In this document: piece after piece, positions 1 to 64,000 of the stretch | Numbering within the stretch: position 1 is the first letter of the stretch | How the letters are laid out: the number at the start of each line of letters is the position of its first letter | Source of the DNA: an uncultured Flavobacteriaceae bacterium | Lineage (GTDB): Bacteria > Bacteroidota > Bacteroidia > Flavobacteriales > Flavobacteriaceae | Assembly: GCA_937929935.1 (NCBI GenBank) | Contig: CALFUL010000013.1 | Span: 62,001-126,000, forward strand | Reading direction: 5' to 3' | Length of the DNA: 64,000 bases | Translations under genes and position numbers: made by a program | The notes under the pieces: model-generated | Seen by the model: the letters and a program-made list of their open reading frames with translations, nothing else | What the model was told of the DNA's origin: nothing | Database searches by the model: none

Positions 1-3000
1 GCCGTATAATGAATAAGGAGCTACACTTTCAGTAATACTTTGCGTTAATGCTCCTGATAGATTCAAACGTACACTCGCAACATCATTTGTAGTATTCGCA
101 CGAATATTGAGATTGGCTGTTGGCAATTGTGATAATACAATACTGGTACCCTCAGTGATGGTTAAAATATCTAAGTCAGTATCAGCATCAACCAAAGTAT
201 AACTTAAAATCTCAAGGGTTGGTGTAACAACAGGATTTACCATAATAGTGTTTGAAGCACTACTACTACATCCTGAAACTGGATCTGTATAAGAATAGGT
301 AATGGTATAAATACCTTCGCCAATTGCGGGGTCAAAGACATTGTTTGAAACTCCTACACCACTGTATGTACCTCCTTGAGGAGAACCACCCGATAAACTA
401 ATTGGTCCGTCAGATTCTAAAACCGCATTAAAAGTACCAATTGTAACCGTCGGACTTGCAGGGTCACTCAATGTTGTTGAAACACTATCGGAACAACCAT
501 TAACATCTGTAACAGTTACCGAATAAGTGCCCGCAAAAAGACCTGAAGCAGTAGCACTTTGAAGCGCATTATCATGGCTCCATACATAAGTCAACGGTGC
601 ACTGGCACCAGAAACCGAAACAGTTATTTCGCCTTCATTGCCACTACAAGTTTGAGGTGACAACACTGAACTCAATTGAACATTAATACCCGCAGGTTCA
701 CTCAACGTAACACTTAGACTGTCAGAACAACCATTGGCATCAGTTACGGTTACCGAATAGCTACCCGCTGATAGGCCCGAAGTAGTAGCACTTTGAAGTG
801 AACTATTGTGACTCCAAGAATATGTCAATGGAGCGCTGGCACCAGAAACCGAAATCGATATTTCGCCATCACTACCTCCACAGGTTTCAGGAGAAATCGC
901 TGAGCTCAATTGTACATCAAAATTTTCGCATGGATCGGGTCCGTCAACTACAGAGAAACTCACAATAAGTGTTGGGCCTACTACAGGGTTGGCACTTAAT
1001 GTATAATTTCCTACCGGGAAAGGCTTTCCTTGAATATCAACCCCTATGTCACCAAATACTGAGTGTGGTGATGGACCTTCATTTCTACTCTCAGTCAAAG
1101 GACCCGATAGAATGAAATAAACGCCGCCAGGGTTCAGACTTGAGTCGTAAATAATACCTAAAGGAGTGTTACCAATATTATCTTTACTTATTTGCATTCC
1201 GTTAACAAGCGGAAATAAAATACTATCATCAGTAGCATCTAAAACTAGTAATGGAGAACTATTGTTTTCTGGATTGACTACAAGAGTCGTGGTAGCACTA
1301 CCACTACATCCAGTAACAGAATCAGTATAATTGTAGGTAATCGTATAATTACCAACCCCTACAGAAGGATCAAACGTACCATTTGTTACTCCCGTTCCAC
1401 TATATGTACCACCTTGAGGTAAACCACCGCTAAGAGCAAAAGATACATCTGTTTCCAATACCGCATTGAAAGCACTAAGGCTTACTGTCGGACTTGTTGG
1501 ATCATTTAAAGTAGTTGATACACTATCAGAACATCCATTGGCATCAGTTATGGTTACAGCATAAGTACCCGCTGAAAGACCGGAAGCAATAGCACTTTGA
1601 AGAGAAGCATCATGGCTCCACGCATAGGTCAATGGGGCAGTAGCGCCAGCAACCGAAATTGATATTTCGCCATCTGTTCCACCGCAAGTCTCAGGAGAAT
1701 CCACAGAGCTCAATTGAACATTGATGCCCGTAGGTTCGCTTAATGTTGCCGTAACACTGTCTGAGCAGCCATTAGCATCAGTAACAGTTACCGAATACGT
1801 ACCCGCTGAAAGACCTGAAGCGATAGCACCTTGAAGTGAACTATTGTGGCTCCATGAATACGTTAATGGTGCAGTAGCGCCAGATACTGAAATTGACATT
1901 TCCCCATCAGTACCACCACAAGTTTGTGGAGAAACTGCTGAGCTCAACTGTACATCAAAATTTTCACATGGATCTGGGCCATCAACAACCGAGAAATTCA
2001 CAACCAAGGTTGGTCCGAATATTGGATTCGCCGAAAGCACATAATTTCCTACTGGGAAAGGCTTTCCTTGAATGTCAACCCCAATATCTCCAAAAAGTGA
2101 GTGTGGTGTTGGGCCTTCATTTCTACTCTCAGTCAAAGGACCCGATAGAATGAAATAAACACCGCCAGGGTTGAAGCTTGTGTTATAAATGACACCTAAT
2201 GGCGTATTGCCGATATCACTTTTTTGAATAACCATACCATCAACCAAATCAAACAATGGAGTATCAGTTGTTGCATCTAAAACTGTTAATTCAGTATTAC
2301 CCACTGCGACAGCCGGTTCAACAGTTACCAAAGCAGTACAACTACTTGAATTCCCGGGGAAGTCACTAAGAGTTATGGTAACCGTATTCGTTCCTATATC
2401 AGCCTGAGTAAATGTGGTTTTGTCAGCCACGATATCAGCAATGTCACAGTTATCGGTCGAACCAAGAACCAAAGAATAAAAATCTAAAGTAGCTACACCC
2501 GAACTGTTCAAAGTAATGGTGGTATTAATACAAATTGCTTCTGGTGCCTCGGTATCGTTGACCTTGACATCGAATGTACATTGATCAGTATTGCCAGCCG
2601 CATCTGTTGCGGTGACGGTTACAACAGTTGTACCTACTGGAAAAAGTGTACCACTCGGAATAGATGATGAGGTCACAACACCTGGTTGATCGTCAGTTGC
2701 ACTAGCCATAAAATCAACAATAGCTCCACACTGACCTGCAGCATTGCTAACAATTATATTACCAGGACAACTAACTACAGGATCGGTGGTATCATCTAAT
2801 ACAGTAACATTAATGGTATACGTCTTCGTACTATTATCTTGCGCTGTTACCACATAATCAACCGGAGCACTAAAATCTTGGGCATCGTTCACAGCAGGAC
2901 TAATGGTCGCTCCTGCAGAAAATACTAGACTTGTAGGTACCAAATTTGTAACATCACTACCTATTGGCATTGTTACAGCTATACTGGTACCACTAATCGC

Positions 3001-6000
3001 TGTAGGACCAACTTGATCGGATAATTCAAAGGCCGTAATATCCTTATCAGAGGATGGTGTGAATGTTACCGTAACGCTTTGCGTGCAAAGTGCCTGGTTA
3101 CCCGCAGAATCAGTGGTAGCCCATTGAACTATTGTTGTACCGACAGGGTACGCAAATGGAATAGAGTTATTCGTTCCTGCCACGGTAGCAGAAAAAAGTA
3201 AAGATTGATCACAATTATCTGTTGCTAAAGGGATTCCTATGTTATTGATAGTGACATCACTACCGTCTGGACTGACCACACTAATATCCTGAGGACAAAC
3301 TATTTCTGGTGCCTCGGTATCATTGACGGTAATATCGAATGTGCATTGATCTGTGTTGCCCGCAGCATCAGTTGCAGTCACGGTTACAACAGTTGTACCT
3401 ACAGGAAAAAGGGAACCACTCAGAATAGAAGATGACGTCACAACACCTGGTTGATCATCAGTTGCACTAGCCATAAAATCAACAATAGCTCCACACTCAC
3501 CTGCAGCATTGCTAACAACAATATTACCAGGACAACTAACTACAGGATCGGTAGTATCTTCTAATACAGTGACATTTACTGTATAGATTTTTGTGCTATT
3601 ATCTTGCGCTGTTACCACATAATCAACCGGAGCACTAAAATCTTGTGCATCAGTCACAGCAGGGCTAATGGTAGCTCCTGCAGAAAAGACTAGACTTGAA
3701 GGTACCAAATTTGAAACATCACTACCTATCGGCATGGTTACCGCAATACTGGTACCACTAATTGCTGTAGGACCAACTTGATTTGGTAATGCAAAGGCCG
3801 TAATATCTTTATCAGCTGAAGGTGTAAAATTAACTGTAATGCTCTGATTACAAAAAGCGGGATTACCAGCTTCATCAACGGTAGACCATTGAATTACAGT
3901 GGTTCCCACAGGAAAGAATGTTGGTATTGGGTCAGTAGATCCTAGAACAACACTTGAAATAGGCAAAACTGCAGAACAATTATCCGTTGCGGTCGCCATC
4001 CCAATATCTTCAATGCTAATCGGGCTTCCATCAAGACTTACAACGCTAATATTTGGAGGGCAAGTAATTTCTGGAGCTTGATCATCATTTACCGTAATTG
4101 TGAAACTACATTGAGCAGAATTGCCAGCGGCATCAACAACTTGATAAGTAACCGTGGTCGTGCCTAATGGAAACATATCTCCGCTAATCGAACCTGATAT
4201 CGATGTGGTTACAGCACCAGGATTGTTATCTGTACCCACTGGTTCAGCATAGTTTACAATTGCCCCACACGCATCTTCATCAGTGGAAACAACTATATCA
4301 TCAGGGCATGTGATTTCTGGATCAGTGGTATCTTGTAAATTAACGGTAAATGTGACGACGTCTTTTGCTTCGCTATTCTCAAATTCAGTATGACCACTTT
4401 CTGCCGCTATAATGACCAGAGTATTTTGACCTTCAATTATTCCTTCAGCTGCACCCAGACTCCATGATAATTGCCCTGCAGCACTAGCTGTTGAAATTCG
4501 ATCATTTTGATCAAGATTATTTATGTCAGTTGGGTTTACCCAAATATGAAAGTGCTCATTGTCTGGCGCTTGGAAAAACATGTTGGTTGCTGTCCATCCC
4601 GCTAATATTTCAGTATCAGTGAGTATATCACCTTCGCTAGGAAATGCAAAAGCGACATCTGGCCCCTCTATCGTAATTTCAATATCATCAGTTACTTCGT
4701 TACCATCTGTGTCTGTAACCGTTGCATTAACCAAATAATTTCCTGGTACAAATAGCCGATCAGTGAATGAACCACCTGCACCACCAAAACTTGGTTCGAA
4801 CGGATCAATACTCCAGCTAATGGCATTTGTTAAAGTAGTATCATCATCCTCGGCATCAGTTGCCGTGGCAGAGAAATTAATTTGTGTGCCTCTTGGTATC
4901 GAAACTGGATTACCATTTATAGTTGGCGTATTTATTACAATAGTTGGTGGTGTATCTGTCGGAAGATCAGAAACGTAACAAATATCAAATCCCTTAACCG
5001 AAGGATTCTGTGTTCCCTTTAAAAAATTAATAGTTAAGACTCCATCTTCTACCGTTGCTTGAAAAGTTTCAACCTTAGCTACATTTATTTGTGTTCCATC
5101 AACAGAAGGTCGATAATCATCAAGAGCTATTTCTCCTTCAATTTCAACATCAAAAACACGTGGATTATTTAATTCACCAGGCCAGTTTTCATTGAATAGA
5201 ATTTTCACATCAAATACGCCGTTTCCTGTTGGAAACTCCCAATTCATATTATTAGGATTCCCAAGGGTACTGTATCTTTCGGTTTGAAATAGATATTCAG
5301 GGTAACCTGTAGTATTTGATACCAATGGTGTTAAAGAACCAAAGGTTTGATCATTAGCTGGTGCTGTTAAATTTAAGTAGGAAGATGGCGTACCCGGATT
5401 TGCAGTAGCGCCAGCATTATTTGCTGCAGCTGCTTGATCTTCTTCAAAAGCGCCTGAATTTGCAACTAATGCCGGACCCCCAGCATTGACACGAAAACGA
5501 GCGTCACATGAAGGATCACTTTCAGTAACTGTCACTGCTACAACTGCAGTTGCCGTTACCGGATTTGTAGGATGATTATCGGTTATTTCTGCTGTAATGG
5601 TATGGTTACCTATACTTGTCAAAACCGTTGAAATAGAAGCACCAGTACCTAAAGAACCATCAAGATCTGAACTCCAATTAATGTCGGTAGACAAATCCCC
5701 TTCTTCAGGATCAATTGCTGTTGCTGCTAAATCTAAACTTACTCCTGAGGCTAAAGCAAGGCCATTAGCAGGATCAGAAATTGTAACTACCGGACTTGCA
5801 TTCGAATTCAATAGTTCAAATTCAAATTGTTGAATATTCATACCACCAGCAAAATCGAAGCGTAATTTTTGAACCCCAGCATTGGTAAATTCAACAGTAG
5901 CTTCATATTTAATGTAAGGATTCCAGCCCGTATTCGTTACTGAAAAAGTCGCTATTGGTGAGAAACCGCCATTATCTTCTGAAACAGTAAGGGTGGTAGG

Positions 6001-8412
6001 ATTGCCACCTGAATTGTTTCCTTTAGAAGCAAATACATCCATATCATAAGTACCAGCAACTGGCACATTGATAAGGTATTCGACAAATTCACCTGGGTCA
6101 ACCCAGCCAATATTATTGTTACTAGTCTCAACGGATACTGTATACCCTGCAGCAGGGTTAGAACCATAATATGGAATTGGTTCATTGAAGGTAGCTGCCT
6201 TAATCGGGCCTGCTAAAATATCTTGTGCAATATCAATAGTAAAGGTTTCAGATACTACAGGGTTAACACCATCATTAGCTGAAACGGTTGCAGAATAAGA
6301 TCTACCGTCTGTAGCATCTGTTGCCCAAGTAAGGGTGTAATTACCAGAACCATCACCGTTAAATGAATAATCAGCTGCCGGAACTACTAAACCTGAAGTT
6401 AAGGGATCCGTATTCGTTCCTGCCCCAACACTTTTATCATAAATGACTATGCCTACGATTGGCATACCTGAGTCCGTTACATTTACCCCCACATTAACTG
6501 TGTCTTCTGCATCAACATCTACATCAGCAATTGGATCAATTACTGGTGGATTATCTTGAGCACTTATGAATTCAACATCTATGTAATCTATATTAAACAT
6601 AAAACCAGTACCACCACCGGTCCATTCAAATCTTAAGGTTTGTGGCCCGGCTTGAAGATTAACTTGAACGGTTTGAGTAGCATAATTTCCGAAGCCACCT
6701 GTTCCTGCAAATGTAAAAGTTGTTGTATTTGCCCCCAATGAAGAGGTAATATCCATTGTTTTGGCGGTCACGACACCAGGAGTGCCTGGGCCTGCCACTT
6801 GCATTGAAAATCTATAAATTCCTGAAGTTTCTACATCAACATCAAACTCCATATAATCATTTAAATGCGTGTATCCTATATTGACAAAACCTAATGGATC
6901 TTCTTCAACACCAATTCCGTTTTTTCCACTTCCTGGGTTTGGAGGACCTTGATTATCAAATGATTCTGCTTCTATTAGTGTTATTGCCGTTTCTGAAATA
7001 AACTGAGGTGTATCGTTAACTGTTATAATAAGATCTTCTGAAATGCTATTACCATCTTCATCTTGAACAGTGACGCTTAAGGTATAAATACCGTTACCAT
7101 CGCCATTAGCTCCACCACCATCACCAAAAGTTGGAATGAAATCTAAAGTTGATTGATAAGAACCAGGAATCGATACGCTATTACTTTCAGAGAAAAAACC
7201 ATTAGCGTCAAAAGGAAAAGGATCAACTTGCTTACCTGCATTCGTGGTCTGCAATAATTGAGGTTCATTTGACAAAGTTGTATATGTTACTGTTAAGTTA
7301 TCGTCATCAGCATCAGAAATTGAAAGTGGAACACTAATACTTCCTCCTTCATTAACCGAAGCAGTTGCTGCCAAAGTAATTACCGGTGTAGTATTAATAT
7401 TCGTAAACGTTGCACTAATACTAGCTCCCGCATTAACATTTTCAAATTCATATGATGTAACCGCACCTACTGAATTGCCATCAACCAAAACATCTTGAAC
7501 TTCATAGCCAGCATCTGGTATGATAGAAAAAGTTTGATTGCCACCTGCAATCACAGAAACAGGCGAATTAGGACTAATTGAACCATTAGGCCCGGCACTC
7601 GGGGTAATGGTGTAATTGGTAACTGTTGGTGTATTTACAACAATTTGTTTTGTTTCGCTATCAGTACCACCATTACCATCATCGACCGTTAAGGTTACAT
7701 TATATGTATTCGCTGCTGAATAGCTATAATCAATGGTTTGACCATTACCTGTATTTCCATCGCCAAAATTCCAATCATAGGTTAGGGTATCCCCTAAATC
7801 TGGATCAGAAGAAGTTGCCGCGTTAAAAGAAATGATGTCATTGGTTTCTGCCGGATTTGGCGAAGCTGTAAAATCTGCAATAGGGTTATTATTAGGTGAC
7901 CCAATTACCAAATTTATTGGATCGGCAGAATTCAAAACATCAAGTCCGGCTAAAAAAGCAACTGTTTGTTGTAAAGGCGGATTTGGATTTACAAAATCTA
8001 AGCTCGTAGAACCCGCTTGAGAAGCAATAAACTCAATAACAAGCACATCGAAATTTGCATCTACTGGAATAGCTGGGGGGGTTTGAACCCCACCCGCAAA
8101 ATCTATGGTGCCGGCACTATTGTCAAAGGTGGCAGGCACAAATGCAGTTGTAAGCGGATTAGTACTGCCCGTTGTCAAGTTCGTAATTTGCAGTATTGCA
8201 GGATCAAAAGCTAAATGAACCTCAGCGGCATCAATTAGCTGCCCATTAGATTCTAATTCAATAGTTACAGAAAATGGCGTATTAGCTGTTAGCGTATTGC
8301 TGTTAATATCTCCTGTAAAATCAGCTTGCGCATTCGCAAATTGAAAAAAGCCTAAAATGAGACAAAAAATAAAAAATAGTTTTGTGAATTGTAGTGGCGT
8401 TTTAAATTTCAT
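1..8412 (-). CDS. Giant multidomain secreted adhesin (partial, C-terminus off window)
   Basis: One open frame runs from an ATG at 8412 to the window edge (2,804 codons, no stop found when read through), so the ORF track omits it. It begins with a signal peptide ending FANAQ. In order I read a cohesin-like domain (about 30-165), a PKD domain (about 177-258), an InlB-B-like repeat (about 266-335), two CBM6-like modules (about 476-611 and 737-868), a malectin-like module (about 968-1146), HYR domains with the DxxxPxxxCP pattern alternating with DUF5018-like Ig repeats (about 1360-2035), then two long modules each holding two SprB repeats (CGGTDGE, SYSVTVTDANGCSD). Such proteins are typically exported by the type IX system and used in gliding or adhesion. 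The sorting domain must lie off-window. The carbohydrate-binding modules suggest polysaccharide attachment (inference). Confidence 0.9.
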   Translation of the reverse strand, partial: MKFKTPLQFTKLFFIFCLILGFFQFANAQADFTGDINSNTLTANTPFSVTIELESNGQLIDAAEVHLAFDPAILQITNLTTGSTNPLTTAFVPATFDNSAGTIDFAGGVQTPPAIPVDANFDVLVIEFIASQAGSTSLDFVNPNPPLQQTVAFLAGLDVLNSADPINLVIGSPNNNPIADFTASPNPAETNDIISFNAATSSDPDLGDTLTYDWNFGDGNTGNGQTIDYSYSAANTYNVTLTVDDGNGGTDSETKQIVVNTPTVTNYTITPSAGPNGSISPNSPVSVIAGGNQTFSIIPDAGYEVQDVLVDGNSVGAVTSYEFENVNAGASISATFTNINTTPVITLAATASVNEGGSISVPLSISDADDDNLTVTYTTLSNEPQLLQTTNAGKQVDPFPFDANGFFSESNSVSIPGSYQSTLDFIPTFGDGGGANGDGNGIYTLSVTVQDEDGNSISEDLIITVNDTPQFISETAITLIEAESFDNQGPPNPGSGKNGIGVEEDPLGFVNIGYTHLNDYMEFDVDVETSGIYRFSMQVAGPGTPGVVTAKTMDITSSLGANTTTFTFAGTGGFGNYATQTVQVNLQAGPQTLRFEWTGGGTGFMFNIDYIDVEFISAQDNPPVIDPIADVDVDAEDTVNVGVNVTDSGMPIVGIVIYDKSVGAGTNTDPLTSGLVVPAADYSFNGDGSGNYTLTWATDATDGRSYSATVSANDGVNPVVSETFTIDIAQDILAGPIKAATFNEPIPYYGSNPAAGYTVSVETSNNNIGWVDPGEFVEYLINVPVAGTYDMDVFASKGNNSGGNPTTLTVSEDNGGFSPIATFSVTNTGWNPYIKYEATVEFTNAGVQKLRFDFAGGMNIQQFEFELLNSNASPVVTISDPANGLALASGVSLDLAATAIDPEEGDLSTDINWSSDLDGSLGTGASISTVLTSIGNHTITAEITDNHPTNPVTATAVVAVTVTESDPSCDARFRVNAGGPALVANSGAFEEDQAAAANNAGATANPGTPSSYLNLTAPANDQTFGSLTPLVSNTTGYPEYLFQTERYSTLGNPNNMNWEFPTGNGVFDVKILFNENWPGELNNPRVFDVEIEGEIALDDYRPSVDGTQINVAKVETFQATVEDGVLTINFLKGTQNPSVKGFDICYVSDLPTDTPPTIVINTPTINGNPVSIPRGTQINFSATATDAEDDDTTLTNAISWSIDPFEPSFGGAGGSFTDRLFVPGNYLVNATVTDTDGNEVTDDIEITIEGPDVAFAFPSEGDILTDTEILAGWTATNMFFQAPDNEHFHIWVNPTDINNLDQNDRISTASAAGQLSWSLGAAEGIIEGQNTLVIIAAESGHTEFENSEAKDVVTFTVNLQDTTDPEITCPDDIVVSTDEDACGAIVNYAEPVGTDNNPGAVTTSISGSISGDMFPLGTTTVTYQVVDAAGNSAQCSFTITVNDDQAPEITCPPNISVVSLDGSPISIEDIGMATATDNCSAVLPISSVVLGSTDPIPTFFPVGTTVIQWSTVDEAGNPAFCNQSITVNFTPSADKDITAFALPNQVGPTAISGTSIAVTMPIGSDVSNLVPSSLVFSAGATISPAVTDAQDFSAPVDYVVTAQDNSTKIYTVNVTVLEDTTDPVVSCPGNIVVSNAAGECGAIVDFMASATDDQPGVVTSSSILSGSLFPVGTTVVTVTATDAAGNTDQCTFDITVNDTEAPEIVCPQDISVVSPDGSDVTINNIGIPLATDNCDQSLLFSATVAGTNNSIPFAYPVGTTIVQWATTDSAGNQALCTQSVTVTFTPSSDKDITAFELSDQVGPTAISGTSIAVTMPIGSDVTNLVPTSLVFSAGATISPAVNDAQDFSAPVDYVVTAQDNSTKTYTINVTVLDDTTDPVVSCPGNIIVSNAAGQCGAIVDFMASATDDQPGVVTSSSIPSGTLFPVGTTVVTVTATDAAGNTDQCTFDVKVNDTEAPEAICINTTITLNSSGVATLDFYSLVLGSTDNCDIADIVADKTTFTQADIGTNTVTITLSDFPGNSSSCTALVTVEPAVAVGNTELTVLDATTDTPLFDLVDGMVIQKSDIGNTPLGVIYNTSFNPGGVYFILSGPLTESRNEGPTPHSLFGDIGVDIQGKPFPVGNYVLSANPIFGPTLVVNFSVVDGPDPCENFDVQLSSAVSPQTCGGTDGEMSISVSGATAPLTYSWSHNSSLQGAIASGLSAGTYSVTVTDANGCSDSVTATLSEPTGINVQLSSVDSPETCGGTDGEISISVAGATAPLTYAWSHDASLQSAIASGLSAGTYAVTITDANGCSDSVSTTLNDPTSPTVSLSAFNAVLETDVSFALSGGLPQGGTYSGTGVTNGTFDPSVGVGNYTITYNYTDSVTGCSGSATTTLVVNPENNSSPLLVLDATDDSILFPLVNGMQISKDNIGNTPLGIIYDSSLNPGGVYFILSGPLTESRNEGPSPHSVFGDIGVDIQGKPFPVGNYTLSANPVVGPTLIVSFSVVDGPDPCENFDVQLSSAISPETCGGSDGEISISVSGASAPLTYSWSHNSSLQSATTSGLSAGSYSVTVTDANGCSDSLSVTLSEPAGINVQLSSVLSPQTCSGNEGEITVSVSGASAPLTYVWSHDNALQSATASGLFAGTYSVTVTDVNGCSDSVSTTLSDPASPTVTIGTFNAVLESDGPISLSGGSPQGGTYSGVGVSNNVFDPAIGEGIYTITYSYTDPVSGCSSSASNTIMVNPVVTPTLEILSYTLVDADTDLDILTITEGTSIVLSQLPTANLNIRANTTNDVASVRLNLSGALTQSITESVAPYSLYG
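225..2300 (-). repeat. Tandem 346-residue module duplication in the adhesin
   Basis: The segment bearing ESRNEGP, the GKPFPVGNY motif and two SprB repeats occurs twice in the same frame. The shared stretch beginning atttctactctcagtcaaag lies at 1081 and again at 2119, a period of 1038 bp (346 codons). The copies are near-identical in places, so the duplication is recent or kept alike by recombination. Outer limits are approximate. Confidence 0.85.
2541..4070 (-). repeat. Tandem 255-residue HYR/DUF5018-like duplication in the adhesin
   Basis: A unit made of HYR-type domains plus a DUF5018-like domain (VGPTAISGTSIAVTMPIGSD) is present twice in frame. The marker ctggtgcctcggtatc is at 2541 and 3306, a period of 765 bp (255 codons). 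Outer limits are approximate. Confidence 0.8.
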
Positions 8413-8980
8413 AGTCTTTGAATTTCAATTAATTATTTAGTGTACTAGGATTTATTAAAAGTTCATTTTGTAGCATTTTTTGAACTTAATTGAAGAGTCC
8501 TTTAAAAAAAGTTTGTATTGAAAAATTATTTTTTTCAAACCACCTTAATTATAAAAACTTCAAAATCAGTGTTCCATGGGTGTTTTCAAAAACCCTATGA
8601 TTAGGGAGCTTTTGAATAATACCTAACAAAAATCATCTCAAACTTCGAGAAGATTTGATATAAGCTTTCCCAATTGAAAACTTCAATTGTTCAAAAAATC
8701 TATAAAAGGGGGAATGTGAATTTGACAAAATCAAATGCACATAAAATAATATAAAACGAGGGGAATAATTGAGCGACGTTACTAACGAATTAAAAATCTG
8801 TAATCAGGGGGGGATAGCGGGGGAAGAAATGCTACTGAGATTCACATCATCTTAGAATATCACTACTTGAGGCGTTCATAATATTTCGAAACAATGTTAT
8901 ACTTAAAATTCTACAATTTGAAAATTACAAGGTGAATATCGATTAAACGCATAAATACCCGATGAAATACATTTTATTTT
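8413..8980. promoter_or_regulatory. Long intergenic region upstream of the adhesin, with G-run boxes
   Basis: No gene recognised in 568 bp. It should contain the adhesin promoter on the minus strand, but I did not find a clean TAnnTTTG box. The notable content is a cluster of G-runs on the plus strand: GGGGGAATGTG at 8708, GGGGAATAATT at 8760, seven Gs at 8807 and GGGGGAAGAAA at 8819, in otherwise AT-rich DNA. They may be regulator boxes for the adhesin; this is inference. Confidence 0.4.
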
Positions 8981-9526
8981 TTAAGAAAAACTATTTTTAG
9001 GTACCCTGCCTACTACACCTTTGAAAAACTCATAGTACTTTGAGAAATCAATTTCTTTATCATTTGAGGTATAATGAGCTTCAGAAACTTTAATTTCTTT
9101 TTTACCATAATCAAATGCCACGAGTACAATAGGTACATTAGCCGCTTTAGCAATATAATAGAAACCTGTTTTCCATTTATCAACCTTTGCACGTGTTCCT
9201 TCTGGGGCTAGCGTTAACCTGAATTGTTCTCTTTCTTCAAACAAAGCTGCGGTAGCTTTAACCATGTCATTATTTTTGCTACGATCTACTGGCGCACCAC
9301 CCAATGCTTTAAAAAGATAGTTTAAAGGAAACCTGAACAAACTTTTTTTACCAATCCAGTTAATTTGTTCATTCATGACTCTTCGTACAATTAACCCCAT
9401 AAAAAAATCAATGTTGCTGGTATGAGGCACCACTATTATTACGCACTTTTTTACTTGTGATGGAAAGGTACCAACCATGTTCCATCTCATGATTTTATAA
9501 AAGATAAACTTAGCTAATTGATGCAT
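8981..9526 (-). CDS. PlsC-type acyltransferase family protein
   Basis: A 181-residue protein of the lysophospholipid/glycerol-3-phosphate acyltransferase superfamily. The catalytic H-x4-D motif is seen as HTSNIDF near residue 35 and the acyl-acceptor motif as PEGTR near residue 108. It is short for the family and has no clear long transmembrane segment, so it probably sits peripherally at the inner membrane. It lies 62 bp after the kdnB-like gene, last in the kdsB run. That context allows a role in envelope lipid or lipopolysaccharide synthesis, but its substrate is not shown by the sequence. Confidence 0.82.
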   Translation of the reverse strand: MHQLAKFIFYKIMRWNMVGTFPSQVKKCVIIVVPHTSNIDFFMGLIVRRVMNEQINWIGKKSLFRFPLNYLFKALGGAPVDRSKNNDMVKATAALFEEREQFRLTLAPEGTRAKVDKWKTGFYYIAKAANVPIVLVAFDYGKKEIKVSEAHYTSNDKEIDFSKYYEFFKGVVGRVPKNSFS

Positions 9527-9588
9527 TTTTTGAAGGTTACGTATTCATTTTGATTTACAATAAATACGTAAATCAAATTAGGGACCCA

Positions 9589-10716
9589 TTAAATTTTCTG
9601 ATAAATAGATTTGAGCTTCGTTGGCGTAATGATTTTTTGCCAATCATCACCTAAAGCATTTTCCCAAAGTGGTTTCATACCCATGGCAACATTAATCATA
9701 GTATCAAATTCTTCATGGGTTAATTTAGCACAAATATTTTTGGGTAAAACAATATTATGCTTGGCTTTCATTTCTTGAAAAAGCGCTACACCTTCTGGAT
9801 AAAATTCTTCTAAGTGATCAAACACTAAACAATTACCAATACCATGTTTGACTCCTAAAACGTATGAGAGGCCGTAACTCAACGCATGAGCAACACCCAC
9901 TTGTGAATAGGCAATACTCATACCTCCGTGCCATGAAGCCATCATTAATTTCTCTCTAGATTCTGAAGGCGATAAATCTTCTAAAAAGACTTCCTTACAA
10001 AGATCTAAGGCTTTTTCACCATAACTCTGACTAAAGGTATTTAAAAAGGTGCCTTTTAATGATTCTATACAATGTATAAAGCAATCCATTCCTGTAAAAA
10101 ACCATTGATCGATTGCAACCCCTTTGGTCAAATCTGGATCTAGAACTACTTGATCAAAAGTGGTATAGTCAGAATTGATGCCGAGTTTCATTTTTGGACC
10201 AAGTAAAACAGTGGTTCTTGATACCTCAGCACCCGTACCGCTTATAGTAGGAATGCCTACGTGATAAATGGCAGGTTTTGTAACCAGATCCCAACCTTGA
10301 TAATCAGCGGCACTACCCGTATTGTTCAATAAAATAGACACTGCTTTAGATAGATCTAGAACTGTACCACCACCAATACCTACAATACCAGATGGCATCT
10401 CAGAAAAGGTGCTTTTAATTTGTTGAACTAGTGCATCAACTTGCTGTGTTTTAGGCTCTTGATCGGCTGAAATTAATATAATCTGATCATTAAATATTAA
10501 AGGAATTTCATTGAGCAAAGCTGTATTTTCAAATACATCATCAACCAAAAAAATAAAAGGTGCTTCAGCGTGTTTACGCTGTGGTAATAATATACTATTT
10601 AACTGACTAAAACTGCCACAACCAAATACCACTTTTGGCACCATAGGAAAATTTCTAAAACTAGTTTTCTTTTTAGGTTCTTGCACTTCTTCTTTTATGT
10701 TTTTATTGGGCTGCAT
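9589..10716 (-). CDS. kdnB: 3-deoxy-D-manno-octulosonate 8-oxidase (KdnB-like, iron-containing alcohol dehydrogenase family)
   Basis: A 375-residue iron-dependent alcohol dehydrogenase fold: GIGGGTVLDLSKAVS for nucleotide binding, GIPTISGTGAE, and metal-site segments TGMDCFIHCIESL and VKHGIGNCLVFD. The phrases SDYTTFDQ, GTFLNTFS and LPKNICAKL match what I remember of Shewanella KdnB, which oxidises Kdo at C8 so that KdnA can make 8-amino-Kdo. Its start overlaps the HAD phosphatase gene by 14 bp, and kdsB is one gene further upstream, which supports the Kdo assignment. No KdnA aminotransferase is visible in this window. The alternative is a dehydrogenase for another sugar. Confidence 0.82.
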   Translation of the reverse strand: MQPNKNIKEEVQEPKKKTSFRNFPMVPKVVFGCGSFSQLNSILLPQRKHAEAPFIFLVDDVFENTALLNEIPLIFNDQIILISADQEPKTQQVDALVQQIKSTFSEMPSGIVGIGGGTVLDLSKAVSILLNNTGSAADYQGWDLVTKPAIYHVGIPTISGTGAEVSRTTVLLGPKMKLGINSDYTTFDQVVLDPDLTKGVAIDQWFFTGMDCFIHCIESLKGTFLNTFSQSYGEKALDLCKEVFLEDLSPSESREKLMMASWHGGMSIAYSQVGVAHALSYGLSYVLGVKHGIGNCLVFDHLEEFYPEGVALFQEMKAKHNIVLPKNICAKLTHEEFDTMINVAMGMKPLWENALGDDWQKIITPTKLKSIYQKI

Positions 10717-11422
10717 ATTGGGGTTTCAAATAGTCTAAAACTTCAGTCAATTTATTCAATTTCAAGTATTCTCTTGTCTTATTTTCAATAGCCACCTGTT
10801 CATGTTGCCAGGTGGTATGAAAAGGAATATGAATGGCTTTGGCACCAATATTCACAATAGGCAAAACATCTGATTTCAATGAATTACCAATCATTAAAAA
10901 CTCACTGACATCAATCTTCAAATTATCTAATAAATTTAAATAATTACTTTCTTTTTTATCGCTCAGCACTTCAACATGATGAAAATACGTTGATAAACCA
11001 GATTCTTTAATTTTTCTTTCTTGATCTAGTAAATCGCCCTTGGTTAAAACAATTAAGCGATACTTACTTTGTAACTTTTCAAGCACTTCTGTAACACCCT
11101 CTAATAACTCAACAGGCTTTAAAAGCATTGCTTTACCGTGATTCAAAATTTCAGTCAAATCAGCCTGAGATATGGTATTATTAGAAACGCTTAAGGCTGT
11201 TTCTATCATTGACAACATGAATCCTTTTATACCATATCCATAGAGATTTAAATTATTCATTTCTATTTTGAATAATTCTTGATCTATTTTATTTTTTGTT
11301 TCATACCCCTCTAAAAGAGCAGCAAATTTTTCTTCTGTTTCTCTGAAATACGTCTCATTTACCCAGAGCGTATCATCAGCATCAAACCCAACAACCTTAA
11401 TGTTACTGAAATCTACTTCCAT
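10703..11422 (-). CDS. HAD-superfamily hydrolase in the Kdo gene run
   Basis: A 239-residue haloacid dehalogenase-type phosphatase. Motif I is FDADDTLW (nucleophile and acid Asp near residues 14 and 16), motif II is VLTKGD, and motif IV is MIGNSLKSD. An alpha-helical cap lies between motifs I and II, as in the YjjG/C1 subclass. It overlaps kdsB by 10 bp and kdnB by 14 bp, so the three are probably translated together. A Kdo-8-phosphate phosphatase or repair phosphatase role is possible, but it does not look like the short cap-less KdsC. Substrate unknown. Confidence 0.8.
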
Positions 11423-12141
11423 GCGGCTTGAGCTCTTTTTAAATCTTCAGGAGTATCTATTTCAATACCGCTAACGTTGGTTTCTACCATTTTAATTTTT
11501 TTGCCATATTCTAAATAACGAATGGCTTCAATTTTTTCTGTTGCTTCAAGGGTTAACATGGGTAGCCTTTGAAAATCAGTCAAGGCACTTTTTCTAAATG
11601 CATAGATTCCTTTATGCTTATAGTAGGTGGTCTTTACTTCACTATCTCTTTGAAATGGAATTGGAGCACGCGAAAAATATAACGCAAAATTTCGATTATC
11701 AACAATTACTTTTACAGTATTTGGGTTCTCAATTTCAGCCGCATCAGTAATTTTAACCATTAAAGAAGCCAAATCAATTTCTTTTTGAGTATCATCTTTA
11801 AAAACCTCTAAAACACTCGCTAAACTCTCACGGTCAGTAAAAGGTTCATCGCCTTGAACATTGACAATAATATCAACATCAAGATTGGTGACGGCCTCTG
11901 CAATTCGATCACTACCACAGTCGTGTTCTTTTTTGCTCATCATTACCCTACCACCAATTTCACTAATGGTGTCAAAAATCACTTTACTATCAGTAACTAC
12001 ATATACTTCATCAAATAATTTGGCATTTACAGCAGCCTCATAGGTTCTCACAATAACAGGTTTGCCTGATAAGTCTTGCATGAGTTTTGCTGGAAATCTC
12101 GAAGCTGCATAACGCGCGGGTATCATAGCAATTACTTTCAT
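11413..12141 (-). CDS. kdsB: 3-deoxy-manno-octulosonate cytidylyltransferase
   Basis: A 242-residue protein of normal KdsB length. It has the N-terminal nucleotide-binding signature [15 protein letters not shown], the NVQGDEPF motif near residue 97 and [11 protein letters not shown]. It couples Kdo (or 8-amino-Kdo in organisms with KdnAB) to CMP for transfer onto lipid A in the cytoplasm. It is followed by overlapping genes for a HAD phosphatase and KdnB-like oxidase, and preceded at 10 bp by a DUF4126 membrane protein, so co-transcription is likely. Confidence 0.96.
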
Positions 12142-12151
12142 AAAAACAATT

Positions 12152-12721
12152 TTAGGCTTTTAATCGAGATTTAAACTTGCGATATATCATAAAGATAATA
12201 ACCAAAATAATGATGACTAAAATTGAGGCAATTACAGGTGCAAATATAGAAGCTGTTGTTACCACCGCAGCGGTACCTGTCTCTACCGTTGCGACTAGCG
12301 GATTCGCTACCCCACCTGTGGTCGCTGTTGATGCCAATCTACCTGCTGCTCCTGCACCTTTAATTGCGGTTGCTGTTCCGCCCCCAGCAATAATTGCCAA
12401 TGACCACGTGAATAATGGATCTAAACCAACTATGGTAGACACCATAACTGCTGTGCCTGCTATTGCCGCAAGGGGCACTGCAACGCTATCTAATAAATTA
12501 TCTACCCAAGGCATGAAATAGGCGAAAATTTCAACAAGTGTGGCAACGGCTAAAGTAACTACGGCAGCTAGACTGCCAATCCACATCCAGCTTTCATTGA
12601 GTTCCCATTTACCAAAAAAGGCGGCTAAACTTAGGGCAAAAAGTGGTAGAAAAACTCTAAAGCCAACTGAAGCTGCCAAACCAACTCCTAAAAAAATACT
12701 ATATATAGTTTCTGATGTCAT
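12152..12721 (-). CDS. DUF4126 family membrane protein
   Basis: A 189-residue protein with several transmembrane segments. The N-terminal [20 protein letters not shown] and the Gly/Ala-rich middle with small residues ([10 protein letters not shown]) are typical of DUF4126. The C-terminus ends in a hydrophobic helix and a basic tail. Function unknown. It is 40 bp after the RecD-like gene and 10 bp before kdsB. The two plus-strand ORFs listed over it are shadows. Confidence 0.85.
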
Positions 12722-12761
12722 TTTTTAAATGATTAAAACATCCTATTAATACGAATGTAAC

Positions 12762-14201
12762 TTATTCTGATCCAACAAAAAAATCGTTCTTAAATCCTAT
12801 TAAATATAGCCTTTTTTTCGCTCTTGTGACCGCAGTATACAACCATCTCAAGTGTTCTTTATCTACTCCGTTTGGCAAATAAGGCTGTTCTACAAAAACG
12901 GTGTTCCATTGCCCACCTTGCGATTTATGACAAGTAATTGCGTATGAAAATTTCACTTGAAGAGCATTGAAATATTTGTTGTTTTTAACCCCTAGAAACT
13001 TCTTGTATTTAGATGTTTCTGAGGCATAATCTTCCATAACCTTTTGATACAGTCTGTTACCATCTTCGTATGAAAGTGAGGGCGTTTGTGCTTTTATTGT
13101 ATCTAATAATAAAACAGTTTCAAAAGGCTTTTGATTGGGGTAATCAACCATTTGAACTTTGACTTCAGCAAATTTAAAAGAGTACAGTTCTTTGATGGCA
13201 AAAATCTCTAAAACCTCAATGATATCGCCATTTGCAATGAAACCAGCTTCAGATTTTGGATCAATCCAAAAGTAATTGTTCTTGACCACCATCATGTAAT
13301 CACCAACAGCAATTTCATTTTCTAAGAATAAAATTCTGCTTCTTATATTTTCATTGTAAAGATTCGCTCTTTTGTTTGATCGAACAATGAAAGCGGTTTC
13401 TTCTTTTCCATTTTCACGGTATGAGCTATCAATAATTTCTTGAATTTCATTACCATCAGTCAAACGCACAATGTCAGCAAAAGGCTCAACATTGAACTGA
13501 AAACTATCATAAAATTCGCTTTGTATTTGCTCGCGTAACAAGGTTGCGTTTACCAAAATACCAGAATCTTCAGCTTGACGAACTACTTCATCAAGTTCAA
13601 GCATTATCACATCTTTATTATAATTCAATTCAAGTTTATTAGCATCAAGGGCCGGACTCAAATTTAATTTTACCGGTGGTAATTGTGCTGTATCGCCTAT
13701 TAATATAAGTTGGCAGTTGTGACCTGAATACACGAACATCAATAAATCATCAAGTAATGACCCATTTTCAAACAATTTAGAATCTGCTGGTGTATCAGGT
13801 ATCATAGAAGCCTCATCAACTATAAATACTGTATTGCGATGTTTATTGGGTGCCAAAACAAATTGTACCCCGCCCCCACTCTGTTTTTTAGGAAAATATA
13901 TTTTTCTATGGATGGTAAAAGCCTGCGTTTTTGAATAATTAGACATTACTTTGGCCGCCCTACCTGTGGGTGCCATTAAAACAGCCTTCATGGTAGTTTT
14001 CCATAAGCTATTAACCAAAGTGCCCACAAGGGTTGTTTTACCAGTACCTGCGAATCCTTTTAAAAGAAATATGGCATTCTTTTTGTTGCTTAATAGGTAA
14101 GATGATAGTTTCTGTAAAGCAACAGATTGTTTCAAGGTTGGTTCATGAGGAAACTTATCCTTTAAAACATTATAAAAATCACTTTCAGAAAGACCAGTCA
14201 T
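12762..14201 (-). CDS. RecD-like ATP-dependent DNA helicase (superfamily 1)
   Basis: A 479-residue AAA/SF1 helicase. Walker A is GFAGTGKTT near residue 48, Walker B is VFIVDEASM, the arginine and UvrD-C2-type motifs are SYAITCHKSQGGQW and LYTAVTRAKKRLY near the C-terminus. It resembles the short stand-alone RecD-like helicases of Bacteroidota rather than the RecBCD subunit or the long RecD2. It probably unwinds DNA 5' to 3' in repair. A TATATTTG -7-like box lies just upstream (14209-14216, minus strand). Confidence 0.9.
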   Translation of the reverse strand: MTGLSESDFYNVLKDKFPHEPTLKQSVALQKLSSYLLSNKKNAIFLLKGFAGTGKTTLVGTLVNSLWKTTMKAVLMAPTGRAAKVMSNYSKTQAFTIHRKIYFPKKQSGGGVQFVLAPNKHRNTVFIVDEASMIPDTPADSKLFENGSLLDDLLMFVYSGHNCQLILIGDTAQLPPVKLNLSPALDANKLELNYNKDVIMLELDEVVRQAEDSGILVNATLLREQIQSEFYDSFQFNVEPFADIVRLTDGNEIQEIIDSSYRENGKEETAFIVRSNKRANLYNENIRSRILFLENEIAVGDYMMVVKNNYFWIDPKSEAGFIANGDIIEVLEIFAIKELYSFKFAEVKVQMVDYPNQKPFETVLLLDTIKAQTPSLSYEDGNRLYQKVMEDYASETSKYKKFLGVKNNKYFNALQVKFSYAITCHKSQGGQWNTVFVEQPYLPNGVDKEHLRWLYTAVTRAKKRLYLIGFKNDFFVGSE

Positions 14202-14261
14202 AAGAGTTCAAATATAAACAGGATTTTTAGTGTAAAAACTTTTAGCATTCAAAAAAAAATG

Positions 14262-14269
14262 TAAATTTG
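14262..14269 (+). promoter_or_regulatory. -7 box of a Bacteroidota-type promoter
   Basis: TAAATTTG matches TAnnTTTG and lies 32 bases before the ATG at 14302. I did not see a good -33 TTTG at the right distance. Confidence 0.4.
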
Positions 14270-14301
14270 TCGATACGCCAAACTAAATAAATTTAACTGT
14301 A

Positions 14302-15033
14302 ATGATAAAACTAATTTTAATTATAGTAGGAATAATTGTACTCATTATTGCATTGGTAAAGCTAATGGATAAATTTTTACCACAAAAAATGAGACCTATA
14401 GTAACCATTTTACTATTCTTACTATCTATAGTCTTCGGCTATTTAATCTACCAATCGATTACCGGACCTATAAGATTCGCCGAAATAAAAAAAGAGCGAT
14501 TTTCAAAAGTAATTTCTAGCCTTAAGGATATTAGAAATTCTCAAGAAGCATATAAAACCGTAAACGGTAAGTACGCTAAAGATTTTAAATCGCTTGTGAG
14601 TTTCGTAGATAATGGCAAATACATTATTACTTCTAAAAAAGATTCTTCTTTCTCGAGGTTTAATAAGAATTTTGGTATTGATATGCCAGTTGACACCGTA
14701 GTTGTGAAGGTTTTAGATTCAGTACCGGTTAGAGATTCAATTTTCAAAAATGATATGCGTTACAAGACCATGATGAACGTACCGGGTTCAGATGGTGTTA
14801 AATTTGAAATGGAAGCTACAATAATCAATAAAGGAGGGTACAATGTTTCAGTATTTGAAGCAAAAGCACCTAAAAGTGCTGTTCTTGCTGACCAACCAAA
14901 AGATTTACAGGCTCGAGAAAATGAGCACAATAGTGTTGAAGAAGTTGATGGTACTCATATCACAGTAGGTTCATTAACTCAAGTAAGTACTAGTGGAAAT
15001 TGGCCACCAACATATGACCGAAAAGAAAACTAA
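14302..15033 (+). CDS. Conserved membrane-anchored protein of unknown function
   Basis: A 243-residue protein with two N-terminal transmembrane helices (about 3-21 and 34-52) followed by a soluble domain. The segment SSLKDIRNSQEAYKTVNGKYAKD resembles the pseudopilin-like region often seen in flavobacterial proteins of this type. Its stop overlaps the start of the DUF3822 gene, and rsmD follows, so the three probably form one operon. No function assigned. Confidence 0.75.
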   Translation: MIKLILIIVGIIVLIIALVKLMDKFLPQKMRPIVTILLFLLSIVFGYLIYQSITGPIRFAEIKKERFSKVISSLKDIRNSQEAYKTVNGKYAKDFKSLVSFVDNGKYIITSKKDSSFSRFNKNFGIDMPVDTVVVKVLDSVPVRDSIFKNDMRYKTMMNVPGSDGVKFEMEATIINKGGYNVSVFEAKAPKSAVLADQPKDLQARENEHNSVEEVDGTHITVGSLTQVSTSGNWPPTYDRKEN

Positions 15034-15826
15034 TACAACACATATATCGGAATTTGATAAACTGTCCATTCAAGTTAGCTTGAATGGACTTTCTTTTTGT
15101 GTTCTCGATACGGTTGACGAGAAAGTAAGAATTTCAGATGCCATTACCTTTGAAAAAGAACGCTCGCCTTATGGTATGCAAAAAGGTCTTGTTGCTTTAT
15201 TAGAAAGAAATTCTTTATCTAAAAAAACATTTTCTGAAGTCGTTATTATTCATCGAAACAGCCTTTTCAGTTTAGTGCCAAAATCGCTTTTCAATGCTGA
15301 AAACCTTGCCAATTATTTAAAGTTCAATTCTAAAATGTTAGCTACGGATCATCTTTCATTTGATGAATTAGATAATTTAGATATGATGAATGTATACATT
15401 CCGTATATGAATGTCAATAATTACATTTATGATTTATATGGTGAATTTACCTTTAAACACAACGGCTCTGTTCTTTTAGAAACACTTTTAAAAGGTAATG
15501 CTACTGAAACGAAGCCCATTTGTTACGTAAATGTTTTACATAATCAGATGGATGTTGCTATTATCTCTCATAAAAAACTTCTGTTCTACAACAGTTTTAA
15601 ATTTAATTCTAAAGAAGATTTTATCTATTATATTTTGTTTACCTACGAACAATTAAAACTCAATACTGAAAAAACAGCATTGAAACTTTTTGGAAACATT
15701 CAAAAAGATCATGAGCTCTATGCTTTAAGTTACCAATACATTAAAAACATAAGTATCTATACCGCCGCTTCGCCTTTGACTGACAGTCATGAATCTATTG
15801 ATTTTGAAGTACTAAACTCTCTTTAA
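15014..15826 (+). CDS. DUF3822 family protein
   Basis: A 270-residue soluble protein with the look of DUF3822 (LSIQVSLNGLSFCVLD at the start; an ASKHA-like alternation of beta strands). The ORF track begins at a GTG at 14993. I prefer the ATG at 15014 (MTEKKTN), which overlaps the upstream stop by 20 bases and fits family length. Its stop overlaps the rsmD start by one base, showing translational coupling. Function unknown. Confidence 0.8.
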   Translation: MTEKKTNTTHISEFDKLSIQVSLNGLSFCVLDTVDEKVRISDAITFEKERSPYGMQKGLVALLERNSLSKKTFSEVVIIHRNSLFSLVPKSLFNAENLANYLKFNSKMLATDHLSFDELDNLDMMNVYIPYMNVNNYIYDLYGEFTFKHNGSVLLETLLKGNATETKPICYVNVLHNQMDVAIISHKKLLFYNSFKFNSKEDFIYYILFTYEQLKLNTEKTALKLFGNIQKDHELYALSYQYIKNISIYTAASPLTDSHESIDFEVLNSL

Positions 15827-16365
15827 TGCGCATTATATCAGGTAAATTCAAAGGGCGACGCATACAAGCACCAAAAAAATTACCCGTCAGGCCTACCACT
15901 GATATGGCCAAAGAGGGCCTGTTCAATATTTTAAATAATAGGTTTTATTTTGATGAGATTACGGTGTTAGATTTATTCTCAGGTACCGGAAATATTTGTT
16001 ACGAATTTGCCTCAAGAGGCGCGAATCAAATTACAGCAGTCGATCAAAATCATGGCTGTATTCGATTTATTGAAAGTACCGCTCAACAATTTGAAATGCC
16101 AATCAATACGGTTTTAAATGATGTTCATTCATTTCTTCAAAAAACCTCATTAAAGGCTGATATAATTTTTGCTGACCCCCCGTACAATATGGATTTAGAA
16201 AATTTAGAAAAAATAGTAACCACAGTATTTGAAAGAAATTTACTTTTACCCGATGGAGAATTAATTATTGAGCACGAAAAAAAGATGGATTTAGCTATGG
16301 CTTCGCAATTCGTGAGTATTCGAAAATATGGCGGAAGCGCTTTTAGTTTTTTTAAAGAAAACTAA
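15826..16365 (+). CDS. rsmD: 16S rRNA (guanine(966)-N(2))-methyltransferase RsmD
   Basis: A 179-residue SAM-dependent methyltransferase. The N-terminus MRIISGKFKGRRI and RPTTDMAKEGLFNIL is the RsmD signature. The SAM-binding motif is LDLFSGTGN near residue 46 and the catalytic DPPY motif is FADPPYNM near residue 118. It modifies G966 of 16S rRNA during 30S assembly. The length is normal. Confidence 0.95.
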   Translation: MRIISGKFKGRRIQAPKKLPVRPTTDMAKEGLFNILNNRFYFDEITVLDLFSGTGNICYEFASRGANQITAVDQNHGCIRFIESTAQQFEMPINTVLNDVHSFLQKTSLKADIIFADPPYNMDLENLEKIVTTVFERNLLLPDGELIIEHEKKMDLAMASQFVSIRKYGGSAFSFFKEN

Positions 16366-16392
16366 CAAAGACATCAATTGCGCTTAAAATAA

Positions 16393-16774
16393 AAAAGCAG
16401 GCCATAAGCCGGATTCTGTTTAACCTGAATAAATTCAGACCCTATCATTTATCTAGACCTTCAGTTACCCAAAGGTTCGAACCGCCTACCCTTTGGCTCG
16501 AGCGTGCAGCTCTCAAACACCAATATACGTGACGTTTCACCACATAGAGTTTACCTGGTTTCACTACAGCATTACCTGTACATTCTTTCTGTTGCACTAG
16601 TCCGTCCGTGTGCCAAATGACGCACGGAGACGGGCGTTACCCGCTATGTTGCACTATGGTGTCCGGACTTTCCTCTTCATCTCGAACTTGATTCGAGACC
16701 TCTCATACTCTACTAGAAAATATAAAAGGCACTGAAACTAGTTCAGCATGCAGCGATAGAGTGACCTGCTGCGC
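16393..16774 (-). ncRNA. rnpB: RNase P RNA, bacterial class A
   Basis: On the minus strand the conserved core GAGGAAAGTCCGGACACC, GGGTAACGCCCG, AGTGCAACAGAAAG, TAAACTC and the 3' signature ACAGAATCCGGCTTATGGCC are all present. The 5' AGCAGG pairs with 3' CCTGCT to close helix P1, which sets the ends at about 16774 and 16393. A run of Ts follows on the minus strand and may end transcription. It is the catalytic RNA that matures tRNA 5' ends. No ORF overlaps it. Confidence 0.95.
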
Positions 16775-16846
16775 AAAAATAGGTCAATTGTTGATAAAAA
16801 AGGGTTTTATCAGCAGCAAATAAGAGGCTCAAACCATTGCTATTTT

Positions 16847-16854
16847 TATCTTTG
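16847..16854 (+). promoter_or_regulatory. -7 box likely serving dnaX
   Basis: TATCTTTG matches TAnnTTTG on the plus strand, 52 bases before the TTG start of dnaX. No convincing -33 element at the usual spacing. Confidence 0.4.
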
Positions 16855-16906
16855 TAAGAGCCCTTAAATTAAGGGAGATAAGTAGTATTAATTAATTCCT
16901 TTTCGA

Positions 16907-19009
16907 TTGGAACCTTTTATTGTATCGGCGCGAAAATACAGACCCCAAACATTTAAAGATGTAGTTGGGCAGCAAACGATTACCAATACATTACTAAACG
17001 CCATTGAAAACAATCACTTAGCGCAAGCCTTACTTTTTTGTGGTCCAAGAGGTGTTGGTAAAACAACCTGTGCGCGTATTCTTGCAAAACAAATTAATCA
17101 AGACGGGGCGTTAAGCGAAGATGAAGATTTTGCATTTAATATTTTTGAACTCGATGCAGCATCAAATAACTCGGTTGATGATATCAGAAGTTTAATTGAC
17201 CAAGTTCGCATACCCCCTCAAGTGGGTAAGTACAAGGTATATATCATTGATGAGGTTCATATGCTTTCGCAAGCTGCATTTAATGCCTTTTTAAAGACTT
17301 TAGAAGAGCCGCCTAAACACGCTATTTTTATTTTAGCAACTACTGAAAAACATAAAATCATACCTACCATTTTATCGCGTTGTCAAATTTTTGATTTTAA
17401 GCGTATCACGGTTAAAGACGCGAAAGAATACTTAAAATATATCGCTGAAAATCAAGGTATTGAAGCTGAAGATGAGGCCTTGCATATTATTGCGCAAAAG
17501 GCTGATGGCGCCATGCGAGATGCCCTTTCAATTTTTGATCGTGTGGTTAGTTTTTCTGGCAAACAATTGACAAGAAAATCGGTTACAGAAAATTTAAACG
17601 TTCTTGACTACGAAACCTTTTTTGATTCAACTGATTTAATATTGAATACCAATATTCCGGAGTTGCTATTATTGTTCAACAAAACATTGTCTTTAGGGTT
17701 TGATGGTCATCATTATATCAATGGACTAGCATCTCATTTCAGAGATTTGATGGTTTGCCAACATACTGCAACCATGCAATTGATTGAAGTTGGCGATACT
17801 ATAAAAGAAAAATACGTAACACAAACCAAAAAAACATCTCGTGCTTTTTTACTTCAAGCCCTTGATTTGGCAAATGATTGTGACCTAAAATATAAAGCGA
17901 GTAAAAATCAACGCCTCTTAGTTGAACTTACTCTTATGAAGCTAGCATCCATCAATTTTGACGGAGAAAAAAAAAAGGGTGAACTCTTAAAAGAAGCACA
18001 ACAAAAAGATGATTTCATTGCCCCTGCAGCTTTCTTTCAAAACATTGAATCAGAAGCAAAGGTTAGTGTAACTAATTCATCGACCACTGAAAACAAAACA
18101 GCTGTAGTTGAAAAAATTACTGAACCTCAAACAGTTACAACCACACCCGAAATTCAAGTAGCACCTATTTCTGTTACTAGCATAGAAGAGAAATCAGTTG
18201 TCAATGGCATTGAGCCAAGCATAGAATCAGAAGCTACTGAACTTGATGCAAAAGATTTAGCTCAGCCAGATATTCAAACACAAAATACAGTTAAAACAAC
18301 TGTTGTTGAAACTATTTCTACGGATGAAATTGTACCCAAAAGAACATCTGAAGTACACCAAAACATTGTAACTGAGCATGCTATTGCTGAAGCTGAAGAA
18401 ATAGAAGAAATTGATGTTCTGCAAGACACGTACTCTACCTCAGAAGAAATAACTTCAGCACCGGAAACAAATGAAGCAAAAGCAGTTAAACAACCTCAAG
18501 AACAAAATACGCCAGTAAGTAAGAAGATTGACATCAAAAGACCTGTTGAGCGTGTTTCAGGCTTATCTATTTCAAGTCTAAAAGCTAAAAAACAGCATGA
18601 GCTCAACAAAATAGATGTTGTCATTGATCAAGATTCGTTACCTAATGACCCCATTGATGAAACTGAAATGCAGCAACATTGGGCTGATTTTGTTGAAAAA
18701 TTAGATGGTAGTGGAAGAAAAATTTTGGCTTCAAACCTACATTCTGATATTCCTAAATTGATTGACAATACAGTGATTACTATTTGTTTGCCCAATGACA
18801 CCATGAAAAAGGAAATTGAGCGCGAGCAGTATGACTTGATGGAATATTTAAAACTGAAGCTTAATAATCATTTTATCTCTTTGAAGATAACAGTTAGCGA
18901 AGAGGTAGCCAAAAAGTTCGCTTTTACTCCTGAAGAGAAATACGAAAAACTGAGAGAAAAAAATCCTACCATTGATTTACTAAGAAAAGAATTTGATTTA
19001 GATTTATGA
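16907..19009 (+). CDS. dnaX: DNA polymerase III subunit gamma/tau
   Basis: A 700-residue clamp-loader subunit with a TTG start. The AAA+ core has KYRPQTFKDVVGQ, Walker A GPRGVGKT near residue 46, Walker B YIIDEVHML near residue 110 and the sensor-1 region ATTEKHKI. The cysteine-rich zinc module usually found after Walker A is missing: the segment reads INQDGALSEDEDFAFNIFELD. The middle (about 385-550) is a Glu/Thr/Val-rich low-complexity linker, and the C-terminal 110 residues form the tau-like domain. I saw no obvious frameshift site for a gamma form. Confidence 0.95.
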   Translation: MEPFIVSARKYRPQTFKDVVGQQTITNTLLNAIENNHLAQALLFCGPRGVGKTTCARILAKQINQDGALSEDEDFAFNIFELDAASNNSVDDIRSLIDQVRIPPQVGKYKVYIIDEVHMLSQAAFNAFLKTLEEPPKHAIFILATTEKHKIIPTILSRCQIFDFKRITVKDAKEYLKYIAENQGIEAEDEALHIIAQKADGAMRDALSIFDRVVSFSGKQLTRKSVTENLNVLDYETFFDSTDLILNTNIPELLLLFNKTLSLGFDGHHYINGLASHFRDLMVCQHTATMQLIEVGDTIKEKYVTQTKKTSRAFLLQALDLANDCDLKYKASKNQRLLVELTLMKLASINFDGEKKKGELLKEAQQKDDFIAPAAFFQNIESEAKVSVTNSSTTENKTAVVEKITEPQTVTTTPEIQVAPISVTSIEEKSVVNGIEPSIESEATELDAKDLAQPDIQTQNTVKTTVVETISTDEIVPKRTSEVHQNIVTEHAIAEAEEIEEIDVLQDTYSTSEEITSAPETNEAKAVKQPQEQNTPVSKKIDIKRPVERVSGLSISSLKAKKQHELNKIDVVIDQDSLPNDPIDETEMQQHWADFVEKLDGSGRKILASNLHSDIPKLIDNTVITICLPNDTMKKEIEREQYDLMEYLKLKLNNHFISLKITVSEEVAKKFAFTPEEKYEKLREKNPTIDLLRKEFDLDL

Positions 19010-19357
19010 TCTACTAAACAATCGAAGTCTGACCGAGTAGATAAACATAACCAAAGCAATAACAATGAGTCCTCCGGCCTCACGAGCCTCTTCAATATTT
19101 TTAATATCTCCGGTGCCAATTTCAAAACCTTCGAATTTAGCCGGCAAAATAAAATAGGTGCCAATCAAAGCTACAATTCCTAAAAACAAAGGCACTAAAT
19201 AGGTCATTTTTTTTAAGGCAAACAAGACCGAAACTACTGAAGCAATTAGATAAATGATAATCCAAACAAGGGGGTCAGGGTCATTGTATTGTACTATTGC
19301 AGACATTAAAAAAAGAGCCGCCATGAGCCAACCAATTACTTTAAAAAATTTGTTCAT
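19004..19357 (-). CDS. TMEM220-like small membrane protein
   Basis: A 117-residue protein with four predicted transmembrane helices, starting MNKFFKVIGW. The motif AIVQYNDPDP followed by a hydrophobic helix is the mark of the transmembrane protein 220 family. The ORF track starts 19 residues earlier at 19414, but that extension overlaps the likely promoter zone and lacks family similarity. It converges with dnaX, the stops overlapping by six bases. Function unknown. Confidence 0.8.
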   Translation of the reverse strand: MNKFFKVIGWLMAALFLMSAIVQYNDPDPLVWIIIYLIASVVSVLFALKKMTYLVPLFLGIVALIGTYFILPAKFEGFEIGTGDIKNIEEAREAGGLIVIALVMFIYSVRLRLFSRS

Positions 19358-19424
19358 ACTGTAAATATAGCTAGTTATTTTGATTAGGAGTAAGAACCCT
19401 TTAATTTTGAACAAACTAAAAAAT

Positions 19425-20006
19425 ATGCTTGGTCTTAAACTTCCTACCGATCCGCGTTGGGTAAATATTGTAGAAAAAAATATTGATGAAATTTTAACAG
19501 ATCATGCGTATTGCGAACAAAAAGCAGCCAGTACCGCTATTTCGTTAATTGTTAGTTTTCCGGAGTATACTGAGTTAATTGAAGAAATGATCGCCTTATC
19601 ACGAGAAGAAATGGGGCATTTCAAAATGGTTCATGATCGTATCATCGCTAGAGGTAAAAAGCTGGGAAGAGACCGCAAAGATGCGTATGTCATTGAACTG
19701 CTCAAATTTTTTCCTAAAGGAGGTAGTAGAACTACCCAACTAGTACATCGCCTTTTATATGCTGCCTTAATTGAAGCGCGTAGCTGCGAACGTTTCAGGT
19801 TACTTTCTGAAGCATTAAAAGACAAAGAACTCGCTGAATTTTACCATAAGCTGATGGTTAGTGAAGCTAGTCATTATACCATGTTCTTAACCTTTGCACG
19901 CAAATATGGTGATCGCGAAGAAGTTGATGAAAAATGGAATGCCTTGTTAAAATATGAAGCAGAAATCATGAAAGACCTCTCAAAAGATCAAACTATTCAT
20001 GGGTAG
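19425..20006 (+). CDS. miaE: tRNA-(ms2io6A)-hydroxylase
   Basis: A 193-residue ferritin-like diiron protein. Iron ligands are seen in HAYCEQKAAS, REEMGHFKMVH, IEARSCERF and SEASHYTMF, giving the E/ExxH pairs of MiaE. It hydroxylates the isopentenyl group of ms2i6A at position 37 of tRNAs that read UNN codons. The track starts at a TTG at 19380. I prefer the ATG at 19425 (MLGLKLPTDPRW), which is the common start in relatives. It is transcribed away from the TMEM220-like gene. Confidence 0.93.
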   Translation: MLGLKLPTDPRWVNIVEKNIDEILTDHAYCEQKAASTAISLIVSFPEYTELIEEMIALSREEMGHFKMVHDRIIARGKKLGRDRKDAYVIELLKFFPKGGSRTTQLVHRLLYAALIEARSCERFRLLSEALKDKELAEFYHKLMVSEASHYTMFLTFARKYGDREEVDEKWNALLKYEAEIMKDLSKDQTIHG

Positions 20007-20024
20007 CTATTGACCTAGTTTTAC

Positions 20025-20744
20025 TTAATTGATATTTAAATAATTAAATATTTCTATTAGATCTTCTTCTTTACTAAATTTTTTCGATTTAAAATCAACC
20101 CAATTTTCAAGCAGGGTTTTATCTTTCGGAGGTAGCCAGTTTAGAATTTTTTTTCTTTTTGTTTCCAATTCTATAATTTCTCCGTTTTCTTTTTGAAAAT
20201 AATACGCAACAAATTTTCTAAATTTCGCAGGAATATCTTTACTGAAAGAAGATGGCGCTTTTGATGGCTCAGTATATTTTACATTTTTACGCTTATAGAG
20301 TGAATATCTTTCATTAACTAAAGAAAAAAGATAGCCCTTCATTTTTTTACCATTTTTATTAAGAAAATTTTGAAATTTTAAAGGAATTCCTTCACTAATA
20401 ATGTACACGTTTTTATCACGTTTAAGCGCAGAAAACTCGTTTTTATATACACTATTCTTTATCTGAATTTCTTCATTATAGGCATTATACTTGTAGAACA
20501 TTTTTCCGAAACTTTTAGTACCATAAAAGATTTCACAAGCTACATATTCATCATTTATAAATGGACTTCCTGTATAGTCTAACTCACTTAAAGGTGTTAA
20601 GCCTGAACCAGAAGTAGGGCCTGTTAATGACCCTTGCTTATAAATAATAGGGCTATGGTTCGCAATATTTGTTGTTTGACCAATTGCTTTAAATGATACA
20701 GCAAACAGAATTACTATTAAGTTTAGACTAAACCTATTCATCAT
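20025..20744 (-). CDS. Secreted protein of unknown function
   Basis: A 239-residue protein with a signal peptide (MNRFSLNLIVILFAVSFKAIGQ). The mature part is rich in Lys, Tyr and Phe and has no motif that I recognise. It follows ppk1 by 12 bp on the same strand and may be the last gene of that run. No function assigned. Confidence 0.65.
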   Translation of the reverse strand: MMNRFSLNLIVILFAVSFKAIGQTTNIANHSPIIYKQGSLTGPTSGSGLTPLSELDYTGSPFINDEYVACEIFYGTKSFGKMFYKYNAYNEEIQIKNSVYKNEFSALKRDKNVYIISEGIPLKFQNFLNKNGKKMKGYLFSLVNERYSLYKRKNVKYTEPSKAPSSFSKDIPAKFRKFVAYYFQKENGEIIELETKRKKILNWLPPKDKTLLENWVDFKSKKFSKEEDLIEIFNYLNIN

Positions 20745-20756
20745 TTTTTTGTTTAA

Positions 20757-22832
20757 TTAATTTTTATAATTTGTCTTGTAATAGTCATAAACAGCAAACT
20801 GCGAACGCACTTCTGGCTTGGCAGTTTCACGGTATGAATTGTCTTGCGCTTCATTAAACACCCGTGCTTTTACATTATCATTCCATGATATTTCAAAAGT
20901 TTCTAAGATTTCCTTTTTAACCTCAGGGTCATAAATAGGGCATCCTACTTCAACGCGATAATCAAGGTTTCTTGACATCCAATCAGCAGATGATATATAT
21001 ACTTTGGTATCGCCACTGTTTCCGAAAATAAATACCCTTGGGTGCTCTAAAAATTTATCAACGATACTAATGGCCTCTATATTTTCGCTCATTCCTTTTA
21101 TACCAGGAATCAAACAACACACGCCTCGCACAATCAATTGTATTTTTACGCCTGCCCTACTCGCATCATATAATTTATCAACCATTTTATACGAAGTAAA
21201 GCTGTTCATTCTGATTTTAATAAAGGCTTCTTTGCCCATTTTAGCCGCCTCGATTTCATTATTAATCAGCTTGATAAAGGTGCTTTTTGTATAGTGCGGT
21301 GATACTATTAAGTGATTGTATTTATTGATTTTATAGGTTGTTTCAAAAAATTTGAACACTTTATTCAATTCTTTCAAAATGGCGTCATGTGCCGTAAATA
21401 AAGTATAATCTGTATAAATTTTAGCGGTAGCTTCACTAAAATTACCCGTACTAATAAAGCCGTAACGCTTCATTTTATGATCTTCTTCACGCTCAATGAC
21501 ACAAATTTTACTGTGCACCTTAAGCCCAGGAACACCAAAGATGAGTTTTACCCCTTCAGCTTGTAACTGCTCAGCATACTGAATATTAGCTTGTTCATCA
21601 AAGCGCGCTTGTAATTCAATTTGTACGGTTACTTGCTTGCCATTTTTCACTGCATTAATTAATGAGGCCGCTACTTGCGAATTTCTTGCTAACCTGTATA
21701 CCGTAATCTTAATAGTTCTAACCTTAGGATCTAAAGCTGCCTCACGTAAAAATTTGATGACATATGAAAATGTATGATAGGGTGCATATTGAACAAAATC
21801 TTTTTTTGCAATTTGCTCTAGTATACTTCCTTCTAAACTGATTCCTTTGACTCTTAATGGGCTAATTTTATTGTAAAGTAAATCTTGTCTTCCTAAACTA
21901 GGAAAACCCATGTAATCTCTTCTATTGTGATATCTACCGCCAGGTATAATACTGTCAGTATCTTCAACATTCATTTTTTCTTTAAGATAATTCAGTGTGT
22001 CGGCTCCAATTTTCTTATCATAAACAAACCGTACAGGATCACTAATTTTTCTATGTTCAACACTTGATGATATTTTTTCAATGAAACTTTTACTCAAGTC
22101 ATCATCAATATCAAGCTCAGCATCACGAGTAATTTTAATCATGTGGGCAGAAATAGTTTCATACTCAAACATGGTAAAGATGCTTCGAAGACAATAGCGA
22201 ATAACATCATCAAGAATAATAATATAATTTTTATCGCCTTCTTTTGGTAATACTACAAAACGGTCAATACCCTTGGGTATCTCAATTAGTGCAAACCTAT
22301 TTTCTTTATTTTTAGTTTTGACCGTACCATTTAAAATGACCATTTTAATCGCCAAATAGGCTGCTGTGTCTTTTAAGGTAGGAAACTCAGTGAGATCATT
22401 AAGTATAATGGTCATTAACTGCGGACTCACTTTTTGCATAAAATAGTTCTTCACAAAAGTGCGTTGACTTTCATTTAGCTGAGTTTCTTTAATGATAAAA
22501 ATATTTTGTCCTTCTAGTTCTTCTTGAATTTTTTTTAAGAATTGAACACTTTTGGTTTGTTGTTGAATTACAATTTTGGTTATTTCTTCAAGAAGATCTT
22601 TCGCTTTCTCACCGCCTAAAACGCTTTTACCCTCTTTACCAGCCTCAACAATTCTTTTCACCGTTGCATAGCGCACTTTGAAAAATTCATCAAGATTGTT
22701 TGAGAAAATTCCTAAAAACCTAAGGCGTTCAATTAAAGGCACATTGATATCTGCACTTTCTTGAAGTACTCTTTCATTAAACCGCAACCAACTAATTTCA
22801 CGATTTACGTATTTATTTTTAGCCTTCATCAT
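20757..22832 (-). CDS. ppk1: Polyphosphate kinase 1
   Basis: A 691-residue protein of normal PPK1 length. The N domain opens with YVNREISWLRFNERVL. The catalytic phospholipase-D-like core has LKVHSKICVIER with the His that becomes phosphorylated (near 430) and a second conserved His in EHPRVFIFGNSG (near 590). It makes polyphosphate from ATP and works in reverse at the membrane. The gene overlaps sixA by four bases, linking the two. A PPK2 gene is found elsewhere in the window (60466-61347). Confidence 0.97.
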   Translation of the reverse strand: MMKAKNKYVNREISWLRFNERVLQESADINVPLIERLRFLGIFSNNLDEFFKVRYATVKRIVEAGKEGKSVLGGEKAKDLLEEITKIVIQQQTKSVQFLKKIQEELEGQNIFIIKETQLNESQRTFVKNYFMQKVSPQLMTIILNDLTEFPTLKDTAAYLAIKMVILNGTVKTKNKENRFALIEIPKGIDRFVVLPKEGDKNYIIILDDVIRYCLRSIFTMFEYETISAHMIKITRDAELDIDDDLSKSFIEKISSSVEHRKISDPVRFVYDKKIGADTLNYLKEKMNVEDTDSIIPGGRYHNRRDYMGFPSLGRQDLLYNKISPLRVKGISLEGSILEQIAKKDFVQYAPYHTFSYVIKFLREAALDPKVRTIKITVYRLARNSQVAASLINAVKNGKQVTVQIELQARFDEQANIQYAEQLQAEGVKLIFGVPGLKVHSKICVIEREEDHKMKRYGFISTGNFSEATAKIYTDYTLFTAHDAILKELNKVFKFFETTYKINKYNHLIVSPHYTKSTFIKLINNEIEAAKMGKEAFIKIRMNSFTSYKMVDKLYDASRAGVKIQLIVRGVCCLIPGIKGMSENIEAISIVDKFLEHPRVFIFGNSGDTKVYISSADWMSRNLDYRVEVGCPIYDPEVKKEILETFEISWNDNVKARVFNEAQDNSYRETAKPEVRSQFAVYDYYKTNYKN

Positions 22833-23317
22833 GTTCTCAATTCTTTTGGAAAAATAGTTTTTTCTGTGATCCCTTTTTCTACAGATGCCCAGTGCTGCAC
22901 ATCAAATTGTAAGTGCACTAGGCCGCTTGTAGGCACGTTTTCAATATAGGTATTTCCTAGTAAATTGGCAATATATGTAAAGGCATGATTATGACCAAAA
23001 ATCATGACTGTATCTAAGCTATTGTTTAATTCTTGTACATATTGCAAAACCTCATTTCCTGAAAAATCATAAAGTCTTTCAGTCACTTGAAACTCATCCA
23101 AAGAAAAATAGAGTTGCCTACAAAAAATCATAGCCGTGTGTAAGGCTCTATTAGCCGGACTTGAGAATACTGCATCAATTGCGACACCTTCTTCTTGAAA
23201 TTTATTAGCTACCAAAAATGCATCTGTAATGCCTCTTTCTAAAAGCGGTCGATCTTTATCACCTACTGAATACTCCCATGAAGATTTACCATGACGTACA
23301 AGTATTAAATTTTTCAT
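22829..23317 (-). CDS. sixA: SixA-type histidine phosphatase
   Basis: A 162-residue histidine phosphatase (phosphoglycerate mutase-like fold). The catalytic RHG is in LILVRHGKSSWE near residue 8, and the second His in MIFGHNHAF near residue 108. Short SixA-like proteins remove phosphate from phosphohistidine in signalling proteins. The ATGA overlap with ppk1, itself a phosphohistidine enzyme, suggests a link, but that is inference. Confidence 0.9.
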   Translation of the reverse strand: MKNLILVRHGKSSWEYSVGDKDRPLLERGITDAFLVANKFQEEGVAIDAVFSSPANRALHTAMIFCRQLYFSLDEFQVTERLYDFSGNEVLQYVQELNNSLDTVMIFGHNHAFTYIANLLGNTYIENVPTSGLVHLQFDVQHWASVEKGITEKTIFPKELRT

Positions 23318-23322
23318 ATTTA

Positions 23323-23970
23323 TTAAGGAGCTAGGCGCTCAATTTTCCAGTTTGACGCTAAAGTTTGTGAATATCTGATCCTGTCATGTAAACGATTTGG
23401 GCGCCCTTGCCAAAATTCTATCACATTAGGCTTAACAATATATCCGCCCCAAAAATCAGGTCTTTTAGGCTCTTTCTCTGAATATTCATTCGTCATCTTT
23501 TCTAAGGTATCATCAAGAATTTTTCGAGATGCAATAACTTCACTTTGATCAGAAATTAAAGCTCCTATTTGACTACCCTTAGGGCGTGACTTAAAATACG
23601 TATCTGAAATTGCTTTTGAGGTTTTTTCAGCCTTGCCTTTTATAATAATCTGACGCTCTAAAGTGGGCCAAAAAAAAGAAAGACATACTGACGGATTTTC
23701 AGCTATAGCCTTTCCTTTTTCACTTTTATAATTGGTGTAAAATATAAAGCCCTCAGTTGTGATTTGTTTTAATAAAACCACACGATTTTTAGGATACCCA
23801 TCAAGACCAATAGTTGAAATGGTCATGGCATTAGGCTCTTCAATACGCTGTGATGCCTCAGTTTCATCAAACCACTGCTGAAAAAGAAGCATAGGGTCTT
23901 GAGCAAGATTATTCTCAATCAATTCACTTTTCTCATATGATTTACGGTACTTACCTAAGTCTTTTTGCAT
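23323..23970 (-). CDS. pdxH: Pyridoxamine 5'-phosphate oxidase
   Basis: A 215-residue FMN-dependent oxidase with the family order: MTISTIGLDGYPKNRVVLLK, FYTNYKSEKGKAI, FFWPTLERQI, SRPKGSQIGA, and the C-terminal FWQGRPNRLHDRI and WKIERLAP. It forms pyridoxal phosphate from pyridoxine or pyridoxamine phosphate. It lies 5 bp upstream of sixA. Confidence 0.97.
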   Translation of the reverse strand: MQKDLGKYRKSYEKSELIENNLAQDPMLLFQQWFDETEASQRIEEPNAMTISTIGLDGYPKNRVVLLKQITTEGFIFYTNYKSEKGKAIAENPSVCLSFFWPTLERQIIIKGKAEKTSKAISDTYFKSRPKGSQIGALISDQSEVIASRKILDDTLEKMTNEYSEKEPKRPDFWGGYIVKPNVIEFWQGRPNRLHDRIRYSQTLASNWKIERLAP

Positions 23971-24038
23971 ACATCAATCTATAATAATGAAGTTATGCAA
24001 AATTCAACAAAAGTTATTGAATAAAGAAGTTAGAATAC

Positions 24039-24944
24039 TTAAAACTCAAAAACTGCCCCATCTTCAGCTAATACTACATTTTCAAAAACAGTTTGCGCTT
24101 CTTCTTTAAAAAGTGCGATTGATTTATAGCGCGTAGAGTAATGCCCCAAAACTAATGTATTTACCTGAGCCTCTTTTGCTACTAAAGCTGCTTGTGTAGC
24201 AGTTGAGTGCTTTGTTTTGGTTGCCAATAGTTTTTCTTTATTCAAAAAGGTAGACTCGTGATATAAAACCGAAACATGCTTAATCTGTTCAGAAAGCTCA
24301 GGCATATAAACAGTATCACTACAAAAGGCATAAGATAGTGGTGCTGGCGGGTCAAATGACAGCTCTTTGTTCTGAATAACTTGACCACTATCTAGAGTCA
24401 CATTTTTGCCCTTTTTAATATTGTGAAAATAAGCCTTGTCAACCTTGAATTTGGTAACCGCCTCAATATTTAGTTTGCGTTCGCCTACCTTTTCTTTGAA
24501 TAGAAATCCGTTTGTATAAATTCGATGGTTAAGCGGTACAGTGGTCACAGAAACTTTTTCATCTTCAAAAATTAATTCGGATTCTTTTGAAATTAATTCA
24601 TGAAATCTTAACGGAAAATTTGTCCATGAATCGCCCAATTTAAGAAAAAGTGTAATGGCTTCTTTAATTCCTTTCGGACCGTGTACATGTAGTTCTTTGT
24701 CTCTTCCTAATAATCGAAAAGTACTTATAAGGCCTGGTAATCCGAAGAAATGATCACCATGCAAATGAGAAATAAAAATGTGATTTATTCTCGAGAATTT
24801 TATTTTATGTTTTCGCAATTGCACTTGTGTACCTTCGCCGCAGTCAATAAGAAAAAGATGGTTTTTAATTTCAAGAACTTGTGACGTTGGGTTGGTCAAT
24901 GTTCTTGGTGTGGCCGCGTAACAGCCTAAAATTGTTAGTTTCAA
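24039..24944 (-). CDS. rnz: Ribonuclease Z
   Basis: A 301-residue metallo-beta-lactamase-fold tRNA 3' endonuclease. The zinc-binding HxHxDH is in ISHLHGDHFFGLPGL near residue 60. Further ligands are in FCSDTVY and LVLGHYSTRY, and the exosite region GERKLNIEAVT is present. It trims tRNA precursors. The start overlaps the small upstream gene by four bases. Confidence 0.96.
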   Translation of the reverse strand: MKLTILGCYAATPRTLTNPTSQVLEIKNHLFLIDCGEGTQVQLRKHKIKFSRINHIFISHLHGDHFFGLPGLISTFRLLGRDKELHVHGPKGIKEAITLFLKLGDSWTNFPLRFHELISKESELIFEDEKVSVTTVPLNHRIYTNGFLFKEKVGERKLNIEAVTKFKVDKAYFHNIKKGKNVTLDSGQVIQNKELSFDPPAPLSYAFCSDTVYMPELSEQIKHVSVLYHESTFLNKEKLLATKTKHSTATQAALVAKEAQVNTLVLGHYSTRYKSIALFKEEAQTVFENVVLAEDGAVFEF

Positions 24945-25273
24945 AATCCGAGGTCCCTTTCTATTTCTTCCATTTCAATAATATCATTGGCTTCTTGTAT
25001 GGTTGGCACCACGCATAGTTCTTCAGGTATATCATCATAAGGTACCTTTTGGGTAACTAGTACAAATGACTTTTTTAATTCACGATGCGCTATAGATAGC
25101 GCTGAAAATTTAAGAACATCTTCAGCCGTTACTTCAGAAAAGGAAAGTAAGTTGACAATGATATGGGCGGTTTGACATTTCTCATAATCATTCTGAAAAT
25201 TCTTAAGAAAAGTTTCGATTGAAACACCTTCTTGAAACACGGTAATTGTTGTTTCGTTTTGATCAAAAATCAT
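24941..25273 (-). CDS. Small STAS-like protein coupled to rnz
   Basis: A 110-residue soluble protein whose alternation of strands and helices (TAHIIVNLLSFSEVTAEDVLKFSALS, then KKSFVLVTQKV) looks like a STAS or anti-sigma-antagonist fold. No conserved phosphorylatable Ser is certain. It overlaps rnz by four bases and is 4 bp downstream of pyrB. I believe relatives are often wrongly labelled ribonuclease Z because of this position. Function unknown. Confidence 0.65.
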   Translation of the reverse strand: MIFDQNETTITVFQEGVSIETFLKNFQNDYEKCQTAHIIVNLLSFSEVTAEDVLKFSALSIAHRELKKSFVLVTQKVPYDDIPEELCVVPTIQEANDIIEMEEIERDLGF

Positions 25274-25277
25274 GAGC

Positions 25278-26204
25278 TTATTTTATTTTTGATGCTAAAA
25301 GATAAAGTACTGCCATACGTATCGCTACTCCGTTTTCAACCTGGTTCAAAATAATAGATTGTTTTGAATCAGCCACATCACTGGTAATTTCAACCCCTCT
25401 ATTTATTGGGCCTGGGTGCATAATCACAATTTCTTTATCTAAACTATTGAGTAATTTCTTGTTGACCCCATATTGTTGGGTATACTCTCTGGTTGACGGA
25501 AAATAACTAATATCTAAACGTTCATTTTGAATGCGTAACATATTGGCTACATCGCACCAATTTAGGGCTTTTTTAAGGTTGGTTTCAACCTCAACACCTA
25601 AAGATTCAATATACTTTGGAATTAAGGTTTTGGGCCCACATACCTTTACATTAGCACCTTGTAATTTTAAGGCAAAAATATTTGACAAGGCAACTCTTGA
25701 GTGTAAGATATCGCCAACAATTACTATATTCTTACCCGCTACATCGCCTAATTTTTCTCTTATAGAATACGAATCTAACAAAGCTTGTGTAGGATGCTCA
25801 TGAGCGCCGTCACCTGCATTTACAATAGCCGCATTAACATGCTTTGATAAAAATATACCTGCCCCTGGGTTCGGGTGGCGCATCACCACCATATCAACTT
25901 TCATTGACAATATATTATTTACCGTATCAATTAAAGTTTCACCTTTTTTGACTGATGATTGGCTAGCAGAAAAATTAATAACATCAGCTGATAATCTTTT
26001 TTCAGCTAATTCAAAAGATAATTTGGTGCGCGTACTGTTTTCAAAGAATATATTCGCAATGGTTATATCGCGCAGTGAAGGCACTTTTTTAATAGACCTA
26101 TTAATGACCTCTTTAAAATGGTCTGCTGTCTCAAAAATGAGCTGAATATCTTTTTCATTCAGATATTTAATTCCTAATAAGTGTTTTACACTTAACTCTG
26201 ACAT
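25278..26204 (-). CDS. pyrB: Aspartate carbamoyltransferase catalytic subunit
   Basis: A 308-residue protein of usual length. The carbamoyl phosphate site FFENSTRTKLSFELAE is near residue 55, MRHPNPGAG and the HPTQALLD motif follow, and the C-terminal aspartate site is MHPGPINRGVEI. It catalyses the first committed step of pyrimidine synthesis. It starts one base after the pyrR stop, so the two are co-translated. No pyrI or other pyr genes are nearby. Confidence 0.97.
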   Translation of the reverse strand: MSELSVKHLLGIKYLNEKDIQLIFETADHFKEVINRSIKKVPSLRDITIANIFFENSTRTKLSFELAEKRLSADVINFSASQSSVKKGETLIDTVNNILSMKVDMVVMRHPNPGAGIFLSKHVNAAIVNAGDGAHEHPTQALLDSYSIREKLGDVAGKNIVIVGDILHSRVALSNIFALKLQGANVKVCGPKTLIPKYIESLGVEVETNLKKALNWCDVANMLRIQNERLDISYFPSTREYTQQYGVNKKLLNSLDKEIVIMHPGPINRGVEITSDVADSKQSIILNQVENGVAIRMAVLYLLASKIK

Positions 26205-26205
26205 C

Positions 26206-26745
26206 TTATTTATTTATCAAATAAATTACATCTTTACCGTCATTCTCTTTCCACATCACTTGTACTTTTTCATCATTTATGGCATCAACTTGACGCCCTC
26301 TATAATTTGGTTGAATGGGCAAATGCCTACTAAACCGTCTATCAATCAAGGTTAATAATTCAATTTCTGATGGTCGCCCAAAAGATTGAATAGCCGTTAA
26401 GGCCGCCCGTATACTTCTTCCTGTATACAATACATCATCAATGAGTACCACTTTTTTATCTTCAACTAAAAAATCAATACTTGTTTTGGTCGCTTCTAGG
26501 GTTTTATCGCCTCTTCGAAAATCATCTCTATAAAAAGTGATATCTAAATACCCTAAATCAATTTGGCTAACGCCGTATTCTTCTTTTAATATTTTTGCAA
26601 GTCTGTCTGCCACGAATTTTCCTCTTGGTTGAATACCAACAAGCACGGTTTCTTTAAAGTCTAAATGATTTTCAAGAAGTTGACAGGCCAATCGATGAAG
26701 AATGATGTTTATTTCTTTAGAGGAAAGTAATACTTTTTGACCCAT
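26206..26745 (-). CDS. pyrR: PyrR regulator / uracil phosphoribosyltransferase
   Basis: A 179-residue phosphoribosyltransferase-fold protein. The PRPP loop is VLIDDVLYTGRSIRAAL near residue 100. The start MGQKVLLSSKEINIILHRL is the usual PyrR beginning. The track's GTG start at 26772 sits inside a TATTTTTG promoter box, so I chose the ATG at 26745. In other bacteria PyrR senses UMP and controls pyr mRNA attenuation; whether it does so here is not shown. It heads the pyrR-pyrB run. Confidence 0.93.
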   Translation of the reverse strand: MGQKVLLSSKEINIILHRLACQLLENHLDFKETVLVGIQPRGKFVADRLAKILKEEYGVSQIDLGYLDITFYRDDFRRGDKTLEATKTSIDFLVEDKKVVLIDDVLYTGRSIRAALTAIQSFGRPSEIELLTLIDRRFSRHLPIQPNYRGRQVDAINDEKVQVMWKENDGKDVIYLINK

Positions 26746-26771
26746 ATGTAAACCTCGAAACTTTAGTGACA

Positions 26772-26779
26772 CAAAAATA
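26772..26779 (-). promoter_or_regulatory. -7 box upstream of pyrR
   Basis: The minus strand reads TATTTTTG, matching TAnnTTTG, 26 bases before the ATG at 26745. It argues against the GTG start at 26772. The -33 element is not clear. Confidence 0.45.
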
Positions 26780-26812
26780 GGAATTTCAAATGAATAACAC
26801 TTTAATAAACTA

Positions 26813-26843
26813 AAAAAGCCTTAACACATGGTTAAGGCTTTTT
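26813..26843 (-). terminator. Rho-independent terminator after rpsA
   Basis: Perfect 13-bp stem AAAAAGCCTTAAC / GTTAAGGCTTTTT with a 5-base loop, followed by Ts on the minus strand, 25 bases beyond the rpsA stop. Confidence 0.85.
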
Positions 26844-26867
26844 GAATTATATAAGATATAAGCTTGG

Positions 26868-28748
26868 TTAATTCTTACCGGCTTCCATTTTATCTTTCAA
26901 TGCTTGCAACTGATCGTTAGCATCACCTAATGTAGGTTTAGACTCATCATTTTTAGATGCTTGTCTTTTGGTAGCTGCTTTAACGTTGCGTTGCTCTTCT
27001 TCTCTAAAGATTGCTGTGTGACTTGCAACCACACGTTTGAAATCTTTATTAAATTCAATGATTTTAAATTCGGCTTCTTCTCCTTTACCTAATTTTTTAC
27101 CATCTTCTTTTTCTAAGTGACGTTGCGGAACAAAGGCTGTAATATCTTCATTGAATTCAATGACGGCACCCTTATCTACCATTTCAGTAATGGCAGCAGT
27201 ATGCACTGAATTAAGACCAAATTCTTTTTCGTACTTATCCCAAGGGTTGTCAGTTGTTTGTTTGTGCCCTAAGCTTAACTTACGACCTTCAACATCTAAT
27301 TCTAATACTTCAATTTCTAAAGTATCACTAACATTAACAAACTCTGAAGGATGCTTAATTTTCTTAGTCCAAGAAAGGTCAGAGATATAAATTAAACCAT
27401 CAATACCTTCTTCTAGTTCAACAAAAACACCAAAGTTGGTAAAGTTTCTAACAATACCTTTGTGACGTGAACCAACAGGGTATTTGGTTGTAATATCTGT
27501 CCATGGATCCGGAGTCATTTGCTTGATACCTAGAGACATCTTGCGATCTTCTCTATCTAAGGTTAAAACAATTGCCTCAACTTCATCACCAACTTTTACA
27601 AAATCTTGTGCAGAACGTAAGTGCGTTGACCATGACATTTCAGAAACGTGAATAAGACCTTCAACACCTTCAACAACTTCAATAAAGGCACCGTAATCAG
27701 CAATGACTACTACCTTACCTTTAACTTTGTCTCCAATTTTGATTTCATCACTTAGTGCTTCCCAAGGGTGCTTTTCTAATTGTTTCAATCCTAATTGAAT
27801 TCTAGATTTGTTTTCATCAAAATCAAGAATTACAACATTTAATTTTTGATCTAGTTCAACAACCTCATTCGGGTGGTTAATACGGCTCCAAGAAAGGTCC
27901 GTAATATGTACTAAACCATCAACACCACCTAAGTCAATAAAGACACCGTAAGAAGTAATATTCTTAACAATACCTTCAAGTACTTGACCTTTTTCAAGTT
28001 GGCTAATGATTTCTTTCTTCTGTTCTTCAATATCAGCTTCAATAAGCGCTTTGTGCGATACAACAACGTTTTTGAATTCGTGATTAATTTTAACCACTTT
28101 GAATTCCATTGTCTTATTAACGTACTGATCGTAGTCGCGAATTGGCTTCACATCAATTTGAGAACCAGGTAAGAATGCTTCGATACCAAAAACATCGACA
28201 ATCATACCCCCTTTAGTTCTACATTTTACAAAACCGCTAACTACTTCTTCATTTGTATGGGCAGCATTAACGCGATCCCATGCCATGATAGTTCTAGCTT
28301 TTCTATGTGACAATACTAATTGACCGCTTTTATCTTCACGAATGTCAATCAATACTTCAACCTTATCGCCTACTTTTAAATCAGGATTGTAACGAAACTC
28401 GTTTAAAGAAATTACCCCTTCAGACTTTGCATTGATATCAATGATTGCTTCACGTTCTGTTAAATAAACAACAGTACCGGTAACCACTTCTGCGTCAGCT
28501 GTATCAACGAAATTTTCAGATACAAGTTTTTCAAACTCTTCTAATTTAGAGTCATCTACCTTTTCAATACCTTGTTCGTATTTTTCCCAATTGAAGTTCT
28601 CCAAAAATTCTTTTGGATCCTGGACGGGAATTTCCTTTTTTACTTCTTCAACCACCTCAGTGGTTTCTTCTACTTGTACTTCAGCAGTTTCTTCAACCTT
28701 AACTTCTGGTGCTTCTTCTGCTTTTGCTGTTGCTTTCTTTTCAGCCAT
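26868..28748 (-). CDS. rpsA: 30S ribosomal protein S1
   Basis: A 626-residue protein with six S1 RNA-binding domains. Those most like the family core read GVFIDLGGVDGLVHITDLSW, GAFIEVVEGVEGLIHVSEMSW and GVFVELEEGIDGLIYISDLSW. The first 45 residues are a Glu/Val/Lys-rich acidic extension, common in Bacteroidota S1. It brings mRNA to the 30S subunit and matters where Shine-Dalgarno sites are weak, as here. A promoter lies about 120 bases upstream and a strong terminator follows. Confidence 0.97.
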   Translation of the reverse strand: MAEKKATAKAEEAPEVKVEETAEVQVEETTEVVEEVKKEIPVQDPKEFLENFNWEKYEQGIEKVDDSKLEEFEKLVSENFVDTADAEVVTGTVVYLTEREAIIDINAKSEGVISLNEFRYNPDLKVGDKVEVLIDIREDKSGQLVLSHRKARTIMAWDRVNAAHTNEEVVSGFVKCRTKGGMIVDVFGIEAFLPGSQIDVKPIRDYDQYVNKTMEFKVVKINHEFKNVVVSHKALIEADIEEQKKEIISQLEKGQVLEGIVKNITSYGVFIDLGGVDGLVHITDLSWSRINHPNEVVELDQKLNVVILDFDENKSRIQLGLKQLEKHPWEALSDEIKIGDKVKGKVVVIADYGAFIEVVEGVEGLIHVSEMSWSTHLRSAQDFVKVGDEVEAIVLTLDREDRKMSLGIKQMTPDPWTDITTKYPVGSRHKGIVRNFTNFGVFVELEEGIDGLIYISDLSWTKKIKHPSEFVNVSDTLEIEVLELDVEGRKLSLGHKQTTDNPWDKYEKEFGLNSVHTAAITEMVDKGAVIEFNEDITAFVPQRHLEKEDGKKLGKGEEAEFKIIEFNKDFKRVVASHTAIFREEEQRNVKAATKRQASKNDESKPTLGDANDQLQALKDKMEAGKN

Positions 28749-28867
28749 TTTACAACAATGATTTGTATTTTATGATTTTACAAGAGTTTAACAGTTATCA
28801 TAAAAGAAATTTATACTGATTTTAACTACCCTTTTTTACTCTTGTTGTTTCTGCCAAAAAAGGGCTG

Positions 28868-28898
28868 CAAAAATACACCATTTAAATAAGTTTAACAA
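28868..28898 (-). promoter_or_regulatory. Candidate rpsA promoter (TTG-N20-TATTTTTG)
   Basis: On the minus strand a TTG (28898-28896), a 20-base spacer and TATTTTTG (28875-28868) match the Bacteroidota -33/-7 layout, 120 bases before the rpsA ATG. This predicts a leader of about 110 nt. Confidence 0.45.
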
Positions 28899-29013
28899 TA
28901 CTTTTTGAGAATTGCGATATTATTATTTTGATTTATGGCTTTTTACTGCATAAACACGGCAATATTTACTATCTTAGAAATATTAAATTAATAATTAAAT
29001 AATACATTAACTT

Positions 29014-29394
29014 ATGAGTGTTAAAGCAAAATACCAAGGCGTATTGAATCTTGGTGAGCAATTAGGAATTAAAGATGGAAGTGTAACCGAAGAAAACGGT
29101 GTTCTTAAAATAAAAGGTGTAGCAGGTACACCATATGAAAAGAATCTTATATGGGATGCTATAAAGGGTGCCGGTGGCGAAAATGCTTCTGATGTTCAAG
29201 CCAATATTAGCGTTGCAGACGATTCTGTTTATCACAGACATACTGTTGCTGGTGGCGAATCATTAAGCTTAATTGCCAAAAAATATTATGGTAATGCGAT
29301 GGAGTACAAAAAGATATTTGCAGCAAATACAAATATTTTAAAGAGTCCAGATGTTATTCATCCTGATCAGGTTTTGATTATTCCAAATCCGTAA
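29014..29394 (+). CDS. LysM domain protein (BON-LysM, Kbp/YgaU-like)
   Basis: A 126-residue protein without a clear signal peptide. Residues 1-65 resemble a BON-type domain (VTEENGVLKIKGVAGTPYEKN), and residues 72-126 are a LysM domain (HTVAGGESLSLIAKKYYGNAMEYKKI ending VLIIPNP, motif split here by reading). The architecture equals E. coli Kbp/YgaU, a cytoplasmic potassium-binding protein. Nine heptamer repeats follow the stop directly, then a terminator. Confidence 0.85.
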   Translation: MSVKAKYQGVLNLGEQLGIKDGSVTEENGVLKIKGVAGTPYEKNLIWDAIKGAGGENASDVQANISVADDSVYHRHTVAGGESLSLIAKKYYGNAMEYKKIFAANTNILKSPDVIHPDQVLIIPNP

Positions 29395-29397
29395 AGC

Positions 29398-29460
29398 GTT
29401 AGACGTTAGACGTTAGACGTTAGACGTTAGACGTTAGACGTTAGACGTTAGACGTTAGAC
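29398..29460 (+). repeat. Nine exact tandem copies of the heptamer GTTAGAC
   Basis: 63 bases read as GTTAGAC nine times with no mismatch, starting three bases after the LysM gene stop and ending just before its terminator. It is a simple tandem repeat, likely to vary in copy number, at the left edge of the accessory block. Confidence 0.98.
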
Positions 29461-29466
29461 AAAATT

Positions 29467-29502
29467 AAAAATACCGTTACGTGATGATGTAACGGTATTT
29501 TT
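29467..29502 (+). terminator. Rho-independent terminator after the LysM gene
   Basis: A 14-bp perfect stem AAAAATACCGTTAC / GTAACGGTATTTTT with an 8-base loop and a following T-run. It can also stop transcription from the minus side. Confidence 0.85.
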
Positions 29503-29713
29503 TTGTTTTACTTTTTTTATATTACGGTTATATAAGATATATGCGTAGTAGTACGCTTAGCCCAACCATTGGTAGCTATATGAAGAAATGCAATGGAATT
29601 TAATAAAGAAAAATACAAAGTTTATACTTGAAAAAATTGGATGATGCTACATTGGATTTTAAATCCTGGTTTAGCAATAAATGAATTGATTTTTAGGGAA
29701 GACTACAAACCCA
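29503..29713. other. Intergenic stretch, no gene recognised
   Basis: AT-rich DNA between the LysM terminator and the end of the DUF3137 gene. I see no ORF of note, tRNA or IS end in it. Together with the heptamers it makes a gap of about 320 bases at the block boundary. Confidence 0.5.
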
Positions 29714-30772
29714 TTACAACTTTAACTCCGTATTAATTTGTAATGCCGTTTTTATATCATTTGCCAATTCTTCTACAATTTTTATGGTGTCTAATTTTCC
29801 TGCTGGAAAAGAAAATAACCCATGTTTATTTTCTACAGCCAAATACATTTGCTTGTCTTGAAAAGACAATAGTATGGATTGGTTAAATTTTTCTTTTAAA
29901 GCTACAATACGCTCCATAAGTGCTGTAGATAAAACATAACGTGCCTCTACTTGGTCTGTACCATACACTATAAATTGGTCTGTAAAACGAGGGTCTTCTA
30001 GCTCTATTTTTTCTTCTTCTTTAAAACTACTACTAAAATAGCGGTTGAGCTTTGTGCTTTGATTATTGGTTAAAATAACGGTATGACCATTAAGCGATTT
30101 TTTGAAATTTAACCAGCAAAACATACCTCTATAAGTAAACTGTACATTATCTGCTGTTTTATTGGTAAATATGTTTTTTATCCCATAAACATATACTATT
30201 GCTAATAAATTTAGTCCAGGAATACGCATTAAATTTTCTACAAACACGCTAGATGTTTGTTGTTCTACAAGACCTATATCTGCTATGTTTATGGTACTTT
30301 CATTTTGGGTACTGCGTATTTGTCCGTATACAGACATGGGTGTACTGCTTTTTATCCAAGCAAAGAGCTTACTAGCTTTTATTTGTTTGTGTGGGGCATT
30401 TATTTGTTGGGTAAAATCTACTTTAGGAAATAAGGTTTTTACCATTTTTGTAATGGTAGTAGCTTCTTTTATCTTAAAGTCTTGAAATGCTTTTATAAAA
30501 TAACGTCCTGCTGGATATAATAACACTACTAGTGCAACTACCGGATACATACTTGCATACGGATTTTTAGCAGTTGATTTAAACATTTTTAAAGCATCTA
30601 TTTTTATAAAAGGGAAATAGCTGGTAAGTAAATTAAGAAACATGAGTGAAAAAAATAATCCCGCAATACCCCACATTATTTTTTGAAAAAACAGGGTGCG
30701 CTTTCTTTTTTTATAGATGTCGCTTAATGCTTTGCTTGTTTCTAAAAATGTTTTTTGAATTAATTGCTCCAT
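29714..30772 (-). CDS. DUF3137 family membrane protein
   Basis: A 352-residue protein with two N-terminal membrane helices (about 30-50 and 75-92). The soluble C-terminal half carries the DUF3137 pattern: YRGMFCWLNFKK and FIVYGTDQVEARYVLSTALMER. DUF3137 genes are often near lemA, and here lemA is three genes upstream on the same strand. Function unknown; probably an inner-membrane scaffold. It is the last gene of the accessory block. Confidence 0.85.
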   Translation of the reverse strand: MEQLIQKTFLETSKALSDIYKKRKRTLFFQKIMWGIAGLFFSLMFLNLLTSYFPFIKIDALKMFKSTAKNPYASMYPVVALVVLLYPAGRYFIKAFQDFKIKEATTITKMVKTLFPKVDFTQQINAPHKQIKASKLFAWIKSSTPMSVYGQIRSTQNESTINIADIGLVEQQTSSVFVENLMRIPGLNLLAIVYVYGIKNIFTNKTADNVQFTYRGMFCWLNFKKSLNGHTVILTNNQSTKLNRYFSSSFKEEEKIELEDPRFTDQFIVYGTDQVEARYVLSTALMERIVALKEKFNQSILLSFQDKQMYLAVENKHGLFSFPAGKLDTIKIVEELANDIKTALQINTELKL

Positions 30773-30795
30773 AGTATATTTTAAAAATTATTTTT

Positions 30796-31602
30796 TTAAG
30801 ACCAACTAATTGTATTCCAAGGACTCATCGGGTTCTCTATAACCTGCTTGTGGATATGGTAAACCTCTTCTCTATACGAACGTTCACGATGCTGCTGGTC
30901 AAAAGCAAAACCTATGATAAAACTCTTTCCAAAATCTTTCCAAGAGGAAAAATGTTCTTTGGCCAATTGGGTTGCAAAATTGATGACTTCCCACGCTTCT
31001 TCTTCTGTAATAAGGTTTGCGGTAAAGGCTTTTCGAGCTTGTCCTACCAGCATTGCAGCATCATAGCCTACAATACCTAAATCCATTTCAGAATCAAACG
31101 TGATAATTCCATGTTGTTTTAATTGGTTTAGCGCCTTGTTAGATTTTAATTCTTTAAAGTAGCGAAACGCCCTATCGTTATCTCCAAAATAATCGTTCAT
31201 TAAGGTTTCCCATTCTTCTTGAGGCTGGGTTTTCATCATGTTATATATATAGTCGTAATACCAGCGTCTCCCATCGCTCTTAAAATATTTCGTCATATTC
31301 CAATAGCCATCTTTGGTATGCATATGCCATCCTTGTAAATAACGATTTGCAGCTTTAGAATTAAGAAATACTAATGTATTTGTATCTGCGCCAAACCATT
31401 CAGAAATAGGAGTGTACAGAGCAATAGAAAACAGTTGGTCTTTCGTAAGTGTGCTTTTTTCGGATAGCTTGAACTTTGCTTTTTTCAAATCAGATTCCTC
31501 AAAGCCCTCTTTGGCTTTTCCAAAATATTTATAGACATAGGAGATTATTCCTAAAGCTAGTAATACATAGCCGTACCACGGTAAATTTTCAAACATTTGC
31601 AT
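30796..31602 (-). CDS. DUF1266 domain protein
   Basis: A 268-residue protein with one short N-terminal membrane helix (LPWYGYVLLALGIISYVYKYF). The DUF1266 pattern is at residues about 175-240: YDAAMLVGQARKAF, EEEAWEVINFATQLAKEHFSSWKDFGKSF. DUF1266 proteins occur in bacterial membrane-linked and polymorphic toxin neighbourhoods but have no proven role. It sits 23 bp upstream of the DUF3137 gene. Confidence 0.85.
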   Translation of the reverse strand: MQMFENLPWYGYVLLALGIISYVYKYFGKAKEGFEESDLKKAKFKLSEKSTLTKDQLFSIALYTPISEWFGADTNTLVFLNSKAANRYLQGWHMHTKDGYWNMTKYFKSDGRRWYYDYIYNMMKTQPQEEWETLMNDYFGDNDRAFRYFKELKSNKALNQLKQHGIITFDSEMDLGIVGYDAAMLVGQARKAFTANLITEEEAWEVINFATQLAKEHFSSWKDFGKSFIIGFAFDQQHRERSYREEVYHIHKQVIENPMSPWNTISWS

Positions 31603-31684
31603 AATTTTTTTTTAATAAATTAGTATAAACTCTCTTCTACGTCTTCTTCTATTTCGTAGAAAAATTTATTGATTTCGGCAGGCT

Positions 31685-32221
31685 TTATTTCTTGTAAACA
31701 CGTACCATTTTTCGCTCTTTACTTAGCATTTTAAAAGATTTCCAGTTATTATTTAATAGTAAACTAACTTCTATGGAAGAAAAAAGGCTAGGAAAAATAT
31801 CTGCTAATAAACCTAAGCCTCTTGGTGCATTAACAGTTTCGGTAAATGAAACTTTTTCAATATCATCAACCGCTACGGTCTTTTTTCCAAAATTATATAG
31901 TGTAGGGAATGTAATCTCATCTCTATTAATTTTAACGGTATGGAATAACTGAAAATAGCTAGTAGCTATACCTATTACAAAAAGTATTACCTGTAAAATA
32001 TAGGCGAGATTTTCATTCTTAATAACTTCAGATAGTATTAGTGTTTTGGAGTCTCCGAAGGTCATTGTAAAAAGGGTAATACCAAAAGAAACATACAAAA
32101 CACCTATCAAAATTTTGTACGTTAATTTAGTACCAAATGTGTATGGAAAATCTCCTTTAGGCAGTTCTGTCGCTTCTAATTTTTTTCCTATTTTGGTTAG
32201 TTTATTATCTGTAACACTCAT
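31685..32221 (-). CDS. Two-helix membrane protein with PH-like tail
   Basis: A 178-residue protein. Two membrane helices (about 32-54 and 70-92) are followed by a beta-rich region (TVKINRDEITFPTLYNFGKKTVAVDDIEKVSFTE, split) that looks like a bacterial PH domain. It is 13 bp downstream of lemA. No family assigned with certainty. Confidence 0.65.
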   Translation of the reverse strand: MSVTDNKLTKIGKKLEATELPKGDFPYTFGTKLTYKILIGVLYVSFGITLFTMTFGDSKTLILSEVIKNENLAYILQVILFVIGIATSYFQLFHTVKINRDEITFPTLYNFGKKTVAVDDIEKVSFTETVNAPRGLGLLADIFPSLFSSIEVSLLLNNNWKSFKMLSKERKMVRVYKK

Positions 32222-32234
32222 AATTAATTTGATT

Positions 32235-32795
32235 TTAAAGGTTTAGTAAGTCTTTTACGTTTACTTCTTTTTGTTCTGCTTTAGGTATCTCTAGTAAGGC
32301 TTCTGTTTTATCTTTTCTTAAAGATGCTATTATACTGGCAGGAAACATTTGTATTTTATTATTATAAGCAGTTACTGCCGCATTGTAAGCTCTGCGAGCA
32401 GCAGAAATTTGGTCCTCCATATCCGAAAGTTCAAACTGCAGATTTAGAAACTGTGTATCTGCCTTTAGGTCTGGGTAGTTTTCTACATTAATATTAAGAC
32501 CACTCATTACTTTGGTAAGCTCGTTAGAAGCTTCAATTTTTTCACTCGGTGCTTTTGCGGTATCTATTTGTGTTCGCAACTCAGTTACTTTTAGTAATAC
32601 CTCCTTTTCGTGCGCTAGATATTTATTTAGCGTAGCGACTAAATTGGGGATTAAATCGAATCGCTTTTTTAAGTAAATTTCTACACTCCCAAAGGCTTGT
32701 GTTACTTGGTTTTTCTTTGCAATTATTTGGTTATTTATTACAATACCTAGAATACTAAGTAGCACTACAATGGCTACACTAATTATAATTACCAT
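32235..32795 (-). CDS. lemA: LemA family protein
   Basis: A 186-residue protein with one N-terminal membrane helix and a long coiled helical domain. The LemA core is YLKKRFDLIPNLVATLNKY near residue 42, LQFELSDMEDQISAARRAYN and a Pro/Phe segment QMFPASIIA. LemA proteins are membrane-bound helical bundles of unknown mechanism, often beside DUF3137, TPM-domain or protease genes. Confidence 0.92.
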   Translation of the reverse strand: MVIIISVAIVVLLSILGIVINNQIIAKKNQVTQAFGSVEIYLKKRFDLIPNLVATLNKYLAHEKEVLLKVTELRTQIDTAKAPSEKIEASNELTKVMSGLNINVENYPDLKADTQFLNLQFELSDMEDQISAARRAYNAAVTAYNNKIQMFPASIIASLRKDKTEALLEIPKAEQKEVNVKDLLNL

Positions 32796-32821
32796 ACTTC
32801 TATTTTTTTTAATTATTTTTT

Positions 32822-33430
32822 TTATAATCTGTTTAATTTTTCTATCGCTATCTTAACGATAGTATCTCTTAATGCTATACTATCTAGCTTTTCGTCACAG
32901 AAATAATATCCGTTTTTGTCTTTTGAAAAACAACCTTCATCCTCTTCAGTAGTAATAAATGTTTTGTAATCTATGTGCTTCAGTATTCTACCACTACTTT
33001 CTCTGTAAATATGGTTTTTGTCTTTTCCATAACAAGCGCCTATAATTTTAAATGTTGCTACATCGGCTTCTTCTATTATCCAAAAAAGGCCACCACTACT
33101 ATTTAGGTAATGGGTGTAAATGTGATTTTTGTCTTTATAAAAAGTGCTTCCTATGTAGCTAAAATTTGCAATGTCTATTACCGATTTTAATGTTTGTTTT
33201 TCATCTATATGGGTAATGTATCTGTCTATATAGATACCATCTTCATTTACCTCAACTGTTTTAAAGCCTAAGGCATTATTTTTGTCTGTGTATAAATGAT
33301 CTTTTAAAAATTTCCATTGCCGTAATTTATTTATGCTGTCAACACCGTTTTTATATTTTTTAATGCGTTCTGTTCTAGTTACTGCTTTTGGGGTCTCACT
33401 TTCGTTATTTTTGATTGTACTTACAACCAT
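32822..33430 (-). CDS. DKNYY-repeat protein, start apparently lost to a frameshift
   Basis: A 202-residue ORF with four DKNYY-type repeats: LYTDKNNALGF, YKDKNHIYTHY, YGKDKNHIYRES and FSKDKNGYYF. DKNYY proteins are normally lipoproteins or membrane-anchored. The ORF's own start (MVVSTIKNN) has no signal, but an ATG at 33482 in the other frame encodes a lipoprotein signal running to a stop at 33405. Removing one A from the A5 run at 33408-33412 would join them as CKYNQNNESETPK. So the true gene probably spans 32822-33482 and is broken here, by mutation or by a sequence error. Confidence 0.75.
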   Translation of the reverse strand: MVVSTIKNNESETPKAVTRTERIKKYKNGVDSINKLRQWKFLKDHLYTDKNNALGFKTVEVNEDGIYIDRYITHIDEKQTLKSVIDIANFSYIGSTFYKDKNHIYTHYLNSSGGLFWIIEEADVATFKIIGACYGKDKNHIYRESSGRILKHIDYKTFITTEEDEGCFSKDKNGYYFCDEKLDSIALRDTIVKIAIEKLNRL

Positions 33431-33482
33431 AACAAGTAAAACTTATTAGAAATACAGATATTAATACATGGTGTTTTTTCAT
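33405..33482 (-). pseudogene. Detached lipoprotein signal peptide of the DKNYY gene
   Basis: Twenty-five codons from ATG 33482: MKKHHVLISVFLISFTCYGCK and then a stop. It has a basic start, a hydrophobic core and a Cys (17 or 20) usable for lipidation. It overlaps the DKNYY ORF in another frame, with the crossing at an A5 run. It is too short for the ORF track. Confidence 0.7.
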
Positions 33483-33526
33483 TTTATATGGATATTCATT
33501 TCCTTTATTTTAAACGTTACTTCTCA

Positions 33527-34309
33527 TTATTCGCCTTTGTATTGTATGCCATTATGCATTGGGTTTTTTAAATCTATCCAAAATATGGCAGTAGGTTCAT
33601 TTGGTTCTATTTGCCCGTTTTGGTTGGTGTCTTTTTTTGCAAAAACATACATAAAATCGTTTGCTGAATCATATTCTGAATGTGTTGCCGTATATGTTTT
33701 AGGAATAAGTGCTTTTTTGTTTTTTCCTTCGGTATCAAAATGGTAAAACCTTCGTAAGTCTTTTGCATTTATATACCCATCTTTATTAGAATCTTCATCA
33801 TAAACAGATACCATATAAAAGTCTCTCTTTACAGGTTTGTAATTAAGCGTATCCGAAGAAAAAGTAGGATAATAAAGTGTTTTTATTAATGCTGGTTGTG
33901 TAAATAATTTGTGCCCTTTTTTTGTTTGATTATTGTAATGAAACACATTTACTAAGTTGTACCCGTAAAGTGCCTCAAAACCTGGCATAAAATTCCGATT
34001 CCAATTATTACCTTCTATATTATCAAAATTCCAGTTGCCGTGGTATGCGTTTGAACCGGTGTATGGTATGTTATCTTTTGTATAATTAACCTTGTAAATT
34101 GGGCTTAGCCTATGTGCTGGGCTATTGGTTTTTAATACATCTATCGGTCTTGTTTCAAAGGATAAAGTATCTAATTTAAGTCCAACAATTTTTTCGCCAT
34201 TTTCGTCTTCTGATAATTCATTTACCTGAAATCCTTTTTTTTCAGATTTATCATCATGACAGCTTAACGCTAAAACCGCAATTGTGAATATGATTACTAT
34301 TTTGTTCAT
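33527..34309 (-). CDS. EF-hand lipoprotein of unknown function
   Basis: A 260-residue lipoprotein; the signal ends in AVLALSC with the lipidated Cys at residue 17. Two canonical calcium loops are seen near the C-terminus: DSNKDGYINAKD and DTNQNGQIEPNE. The phrase EPTAIFWIDLKNP and the tail recall flavobacterial proteins with EF-hand pairs. It probably sits on the outer or inner membrane facing the periplasm. The plus-strand ORF at 33468 is a shadow. Confidence 0.75.
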   Translation of the reverse strand: MNKIVIIFTIAVLALSCHDDKSEKKGFQVNELSEDENGEKIVGLKLDTLSFETRPIDVLKTNSPAHRLSPIYKVNYTKDNIPYTGSNAYHGNWNFDNIEGNNWNRNFMPGFEALYGYNLVNVFHYNNQTKKGHKLFTQPALIKTLYYPTFSSDTLNYKPVKRDFYMVSVYDEDSNKDGYINAKDLRRFYHFDTEGKNKKALIPKTYTATHSEYDSANDFMYVFAKKDTNQNGQIEPNEPTAIFWIDLKNPMHNGIQYKGE

Positions 34310-34331
34310 TTTAATTAATACTATTTGTTAG

Positions 34332-35351
34332 TTATTCTTTTCTGCTTACTTCGGTATCTCTATCATAGGTCACTTCTCTTTTTAGCGCACCATCTATATT
34401 ATAATACTTCCAGACCCCTTGTTTAAAGCCATTTAGATAACTACCTTCTTGTTCTATTTTTTTGTTGCGATAATAGGTTTTGTGTGCACCGTTTTCTACA
34501 TCTTCTTTATAGGTGGTTTCATAATACAGCCAACCTTCTTCTCCAAAATATTTTTTAAACACACCTTCTTTGTTCCCCATATTGTAAGTGCCTTCATAAG
34601 ATTTTACACCAGAGCGTTTATAATCTACACAATAGCCATCTGGTTTTCCATTTTTGTATTGATATGTTTCATCTGGGCGACCGTTTTTGTAATACGTTTC
34701 TTTTCTTTGGATGATATCGTTTGCGAATACAAGTTTACTTAGTAATACATCGGATTTTGAATATTCTAATTGTTCGCCATTAAGCTTAAAATTTTTAAAA
34801 ATACTTTGCTTGCGAAGCTTCCCGTTTTCGCGATATTCCTTTTTAGTGTAGGTGCCTTTTTTTGTATAGGTGGTTTCTTCTAGAAGTAGGCTATCTTCTC
34901 GCTTTTTTGTCCAAATGCCTCTTGGGATACCTTTCTCATAAAATGTTTCAGTTATGTAAATGATATTTCTCGATTTCATTTTTTTCCACCACTTTCCTGA
35001 TTTTTCGCCATCGTAATAGTTTTCAATAGTTTTTACGTCTCCTTCATTAGTAAAATAACGCCATTCGCCGTCTGCTTTCCCATCTTTATAGAATCTTGTG
35101 TTTCGTAGTTGCCCATTACTATTATAATCTTTTCTAAGCCCATTAATTTTTCCTTTTTTAAAAGTAATTTCAGCATAATTACCATCGCTAGATGTTACTT
35201 TGTAATAGCCTTTTAAGAGTTTCTGTTTTCCGTTTTTATAAATGGTTTCTTTACCAAAATGTTGCGAAGTAATATCATCCCAACTCGTCATTTTTTGGGC
35301 AGTACAAACTAGAGTTGTTAGTATACTTACTATGATTAAAATAGATTTCAT
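34332..35351 (-). CDS. Secreted YwqK/MORN-like repeat protein
   Basis: A 339-residue protein with signal MKSILIIVSILTTLVCTAQ. The body is built of about a dozen 20-25 residue repeats such as YYKNGRPDETYQYKNGKPDG and FYKDGKADGEWRYF, the pattern of the YwqK-antitoxin-like/MORN family. The track starts 23 residues earlier at 35420; I chose ATG 35351 because it begins a clean signal peptide and follows the upstream stop closely. MORN-like repeats usually bind partners or surfaces; the name antitoxin is only inherited from the family. Confidence 0.78.
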   Translation of the reverse strand: MKSILIIVSILTTLVCTAQKMTSWDDITSQHFGKETIYKNGKQKLLKGYYKVTSSDGNYAEITFKKGKINGLRKDYNSNGQLRNTRFYKDGKADGEWRYFTNEGDVKTIENYYDGEKSGKWWKKMKSRNIIYITETFYEKGIPRGIWTKKREDSLLLEETTYTKKGTYTKKEYRENGKLRKQSIFKNFKLNGEQLEYSKSDVLLSKLVFANDIIQRKETYYKNGRPDETYQYKNGKPDGYCVDYKRSGVKSYEGTYNMGNKEGVFKKYFGEEGWLYYETTYKEDVENGAHKTYYRNKKIEQEGSYLNGFKQGVWKYYNIDGALKREVTYDRDTEVSRKE

Positions 35352-35355
35352 TGTT

Positions 35356-36555
35356 TTAATTTTTAATCCAGCCAATAGTAGCATAGTTAGTTTCTTTAGT
35401 TGTTTTTTCATACAGAACAAGCAACCAGTTGTCTTGTTGTTTAATAACTGTAACAGGTTGGTTTATTAATGTGTCTATTTGATTTCCTTTTCGCGGTTCT
35501 CTAGTACAAATTTCTTCTTTATGTTGGTTATCTACTATGGGCTGTGTTCTTAAAATGCCAGTCACTTTTCTTTGTGTAAAAGAGCTATCTAAATTGTTGA
35601 TTATTGTTTCATAATGTAACCATAGCTTGTATGTAGACATGACGTTATATGTATCAATTGTAACGTAACTAAATATTTTTTTTTCAAAACACCCTATGGC
35701 ATTTGAGAAAATAGAAATAAGGGTTTTATCTCCTAGTTGTATATCTATAAGTTTCCCTGGTGTAGTATAGATTTCTATAAAACTACTGCCATTATTAATA
35801 AACAGAATCGTTTCGGTATAATGTTCTGTGTTTTGATAAATAATGTCTTGTAAACCATCTTTATTAAAATCTATGACATGAGTGTTTTTAGGCTGAATAA
35901 TAAAATCTACAGCATTTCCGTTTTTTAAAAATTTAGAATGCTTAAATTTTGAAAAACCTGTACTATCTATCGGAAATTTAAAATCTAAGAGGGTTCTTTC
36001 TAGTTGTATTAATTTTTCTTTCAATGGAACTAGTTGTCCTTCTATCTCTACAAATTCCCATTCCTCTTCTAGCTCTACTAACTCTGCCAATTTTACCTCT
36101 TCCTCAACGTCATCCGTTCCACAAACATCAATAGGAATACCTGGTGTTTTCCTGAGGAATTCTTCTCTTTCTTTTCTGTTTTTAAATTTAGAAGTTCCCT
36201 TTTCTAGTTTAATAGTAATTTTTATATCCTGATTAACAGTATAGGTTTGCTCAAATGGCTTGCAATTAATGGCATTAACCCTTAAGGTTATACTATTATT
36301 AATGATGTCTTTTGCTTGTAAATTCACAACACTAAATCCGTCAAAATCGCTAGAACCAACTCCAATGGTTTTGTTTGCTGAGACAACTTCAATAACTGAA
36401 AGCGGAATACCTTCGCCAGATGTTTTATGTATTGTTTTAAGGACCATACGCAGTTTGGCATCTGCTTGTTGTGCTCTTGCAATAAAAGCACTAAACAAAC
36501 ATAACATTACTAAAATGATGCTCGTCTTTTTTGAAAAAATTAGATGTTTTATCAT
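35356..36555 (-). CDS. Secreted protein with FG-GAP-like motif and SH3-like tail
   Basis: A 399-residue protein with signal peptide ending FIARAQQ. Residues 30-115 resemble a carboxypeptidase-regulatory-like beta domain (SSDFDGFSVVNLQAKD). A Glu-rich stretch lies around 150-185, an FG-GAP/VCBS-like motif DFNKDGLQDIIYQN near 230, and the last 40 residues (VTVIKQQDNWLLVLY...IGWIKN) look like a bacterial SH3 domain. Its stop is 5 bp from the next signal-peptide start. No function assigned. Confidence 0.7.
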   Translation of the reverse strand: MIKHLIFSKKTSIILVMLCLFSAFIARAQQADAKLRMVLKTIHKTSGEGIPLSVIEVVSANKTIGVGSSDFDGFSVVNLQAKDIINNSITLRVNAINCKPFEQTYTVNQDIKITIKLEKGTSKFKNRKEREEFLRKTPGIPIDVCGTDDVEEEVKLAELVELEEEWEFVEIEGQLVPLKEKLIQLERTLLDFKFPIDSTGFSKFKHSKFLKNGNAVDFIIQPKNTHVIDFNKDGLQDIIYQNTEHYTETILFINNGSSFIEIYTTPGKLIDIQLGDKTLISIFSNAIGCFEKKIFSYVTIDTYNVMSTYKLWLHYETIINNLDSSFTQRKVTGILRTQPIVDNQHKEEICTREPRKGNQIDTLINQPVTVIKQQDNWLLVLYEKTTKETNYATIGWIKN

Positions 36556-36570
36556 GTGTTAAATGTGCTG

Positions 36571-37008
36571 CTATTTTAATTGTTTAAATAATATGCGTTC
36601 TGTGTATTTTTTATAACCCACAAGTGTTTCTTTTTCTAACTTTAGGGTTAATCCTGATACAAATTCAGGATATGAAAAGTCTTCTAAATCCCAATGTATT
36701 TTAACTTCTGTATTGGGTAACAATTCCCATTTATAATTTAGCTTTTCTCTAATACTCTCTTTGTCACAACTTGAAATTTCTTTCTCTAGAACAGCACTAT
36801 TTTTTTTGGTAAAATTTAGTTCTAAAAAAATCTCATAACCCGCACAAGGATTATCATCTGGTGTTTCTTCGCAAACAGAACCAATTTTTGCTATAAATGT
36901 TTTGTTTATAATAGTTATTGCTGTGTCTTGAGTGTTTTTCTCTTGAGAAAATATAGTCATAGTACTTAATACTATTAATAGTAATGCTAAAGCTTTAGAT
37001 AATGGCAT
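36571..37008 (-). CDS. Small secreted protein, unknown
   Basis: A 145-residue protein with a signal peptide (ALALLLIVLSTMTIFSQ). The mature part has three Cys (VCEETPDDNPC, SCDKES) and a beta-rich pattern. It is 15 bp upstream of the SH3-tailed protein gene. Not recognised. Confidence 0.6.
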   Translation of the reverse strand: MPLSKALALLLIVLSTMTIFSQEKNTQDTAITIINKTFIAKIGSVCEETPDDNPCAGYEIFLELNFTKKNSAVLEKEISSCDKESIREKLNYKWELLPNTEVKIHWDLEDFSYPEFVSGLTLKLEKETLVGYKKYTERILFKQLK

Positions 37009-37032
37009 TATGTATTATATTTAAATGTTTAA

Positions 37033-37500
37033 CTAGATTTGTTTAGCTGCTATAGCCGTGATTTCTTCGCAGAAATCTGCGTACTCAGATTTATTCTTAA
37101 ATTTATCTTCATAAAATTCGTGGTCAGAAAATTTTCCAGAATCTATACATATATACTTTCCATCATCATCGTCTTCTTTAAATTTAATTTCTTCTAAAGC
37201 TTTGTATTTTACAGTTATTGTTTTTCTTACTAGTGTGCCTTTTGTGTATATAAATTCGTTATCCATAAGGTCTATACTATAGCTTTTGGTGGATTGATAA
37301 ATAACATATAAAAATTGTAATACTAGTAAAACACCAACTATGATTGTAAAATAATTACTCACAGGATAGGGTAGAATTACTGTGTTTTTTATTCCAATAC
37401 TAAACTCTGCTGTTAAACCAAAATACATTGCTGCTACACCTAATGCTGGCCATATAAGATGAGACAGCTGAATTTTTGTGGAATACTCGTATGATTTCAT
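37033..37500 (-). CDS. Two-helix membrane protein, PH-like
   Basis: A 155-residue protein with membrane helices at about 14-34 and 48-66, then a beta-rich part (YSIDLMDNEFIYTKGTLVRK, KYKALEEIKF) like the bacterial PH/YdbT-type fold. It is similar in plan to the 178-residue protein at 31685-32221 in the same block. Function unknown. Confidence 0.6.
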   Translation of the reverse strand: MKSYEYSTKIQLSHLIWPALGVAAMYFGLTAEFSIGIKNTVILPYPVSNYFTIIVGVLLVLQFLYVIYQSTKSYSIDLMDNEFIYTKGTLVRKTITVKYKALEEIKFKEDDDDGKYICIDSGKFSDHEFYEDKFKNKSEYADFCEEITAIAAKQI

Positions 37501-37732
37501 TTGTTTTTGTAGTTATATAATTGTACTGTAAGTAAAGCACTATTAAACATGTACTTAATAATGCTATTGGTAACATAAACCACCTTATTACTACTATTTT
37601 TTGCTCGATAATCGAGATTAAATACCTTTTTTTAATAGGATTAAGAAATGATGCTTTAGGTTTTATTTGATAATTTAGATTTAAATGCTACAGGATTTAT
37701 ATGGAAGTTTACCCTAAAATTTCAGCATTAGT

Positions 37733-38806
37733 TTATTTACTATAATGCGTCATTTTAGCACCAAATTTTTCAACAAACATATCGTCTAAATCATCTGCTT
37801 TTGTTGCTAACTGTGCAATATTAGTAAGTACTTCGTCCTTATGTTCCGAGTACAAATCGCTTATATGAATACGGTACGATAGATAAATTTGATTATCTGA
37901 AATAGACAACCTATGTTGCCCTAAATCTGTAGTTAAAATATATTCGTACACCTCTTCAAGATTCTTACGTGGTAAATCATTTAACGGCGATGTTGCAAAT
38001 AGGTAGTTATTATCGTAAACAAACATTCTTATTTCTGCACTGCCTTGATGAAAAGACCAACGTTCTCTACCAGACCTAGCCAATACGGGGTCTAAATCTA
38101 GTTTAGTAATGGCTTCCTCTACTTTTATGCTAAAATCTGATAATGGATTTTCTTCAAATATTTTTTCGTCAATATCTTTTCCACAATTAGGGCAATAGCT
38201 TGTTTTTTGTTGTATTAAACCATTACAACTATGGCAGCCTATAGTTAAGGAGTCTGTTAAGTCTTCTACAATTTCTAATTCTTCATTTAAGGTTTCCATA
38301 GGAATAGCAAAGCCCATATTATCGGCATCGGTAAACTTAGAGGTTACTATACCTACAAGCTCTCCTTTTTCATTAATAACGGGACCTCCACTGTTTCCTG
38401 GATTTATAGCAGCATCGGTTTGTATAAAGTTACTACCGTCTATAATTTGTTTAGGGTTAGATACAATACCTTCTGTTATGGTAAATGGCATACCATAAGG
38501 GTACCCTAAAACCATTACTTTATCTCTAGAAGTGGTTTCAATATCTTGATTAATATGTATGCTTTCTGTAGGTTTTGGCAAATCTTCTGCCTTTAAAAAA
38601 GCAATATCTTTTCCTTGATTTACATAAATAACTTTAGCTAAAAATTTGTTTTTATCTTTTCCTTCTAAACTTACATTTAAACTCCCTGCAACGACATGGT
38701 AATTGGTAACAATTATATTGTTTTCTAAATTGTAAAACCCTGTTCCAGAACCGCTAGCGGTATTAATTCTATAAACTGAATTATTTATTTTTTTTAAATC
38801 GCTCAT
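37733..38806 (-). CDS. HtrA-like trypsin-type protease with zinc ribbon and YbjN-like tail
   Basis: A 357-residue protein with no signal peptide. The catalytic triad is visible: His in TNYHVV (near 36), Asp in GKDIAFLK (near 68), Ser in NPGNSGGP (near 140). After residue 190 comes a zinc ribbon, CHSCNG then CPNCGK, and the last 140 residues look like a YbjN/type III chaperone-like domain (RMFVYDNNYLF). No PDZ domain. It is 4 bp from the following gene, so both are probably made together. The absence of an export signal suggests a cytoplasmic regulated protease. Confidence 0.82.
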   Translation of the reverse strand: MSDLKKINNSVYRINTASGSGTGFYNLENNIIVTNYHVVAGSLNVSLEGKDKNKFLAKVIYVNQGKDIAFLKAEDLPKPTESIHINQDIETTSRDKVMVLGYPYGMPFTITEGIVSNPKQIIDGSNFIQTDAAINPGNSGGPVINEKGELVGIVTSKFTDADNMGFAIPMETLNEELEIVEDLTDSLTIGCHSCNGLIQQKTSYCPNCGKDIDEKIFEENPLSDFSIKVEEAITKLDLDPVLARSGRERWSFHQGSAEIRMFVYDNNYLFATSPLNDLPRKNLEEVYEYILTTDLGQHRLSISDNQIYLSYRIHISDLYSEHKDEVLTNIAQLATKADDLDDMFVEKFGAKMTHYSK

Positions 38807-38810
38807 TGTT

Positions 38811-40016
38811 TTAGTTTGTTTGAAAATTAGCCATCATTTGTTGCATTGCCGCCATAGATTGTTGCATCTGCGCGCCCATTATTTTTGACAAATCCATACC
38901 AAAATCATTATCCAAAGCATTGTCTTCCATAATAGCTTGCATACCTTTTAGTAGTATTGGGGCTGCTTGGTTCCAATCTAAACCATTGGCTTGTGCCAAA
39001 GCATCTGTAATGGGTTTACTAATTTCTTGGTCTATTAAATTGTAGTAAAACAGTCCATAGAAACATGACTGAATGAGGTTTGCAGCATCTTCAAACCTAG
39101 CATTAGCAACCATCTCTTGAGCCTCTGTATAGCTATCTTCCCAGTTTTCTCTTATGTTTTCTTTTTTACCGCTGTATTTATGAGAGATAAAGGTTTCTAC
39201 TTGATACAAGTCTTCTAAGAATTTCTCTTTTTCGTAGTTTTTAAGTTTCTCTAAGTTGGATTTTCCTGTTAGTAAACGGTCATGAAATGGACTATTTCTA
39301 TCAAAAATACCATCTACAGCGTTTTCAAGTACAGTGCGTACACACCCTTGTGGTTCTGCATAAAACTCAATTCTTTTAAAGGTAACATTAAGTGTATACC
39401 ACGCATTATTACCATCTCTGTTTTCCATATAATGGTCAAAGCGTTGCAATCCTTCGGTAATAATTTTAAGATAATTGGTATAAGCTTCTTCTTTAAGCGT
39501 TTCTGCAAAAGGGGTTATTTTTGGTTCTTGAAGATGTGTGGCGTCAAATTTTTCTATAAATTCATCATCATAACTATCTGCAAAATAACAGACTTCTCTT
39601 AAAACGGCATATATTTTGTAAGGCTCACATAAGTCAATTGGGCAGGAGAAAGAGAAGTATACTAAATCGCCCTTTAATGCTACATTTGTAAGATTAAGCG
39701 GGTGCATGCGTATCTCTGCCAACCTACGCATTAATGGTATTTTTTTAGCATTTTTTATATTTAAAAAAGGGCATTTAACTACAAATTCATTAGCTGTTTG
39801 TGTTACCGATACAACTACAGAACCGTGTGCCATTTGGTAGGTGTCTCCTGTTTTTTTGCTTTGTAAATGACTCCCTACATAATCCATTACTGTTGGGATT
39901 ACTTTATCGTATTGCTTGCTATTAAAAAAAGTAACTGCCTCATCCCATTTTTCGTCTTGTCTTGTAGATGCCTTTTTGTTTTGTATGGGTGGTAAATAGG
40001 TTATATTTTTATTCAT
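38811..40016 (-). CDS. Conserved protein with YbjN-like and helical domains, unknown
   Basis: A 401-residue soluble protein. Residues 1-160 have a YbjN/T3S-chaperone-like look (ANEFVVKCPFLNI, GDLVYFSFSCPID), similar to the tail of the neighbouring protease. The middle is helical, and the end is Met/Gln-rich (AQMQQSMAAMQQMM). It is 4 bp upstream of the HtrA-like gene. A partner or substrate adaptor of the protease is possible (inference). Confidence 0.65.
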   Translation of the reverse strand: MNKNITYLPPIQNKKASTRQDEKWDEAVTFFNSKQYDKVIPTVMDYVGSHLQSKKTGDTYQMAHGSVVVSVTQTANEFVVKCPFLNIKNAKKIPLMRRLAEIRMHPLNLTNVALKGDLVYFSFSCPIDLCEPYKIYAVLREVCYFADSYDDEFIEKFDATHLQEPKITPFAETLKEEAYTNYLKIITEGLQRFDHYMENRDGNNAWYTLNVTFKRIEFYAEPQGCVRTVLENAVDGIFDRNSPFHDRLLTGKSNLEKLKNYEKEKFLEDLYQVETFISHKYSGKKENIRENWEDSYTEAQEMVANARFEDAANLIQSCFYGLFYYNLIDQEISKPITDALAQANGLDWNQAAPILLKGMQAIMEDNALDNDFGMDLSKIMGAQMQQSMAAMQQMMANFQTN

Positions 40017-40249
40017 TTATATTATTTTTATAACATTGTTTTGAGAATTAAATGTCTAGTGGAGCACAGTCAGAATTAAAATTAAGTTTACATAGTTTAT
40101 AGGTCATGACTATGCTTTAACAATCAGTATTACTTGTTTTAGACATATATAAAATAATTTATAGAAGTTTCTGTCTAATGCATTTAGGTAATTTTATATA
40201 GTTACCTTTTATTATGTAAGAGATAGATTGGCATAGCTGTTGTGGGAAA

Positions 40250-40711
40250 TTATTCCGCAGATTTATTTTTCTTAAAAAAAGCACCTAAACCTACTTCATA
40301 CGTTTTATCTTCTCCTCTTAGGTTTGTTTTTACTGTTTTTATTACATCATCATAAATCTCATTAGATTTTCCGTAGATAAGTCCTATTATTATTTGCCCA
40401 ATAAATCCAGCTTCTTTATAAAGTAGTTTAAGCCAGCCCGCTAATTCTTGATTATTAAAATATACAACAGTTGTTTTTCCTGTTTCTGAAGATGGGTCTT
40501 TATTCGTTTCTACACTTACCACATATCTATGGTATGCATTTTTTATAACTGTTATAGAATCTTTAGTACTTCCGTTGATTAATTTACCTGCTAAACTATT
40601 TTTTTTTCTAGAAGATTTGTAGGTGTACTTATCTCCTAATTTACTTTTTATTATGTCTTCTATCTCTTCTATTGTAGGGTTGTCGAATGCATAAAACAAG
40701 GTTGTTTTCAT
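40250..40711 (-). CDS. Small protein, unknown
   Basis: A 153-residue protein without signal peptide. One possible amphipathic or membrane segment is AGFIGQIIIGLIYGKS near 110. It ends in a Lys-rich tail. The upstream DNA (to 40739) is short, so it may be transcribed with the next lipoprotein gene. Not recognised. Confidence 0.55.
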   Translation of the reverse strand: MKTTLFYAFDNPTIEEIEDIIKSKLGDKYTYKSSRKKNSLAGKLINGSTKDSITVIKNAYHRYVVSVETNKDPSSETGKTTVVYFNNQELAGWLKLLYKEAGFIGQIIIGLIYGKSNEIYDDVIKTVKTNLRGEDKTYEVGLGAFFKKNKSAE

Positions 40712-40738
40712 AATTGTTTGGTATAAGTTTAATTAAAT

Positions 40739-41299
40739 TTAATATTTCATATCCTTGAGTTCACCATCTAAACCGTATTCAAAACTAAATGTCGTTCCTC
40801 CATTTTCAGGCTTAAGATTTATTAAGTAGTTCATTTTAGAAGTATCTCCATTACTTGGAATTTTAATATGTGCCAAGCTTAACTCACCATCAATTTTTTT
40901 GTCTTCGGATAACTTTTCAGTTGCTTTTTCAACTAATCCGCCAAGCGTAGAAAGATTAATTTTATCATCTAATTGAAACATAAAATCGGAAGCCTTACTG
41001 CCTTCTGGAATTTCAAGGGTTATCTCAGATGTTTGTTTCCAACCATTTTGAACGTAAGACCACTGTCCCATTGTTAAAGATTCTGGGGCATCTGTTACGA
41101 TAAGCGATATGGTATTTCCTATAGGTTTTGCATTAGCTATTGTGATTTCTGTAAAGTAGGCATCATCACCAAAATTTGATTTAATCTCTTCTTCCATTGC
41201 TCCAAGGCCTTCTGCCGTTGCAGGCTGTTTTGTAATGTTACCACAAGAGGTTACTATTAATGCAAAAGCTACTACTACTGTTTTAAGTATTGTTTTCAT
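40739..41299 (-). CDS. Lipoprotein, unknown
   Basis: A 186-residue lipoprotein with signal ending ALIVTSC (Cys 19). The mature part is acidic and beta-rich with no motif I recognise. It lies 27 bp upstream of the 153-residue gene on the same strand, within the accessory block. Confidence 0.6.
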   Translation of the reverse strand: MKTILKTVVVAFALIVTSCGNITKQPATAEGLGAMEEEIKSNFGDDAYFTEITIANAKPIGNTISLIVTDAPESLTMGQWSYVQNGWKQTSEITLEIPEGSKASDFMFQLDDKINLSTLGGLVEKATEKLSEDKKIDGELSLAHIKIPSNGDTSKMNYLINLKPENGGTTFSFEYGLDGELKDMKY

Positions 41300-41338
41300 A
41301 ATTGTAAATTTTTATTGATATTTTTTTTGTTTATACGT

Positions 41339-41554
41339 CTATTTCTCTTCTTCATCTACTCCATAAAAGAAGAATAAAGCGCCTCCTGTTATTATTAAGA
41401 GTATTCGAATAATCCAACCCATAGCAGTACCCCATAGGTCTACCCATGCCAACCACCTAAGGTTGTAATTGAAGATTGATAATACCGCAGAAATAATTCC
41501 GAGTGCTGCTACAAGTAAACCGGCTTTGCCTAGTTTTTCTTTAATATTTCCCAT
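41339..41554 (-). CDS. Small two-helix membrane protein
   Basis: A 71-residue protein with two membrane helices (about 10-30 and 44-64) and an acidic end (VDEEEK). The AGLLVAALGIISAVLSIF segment recalls small respiratory or phage-shock-type membrane proteins, but I cannot assign a family. Confidence 0.6.
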   Translation of the reverse strand: MGNIKEKLGKAGLLVAALGIISAVLSIFNYNLRWLAWVDLWGTAMGWIIRILLIITGGALFFFYGVDEEEK

Positions 41555-41746
41555 AATACTATTTTAGATTCATAAGATTTGAATCGTAAAAGTATAGGTG
41601 TGAGGTAAGGTAAAAAATAGAGAATCTATTTTCGGGGCTTTAAAATAAATAAGTGTAAGGATTTTGGCAAAATCCGTAATTCGTATTTTTGCCAAAAAAG
41701 TAAACATGTAGTTAGGTATTATAATTTACCTATGCATTCATGGGGT

Positions 41747-42487
41747 TTAACCTGTAGTATTTGTATTTAAAAAGGCTTTAAGGAAAGCGTCTTTTTTTCT
41801 AAAAGACACAGGTATTTTTTGTTCGTTCTTAAGATAAATAACTCCCGACTTATCATACCTGTCTATAAATTTTAAATTTACTAAAAAGGACTGGTGCGGT
41901 CTGGTAAAGTTACTTTCTAGCAAGCGTTCCTCAAACGCTTTTAGAGTTTTAGAAACTACATATTTTTTATTGTCGCTACAATAAAAAGTAGTGTATCCTT
42001 TGTCGGATTCGCAATAAAGTAATACGTTTATATCTATTACCTGAAAGCTATCATGAACAGATATTATTAGTTTGGCATCATCATTATTCCAAACGGCTTT
42101 AGCAGTATTTATTTGTTTTTTTTGTTCTTCAACAGATAATGTAGTAACTTTTTCTATGGCGGTTTCTAACTCTTCTAATGCTACAGGCTTTAAAATATAA
42201 TCAACAGCTCCTGCTTTTAAAGCTTGCAGCGCAAACTCTTCATATGCGGTAATAAAGATTACTTTAAAGTTTTGTTCTTTTGTCTGTTCTAAAAAATCAA
42301 AGGCAGTACCGTCGGTTAAATTAATATCTAAAAATACAAGTTCTGGCTCACAGGCCTTAACCACAATACAAGCATCTTTAACAGATTCACATTCACCAAC
42401 TACATTAATATTGGTATCTACTAAATCTAATAGGTTTAATAGACCTTTTCTAATATATGTTTTATCTTCTACAATAATTGCTTTCAT
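41747..42487 (-). CDS. LytTR family response regulator
   Basis: A 246-residue regulator. The receiver domain has the acidic pair EDK near residue 7, the phosphorylated Asp in VFLDINLTDG near 55 and Lys in YILKPVALEEL near 107. The C-terminal LytTR DNA-binding domain spans about 145-240 (ESNFTRPHQSFLVNLKFI). The start overlaps the kinase stop by one base. It probably acts with that kinase to control genes of the block, by binding tandem sites. Confidence 0.93.
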   Translation of the reverse strand: MKAIIVEDKTYIRKGLLNLLDLVDTNINVVGECESVKDACIVVKACEPELVFLDINLTDGTAFDFLEQTKEQNFKVIFITAYEEFALQALKAGAVDYILKPVALEELETAIEKVTTLSVEEQKKQINTAKAVWNNDDAKLIISVHDSFQVIDINVLLYCESDKGYTTFYCSDNKKYVVSKTLKAFEERLLESNFTRPHQSFLVNLKFIDRYDKSGVIYLKNEQKIPVSFRKKDAFLKAFLNTNTTG

Positions 42488-44703
42488 TATTTTGTATATT
42501 GATAAGGTAATGTTAGTGTTACCTTGGTCCCTTGCTTATCATTGGCCTGTCTATCTATAATTTTGATAGAAGTTCTGATTTTAGAACGTTTCGATAATAT
42601 TTTTAATCTTTCTGCGGTAATTGTAGTTGCTAATGATTTTTTATCACTCCTTTTCTCTTCTTTCTCTGTATTAATACCAATTCCGTTATCCGTTATGGCA
42701 CAGGTTAATACTTTGTTAGAGTAAGTAAGCTCTAGTTTTATATTCTTTGCCCCTTTATGGTTTACAAAAGCATGTTCTATGGCGTTCTCTATAAAAGGTT
42801 GTATAAGCATAGGGGGTATTTTAATACTTTCTGTATATATAGTATCATCTATATTAAGTGTAAAGTTAAAGGATTGGTCTGCTTCTAAATTTTGTAGTTC
42901 AACATAATTGTTTACGGCATCTAGCTCTTGACGTAAGGGTACCATATGCTCTCTAGAATTTTCTAAAACTAAGCGAAGTAGTTTTGAGAATTTAGATAGG
43001 TAAATAACGGCTTTTTTAGGCTCTTTATTTAAAATCATCCCTTGTAATACAGACAGGGAATTAAACATAAAATGTGGAGTCATTTGTGAGCGTAACAAGC
43101 GTTGTTCTATTATAATATTTTTATTTTTAGATTTTATATGCTTAAATTTTTGATAGAAAATAATACCCCCCAAAACTATAGACGTTAAAAGAAAACCAAT
43201 AATAACCCATAAATAATTACGTTGCGATTGTTCTAAATTTTGTGATGTAGCCTTTACGGTTTTAGTTAGTTTTAGCTCTCTTATGCTAGCCGAGTCTAAT
43301 GCCTGCTTATATTTATATTCATATTCAATTTGTGTAATTTTCTCAATATTATCTTTATTAAAAAGGCTATCATTTAACTTTTTGTACTCCTCATGGTTCG
43401 TTAGTGCTTTTTTATAATCGCCTTTATATTTATAAGTTTTAAAAAGTAGGTCAGCAGCTTTTTTTTGAGGTTGAATAAGCTCAAGGTCATCAGCTATTTT
43501 CTTCCCTTTTTGGATAAAAAAAAGTGCTTTTTCATAGTTTTGTTCATATAAATAAGTCTCTGCTAAGCCTAAGTAGCTATTTGCTAAAACATATTTATGA
43601 TCTATTTTATCACTGGATTCTTTAGCTTTTATAAAATTTTCACGAGCAATTAAAGGTTTATTAAGTAATAAATTAATTGAACCAATATTAATAAAACATA
43701 TAGAGACCTGTTTTAAATTGTTAATTTCTTGACTTGTTTTTAAAGCATTATTGTGATATTTAAGTGCTGTTAGATATTTCTTTTGTTGCTTGTAAATAGC
43801 GCCAATGTTGTCGTTATTTAAGGCAATAAAACGTTTACTTTTTTTTTGTACGGCTAATTTTAAAGACTGCTTGTGATATTCTAAAGCTTTATCGTATTTA
43901 CGCATAGCCGTATAGACATCTCCTAAACTATGAAATGTACTTGCTATACTTAAAGTATCCAAAGTTTTTTCAGCATATATTAAGCGCTTATTAAAATTAT
44001 CTATTGCTAATGGGTAATTACTTTGTGTTTTATAAACAACACCTAAATTAACATGAACAAACGAAATACCATCTTCATCATTAATGGCTTTGCACAAAGG
44101 TAATGCCTGTTTATAATTGGCAATAGATTCATTATACCTACCTAATTCAGAATATACATTTCCAATATTTATTAAGCATGTAATTATATTTCTCGTATTT
44201 CCTGAATCTTTGTAGATGTCGTAAGCTTTTTTATAATTGTCTAAGGCTTCATTATATTGTGCTAAATCATAATTAGTTATCCCAAAAGCAACATGTATAG
44301 TAGCTATACCATCTTGGTCTTTAATAAATTCATAATGCTTTAAAGATCGTTTAAAAAAGAGTAAACTTTTAGCATAATTAGATTTTCTGCTTTCTAATAT
44401 TCCCCTTAAGTACAATATTTTTGCCTTCCCTTTTGTGTAATTTAAATCCGCACTTAAATCCTCAGCTTCTTCTAGATATAATTTAGTTGATTCTGAATCG
44501 CTTTGAAAAGATGAAAAAGCTAATTGATGTAATAAATTTACTCTAGTGGTATCTTTTTGTTGATGATTCTGTAGTTCTATTTTAAGACTATCTACTTTAG
44601 TGCTTTGAGAAGAAACAATTGTGGGCAAATACAGCGAAAACACTAAAAAAATAGAAGCTAAAAGAGTTTTTTCAAAATGTGGTTTTTTTCTCAAGCTTTT
44701 CAT
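42487..44703 (-). CDS. TPR-containing LytS-type sensor histidine kinase
   Basis: A 738-residue protein. A signal peptide (to about 33) is followed by some ten TPR units in the periplasm (such as GNVYSELGRYNESIANYKQAL), one membrane helix (WVIIGFLLTSIVLGGIIFY) and a His_kinase domain: MTPHFMFNSLSVLQG with the phosphorylated His, and a HATPase with PFIENAIEHAF and DNGIGI. This layout is typical of Bacteroidota kinases paired with LytTR regulators. It is the most upstream gene of the block. Confidence 0.93.
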   Translation of the reverse strand: MKSLRKKPHFEKTLLASIFLVFSLYLPTIVSSQSTKVDSLKIELQNHQQKDTTRVNLLHQLAFSSFQSDSESTKLYLEEAEDLSADLNYTKGKAKILYLRGILESRKSNYAKSLLFFKRSLKHYEFIKDQDGIATIHVAFGITNYDLAQYNEALDNYKKAYDIYKDSGNTRNIITCLINIGNVYSELGRYNESIANYKQALPLCKAINDEDGISFVHVNLGVVYKTQSNYPLAIDNFNKRLIYAEKTLDTLSIASTFHSLGDVYTAMRKYDKALEYHKQSLKLAVQKKSKRFIALNNDNIGAIYKQQKKYLTALKYHNNALKTSQEINNLKQVSICFINIGSINLLLNKPLIARENFIKAKESSDKIDHKYVLANSYLGLAETYLYEQNYEKALFFIQKGKKIADDLELIQPQKKAADLLFKTYKYKGDYKKALTNHEEYKKLNDSLFNKDNIEKITQIEYEYKYKQALDSASIRELKLTKTVKATSQNLEQSQRNYLWVIIGFLLTSIVLGGIIFYQKFKHIKSKNKNIIIEQRLLRSQMTPHFMFNSLSVLQGMILNKEPKKAVIYLSKFSKLLRLVLENSREHMVPLRQELDAVNNYVELQNLEADQSFNFTLNIDDTIYTESIKIPPMLIQPFIENAIEHAFVNHKGAKNIKLELTYSNKVLTCAITDNGIGINTEKEEKRSDKKSLATTITAERLKILSKRSKIRTSIKIIDRQANDKQGTKVTLTLPYQYTK

Positions 44704-44897
44704 TACTTAATTAGTTATACTACTTTAAATAATAGCACATATTTTTGATATTAGACACCAAAATAACAATATATTTCTTAACAGTTCTGTTTAAAAACGC
44801 AATAAATCAAAAAAACAAAGTAGTAAACAAAAGTAATTGTATATAATCAATCTGTAAATAGAAAATATTTTTTCGATAGGCCTTAAGAAAGCTGAAT

Positions 44898-44945
44898 TCA
44901 ACCCATAAGTGCAACAACTTTATTATTTAGGACTTCAATTGGGTT
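44898..44945 (-). pseudogene. C-terminal scrap of an IS30-like transposase
   Basis: In the frame ending at TGA 44898 the sequence encodes NPIEVLNNKVVALMG, resembling the tail of IS30-family transposases in this group. It joins directly to the IS110 fragment. It is only 15 codons, so the call rests on a short match from memory. Confidence 0.45.
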
Positions 44946-45202
44946 ATCACAACTAAACTTCGCCAACCACAACCTTCAAAACAGTGGTGCGCGTAATAAC
45001 CACAGCAACCAAATTCATAGGCCGTGATAACTTCATATTCCTGAAAATATTTTGAAACATAAGCTTGTAATTGATTTGGGTCGGACGACATACTAAAAGA
45101 CTTACCTGAAAATAAATCTGTTGCACAATGTACTTTCCAACTTCGTTTGTGAATATCGCTACCAATGTATAACTTCGGGTAAGCAGTTTGTTGAGTGTTC
45201 AT
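44927..45202 (-). pseudogene. Truncated IS110-family transposase (N-terminal fragment)
   Basis: A 91-residue ORF, YIGSDIHKRSWKVH at the start and TAYEFGCCGYYAHHCFEGCGW, matches the DEDD RuvC-like N-terminus of IS110 transposases. It stops after about 83 real residues, where full proteins have over 300, and runs into foreign sequence (the IS30-like scrap in another frame). Only the first D and the E of the DEDD set remain, so it is dead. It marks the right edge of the accessory block. Confidence 0.8.
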
Positions 45203-45253
45203 ATCTTAATTGTTTTAGAGAACTTTAAAGATACTTGACTTGCTGCTTTTCAT

Positions 45254-45420
45254 CAATGCTATAAAGAATACGGGCTTCGGGCTTAATCGAAAGGTTTGTG
45301 TATTTTTATGAAGTCCGCAAAATCTTTGGCCCCGAAGCGTCGGGGTTGCTTTAAACAAGGAAAAGAAAAAACAAAAAGATTTTGCTATGTGTGTGGCGGA
45401 AAATAATCGCTAGTTTGCTC
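45254..45420 (+). repeat. Non-coding foldable repeat, copy 1
   Basis: It shares with copy 2 (47762-47965) CAATGCTATAA at the left end, TTTATGAAGTC, the AAACAAAAAGATTT run and GCTATGTG/GTGGCG, in the same order and strand. Between TATGAAGTCC and AACAAGG lies a hairpin CCCCGA-AGCG-TCGGGG (45330-45345) whose sequence differs from copy 2 although its place is the same. No gene lies in it. Confidence 0.7.
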
Positions 45421-45471
45421 CCTTACTTTTCATAGCTCGAGCATTGTAAGTAATTATCGTCAAGACAAAAA

Positions 45472-46047
45472 TTGGAAGACTTAATCAATAAAATAAAAAG
45501 TAGTACAACTCTTAGCTCAAAAGCCGAAGAATATGTTGTTTCTATTGCAAAAGAAAAGTCGGTTTCTAAAGGCGATGTTTTGATTTATCAAGGACAAGCT
45601 GTGAAGAACACATATTTTGTTAAAGACGGCTGCTTAAGAGCATATTGTATTGATAAAAATGGGAAAGAACATACATTACAGTTTGCTATCAAAAATTGGT
45701 GGATTAGTGATTTTATTGCCATCTACAATAATGAACTATCTACATTAACAATAGAGTGTATAGCTGATTCAAATATAATCGAATTTAATGCTAAACTACT
45801 GGATGAGATATATTCAAAATTTCCTGAATTTGAAGCGTTTCAAAGGAAAAACTTAGAGCGCCATGTAGTTAGTTTACATAAAAGAATTTTAAATCAATTG
45901 CAACTAACCGCTCTAGAGCGATATGAATTATTTCTGAATCAATATCCCGATATTGAGCAATACACGCCAAATTACCACATCGCATCTTATTTAGGCATTA
46001 CACAACAAAGCTTGAGTCGCATAAGAGTAGAAAAATCAAAAAAATAG
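45472..46047 (+). CDS. Crp/Fnr-family transcription regulator
   Basis: A 191-residue protein with a TTG start. The cyclic-nucleotide-binding-like beta roll spans about 20-130 (SVSKGDVLIYQGQAVKNTYFVKDG, split), and the C-terminal helix-turn-helix is IASYLGITQQSLSRIR. It ends right after the HTH, as short Bacteroidota members do. It lies 72 bp upstream of, and in the same direction as, the DJ-1/PfpI gene, which has its own promoter, so it may regulate it. Confidence 0.88.
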   Translation: MEDLINKIKSSTTLSSKAEEYVVSIAKEKSVSKGDVLIYQGQAVKNTYFVKDGCLRAYCIDKNGKEHTLQFAIKNWWISDFIAIYNNELSTLTIECIADSNIIEFNAKLLDEIYSKFPEFEAFQRKNLERHVVSLHKRILNQLQLTALERYELFLNQYPDIEQYTPNYHIASYLGITQQSLSRIRVEKSKK

Positions 46048-46068
46048 CTTTCTTACCATAAGGTAATT

Positions 46069-46096
46069 TTTGCCTCAAAACCATCCTATACTTTTG
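46069..46096 (+). promoter_or_regulatory. Promoter of the DJ-1/PfpI gene
   Basis: TTTG at 46069-46072, 16-base spacer, TACTTTTG at 46089-46096, then the ATG at 46120. It fits the -33/-7 pattern of this phylum. Confidence 0.5.
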
Positions 46097-46119
46097 TTTT
46101 AAACTAAAAAAACAAAGTC

Positions 46120-47022
46120 ATGGTAAAAAAAATAGTAATAGGATTAGGAAGTGTTATTATACTTGCTTTTGTAACGTTATACTTCACTAGTAGACCAAAT
46201 TTAGAAGATGATGGTTCATATAGCCCTTCAAGTTTAGCACTTACTTTAGGTACTGTTTCAAAAACAGATTTTGAAGACATAAAGTACTCAAAATACCAAG
46301 GAGATAAATCGAAGATTTTAGTGATTTTCACTGAACAAAAAAACTTGAAGATGAAGAATGGCAAATCCTTCTCTACAGGAAATCATCCAATAGAAGCACT
46401 TGTACCAATGTTACACCTTAAAAATGCAGGATTTGATTTTGAAATAGCTACTCCTACTGGCAAACCTGTTGTATTTGAAATGTGGGCTTTTCCTGAAGAA
46501 GACGAGCATGTTAAAGCGATTTACAACAAGTACAAATCGAGTTTTGAGCAGCCTAGAAAGTTAGCTGAATTTATTACTAAAGCATTTGCGAATGATAGTT
46601 CTTATGCTGCTGTATTTGTACCAGGCGGACATGGAGCAATGATTGGTCTTCCAGAAGATAGAAACGTTGGAAAAGTATTAAATTGGGCGCATCAAAATGA
46701 TTTATTCACAATTACTCTTTGTCATGGACCAGGCGCTTTATTATCTACTACACTCGATAATCAAAAATTTCTTTACGATGGATACAAGATGGCTGTATTT
46801 CCTGATGCTATTGATGAAATGACCCCAATGATTGGCTATTTACCAGGACATATGACATTAGGTGTTAGCGAAAGGTTGAAAAACTTAGGCGCTACTATTG
46901 TTAACACAGAATCTGATAATACGGTTTGTATAGATAGAAAATTAATTACCGGAGCAAGTCCATTAGCTTCTAATGAATTAGGTAAGCTGGCAGCAAACAC
47001 TTTACTAAAGGAGTTGAATTAA
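46120..47022 (+). CDS. Membrane-anchored DJ-1/PfpI-family protein (HchA-like)
   Basis: A 300-residue protein. An N-terminal membrane helix (VIGLGSVIILAFVTLYFTS) precedes a class I glutamine amidotransferase-like domain of the Hsp31/HchA type. The nucleophile elbow is LCHGPGALL with Cys 201, VPGGHGAMIGLPED holds another active-site segment, and a Glu is in the FPEEDEH region. Family members act as glyoxalase III or protein deglycase and chaperones. The anchor would put the domain in the periplasm, which is unusual for HchA. Confidence 0.85.
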   Translation: MVKKIVIGLGSVIILAFVTLYFTSRPNLEDDGSYSPSSLALTLGTVSKTDFEDIKYSKYQGDKSKILVIFTEQKNLKMKNGKSFSTGNHPIEALVPMLHLKNAGFDFEIATPTGKPVVFEMWAFPEEDEHVKAIYNKYKSSFEQPRKLAEFITKAFANDSSYAAVFVPGGHGAMIGLPEDRNVGKVLNWAHQNDLFTITLCHGPGALLSTTLDNQKFLYDGYKMAVFPDAIDEMTPMIGYLPGHMTLGVSERLKNLGATIVNTESDNTVCIDRKLITGASPLASNELGKLAANTLLKELN

Positions 47023-47052
47023 AAACTACCTAAAACAAGGTATAAAAGCAAT

Positions 47053-47080
47053 AGCGGTTTGAGTGCATACTCAAACCGCT
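47053..47080 (+). terminator. Terminator after the DJ-1/PfpI gene
   Basis: Perfect 12-bp stem AGCGGTTTGAGT / ACTCAAACCGCT with a 4-base loop, about 30 bases after the stop. The T-tail is short. Confidence 0.7.
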
Positions 47081-47140
47081 TTATGTATTTAATTAAGTAT
47101 AAGTAAGTGCATTTAATCCACTACTGCTCTTATGCTAGCC

Positions 47141-47152
47141 GTTGGCAACAAT
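47141..47152 (+). repeat. GTTGGCAACAAT box, left of the ParDE pair
   Basis: GTTGGCAACAAT recurs as GTTGCCAACAAT at 47754-47765 with one change. The two boxes bracket the toxin-antitoxin genes as direct repeats, like cassette ends. Confidence 0.6.
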
Positions 47153-47170
47153 ATTAAAAAATTTGTAATT

Positions 47171-47191
47171 GGTGTAAATTTGGTGTAAATT
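47171..47191 (+). promoter_or_regulatory. parD promoter/operator with direct repeat GGTGTAAATT
   Basis: GGTGTAAATT occurs twice 11 bases apart (47171, 47182), and TAAATTTG (47175-47182) matches a -7 box. A repeat over the promoter, 24 bases before parD, fits autoregulation by the ParD-ParE complex. Confidence 0.5.
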
Positions 47192-47214
47192 AGAACCAAT
47201 CTAAATATACACTC

Positions 47215-47454
47215 ATGGCAAGACAGAGCATTTCATTTACACAACCAAATGACGAATGGTTAAAATCACAAGTTGATACCCAAGAATATTCAAGTAAAAG
47301 TGAACTTGTTAACGACTTAATCAGACAAGCAAGAAACCAGCAAATCGAAATTGACTGGATTAAAGCTAAATTAGATAAAGCTGAGCATAATGGATTCTCT
47401 AATGATAGCAAGAAACAGATTTTAGCTCAGGCAAAGTCTATAGTTAATGACTGA
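47215..47454 (+). CDS. parD: ParD-family antitoxin
   Basis: A 79-residue protein. The N-terminal ribbon-helix-helix (SISFTQPNDEWLKSQV, then SKSELVNDLIRQAR) is followed by an acidic tail that would wrap the toxin. It overlaps parE by 8 bases. It should bind and block ParE and repress its own promoter. Confidence 0.92.
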   Translation: MARQSISFTQPNDEWLKSQVDTQEYSSKSELVNDLIRQARNQQIEIDWIKAKLDKAEHNGFSNDSKKQILAQAKSIVND

Positions 47455-47734
47455 TTATAAACTAAGTAATGTCTCAAAAAATGACTTGATACGGATTCAT
47501 CGATACGGAGTAAAAAAGTTTGGAATGGTCCAAGCTGACAAATACTTTGATTCTTTTTTTGAGTACTTCAACATCATTGCTCAAAGCCCCTATTCATTCG
47601 AATCAGTTGATTTTATAAAAAAAGGATATAAGCGGTGCATTTGTGGTACCGATAGTATTTATTATAAAATTAATGGAAACATCATTGAAATAATGGCAAT
47701 TGTGGGAAGACAGGATTTAAAAAATATACTTTAA
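47447..47734 (+). CDS. parE: ParE/RelE-superfamily toxin
   Basis: A 95-residue protein with the ParE fold: VSKNDLIRIHRYGVKKFG, the strand YKRCICGTDSIYYKI and the end IIEIMAIVGRQD. ParE toxins inhibit DNA gyrase. It is paired with parD and flanked by GTTGSCAACAAT boxes, and a structured repeat follows its stop. Confidence 0.92.
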   Translation: MTDYKLSNVSKNDLIRIHRYGVKKFGMVQADKYFDSFFEYFNIIAQSPYSFESVDFIKKGYKRCICGTDSIYYKINGNIIEIMAIVGRQDLKNIL

Positions 47735-47753
47735 ACTCTTTCGGGGAAATACT

Positions 47754-47965
47754 GTTGCCAACAATGCTATAATTAATGTGGGGTTTAGGTTTTTACGCCA
47801 AGGTCTGCGTATATTTATGAAGTCGCTAAATTGAAAATTACGCGTCAGCGAAATGTTCAATTTTAGGCTTTGAACAAGAAAAAAAAAGCAAAACAAAAAG
47901 ATTTCGCTATGTGCGTGGCGCAACGGGAATAGTAAATTACCGCCCCACACTAATCATAACCAAGG
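47754..47965 (+). repeat. Non-coding foldable repeat, copy 2
   Basis: Starts with GTTGCCAACAATGCTATAA. The ends pair: ATTAATGTGGGG (47772-47783) with CCCCACACTAAT (47943-47954), one mismatch. Inside, TTTAC pairs GTAAA, GCGTAT pairs ATGTGC and GAAGTC pairs GATTTC with G-T pairs, around a central hairpin TAAATTGAA / TTCAATTTTA. The pairs are nested, giving one long arm. The minus-strand ORF 47717-47950 over it is chance. Confidence 0.7.
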
Positions 47966-47989
47966 CGTATTTTAAGACATGACATTTCA

Positions 47990-48649
47990 ATGAACTCAAA
48001 AGAATATTACAAAATACTTCATACACCCTTACAAGAAAAGGACGATACCTCATTAATATATGGAGGAGGAATTTTTTTAGTTTTATTCGTAGTCATCAAT
48101 TTTATTCCAATTGAACTCGCATTGAGAATGCCAGTTTTACTGGTAATTGTATTTATTTCAGTTTTTTGGGCAATACACAGAGCTGAAATTCTTAATAGAA
48201 ACAAAATCATTTGGGGAATATGCGCTTTTATTTTTCCTCCAATAACTTTAATTATTCTGGGTCTAATGGGTACCAAAATTGGTATAAAACCTATTAAGAA
48301 ATTAGTATATGAACACCGAAAAAAATATGAAGAAAAAATACTAAATAACAAACTACCAGAAAAAGATGCCGTTGCATTGAATTCAAAAATTTATACTGAG
48401 CTATCAGCGCAATTAAAGAAAGACATTTCAAGTAAATTTAACGAGTTGAACATCGAACCTGATAGCGAACCAAACCAACCTTCATCACCTAGTCGGTTTA
48501 CCATTTGGATTGGTGGTCTCACTACCTCTTTATCTGCCACAAAAAGTAATAACAATACTATAATCAAAGCTAGAAACGGATACATTTTTAATTTTATTAT
48601 TTTAATACTAATTATAGCTGTTTTGATTTATGTAATCATTAAATCATAG
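47990..48649 (+). CDS. Membrane protein, unknown
   Basis: A 219-residue protein with membrane helices at about 24-41, 46-63, 72-92 and a last one at 196-216. The middle is charged and helical with a Pro/Ser-rich linker (EPNQPSSPSR). Not recognised. It follows the structured repeat directly and stands alone, so it may be a cassette gene. Confidence 0.6.
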   Translation: MNSKEYYKILHTPLQEKDDTSLIYGGGIFLVLFVVINFIPIELALRMPVLLVIVFISVFWAIHRAEILNRNKIIWGICAFIFPPITLIILGLMGTKIGIKPIKKLVYEHRKKYEEKILNNKLPEKDAVALNSKIYTELSAQLKKDISSKFNELNIEPDSEPNQPSSPSRFTIWIGGLTTSLSATKSNNNTIIKARNGYIFNFIILILIIAVLIYVIIKS

Positions 48650-48725
48650 CAAATATTACCGTGCTGTAAAACAGCCTATTAAAAAATAGATATTCTCATA
48701 CCAATTGGCAAAGAGCTAAAAGAAG

Positions 48726-49484
48726 ATGGAAATACAATTAATAAGAAACGCAACATTAAAAATTAAATACGCCAACAAAACTATCTTGGTTGATCCAATG
48801 CTTTGTGAAAAAGAAACAATTCCGCCATTTATGAAGGGATTAAAAAAAAATCCAACCGTAGAATTACCAACCACCATTGAAACTATCATCAATGATGTTG
48901 ATGCCGTTATGGTAACCCATTCGCATCCTGATCATTTTGACTCTGTCTCTAGTGAAATGTTGGCTGAAAATATTCCAATATTTGCTACCCCTGCGGATAA
49001 AGACTTTTTCTCAAAACAAAATTTCAGTAATATCTCTATTGTTGAAGAACAAATAAGCTGGCAAGAAATTAACGTCACTAGAATTGAAGGACAACATGGT
49101 AGCGGACCCGTACTACCTCACATGGGGGAAGTTTCAGAGTTTGTGCTTCAATCAGAAAATGAGCCAACAATGTATATTGTCAGTGATACTATATTGGTTG
49201 ATGCGGTTAAAGATGCGATAACAAAATATAAACCTAAAGTCATTGTAACCAATTCTGGAAATGGTGTTTTTCCGGGTCTAGAACAATTTCCGGTAATAAT
49301 GGATGAAAAACAAACTGTTGAAGTTGCAAAATTAGCCAGTGATGCGACTATTATTGCCGTACATCTTGAGTCAATAGATTTTAATAAGGCTACCCGTCAA
49401 TCTTTGAGGAATTTTGCAGCTAAAGAGGGTATTTCAGCAACGCAATTATTGATTCCTTCGGATGGAGAAACAGTTAAAATTTAA
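48726..49484 (+). CDS. MBL-fold metallo-hydrolase (UlaG-like)
   Basis: A 252-residue metallo-beta-lactamase-fold protein. The zinc motif HxHxDH is VTHSHPDHFDSV near residue 65. Other ligands are in GQHGSG, VSDTILVD and VHLESIDF. It resembles UlaG-type lactonases and related hydrolases; the substrate is unknown. Confidence 0.85.
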   Translation: MEIQLIRNATLKIKYANKTILVDPMLCEKETIPPFMKGLKKNPTVELPTTIETIINDVDAVMVTHSHPDHFDSVSSEMLAENIPIFATPADKDFFSKQNFSNISIVEEQISWQEINVTRIEGQHGSGPVLPHMGEVSEFVLQSENEPTMYIVSDTILVDAVKDAITKYKPKVIVTNSGNGVFPGLEQFPVIMDEKQTVEVAKLASDATIIAVHLESIDFNKATRQSLRNFAAKEGISATQLLIPSDGETVKI

Positions 49485-49526
49485 AAAAGCGATTACTATA
49501 GTTGATTAAGGCATAATAGAATATCA

Positions 49527-50330
49527 ATGATAAAAATCATCCCCATACTAACCTTTCTCTTTTTGACTATTCATACATCAGGACAAAATTGCGAGTATGT
49601 TGCGTATTTTAGGTTGACTGATTTAGCTATTAAAGAATGTAAAAAAGAGAATTTTAAAGAAGCCAAGAAGAATTTCAAACTAGCATTTGAGAAAACAGTA
49701 TTTCCACAAGGTCATGACTTAAGTTACGCCCTTTTTACCGCGAACAAGTTAAAAGATGACCAATGGAGCCTGCAGGTGGCCAAAAAGCTTGCCGAAGGAG
49801 GAATTCCGCTAAAGTACTTTGCGCAATTCAAAAAGAAGAAATGGTATAAAGAATTTCAGGCTAACTTTCACAAATATGATGAACACTACAAAGAACATTT
49901 TGATTTAGATTTAAAGAATCGATTCTTAGATATTTATCAAAAGGACTTTGAACGTAATCAACAATATCACGAGTGGCGAGAAGGCAAAATTGAATTGACC
50001 TTACAAGAACTAATCGATGGTGCTACTCAAGTAACATCAGAATTTAAAGAGTTCATTGATGAATATGGATTTCCTAGTGAGCAAAAGATGGGCTACAACT
50101 ATGTACGTCGCATAAATCGTATTGAGGAATATAGTTCTGTAACACTACTCATTCATGTTTTTCAGATAGGAGATTTGACATTTAAAGACCGCATTGATGA
50201 TTTTACTTGCTCAGGCGGAATTCATTCAAAATATAATAAAACCTTACATGAGATTCGCGGCTTTGGAAATGGAACCGGAATTAAACAAGAAATGGAAACC
50301 AGATATACCAAATACAGAGGTGCGGAATAA
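49527..50330 (+). CDS. Secreted protein, unknown
   Basis: A 267-residue protein with signal peptide ending IHTSGQ. The mature part begins with a helical, TPR-like region (AIKECKKENFKEAKKNFKLAFEK, split), then a mixed region. The family is known to me only as flavobacterial hypotheticals. It precedes the lipoprotein gene at 50362 by 31 bp. Confidence 0.6.
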   Translation: MIKIIPILTFLFLTIHTSGQNCEYVAYFRLTDLAIKECKKENFKEAKKNFKLAFEKTVFPQGHDLSYALFTANKLKDDQWSLQVAKKLAEGGIPLKYFAQFKKKKWYKEFQANFHKYDEHYKEHFDLDLKNRFLDIYQKDFERNQQYHEWREGKIELTLQELIDGATQVTSEFKEFIDEYGFPSEQKMGYNYVRRINRIEEYSSVTLLIHVFQIGDLTFKDRIDDFTCSGGIHSKYNKTLHEIRGFGNGTGIKQEMETRYTKYRGAE

Positions 50331-50361
50331 TTCAATTTAATACCTTTAAAAAAATTGAAAA

Positions 50362-50943
50362 TTGAAAACAAAATTTTTTCTTATTCTCATTTTATCTCTT
50401 GTACTATCATGTTCGAGCAGTTCTAAATTACTAAGACCTCAAATACAACCTGAAATACCAATAGCTGAATTATGTAGCAAGGGTATTTTACCCTTTAATA
50501 CTAATTACAAAAAATCATATTATAAAATTTTGCCCTACCTATTTTTTAATGAAGGCGGGACATTCATCAAAATTCATGGAGATTTTTACAACCTAAAATT
50601 TAATAGTAATTCTGATATTAATATTATGCCCGGGTTTTGGAGTGATTATGGGTCTCATCAAAATTCATTAATAGTTCTTGTATCACTGAGTGAAACCTCA
50701 AAATTACCGCTAAAAGATATTCCTATATCAGTTGAATCGAGCAAGCATGGAACTTTTGAAAAGGAAAAACTTATTGGAAATCAAGGTATAAATAGGGTGC
50801 AACAAAGAATCTTATTTGTAAAAAAACTAGAATTAGAAAATGAGTACGATGTATTGAATAAAATCAATGATGACGTAATTACTGTTACTATTGGCGGTCA
50901 GATTTATAAATTTTTAAACCCTGAATTAAGTTTGGATTACTAA
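50362..50943 (+). CDS. Lipoprotein, unknown
   Basis: A 193-residue lipoprotein with a TTG start and signal ending ILSLVLSC (Cys 17), followed by a Ser stretch. The mature part is beta-rich, with no motif recognised. Probably co-transcribed with the preceding secreted protein gene. Confidence 0.6.
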   Translation: MKTKFFLILILSLVLSCSSSSKLLRPQIQPEIPIAELCSKGILPFNTNYKKSYYKILPYLFFNEGGTFIKIHGDFYNLKFNSNSDINIMPGFWSDYGSHQNSLIVLVSLSETSKLPLKDIPISVESSKHGTFEKEKLIGNQGINRVQQRILFVKKLELENEYDVLNKINDDVITVTIGGQIYKFLNPELSLDY

Positions 50944-51010
50944 AACCACTAACCCGCTCTTACGAGTTTCACAATCCTGCCAAAGTAGTAATTTGAAAAG
51001 TTAATCATAG

Positions 51011-52057
51011 TTACACTTTCCCCCACCTAACATAAATCCAATTAAAGAATAACACACTTAGAACGCAAAGCAATGCCACTAGCGGTGTTGAAAACAAAGT
51101 GAGTATCGTAAAAATGGCCCCGTAATATATAGAGTAGACTACTAAAGAAAATCCAAAGCGAAGGGTTGCTGAGAATTCAGGCTCCCAAATTTTGGGTTTG
51201 ACCACTAGTTTCCAAAAAATGAGAACTGGAAAATTCAAGAACCAAAAAATACTTTTTAAAAGCATGCCCATAATACTAGAACCACTTTTCAAATTTTCTA
51301 CTGTATCTAATTTTAGGGTTTCGATTGTCTTATTGACAGCTTCAGGTTGCATGTAATCAACTTCAAGGGCATCAAGTTGTTTTTCTATTTCGTCATAAGT
51401 ATCTACAGACGCAATATGCGTAGTTAACTTTTTCATTCGCTCACTAACCAATTCTTTGATTGCTGCGACTGATTCTCTAACTTTTAAAGGGTTATAGTAT
51501 TCTTTTACCGCAATTGGTTCGCCATAATGTATGGCCGCCTTATCAGGAAAAGCCATCATATTCTTATAATTCAACCCAACGGGTACCATTTGAATATCTA
51601 AATCGGGGTGTGCCTCTAAGGTCGCAAATAAGATTCTAGTAAAACCTTTACTCAAGGGCCGTACCCGTCTTTGAAGGTTGTGATTTGCTTCAGGAAAAAT
51701 GAGTAATGCTTCTTTATTTTTCAATAATGCTGTACACGATTCAAACACCGCCTGATTATTCTTTAAAGCATCACGACCATCACGAATGCGATATATAGGA
51801 AGCATTTGAAAAAACTTAAATACAGCTCTAAATACACTATTTTCAAATACATCAGATCGCGCTAAAAAAAAAGGTTTTCTAGTGCAATCAATGACAATTA
51901 AAAGCGAATCTAAAAGCGCATTTTGATGATTGGGTAAGAATAGTACTGGTTTATCTTTTGGCACATTATCGAGTCCCTTAACTATTATTTTTCCAAAGTA
52001 TAGGTGCAGGGCTGCCTTAATGATTGTTTTTACAATTTGATACGCGAAGTTTTTCAA
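51011..52057 (-). CDS. Lysophospholipid acyltransferase (PlsC family)
   Basis: A 348-residue protein. The catalytic H-x4-D motif is LPNHQNALLDS near residue 43, followed by FLARSDVFEN and the FPEANHNL motif near 120. Two membrane helices lie at the C-terminus (about 270-335). It transfers acyl chains to glycerophospholipids at the inner membrane. It is one base beyond the stop of the symporter gene, so they form one unit. Confidence 0.85.
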   Translation of the reverse strand: MKNFAYQIVKTIIKAALHLYFGKIIVKGLDNVPKDKPVLFLPNHQNALLDSLLIVIDCTRKPFFLARSDVFENSVFRAVFKFFQMLPIYRIRDGRDALKNNQAVFESCTALLKNKEALLIFPEANHNLQRRVRPLSKGFTRILFATLEAHPDLDIQMVPVGLNYKNMMAFPDKAAIHYGEPIAVKEYYNPLKVRESVAAIKELVSERMKKLTTHIASVDTYDEIEKQLDALEVDYMQPEAVNKTIETLKLDTVENLKSGSSIMGMLLKSIFWFLNFPVLIFWKLVVKPKIWEPEFSATLRFGFSLVVYSIYYGAIFTILTLFSTPLVALLCVLSVLFFNWIYVRWGKV

Positions 52058-52058
52058 T

Positions 52059-52973
52059 TCAAATGTCTTTATTGAATTTATATTGTCCCCAAATACTTGC
52101 TAAGACCAATCCAGATACAATATGCCATATGCCCCAAAAGGCCGCCAATAATGCCATACCTCCTAAGCCATCAAAGAAAGTAAAGATGAGTAATAATCCC
52201 AATCCAGAATTTTGAATTCCAGTTTCTATGGTAATACTTCTAGTATCTGCGTTTGATAATTTAAATAAGCGAGCTAGTGAAAATCCTGTAAAGAAAGCGA
52301 GCAAATTATGTGCTAGTACCAAGAAAAAAACAAGAGCCACATACTCTAAAAACACAGCGCTATTATTAAATAAAGCTATGAAAATTAAGGCCACAAAAAA
52401 TACAAGTGATAAAACCTTTAATAGTTTAGAGAGTTTTTTAGCCAATTGAGGTTTTAGGTGCTTGACCCACATACCCAAAACTAAAGGTATGCCTAAAAGC
52501 AACGCCACTAATTTGATCATTTTTAATGGCGAAATGGCAACCTCTAAAAGTATGCGTTCAGTTGGGGCATACAAAGAACCCCAAAATTGCAAATTCAAAG
52601 GCGTCATGAAAATAGCCATGACCGTTGCAATTGCTGTCAATGATATTGATAATGCTGTATTACCTTTCGCCAAATGGCTTATAAAATTTGAAATGTTACC
52701 GCCAGGGCAGGCTGCCACCATAAACATACCCAATGCAAAACTGGGCAACGGTTCTAACCAATAAATCAAAACAAAAGTGACCGCTGGCAATAGAATAAAC
52801 TGACTAAAAACCCCAACAAGAATGGGTTTTGGATTTTTTAAAAGTGCCTTGAAATCTTGAATTGAAATATCTAAGGCGATACCAAACATGACTAATGACA
52901 ACGCTAAATTTAAGGCCCAAAGCGTTTGCTCGTCAAAATTTATTTGAATGCTGTCAATAAAAGAAGTAGTCAA
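52059..52973 (-). CDS. Bile acid:sodium symporter family protein
   Basis: A 304-residue protein with nine to ten membrane helices. The BASS-family sodium-site segment AACPGGNISNFISHLAKGN lies near residue 87, and ETGIQNSGLGLLL near 250 matches the second conserved region. It carries an organic anion with sodium; the substrate is not told by sequence. Directly upstream of the acyltransferase gene. Confidence 0.92.
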   Translation of the reverse strand: MTTSFIDSIQINFDEQTLWALNLALSLVMFGIALDISIQDFKALLKNPKPILVGVFSQFILLPAVTFVLIYWLEPLPSFALGMFMVAACPGGNISNFISHLAKGNTALSISLTAIATVMAIFMTPLNLQFWGSLYAPTERILLEVAISPLKMIKLVALLLGIPLVLGMWVKHLKPQLAKKLSKLLKVLSLVFFVALIFIALFNNSAVFLEYVALVFFLVLAHNLLAFFTGFSLARLFKLSNADTRSITIETGIQNSGLGLLLIFTFFDGLGGMALLAAFWGIWHIVSGLVLASIWGQYKFNKDI

Positions 52974-53075
52974 TGTTGGCTTGCTTGATTAAAGACGTTG
53001 AAGTTAAAAAATCACTTTAGGTATATCAACTAATCACTGAAATACTTTTAACTTTAAACTTTAAAAAGAAGTAAG

Positions 53076-53636
53076 ATGGCAATGACCCCAAGTAATATGA
53101 TGCCTTTAGGTACCGTGGCACCTGATTTTAATTTACCTGATACCGTGAGTGAAACGCATATGTCACTGCAGGCTATCAAAGGCAAAAAAGGCACCCTCGT
53201 TGCCTTTATTTGTAACCACTGCCCTTTTGTAATTCACATCAACCCAGAATTCTCAAATATGGCGAAAGAATATCAAGAAAAAGGTATTGGGTTTGTGGCT
53301 ATTTCAAGTAATGATGCTGAAAATTATCCGCAAGATGGGCCCCATTTAATGAAGCAAACGGCTGAAGAAAATAACTATACGTTTCCGTATCTCTATGATG
53401 AAAATCAAACTATAGCAATGGCGTATGATGCTGCGTGTACTCCTGATTTTTATTTGTTTGATGCGCAATTAAAACTCGTGTATCGTGGGCAACTTGATGA
53501 CTCAAGACCCGGAAACGGACTGCCCGTGAATGGTAAAGATATACGTGATGCTGTGAATGCCTTACTCGAAAATAAATCGATTGACCCCAATCAAAAACCA
53601 AGTATTGGCTGTAATATCAAATGGTTGGCCCCCTAG
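53076..53636 (+). CDS. Thioredoxin-like redoxin (AhpC/TSA type)
   Basis: A 186-residue protein. PLGTVAPDFNLPD begins the domain and the redox site is FICNHCPFV (CxxC near residues 47-50). No signal peptide, so it is cytoplasmic. The family reduces disulfides or peroxides. The stop lies within a repeat CCCCCTAGCCCCCAAAGGGGG. Confidence 0.9.
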   Translation: MAMTPSNMMPLGTVAPDFNLPDTVSETHMSLQAIKGKKGTLVAFICNHCPFVIHINPEFSNMAKEYQEKGIGFVAISSNDAENYPQDGPHLMKQTAEENNYTFPYLYDENQTIAMAYDAACTPDFYLFDAQLKLVYRGQLDDSRPGNGLPVNGKDIRDAVNALLENKSIDPNQKPSIGCNIKWLAP

Positions 53637-53652
53637 CCCCCAAAGGGGGAAT
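53627..53652 (+). repeat. C-run/G-run palindromic repeat at the redoxin stop
   Basis: GGCCCCCTAGCCCCCAAAGGGGGAAT includes the hairpin CCCCC-AAA-GGGGG (53637-53649). It looks like the short C/G repeat scattered in Bacteroidota genomes and may end transcription. Confidence 0.6.
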
Positions 53653-53701
53653 TATGTGATGTAATCCTAATTCATTTTAAATCACAAAATAACTAAAATG
53701 C

Positions 53702-53835
53702 CAGTTCGAGTGATTTTGAGGAACGTAAAATAGCTTGCCCGACTTTTGGCGAGTATCGAGAACCAATTAAGACTTTAAAATTCTTATTCTCAATATAAAT
53801 TTCACTCATCGTAATCGTAAAATTCACTCGAATTG
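53702..53835. repeat. 134-bp element bounded by inverted repeats
   Basis: CAGTTCGAGTGA (53702-53713) is the reverse complement of TCACTCGAATTG (53824-53835) except for one base. It sits between the redoxin and the broken cupin gene. The inside (GAGTATCGAGAACC) resembles intergenic repeats I have seen in this family. No ORF. Confidence 0.5.
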
Positions 53836-53858
53836 ACAGAATTTTATAAAACCAATAA

Positions 53859-54179
53859 ATGAAAATAAATTCAAAAGATACGCTAGAGCAAAAAGCGATG
53901 CTGTTTTTAAAAATATATTTGAACATGGCATCTTAATCAGTTGAAGTTTATAAACCCAAAACTATTGATTTACAAAAGCCACATGATCGCGATGAAGTCT
54001 ACGTGATTATTTCTGGTCAAGACGAATTCATTAATCAAGATGCAAGAACCACCTTCGAAACCGGAGATTTGTTTTTTGTAAAAGCAGGAAATGAACACCG
54101 GTTTGAAAATTTTACTGATGATTTTTCAACGTGGGTATTGTTCTACGTACCAAAAGGAGGGGAGAATTCACAACTATGA
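53859..54179 (+). pseudogene. Cupin-domain protein with two compensating frameshifts
   Basis: ATG 53859 gives MKINSKDTLEQK, then the next frame gives SDAVFKNIFEHG, then the first frame resumes as SVEVYKPKTIDLQKPHDRDEVYVIISG and runs to TGA 54177. In the first frame there is a stop (TAA) before SVEVY. Adding one A to the run in CAAAAAGC and removing one from TTAATC restores a whole cupin of about 107 residues. The cupin metal motif HDRDEVYVIISG, ETGDLFFVKAGNEHRFEN is intact. Missing from the ORF track. Confidence 0.75.
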
Positions 54180-54707
54180 TAACCAGCCTTCCCGTTGCGT
54201 TAAGGTTTCAATATGAGCAAAATGATGATGACCATGCCAAACATATTTGGCAATATTCTCTTCGACTGTTACGGCTATATTTCCTTCAGGATGTATGTAA
54301 TGTCTTTTTAAATCATCCGTAGATAATCCTTTTAAAAAATAAACCAACTTAGCGTGTAAAGCAGTGATATACGTTAATGACATCTGAATTGGTGCCGTTT
54401 TCGCATCAAATAACTTACTCCATTCTTTTTCTTCATAAGCTTTGATCAAAGGTTCATTTTCAGTCATGGCCCATTTAAAACGGGTGTAACTGTGGTGATG
54501 ACTATCAGCAATATGATGTATGACTTGCCTGACTGTCCATCCGCCAGGTCGATAGGGCGTATTTAATTGTTCTTCGGAAAAATCAGCCACTAATTTTTCT
54601 AGTCTTTCAGGAAGAATTTCTAAACTATGAATCCAATCTTCTATTTGTTTTACATCTTTAGCGGGTACATATGTAAATTTTCCTATGGGATATTTCAGTT
54701 TTTCCAT
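54174..54707 (-). CDS. DinB/YfiT-family metal-dependent transferase
   Basis: A 177-residue DinB-superfamily four-helix protein starting LKYPIGKF. Metal His are in VIHHIADSHHHSY near residue 65 and WHGHHHFAHI near 160, the YfiT (BstA) pattern. BstA proteins add thiols such as bacillithiol to toxic compounds; the thiol used here is unknown. Its stop overlaps the stop of the cupin pseudogene on the other strand. Confidence 0.88.
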   Translation of the reverse strand: MEKLKYPIGKFTYVPAKDVKQIEDWIHSLEILPERLEKLVADFSEEQLNTPYRPGGWTVRQVIHHIADSHHHSYTRFKWAMTENEPLIKAYEEKEWSKLFDAKTAPIQMSLTYITALHAKLVYFLKGLSTDDLKRHYIHPEGNIAVTVEENIAKYVWHGHHHFAHIETLTQREGWLS

Positions 54708-54839
54708 GACTTAAAAGTACTAAACTTTGGCACCAAAATTCATGTAAAAAAGAAGATAATTATGGGGTTAAAAAAATAAAAAGTAGGGTAAATAGATGAA
54801 CAAGTTGTTTCAGCTACAACAAACAATTAATTCAAAAAA

Positions 54840-55358
54840 ATGAAACTTAAAAGACTTACCACTCTCTTGCTTTTCAGTATTCTCTTTCAGAGTTGCTGTA
54901 CTTTTTACGGAGACTGTGAAGACAGGTTTGATGATTCATTTATAGCATCAAACTTTACCCCAGTGGTCATAAAAAGAGCTGATTTTGAGGCCTCTATAAA
55001 TTTATCAAATTCAACAGCGATTGGCACCTCAGGAAAAATTTATATAGTTAATAATACATTGTTTATCAATGAGTTAAATAAAGGTTTTCATATTTATGAT
55101 AATAGTGACCCTAGCAACCCTAAGGCCCTTAAATTTTTAGAAGCCCCCGGTTCAACTGACCTTGCCATTCGAGATAATATGATTTACATCAATCAGGCTA
55201 CTGACTTAATTGCGGTGCAGTTTAACGCAACTACAAATGAAATCAGTTTAAAAAAGCGTATTTCAAACACCTTTCCACCGCTTCGTTCTCCAGATGGCTT
55301 TGAGGCGTATGATATTCCTGAAAATTCAGTAGTTGTTGATTGGAAACCTAAAAATTAA
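54840..55358 (+). CDS. LVIVD-like beta-propeller lipoprotein (partial set of repeats)
   Basis: A 172-residue lipoprotein; signal ends LFQSC (Cys 19). The mature part has LVIVD-type strands: NTLFINELNKGFHIYDNSDPSNPKAL (split) and TDLAIRDNMIYINQATDLIAVQ. It is shorter than a full propeller. It precedes a related lipoprotein gene by 6 bp, so the two are a unit. A box AAAGTAGGGTAAAT lies 47 bases upstream. Confidence 0.75.
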   Translation: MKLKRLTTLLLFSILFQSCCTFYGDCEDRFDDSFIASNFTPVVIKRADFEASINLSNSTAIGTSGKIYIVNNTLFINELNKGFHIYDNSDPSNPKALKFLEAPGSTDLAIRDNMIYINQATDLIAVQFNATTNEISLKKRISNTFPPLRSPDGFEAYDIPENSVVVDWKPKN

Positions 55359-55364
55359 ATAAGC

Positions 55365-56108
55365 ATGAAAAAATATTTAGCAATTCTCATTATTTTACTT
55401 GTTGGTATAAGTTGCGATTCAGATTCATCTAGCAGCGATGCGCAAACTTCAGCTGATGGTCAAGGTGGCTCACTAGCTCGATTTACCTTAAAAGGTAATT
55501 ATCTTTATACCGTTGATGATGCGGGTTTAAATGTATTCAACATTACTACCACTGAAGATCCTGTTAAAGTCAATTCAATACCTGTAGGTTTTAATATTGA
55601 AACTCTTTTTAGTTATAAAAACTACCTCTACATTGGTTCACAAAATGGCATGTTTATTTACGATTTAGAAAATCCTGAATTTCCTACACAATTAGCTGCC
55701 GTTGAACATTTTACGGCCTGTGATCCAGTTATAGCAAATGATACCCACGCTTATGTTACCTTACAATCAACTACTTTCTGTGGTAATAATATCAACGTTT
55801 TAGAAATATATGATGTAACTACTGTTACAGACCCTATTTTATTAAATAGTCGAAATCTTACTTCACCTAAAGGGTTGGGGTTATATGGTAATTACTTATT
55901 TGTTTGCGATGATGAAATTAAAGTTTTTGATGTATCAGTACCTGAAGAATCTAAATTGGTAACCTCTATAAATCGCAATGCTTTTGATGTTATTATACGT
56001 AATGATCTATTGATTGCTATTGGATCAACAGGTTTATATCAATACCAATTATCAAATGATGCTCAAACGGGCGTTGAAATAAAAGAATTGAGTACGTTAA
56101 GTATTTAA
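55365..56108 (+). CDS. LVIVD-repeat lipoprotein
   Basis: A 247-residue lipoprotein; signal ends LVGISC (Cys 17) followed by a Ser/Asp stretch. The rest is a run of LVIVD-like units (YTVDDAGLNVFNITTTEDPVKV, LYIGSQNGMFIYDLENPEFP), a beta-propeller type found on the cell surface. Homologous in plan to the preceding gene. A terminator follows. Confidence 0.82.
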   Translation: MKKYLAILIILLVGISCDSDSSSSDAQTSADGQGGSLARFTLKGNYLYTVDDAGLNVFNITTTEDPVKVNSIPVGFNIETLFSYKNYLYIGSQNGMFIYDLENPEFPTQLAAVEHFTACDPVIANDTHAYVTLQSTTFCGNNINVLEIYDVTTVTDPILLNSRNLTSPKGLGLYGNYLFVCDDEIKVFDVSVPEESKLVTSINRNAFDVIIRNDLLIAIGSTGLYQYQLSNDAQTGVEIKELSTLSI

Positions 56109-56127
56109 GCTGTCTCGATTATTGTGT

Positions 56128-56160
56128 AAATGGCTCTGAATAACAATCAGGGCCATTTTT
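56128..56160 (+). terminator. Terminator after the LVIVD pair
   Basis: Stem AAATGGCTCTGA / TCAGGGCCATTT (one G-T pair) with a 7-base loop and trailing Ts, about 20 bases after the stop. Confidence 0.8.
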
Positions 56161-56236
56161 ATGTATAGCCAACTTGCTTTACGCGATTAATGCTATCTTG
56201 CTACTACTCTAGCTTAATTATTAAAATTCGCAGTAC

Positions 56237-57235
56237 ATGAAATCTTTTACATTATCTGAAATCAATGATTTGTTGAATGGCACACTCGTTGGTCATAGCT
56301 CTAAGATCATTACGGGTCCTGAAGAATTACAAAAAGCACAAGCCAACCATATTACTTTTATTGGAAGTATTAAATATGTTTCTCTTTGGAAAAATTCAAA
56401 GGCATCAGTGGCTATTGTAAATGAAAATTTAGAGGTAGAAGCAGGCGAAAACAAAGCCCTTATTAAAGTTAAAAACGCTGATTTAGCCATGGTCAAAATA
56501 CTGGAAATTTTTCAACCCGACACTCCAGTTTTTGAATCAGATATTCACGCTACAGCAGTAGTACACACTACCGCAAAAATTGGCACTGGTTGCAAAATTG
56601 GCGCAAATTGTTATGTGGGTAAAAATGTTATTTTAGGAGACGGTGTGATACTTTACCCTAATGTGACCATTCTAGATGAAACTACAATTGGCAAACAATG
56701 CGTTTTTTGGTCAGGTACAGTAATTAGAGAACGCTGTAAAATTGGTCATCAGTGTATTTTTCATGCCAATGTTAGTATTGGTGCTGATGGTTTTGGGTAT
56801 CGCCCTAGTGAAGATGGGCGAGGGCTTGTGAAAATACCTCAAATTGGCACAGTAGTTATTGGCAATGATGTTGAAATTGGTGCTAATTCATGTGTAGATC
56901 GTGGTAAATTTAGTGCCACTATCATTGGCGATAATTGTAAAATTGATAATCAAGTGCAAATTGCTCATAACTGCATTATGGGTAGATCATGTATTATGGC
57001 AGGCCATAGCGGATTGGCTGGATCGGTAACCTTAGGCGACGGTGTCATAATTGGCGGTAGCGCATCAATTAAAGACCACACTACCCTACATTCAGGGGTT
57101 GTGGTTGGGGCAGGATCAGGGGTTGTAGGTGATGTGAAAGCAGGAAAAACGGTTTTAGGTTACCCTGCACAAGATTCACGCGATATGCTTAGGCAATGGG
57201 TAATGATGAGAAAATTAGCAAGAGACTCAAAATAA
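56237..57235 (+). CDS. lpxD: UDP-3-O-(3-hydroxyacyl)glucosamine N-acyltransferase
   Basis: A 332-residue protein of usual length. The N-terminal uridine-binding domain spans 1-100, and the left-handed beta helix of hexapeptide repeats spans about 110-300 (IGTGCKIGANCYVG, VEIGANSCVDRG). The catalytic His lies in QIAHNCIMG, as in LpxD. It adds the N-linked acyl chain in lipid A synthesis. Confidence 0.96.
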   Translation: MKSFTLSEINDLLNGTLVGHSSKIITGPEELQKAQANHITFIGSIKYVSLWKNSKASVAIVNENLEVEAGENKALIKVKNADLAMVKILEIFQPDTPVFESDIHATAVVHTTAKIGTGCKIGANCYVGKNVILGDGVILYPNVTILDETTIGKQCVFWSGTVIRERCKIGHQCIFHANVSIGADGFGYRPSEDGRGLVKIPQIGTVVIGNDVEIGANSCVDRGKFSATIIGDNCKIDNQVQIAHNCIMGRSCIMAGHSGLAGSVTLGDGVIIGGSASIKDHTTLHSGVVVGAGSGVVGDVKAGKTVLGYPAQDSRDMLRQWVMMRKLARDSK

Positions 57236-57293
57236 ATTTATATAGTTTTTAAAATATAAGCTGCGAAAATTCAGACAATTAAAGATTAAATAC

Positions 57294-57301
57294 TATATTT
57301 G
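57294..57301 (+). promoter_or_regulatory. -7 box of the cold-shock gene
   Basis: TATATTTG matches TAnnTTTG, 29 bases before the ATG at 57331. No clear -33 TTTG. Confidence 0.45.
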
Positions 57302-57330
57302 GCTTTTAATAATTATTTAATTTTAGTATT

Positions 57331-57525
57331 ATGAGTAAAGGAACAGTAAAATTCTTCAACGATTCCAAAGGTTACGGTTTTATCACTGAAGATGGTTCGA
57401 ACGAAGATCATTTTGTGCATATTTCAGGTTTAATCGATGAGATTAGAGAAGGTGATGTTGTAGAATTTGAATTACAACAAGGTAAAAAAGGATTGAACGC
57501 CGTTAATGTAAAGGTAGTAGACTAA
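57331..57525 (+). CDS. Cold-shock domain protein (CspA family)
   Basis: A 64-residue single cold-shock domain. RNP1 is KGYGFIT and RNP2 is HFVHISG. It binds single-stranded RNA/DNA and melts mRNA structure. Monocistronic, with its own promoter and a strong terminator. Confidence 0.95.
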   Translation: MSKGTVKFFNDSKGYGFITEDGSNEDHFVHISGLIDEIREGDVVEFELQQGKKGLNAVNVKVVD

Positions 57526-57557
57526 GATAAGGTTACATAAAACTTTTTTAGAACGTT

Positions 57558-57583
57558 AAAAGCTCCGATGAATCGGAGCTTTT
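57558..57583 (+). terminator. Terminator after the cold-shock gene
   Basis: 11-bp stem AAAAGCTCCGA / TCGGAGCTTTT with a TGAA loop, and more Ts after it. Confidence 0.88.
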
Positions 57584-57822
57584 TTTTGTGCCTTACTTTT
57601 AAGAACTTTCATTTTTCTTCAAATGCAATTGCATCAATCTAAGAACAGCACATATTTAGCATATTGGCAATAAGGCACAGAAATCATTAAATAGTTTATA
57701 AATTATTAACAATAATTTGAAAAAATAACAAAAAATGATCCAAGAGTCATAATATTTTTAAATGTAAAACGTTATATTGTAAGCCAACTAAGAGCCCCAC
57801 TCTTATTTAAAACTTAAGCCTT

Positions 57823-57924
57823 ATGATGACACTACTTAGTGCGCTATTTATTTTGCTGGCTATTAACGTAGCCTTATTAAGATTCAGTTCTATGGAAATT
57901 GAAAACCCATATAAAGTAGGGTAA
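57823..57924 (+). CDS. Tiny membrane ORF 1 (33 aa)
   Basis: ATG-initiated 33-codon ORF with one membrane helix (LLSALFILLAINVALLRFS) and the end SMEIENPYKVG. Not in the ORF track. The core AIN-x-x-LL-x-FS recurs in the next ORF, which starts one base after this stop. The paired likeness and the terminator after them suggest real small proteins. Confidence 0.55.
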   Translation: MMTLLSALFILLAINVALLRFSSMEIENPYKVG

Positions 57925-57925
57925 A

Positions 57926-58042
57926 TTGAAACTGAGCTGTTTTGTAATAAAACAGTCTAGTTTGATTTCTTTTATTTTAATTCTAATCGTCTTGATTGCA
58001 ATAAATTTAATTTTATTGCTGTTCAGCGTGAATGAAAAATAA
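57926..58042 (+). CDS. Tiny membrane ORF 2 (38 aa), related to ORF 1
   Basis: A 38-codon ORF with a TTG start. One membrane helix (SFILILIVLIAINLILLLFS) ends in VNEK. The AINLILLLFS part parallels AINVALLRFS of ORF 1. Its stop is at the foot of the terminator stem. Too short for the track; start uncertain. Confidence 0.5.
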   Translation: MKLSCFVIKQSSLISFILILIVLIAINLILLLFSVNEK

Positions 58043-58079
58043 AAAACTCCTTAACCACATGATGGCTAAGGAGTTTTTT
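58041..58079. terminator. Two-way terminator between the tiny ORFs and the PPIase gene
   Basis: 13-bp perfect stem AAAAAACTCCTTA / TAAGGAGTTTTTT with a 13-base loop between converging genes; it has Ts on both strands. Confidence 0.85.
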
Positions 58080-58105
58080 ATTTTTAGAAAATTCTTCTGT
58101 TTTAT

Positions 58106-59038
58106 CTAGCCAACTTTCATTAACTCAACATCAAAAATTAAGGTCGCATTTGGCGGTATAACACCACCAGCACCTGTACTACCATACCCTAATTCTGAAG
58201 GAATAACAAAACGAGCTTTATCGCCTACTCTTAAAAGTGAGATACCTTCATCCCATCCTTTGATGACCTGACCTATTCCTAATTGAAATGAAATAGGGTC
58301 ATTTCTTTTGTATGATGAATCAAAAACTTGTCCGTTAAGTAAAGATCCTTCGTAGTGAACAGACACCTGTTGCCCTGAAGTCGCTTGATCGCCACTACCC
58401 TTTTGTATGATTTTATAACGTAAGCCTGAATCTGTAGCTTCAAAACCTGCTGCTACCTTATCTAATTCAGCAGCTTGTTTTGCATTTTCTTCGGCAATTC
58501 TTCCGGCTTTAGAACTTTTAAATTCTTCAAAAGCAGCGACTGCGTCAAAACTTTCAGCAGCTTCACCTAATCTCACAATTTCAAGACTTTCAATGGCATC
58601 GCCTTGCGCCACAGAATCAACAATATCTTGACCTGATGCGACATGACCAAAAACAGTATGCTTGTTATCTAACCAAGGTGTTGCGATATGGGTAATGAAA
58701 AATTGACTTCCGTTAGTACCTGGCCCAGCATTAGCCATTGAAAGTACTCCGGGTTCATTATGACTTAGGTCAGCATGAAATTCATCATCAAATTTATAGC
58801 CAGCGTCTCCGGTACCAGTACCTAGAGGACAACCACCCTGAATCATAAAATCTGGAATTACCCTATGAAATTTTAATCCGTTGTAGTATGGTTCGCCTTC
58901 AGCTTTGGCTGAATTTTTCAATTTACCCTCAGCAAGGGCAACAAAATTACCAACCGTACCCGGTGTTTTGTCATGGGTAAGCTTAACTAGTATTTCGCCT
59001 TTTGATGTATTGAATTTTGCGTAGATTCCTTCTTGCAT
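58106..59038 (-). CDS. Cyclophilin-FKBP fusion peptidyl-prolyl isomerase
   Basis: A 310-residue protein without signal peptide. Residues 1-155 are a cyclophilin (FHRVIPDFMIQGG, NGSQFFIT, WLDNKHTVFG), residues 160-200 a helical Ala/Glu/Lys linker, and residues 205-310 an FKBP domain (VSVHYEGSLLNGQVFDSS, GWDEGISLLRVGDKARFVIP, IPPNATLIFDVEL). Fusions in this order are known in flavobacteria as CFBP. Both active-site sets look complete, so it should speed proline isomerisation in the cytoplasm through two domains. Confidence 0.93.
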   Translation of the reverse strand: MQEGIYAKFNTSKGEILVKLTHDKTPGTVGNFVALAEGKLKNSAKAEGEPYYNGLKFHRVIPDFMIQGGCPLGTGTGDAGYKFDDEFHADLSHNEPGVLSMANAGPGTNGSQFFITHIATPWLDNKHTVFGHVASGQDIVDSVAQGDAIESLEIVRLGEAAESFDAVAAFEEFKSSKAGRIAEENAKQAAELDKVAAGFEATDSGLRYKIIQKGSGDQATSGQQVSVHYEGSLLNGQVFDSSYKRNDPISFQLGIGQVIKGWDEGISLLRVGDKARFVIPSELGYGSTGAGGVIPPNATLIFDVELMKVG

Positions 59039-59086
59039 TGTTCGATTTTTTAATGAATCGCAAAGGTAGGAAATTTGCTAAATTAT

Positions 59087-60466
59087 TTATTCACTTATAA
59101 TACCGTATTTGTCAAATAAATAAATCAAACTAGTCATAGCCGCGGCACCTAACTCTAACTCTCGTTTATTCACATGCTCAAACGTATCATTCTCTGCGTG
59201 ATGATGGTCAAAATAGCGTTGCGAATCAGGTCTGAGACCGGCAAGTACAATGCCGTCTTCTTTTAATGGGCCTATATCTGCACCCGAACCTCCTTTTACA
59301 AAAAGATGTACCATATAAGGTTCAAAAAGAGAAGCCCAAGATTGCGCTTGTTTCAAATTTGCATCTGAACAATCAAAAGAGAAACCTCTGGGGGTAAAGC
59401 CGCCAGCATCACTTTCAAGACCAAATACATGTTTCTCATTCTTAGTTTTGGCAACTTTCGCATATTCATTGCCTCCTCGCAAACCATTTTCTTCATTCAT
59501 AAAAAGTACAGTTCTAATGGTTCGTTGTGGTTTATAGCCTGATTTTTTTATCAAACGAAGCACCTCTATACTTTGAACACAGCCAGCACCATCATCATGT
59601 GAGCCATCACCTAAATCCCACGAATCTAAATGACCCCCAACTACCATGATTTCATCTGGTTTGGTACTGCCTTTAATTTCTCCGATAACATTGAAAGACT
59701 CCACATCTTCTAGTTGTCTACAATTCAGTTTAAAAAAGAAATTCAACTCAGAATTTAATTTCAGCGTTGCACTTAAAAAATCTGCTCCGTTGGTACTTAT
59801 TGCAGCAGCCGGAATACGCTCATTTACAGGTGTATCGCCATAACTCATTGAACCTGTGTGCGGAAAATCATCTTGTCTTAAATTCATAGAACGTACAATG
59901 ACCCCAAGGGCTTCATACTTACCAGCTTCAGCAGCACCTGCATAACGCTGGTCTACGCAACCAGAATACGCTTGAAAGGTATTGATCAATGAGGCATTCA
60001 TTGGTCTGTTAAAAAAAACAATATTACCTGATATCTTTTCTTTACCAAGTGTCTCCAATTCTTTTATACTTTGTACCTCAATTACTTTGGCTTTAATTCC
60101 TCTTCCGCCGGTGGCCACTGAACCGCCTAATGCACAAATAGGCACATTATTGGTAACCCCTGGTGCCGTTTCAATATATGCAAATTCAGGTGCTCCTCTA
60201 ACCCATTTAGGCACCATTACTGGTTGTAACCATACACGGTCTAAGCTTAATGAATCTAATTGCCTTTTGGTATAATCTACCGCCTGCTGCGCTTCAACAG
60301 ACCCAGAAAGTCGCCCCCCTATTCTATTTGATAAGTGACGAAGCCATTCATAGCTTTGACCTTCATTAAGTGCTAAATCATAAAACTCGCGAAGTTGTTC
60401 TGTATCTTCATTTTGAGCAAAAGCAACGGTGGTAATAAAAAATATGAATACAAATAGTTTCTTCAT
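59087..60466 (-). CDS. Secreted M28-family metallopeptidase
   Basis: A 459-residue protein with signal ending TVAFAQ. The peptidase domain has the zinc ligands in VVGGHLDSWDLG (His and Asp), DDGAGC (Asp), FMNEENGLRGG (catalytic and ligand Glu), VFGLESDAGG, and the last His in HHHAENDTFEHV. A PA-like insert lies around 100-240. It is an aminopeptidase/carboxypeptidase exported to the periplasm or outside. Its start overlaps the PPK2 stop by one base. Confidence 0.92.
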   Translation of the reverse strand: MKKLFVFIFFITTVAFAQNEDTEQLREFYDLALNEGQSYEWLRHLSNRIGGRLSGSVEAQQAVDYTKRQLDSLSLDRVWLQPVMVPKWVRGAPEFAYIETAPGVTNNVPICALGGSVATGGRGIKAKVIEVQSIKELETLGKEKISGNIVFFNRPMNASLINTFQAYSGCVDQRYAGAAEAGKYEALGVIVRSMNLRQDDFPHTGSMSYGDTPVNERIPAAAISTNGADFLSATLKLNSELNFFFKLNCRQLEDVESFNVIGEIKGSTKPDEIMVVGGHLDSWDLGDGSHDDGAGCVQSIEVLRLIKKSGYKPQRTIRTVLFMNEENGLRGGNEYAKVAKTKNEKHVFGLESDAGGFTPRGFSFDCSDANLKQAQSWASLFEPYMVHLFVKGGSGADIGPLKEDGIVLAGLRPDSQRYFDHHHAENDTFEHVNKRELELGAAAMTSLIYLFDKYGIISE

Positions 60467-61347
60467 TAGTTTTCACTTTCTAATTGAATTTTATAGTCTT
60501 CTAAATTAGCCTTTATTTTCGGAGATAACTCTGGCTCTTGAACATCTTTGTATTTTTTTAACTCTTTTAATAAAATACTTGCAACAATATTTCGGGCTGC
60601 TTTTTTGTTGTCTGCAGGTATAATATACCAAGGCGCATGTTCTTTTGAAGTGGCATTAACTGCCTCTTGATAACAGTCTTGATAAGCATCCCAAAGTTTA
60701 CGTTCTTTTAAATCACTCGGAGAGAATTTCCAGTTTTTTTCTTTCAATGCTAATCTTCTCAATAAACGCTGCCTTTGTTCTTCTTTAGACAGATGTAAAA
60801 AGAACTTAAAAATTAAAGTGCCATTGTCAGCAAGATGCTGTTCAAAATTATTAATTTCTTCATACCGTCTATTCCAGAACTTTTGATTAATATTTTCTAC
60901 CTTATGAATACCTGGTAGCTGTTCACCTAATATATATTCTGGATGCACTTTAGTAACCAAAACATTTTCATAATGTGTCCGGTTAAAAACGCCAAACTTG
61001 CCCTTGGCAGGTAAGGCAATATAATGTCGCCATAGGTAATCATGACTCAATTCTAATTCAGTGGGCACTTTAAAGCTATGCACTTCAATACCCCTAACAT
61101 TAAAATCTTTAAAAACTTCACGAATTAAACTGTCCTTTCCAGCCGTATCCATTCCTTGTAAACAAATGAGTACGCTGTATTTATTATGGGCATACAAGGT
61201 ATCTTGAAATTTACCCAGTTCTTTTCTTATTTTGTGTAAATTCTTTTTTAACTCCTTATCGGTAGCATCTAGATTGGTACGTGAAGGGTAATCTGCCAGT
61301 TTTACCTTGTTACGTACCTTATACTTGTCAATTTCTATTGAATTCAT
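60466..61347 (-). CDS. ppk2: PPK2-family polyphosphate kinase
   Basis: A 293-residue protein. Walker A is CLQGMDTAGKDSLIR near residue 60, the lid/Walker B region FNRTHYENVL near 120, and SPSDLKERKLWDAYQDCYQEA and WYIIPADNKKAAR close the family pattern. It phosphorylates nucleotides with polyphosphate. I prefer the ATG 61347 (MNSIEIDKYKV) to the track's 61386. Confidence 0.92.
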   Translation of the reverse strand: MNSIEIDKYKVRNKVKLADYPSRTNLDATDKELKKNLHKIRKELGKFQDTLYAHNKYSVLICLQGMDTAGKDSLIREVFKDFNVRGIEVHSFKVPTELELSHDYLWRHYIALPAKGKFGVFNRTHYENVLVTKVHPEYILGEQLPGIHKVENINQKFWNRRYEEINNFEQHLADNGTLIFKFFLHLSKEEQRQRLLRRLALKEKNWKFSPSDLKERKLWDAYQDCYQEAVNATSKEHAPWYIIPADNKKAARNIVASILLKELKKYKDVQEPELSPKIKANLEDYKIQLESEN

Positions 61348-61443
61348 GTGCTTAATATAAAATATTTTATCGTTGAAATGCATCAAATGTTAAAAAAAAT
61401 GACGCTTAATCTGCATAAAAAATCACTTTAGCCAATATATACA

Positions 61444-61474
61444 AAAGTAGGGTGCACCCATCGAAAAAAGTAGG
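61444..61474 (+). promoter_or_regulatory. AAAGTAGG double box upstream of a secreted protein gene
   Basis: AAAGTAGGGT at 61444 and AAAGTAGG at 61467, same strand, 23 bases apart, 73 bases before the ATG at 61547. The same core stands upstream of 54840 and inside tiny ORF 1. It could be a tandem regulator site. Confidence 0.35.
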
Positions 61475-61546
61475 TGGTAATTGTAGTTTTGAATTAATTT
61501 TGAAGTTGAAATAAACCCAAATTTTCAACCCTTTAGTACCTACGTT

Positions 61547-62272
61547 ATGAAATTTTCAAATGCTATACTATCAGTTTTACTGATTTGCTTATTTTCTTCT
61601 TTTTCTTCAGGTGAAGATTGCCAGTACGCTGGTTCAAACATCAATTACATCAACACGCAGACTATAAAAGCAATTGATGCAAAAGAACTGCATAAAAGTA
61701 AATATTATACCTATAAAGCACTTACTGCCATTTACAAGACTCAGAAAGAATTAAAAAATTGTGGCTGTCAAAAGGCTGCATATAATCTAGAAGAAAGTCA
61801 ATATTTGTTCAAAAAAGCAACTAAAGTGGGTTCTTTAAAAGAAGCTAAAGCTTTATTAATTGAAGCCCAAAACAAAGCCAAAAAAAGTTTAAAAGAACTT
61901 CAAAACCATCATCGTCATGAAAAATATGAATCTGATATTAATGTAGCAATAGATGCAGTTGGTGCCGCACAAAAAAAATACACATATACATCTATCACAT
62001 CTAATAATAAGGCGATGTATCAGATTATTGACCTATCACTAGTAAAATACAAAAAGTCTTTAGAAAAGGTTATAAATACAGTGGATTGCCCAGAAGCACT
62101 AGCGTATGTAAACGGAGTGTTTGAACACTGTGAAAAGCAATTATTACGTACTGATTTAAGCGATGTTAAAAAATACTACAACCTACAAACCAAACTAATT
62201 ACTGAAGCTGCCTTAGTCAAATTGAAAAACTGCAATGCTTCAAAAGAAACGCAAATAGTTTCAAATAAATAG
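61547..62272 (+). CDS. Secreted helical protein, unknown
   Basis: A 241-residue protein with signal ending LFSSFSSG. The mature part is almost wholly helical with Lys-rich heptad-like stretches and six Cys, including NCGCQKA and NTVDC. It may be periplasmic. Not recognised. Confidence 0.65.
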   Translation: MKFSNAILSVLLICLFSSFSSGEDCQYAGSNINYINTQTIKAIDAKELHKSKYYTYKALTAIYKTQKELKNCGCQKAAYNLEESQYLFKKATKVGSLKEAKALLIEAQNKAKKSLKELQNHHRHEKYESDINVAIDAVGAAQKKYTYTSITSNNKAMYQIIDLSLVKYKKSLEKVINTVDCPEALAYVNGVFEHCEKQLLRTDLSDVKKYYNLQTKLITEAALVKLKNCNASKETQIVSNK

Positions 62273-62279
62273 CGATTGG

Positions 62280-63443
62280 CTATTTACTTGCAAATAACTT
62301 CACATCTTCTTCAGTAACTTGTGGACTACCTAAGATAATTAGGCGCTCAACAACGTTTCTCAATTCACGTATATTACCTGTCCAGTCATAGGCCTTGAGC
62401 AATTTTATTGCTTTTTCTGAAAAAACCTTGGGTGCAATACCTTGCTCACTTGCTATTTTTGAGGCGAAATACGCAATCAACAATGGTATGTCTTCACGGC
62501 GATCATTTAAAGCAGGAACTTTAATTAAAATCACTGCCAATCTGTGATACAAATCTTCACGAAAATTTCCGTCGGCGATTTCTTTTTTCAAATCTTTATT
62601 GGTTGCTGCTAAAACACGAACATCAACCTTTATATCTTTATCAGTACCTACTCTTGAAATTTTATTTTCTTGAAGTGCGCGCAGTACTTTTGCTTGCGCT
62701 GAAAGACTCATATCGCCAATTTCGTCAAGAAAAATTGTGCCTTTATTAGCAGCTTCAAATTTACCTGCGCGGTCTTTAACAGCAGAGGTAAACGCGCCTT
62801 TCACATGACCAAAGAGTTCACTTTCAATCAATTCAGAAGGTATGGCAGCACAATTCACTTCAATAAATGGCGCTGAACTTCTTGGGCTTTTTTGATGTAA
62901 CCAATGTGCTACTAATTCTTTACCCGTACCATTTGATCCCGTAATTAAAACTCTGGCATCAGTAGGCGCTACCTTTTCAATCATATCTTTAATGACATCA
63001 ATCTCTTTGCTCTTGCCCACCATCTCATAATTCTTGCCTACCTTCTTTTTGAGGATCTTATTCTCAACCACCAATTCTTTTCGGTCTAAGGCATTGCGTA
63101 CACTGGTCAAAAGTCTATTCAAATCTGGCGGTTTAGAAATATAATCAAAAGCTCCGGCACGCATTGTACCCACGGCAGTATTCAAATCACCATGGCCTGA
63201 AATCATAATAAACGGAATCTCTGGTTTTATTTTACGAGCAGCTTCTAAGACCTCAACACCATCCATTTTTGGCATTTTGATATCACAAAGCACTAAATCA
63301 TAATCGTTATTTTTTACCGCCTCGATACCTCTGAGTCCGTCTTCAGCTTCCTCTACTTGGTAGCTATCACTCTCTTCAGAAAGAATCTTAACCAAAACCC
63401 TTCTAATCGCCGCTTCATCTTCAATAACTAATATTTTTGACAT
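62280..63443 (-). CDS. NtrC-like sigma54 response regulator without DNA-binding domain
   Basis: A 387-residue regulator. The receiver domain has the phospho-Asp in LVLCDIKMPKMDG near residue 55. The AAA+ domain has Walker A GSNGTGKE, Walker B TIFLDEIGDM and the arginine finger region. The sigma54-contact loop reads GAFTSA instead of GAFTGA. The protein ends at DVKLFASK after the AAA+ lid (GNIRELRNVVERL), so the Fis-type HTH is missing. It must work without direct DNA binding, or by a partner. Confidence 0.92.
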   Translation of the reverse strand: MSKILVIEDEAAIRRVLVKILSEESDSYQVEEAEDGLRGIEAVKNNDYDLVLCDIKMPKMDGVEVLEAARKIKPEIPFIMISGHGDLNTAVGTMRAGAFDYISKPPDLNRLLTSVRNALDRKELVVENKILKKKVGKNYEMVGKSKEIDVIKDMIEKVAPTDARVLITGSNGTGKELVAHWLHQKSPRSSAPFIEVNCAAIPSELIESELFGHVKGAFTSAVKDRAGKFEAANKGTIFLDEIGDMSLSAQAKVLRALQENKISRVGTDKDIKVDVRVLAATNKDLKKEIADGNFREDLYHRLAVILIKVPALNDRREDIPLLIAYFASKIASEQGIAPKVFSEKAIKLLKAYDWTGNIRELRNVVERLIILGSPQVTEEDVKLFASK

Positions 63444-63596
63444 TTTTTTTGAATTAAAAGATTCCTATTTTAAATCTTGTTCGAAGATATATATTTCCTC
63501 GGTCATTTATTACTGATGCTTGATTATGTCACAACCAACGTGTAATCATCAACTAATAAGAAGGCAAATGCTGTTCATAACCTCACTCAATTATTC

Positions 63597-64000
63597 TTAG
63601 TATTTGAGCCATCTATATAAATCTTTATACGTAGGTTTTTTGCCATACATCAATATACCAATTCGGTAGATTTTTGAAGCCAACCAAACAATCCCAATAA
63701 ATGTAATTATTAAAAGTACTATGGATGTCACAAGCTGCCAAACAGGCACTCCCCCGGCACCAATTCCTCCTGGCAAACGCATCAACATTACAATAGGAGA
63801 AGTCAACGGAAATAAGGAAAACCCAACGGCTATTGGACCATGTGGATTACTAAATACCGAGAAAAAACCAACATAAACCGCTAACATTAAAGGCAAAATA
63901 ACCGGAAACATAAACTGCTGTGTATCCGTTTCATTATCTACTGAGGCGCCAATTGCTGCATAAATAGAACTATAAATTAAATAACCTAAAATAAAGTATA
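63597..64000 (-). CDS. ABC transporter permease (NatB-like), C-terminal part
   Basis: The track begins at an internal ATG (63911), but the frame is open to the window edge and reads FILGYLIYSSIYAAIGASVDNETDTQQF before it, the conserved NatB/ABC-2 permease segment. About 134 codons are seen, with three to four membrane helices and the end DLYRWLKY. It would export sodium or other substrates with an ATPase lying outside the window. Confidence 0.82.
   Translation of the reverse strand, partial: YFILGYLIYSSIYAAIGASVDNETDTQQFMFPVILPLMLAVYVGFFSVFSNPHGPIAVGFSLFPLTSPIVMLMRLPGGIGAGGVPVWQLVTSIVLLIITFIGIVWLASKIYRIGILMYGKKPTYKDLYRWLKY

Follow-up and report, generated by a model that had tools for sequence, protein, structure and literature searches.

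Two copies of a noncoding element lie at 45254–45420 and 47762–47965 of the window, a 64,000-nt stretch of DNA from an uncultured Flavobacteriaceae bacterium. An earlier note had singled them out for their common end and core words and for inner hairpins that keep their structure while changing their sequence, and had left two identities side by side, integron attC sites or a structured RNA. Here we ask what these elements are. Our best reading is a distinct integron lineage of Bacteroidia: judging from the sequence, the elements are very probably recombination sites of the attC type that belong to an integron-like cassette system, which Flavobacteriaceae share with other Bacteroidia. Its arrays start beside a tyrosine recombinase taken as the integrase, and the window would hold a decayed, CALIN-like part of them.

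Sites and genes in the window

Used as a query against the window's own genome (3.1 Mb in 40 contigs, 85% complete), the first copy finds at least 13 further places (best E 3e-48), which form same-orientation clusters with a spacing of 0.5–2.5 kb. Contig C8 of this genome carries a run of eight plus-strand sites, with a small gene before each. From an alignment of 13 sites (A1), we built a covariance model, R1, of 198 positions. Both copies are present as claimed, with R1 bounds of 45244–45448 (+; site 1, 148.5 bits, outside the training set of R1) and 47753–47972 (+; site 2, 153.9 bits, in the training set). Between them lies a third attC-like site at 47027–47146 (+), with 41.4 bits and an E value of 5.5e-10 in an R1 search over 10 kb with filters off; the earlier note overlooked this site, as it did the decay of the window's array and the different kind of integrase.

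The end architecture of the sites reads N7-AAC, 3 nt, an L'' arm (GGCTAT A NNNN A NNNN...), a terminal part, an L' arm, 5 nt and GTT. As in attC sites, this forms an imperfect hairpin, R''-spacer-L''...L'-spacer-R', with a variable terminal part; the spacers are most often 3 and 5 nt long and the L stem comprises ~17 nt. R1 applied to 47 loci (574 kb) gave 234 matches, of which 212 were used after exclusion of opposite-strand shadows and matches cut by contig ends. Site sizes fall into two main classes of ~198 and ~133 nt with a few of 50–80 nt, the overall range being ~50–210 nt. The strict attC boxes are rare, GTTRRRY occurring in 11 of 204 sites and RYYYAAC in 13 of 199; GTTR is present in 200 of 204.

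In the window, a Crp/Fnr-type regulator gene (45472–46047, +; Pfam PF00027, E 1.5e-11) and a DJ-1/PfpI-family gene (46120–47022, +; PF01965) follow site 1, and the third site, which ends in CCGTTGGCA, separates the PfpI gene from a ParD/ParE-type toxin-antitoxin pair (ORFs at 47215–47734, +). ParE matches PF05016 (E 2.2e-7); ParD, without a match in the Pfam search of the window genes, is a putative identity given by position. The pair is the gene content of one cassette with the expected signature: the cassette start GTTGGCAACA at 47141–47150 (+), part of R', is the perfect reverse complement of, and pairs with, the R'' box TGTTGCCAAC of site 2 at 47753–47762 (+), and site 2 is the attC of this ParDE cassette. 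Downstream of site 2 lies a small membrane-protein gene (47990–48649, +), an ORF with no family match.

Both outer sites are worn. Site 2 has an R' side without GTT. In site 1, R' is degenerate, with GAGCATTG where AACCGTTG is expected, and the R'' side is supplanted by a truncated transposase at 44927–45202 (−), which we take, by sequence recognition, to be IS110-type and whose upstream end abuts the site at the L'' arm. A second such remnant, with the same junction and orientation, lies at G000:C13:18.5–18.8 kb (L034, around 4500–4860); just these two copies were found in the genome, both degraded and both abutting sites at the same point. The window stretch is best described as a decayed, integrase-less (CALIN-like) cluster with one recognisable cassette, ParDE.

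Cassette signature, gene content and spread

A cassette excised as a circle would carry a site made of its R'' and of an R' whose remainder comes from the opening bases of that cassette. Within an array, the sequence just past the GTT of one site should then pair with the R'' of the site that follows. Among 160 neighbouring pairs, the fit of the seven variable bases after GTT to the next R'' is perfect in 94 and broken by a single mismatch in another 42, giving 136/160 with at most one mismatch versus ~3% at random (random pairing of the same boxes yields 0.7% perfect fits and 2.5% with one mismatch). With neighbours reversed, there are no perfect fits (0/155), and R'' and R' within the same site fit perfectly in 1 of 193. 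We know of no repeat type besides the integron cassette that predicts such neighbour pairing.

The proposal that the copies stand at the joints of small gene units holds in the arrays, which have one gene unit between sites. Among 156 bodies between sites, the longest ORF runs with the site direction in 127 and against it in 16, and 13 bodies have no ORF above 150 nt; that is, 127 of the 143 ORF-bearing bodies are in site orientation. The median body is 730 bp long, and the median distances are 28 nt from the start of the cassette to that of the ORF and 17 nt from the ORF's stop to the end of R''.

Whole units also recur between genomes. One cassette with its site (963 bp, 86%) is common to genera G002 and G089 and is cut at both sites, and a second (549 bp, 87%), also cut at sites, is common to G046 and G070. 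Genes between copies differ among relatives, the point that the earlier note had proposed to test: in some congeners ParDE and site 2 recur unaccompanied by the Crp and PfpI genes, the ParDE-homologous unit of congener G002 lies between two sites, and the Crp and PfpI genes recur together without the ParDE cassette in two other congeners (G012:C11, G009:C4).

The earlier note had called for a search of other genomes with a covariance model, and its mention of similar words in other flavobacteria was borne out. R1 detects sites in more than half of the related genomes (84 of 150), with all 15 members of the genus among the carriers, and in 54 of the 295 genomes taken from the class at large. 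The survey scored no more than 8–16 places per genome, with a model fitted to a single terminal structure. Named carriers include Winogradskyella ursingii, Algibacter onchidii, Seonamhaeicola aphaedonensis, Flavobacterium aciduliphilum and a Rufibacter sp. Searches of plasmid and phage collections by BLAST gave no real match.

An adjoining recombinase outside the IntI clade

In the window's own genome, a gene for a 375-residue tyrosine recombinase on contig C18 runs into an array of two cassettes, and the sequence 47 nt past its stop codon, GTTAGCAATA, is the exact partner of the first site's R''. In 13 loci from related genomes, a GTT plus seven bases that fits the first site's R'' at 9–10 of 10 positions stands 27–111 nt downstream of the recombinase stop codon. 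In the main recombinase clade, all 19 loci with downstream sequence have same-strand sites downstream, and five other loci stop in or near the array. Just before the attI-like GTT, most main-clade loci have a palindrome with arms of 9–14 bp, whose symmetry is kept while its sequence varies. Contigs often end at the array start; the end of L118 (G011:C13:200526) coincides to the base with the attI GTT, as it should if the cassette behind that point varies from cell to cell or from copy to copy. Features of integrons found here are thus tandem same-orientation cassettes, the circle signature, an attI-like start by a recombinase, and movement of units between genomes.

A scan independent of R1, using the stem and cassette signature alone, finds linked sites downstream of the recombinase in the named carriers and in Aquiflexum, Algoriphagus, Zunongwangia and a Sphingobacteriales MAG, and no linked sites in shuffled sequence. 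In the vicinity of recombinase relatives from outside Bacteroidia (Oceanirhabdus, Sphingomonas, Variovorax, Mesorhizobium and a spirochaete), there are no linked sites or arrays. The nearest recombinase among named records, at 73%, is from a Maribacter MAG, which makes Maribacter or a genus close to it the probable source of the window. At three loci (L112, L115 and L135), a second, more distant recombinase type (31–35% identity) heads arrays of the same site family, without a clear palindrome before GTT.

The recombinase scores 208.5 bits against TIGR02249 (integron integrase IntI), below the cut-off of 265, and its core scores 226 bits against NF040815, above the cut-off of 220. Compared with the Vibrio cholerae integrase VchIntIA (2A3V), it has 25 residues where that protein has 67, and all 27 array-type recombinases have 64–65 residues where full-length canonical IntI of the same phylum has 106. 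The segment absent from them, LPxALxxKYPNA...W.WQ.VFP, is the IntI-specific insert near patch III. In a maximum-likelihood tree, the IntI clade (100/100) excludes the array-type recombinases, which fall in a separate clade with other Bacteroidia recombinases.

At its N terminus, the recombinase has ~100 extra residues (1 to about 105; model pLDDT 84.5), for which the predicted structure gives the order beta-beta-alpha-beta-beta-alpha-beta. This domain has no Pfam family, no sequence match in PDB and no significant fold match in PDB; the HARP domain of SMARCAL1 (4o66) stands at rank 7 of the fold search with E 0.46, and a likeness of the predicted fold to HARP is only an idea.

The sites might instead belong to ordinary integron cassettes moved by canonical IntI from other bacteria, with the adjoining recombinase a bystander. 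CALINs without an integrase are common, and in Polaribacter phage P12002L a CALIN has been reported, one site of which was recombined by IntI1 (PMC9892861). Our analysis also places a short site of flavobacterial-type end architecture, AACAATGGCTAAA...TTAGCCGTAGCCGTTAGC, between methyltransferase genes of this phage (L277:30002–30058); this may or may not be the site reported with IntI1 (PMC9892861). Against an origin by canonical IntI, no IntI scores above the cut-off in the 150 relatives (0/150), whereas the same search, as a positive control, recovers canonical IntI from 105 of 396 genomes of the phylum, almost all of which belong to other classes. In addition, the arrays start right after the recombinase, the first cassette fits that very point, and the site family is specific to and abundant in this clade. 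We consider this reading very improbable.

Under the integron-like reading, each cassette would be one small gene unit with its site, would circulate as a circle with matching R'' and R' boxes, and would enter the array through recombination at GTT. The array would begin at the attI-like point just downstream of, and co-directional with, the tyrosine recombinase as the presumed integrase, which probably acts on the cassette sites and in which the N-terminal domain may have a role in recombination. The absence of the insert, which is described as essential for integron integrases (PMC8138268), counts against taking the recombinase for the integrase.

Stem pairing and strand asymmetry

The inner hairpins (GCAAAATC/GATTTTGC, GCTAAATC/GATTTAGC or longer variants) do keep their pairing while the sequence changes. 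Across 150 aligned sites, 93% of cells are paired versus 76% in shuffles, 24 of 28 pairs vary at both partners, and covariation scores 0.363 versus 0.107 in shuffles (slid controls are ~30% paired and score 0.02–0.05), in an alignment that was fitted to R1's structure and so favours that structure. The same stem emerges from an ungapped comparison of 193 arm pairs, in which the model served for locating sites only. This comparison fits without bulges, and no extrahelical bases are seen on the R''-L'' arm.

Two stem positions are A-C, in 116 and 113 of the 193 sites, and hence G-T on the opposite strand; these two conserved mismatches make the bottom strand the better folder. When only the arms are folded, the bottom strand has the greater stability in 190 of 193 sites, with a mean advantage of 3.2 kcal/mol (Wilcoxon p = 4e-33, a value that is indicative only because the sites are not independent). 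The bias is clear only after the arms are folded without the terminal part; folding of whole sites shows a weak bias, the bottom strand being better in 9 of 15. Recombination would then presumably proceed on a single, folded bottom strand.

A GC-rich palindrome, CCTGCCTGCCGGCAGGCAGG, is inserted at differing places within several sites (C8a, C13c, C23; L036, L034, L038). At L031:5792–5998, L031:7731–7932 and L033:6349–6551, the 5' and 3' stem halves are of differing sequence types and pairing is lost, as might result from decay or from recombination between sites.

A structured RNA, or a transcription or processing element (riboswitch, sRNA or terminator) repeated between genes, shares with an attC-type site the intergenic position and the conserved stem with compensatory changes. 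It fits poorly, because the fixed A-C mismatches make the fold of the sense strand weaker and that of its complement stronger; it also leaves unexplained why the bases after a site pair with the start of the next, and Rfam gave no family for the sites of the window or of two array loci. We therefore regard this as very improbable. Of the two identities first proposed, attC is strongly supported: by the cassette signature, by sites and genes that run the same way, by the recombinase next to the array and the attI-like point there, and by the cassettes that different genera have in common. The structured RNA is also not needed. Elsewhere in the window, Rfam recognises a bacterial RNase P RNA, class A, at 16390–16711 (−; 152 bits).

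A transposable repeat such as a MITE, spread by a transposase and grouped by coincidence, is a barely credible identity for the elements: they are dispersed, have paired ends and include copies close in sequence, but they keep one orientation within arrays, have one gene unit between sites, carry the cassette signature, adjoin one recombinase type, and move as shared units of a gene plus one site.

Discussion

The attC-type reading must bear its own counterpoints, namely that no extrahelical bases are seen, that strict GTTRRRY is so rare, and that the recombinase's relatives outside Bacteroidia lack arrays. Going further, we lean slightly towards a second, separately evolved integron platform: a Bacteroidia tyrosine-recombinase lineage outside IntI that, without the IntI-specific domain, would recombine folded single-stranded sites by another structural solution (the N-terminal domain, possibly HARP-like, and bottom strands marked by G-T), with its own attI, in which a covarying palindrome lies. 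Such a platform would be present in over half of the sampled Flavobacteriaceae and relatives and would escape integron finders that require the IntI domain; IntegronFinder, for example, calls an integrase only with that domain (PMC9668308).

Surveys report that integrons are nearly absent from Bacteroidetes (PMC9024848). We found no description of this system in open-licence papers on integrons in Bacteroidota, Flavobacteriaceae and the named genera, preprints being outside that scope. If the arrays work, they form a large overlooked cassette-exchange system in a group that ranks among the most common bacteria of marine and other environments. The belief in an essential IntI-specific domain then becomes directly testable, with two solutions to the same reaction to compare, and a large pool of uncharacterised cassette genes comes with a new recombinase for DNA engineering.

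Comparison with known systems

Like a CALIN (cluster of attC sites lacking an integrase), the window segment consists of sites and cassettes without a nearby integrase; unlike a CALIN, its site family is tied elsewhere to a non-IntI recombinase. The recombinase core exceeds the family cut-off of XerA/NF040815 ("site-specific tyrosine recombinase/integron integrase"). XerA proteins resolve chromosome dimers at dif; unlike theirs, the array recombinase gene heads a cassette array and its product has the extra N-terminal domain. The two IS110-type remnants abutting sites at the same point recall IS1111/IS110 elements such as ISKpn4 and ISPst6, IS1111 elements being known to target attC ends (PMC11187229), with the difference that here there are two degraded copies only, known from their abutting position.

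A close likeness is also to sedentary chromosomal integrons that have a canonical IntI, or IntI integrons for short (class 1, the Vibrio superintegron and archaeal integrons). Shared with them are small gene units each with a site, the AAC/GTT core, the R''-L''/L'-R' architecture with an unpaired spacer and a variable terminal part, an R'' that fits the start of its own cassette, an attI beside the integrase gene, a favoured bottom strand, and toxin-antitoxin cassettes. Unlike in IntI integrons, the recombinase lies outside the IntI clade, with the ~100-residue N-terminal domain and without the IntI-specific insert; the sites, mostly ~133 or ~198 nt long, have two fixed A-C/G-T positions in place of extrahelical bases and GTTR instead of GTTRRRY; and the attI-like point stands behind the recombinase stop, mostly (in the main clade) after a perfect palindrome of varying sequence.
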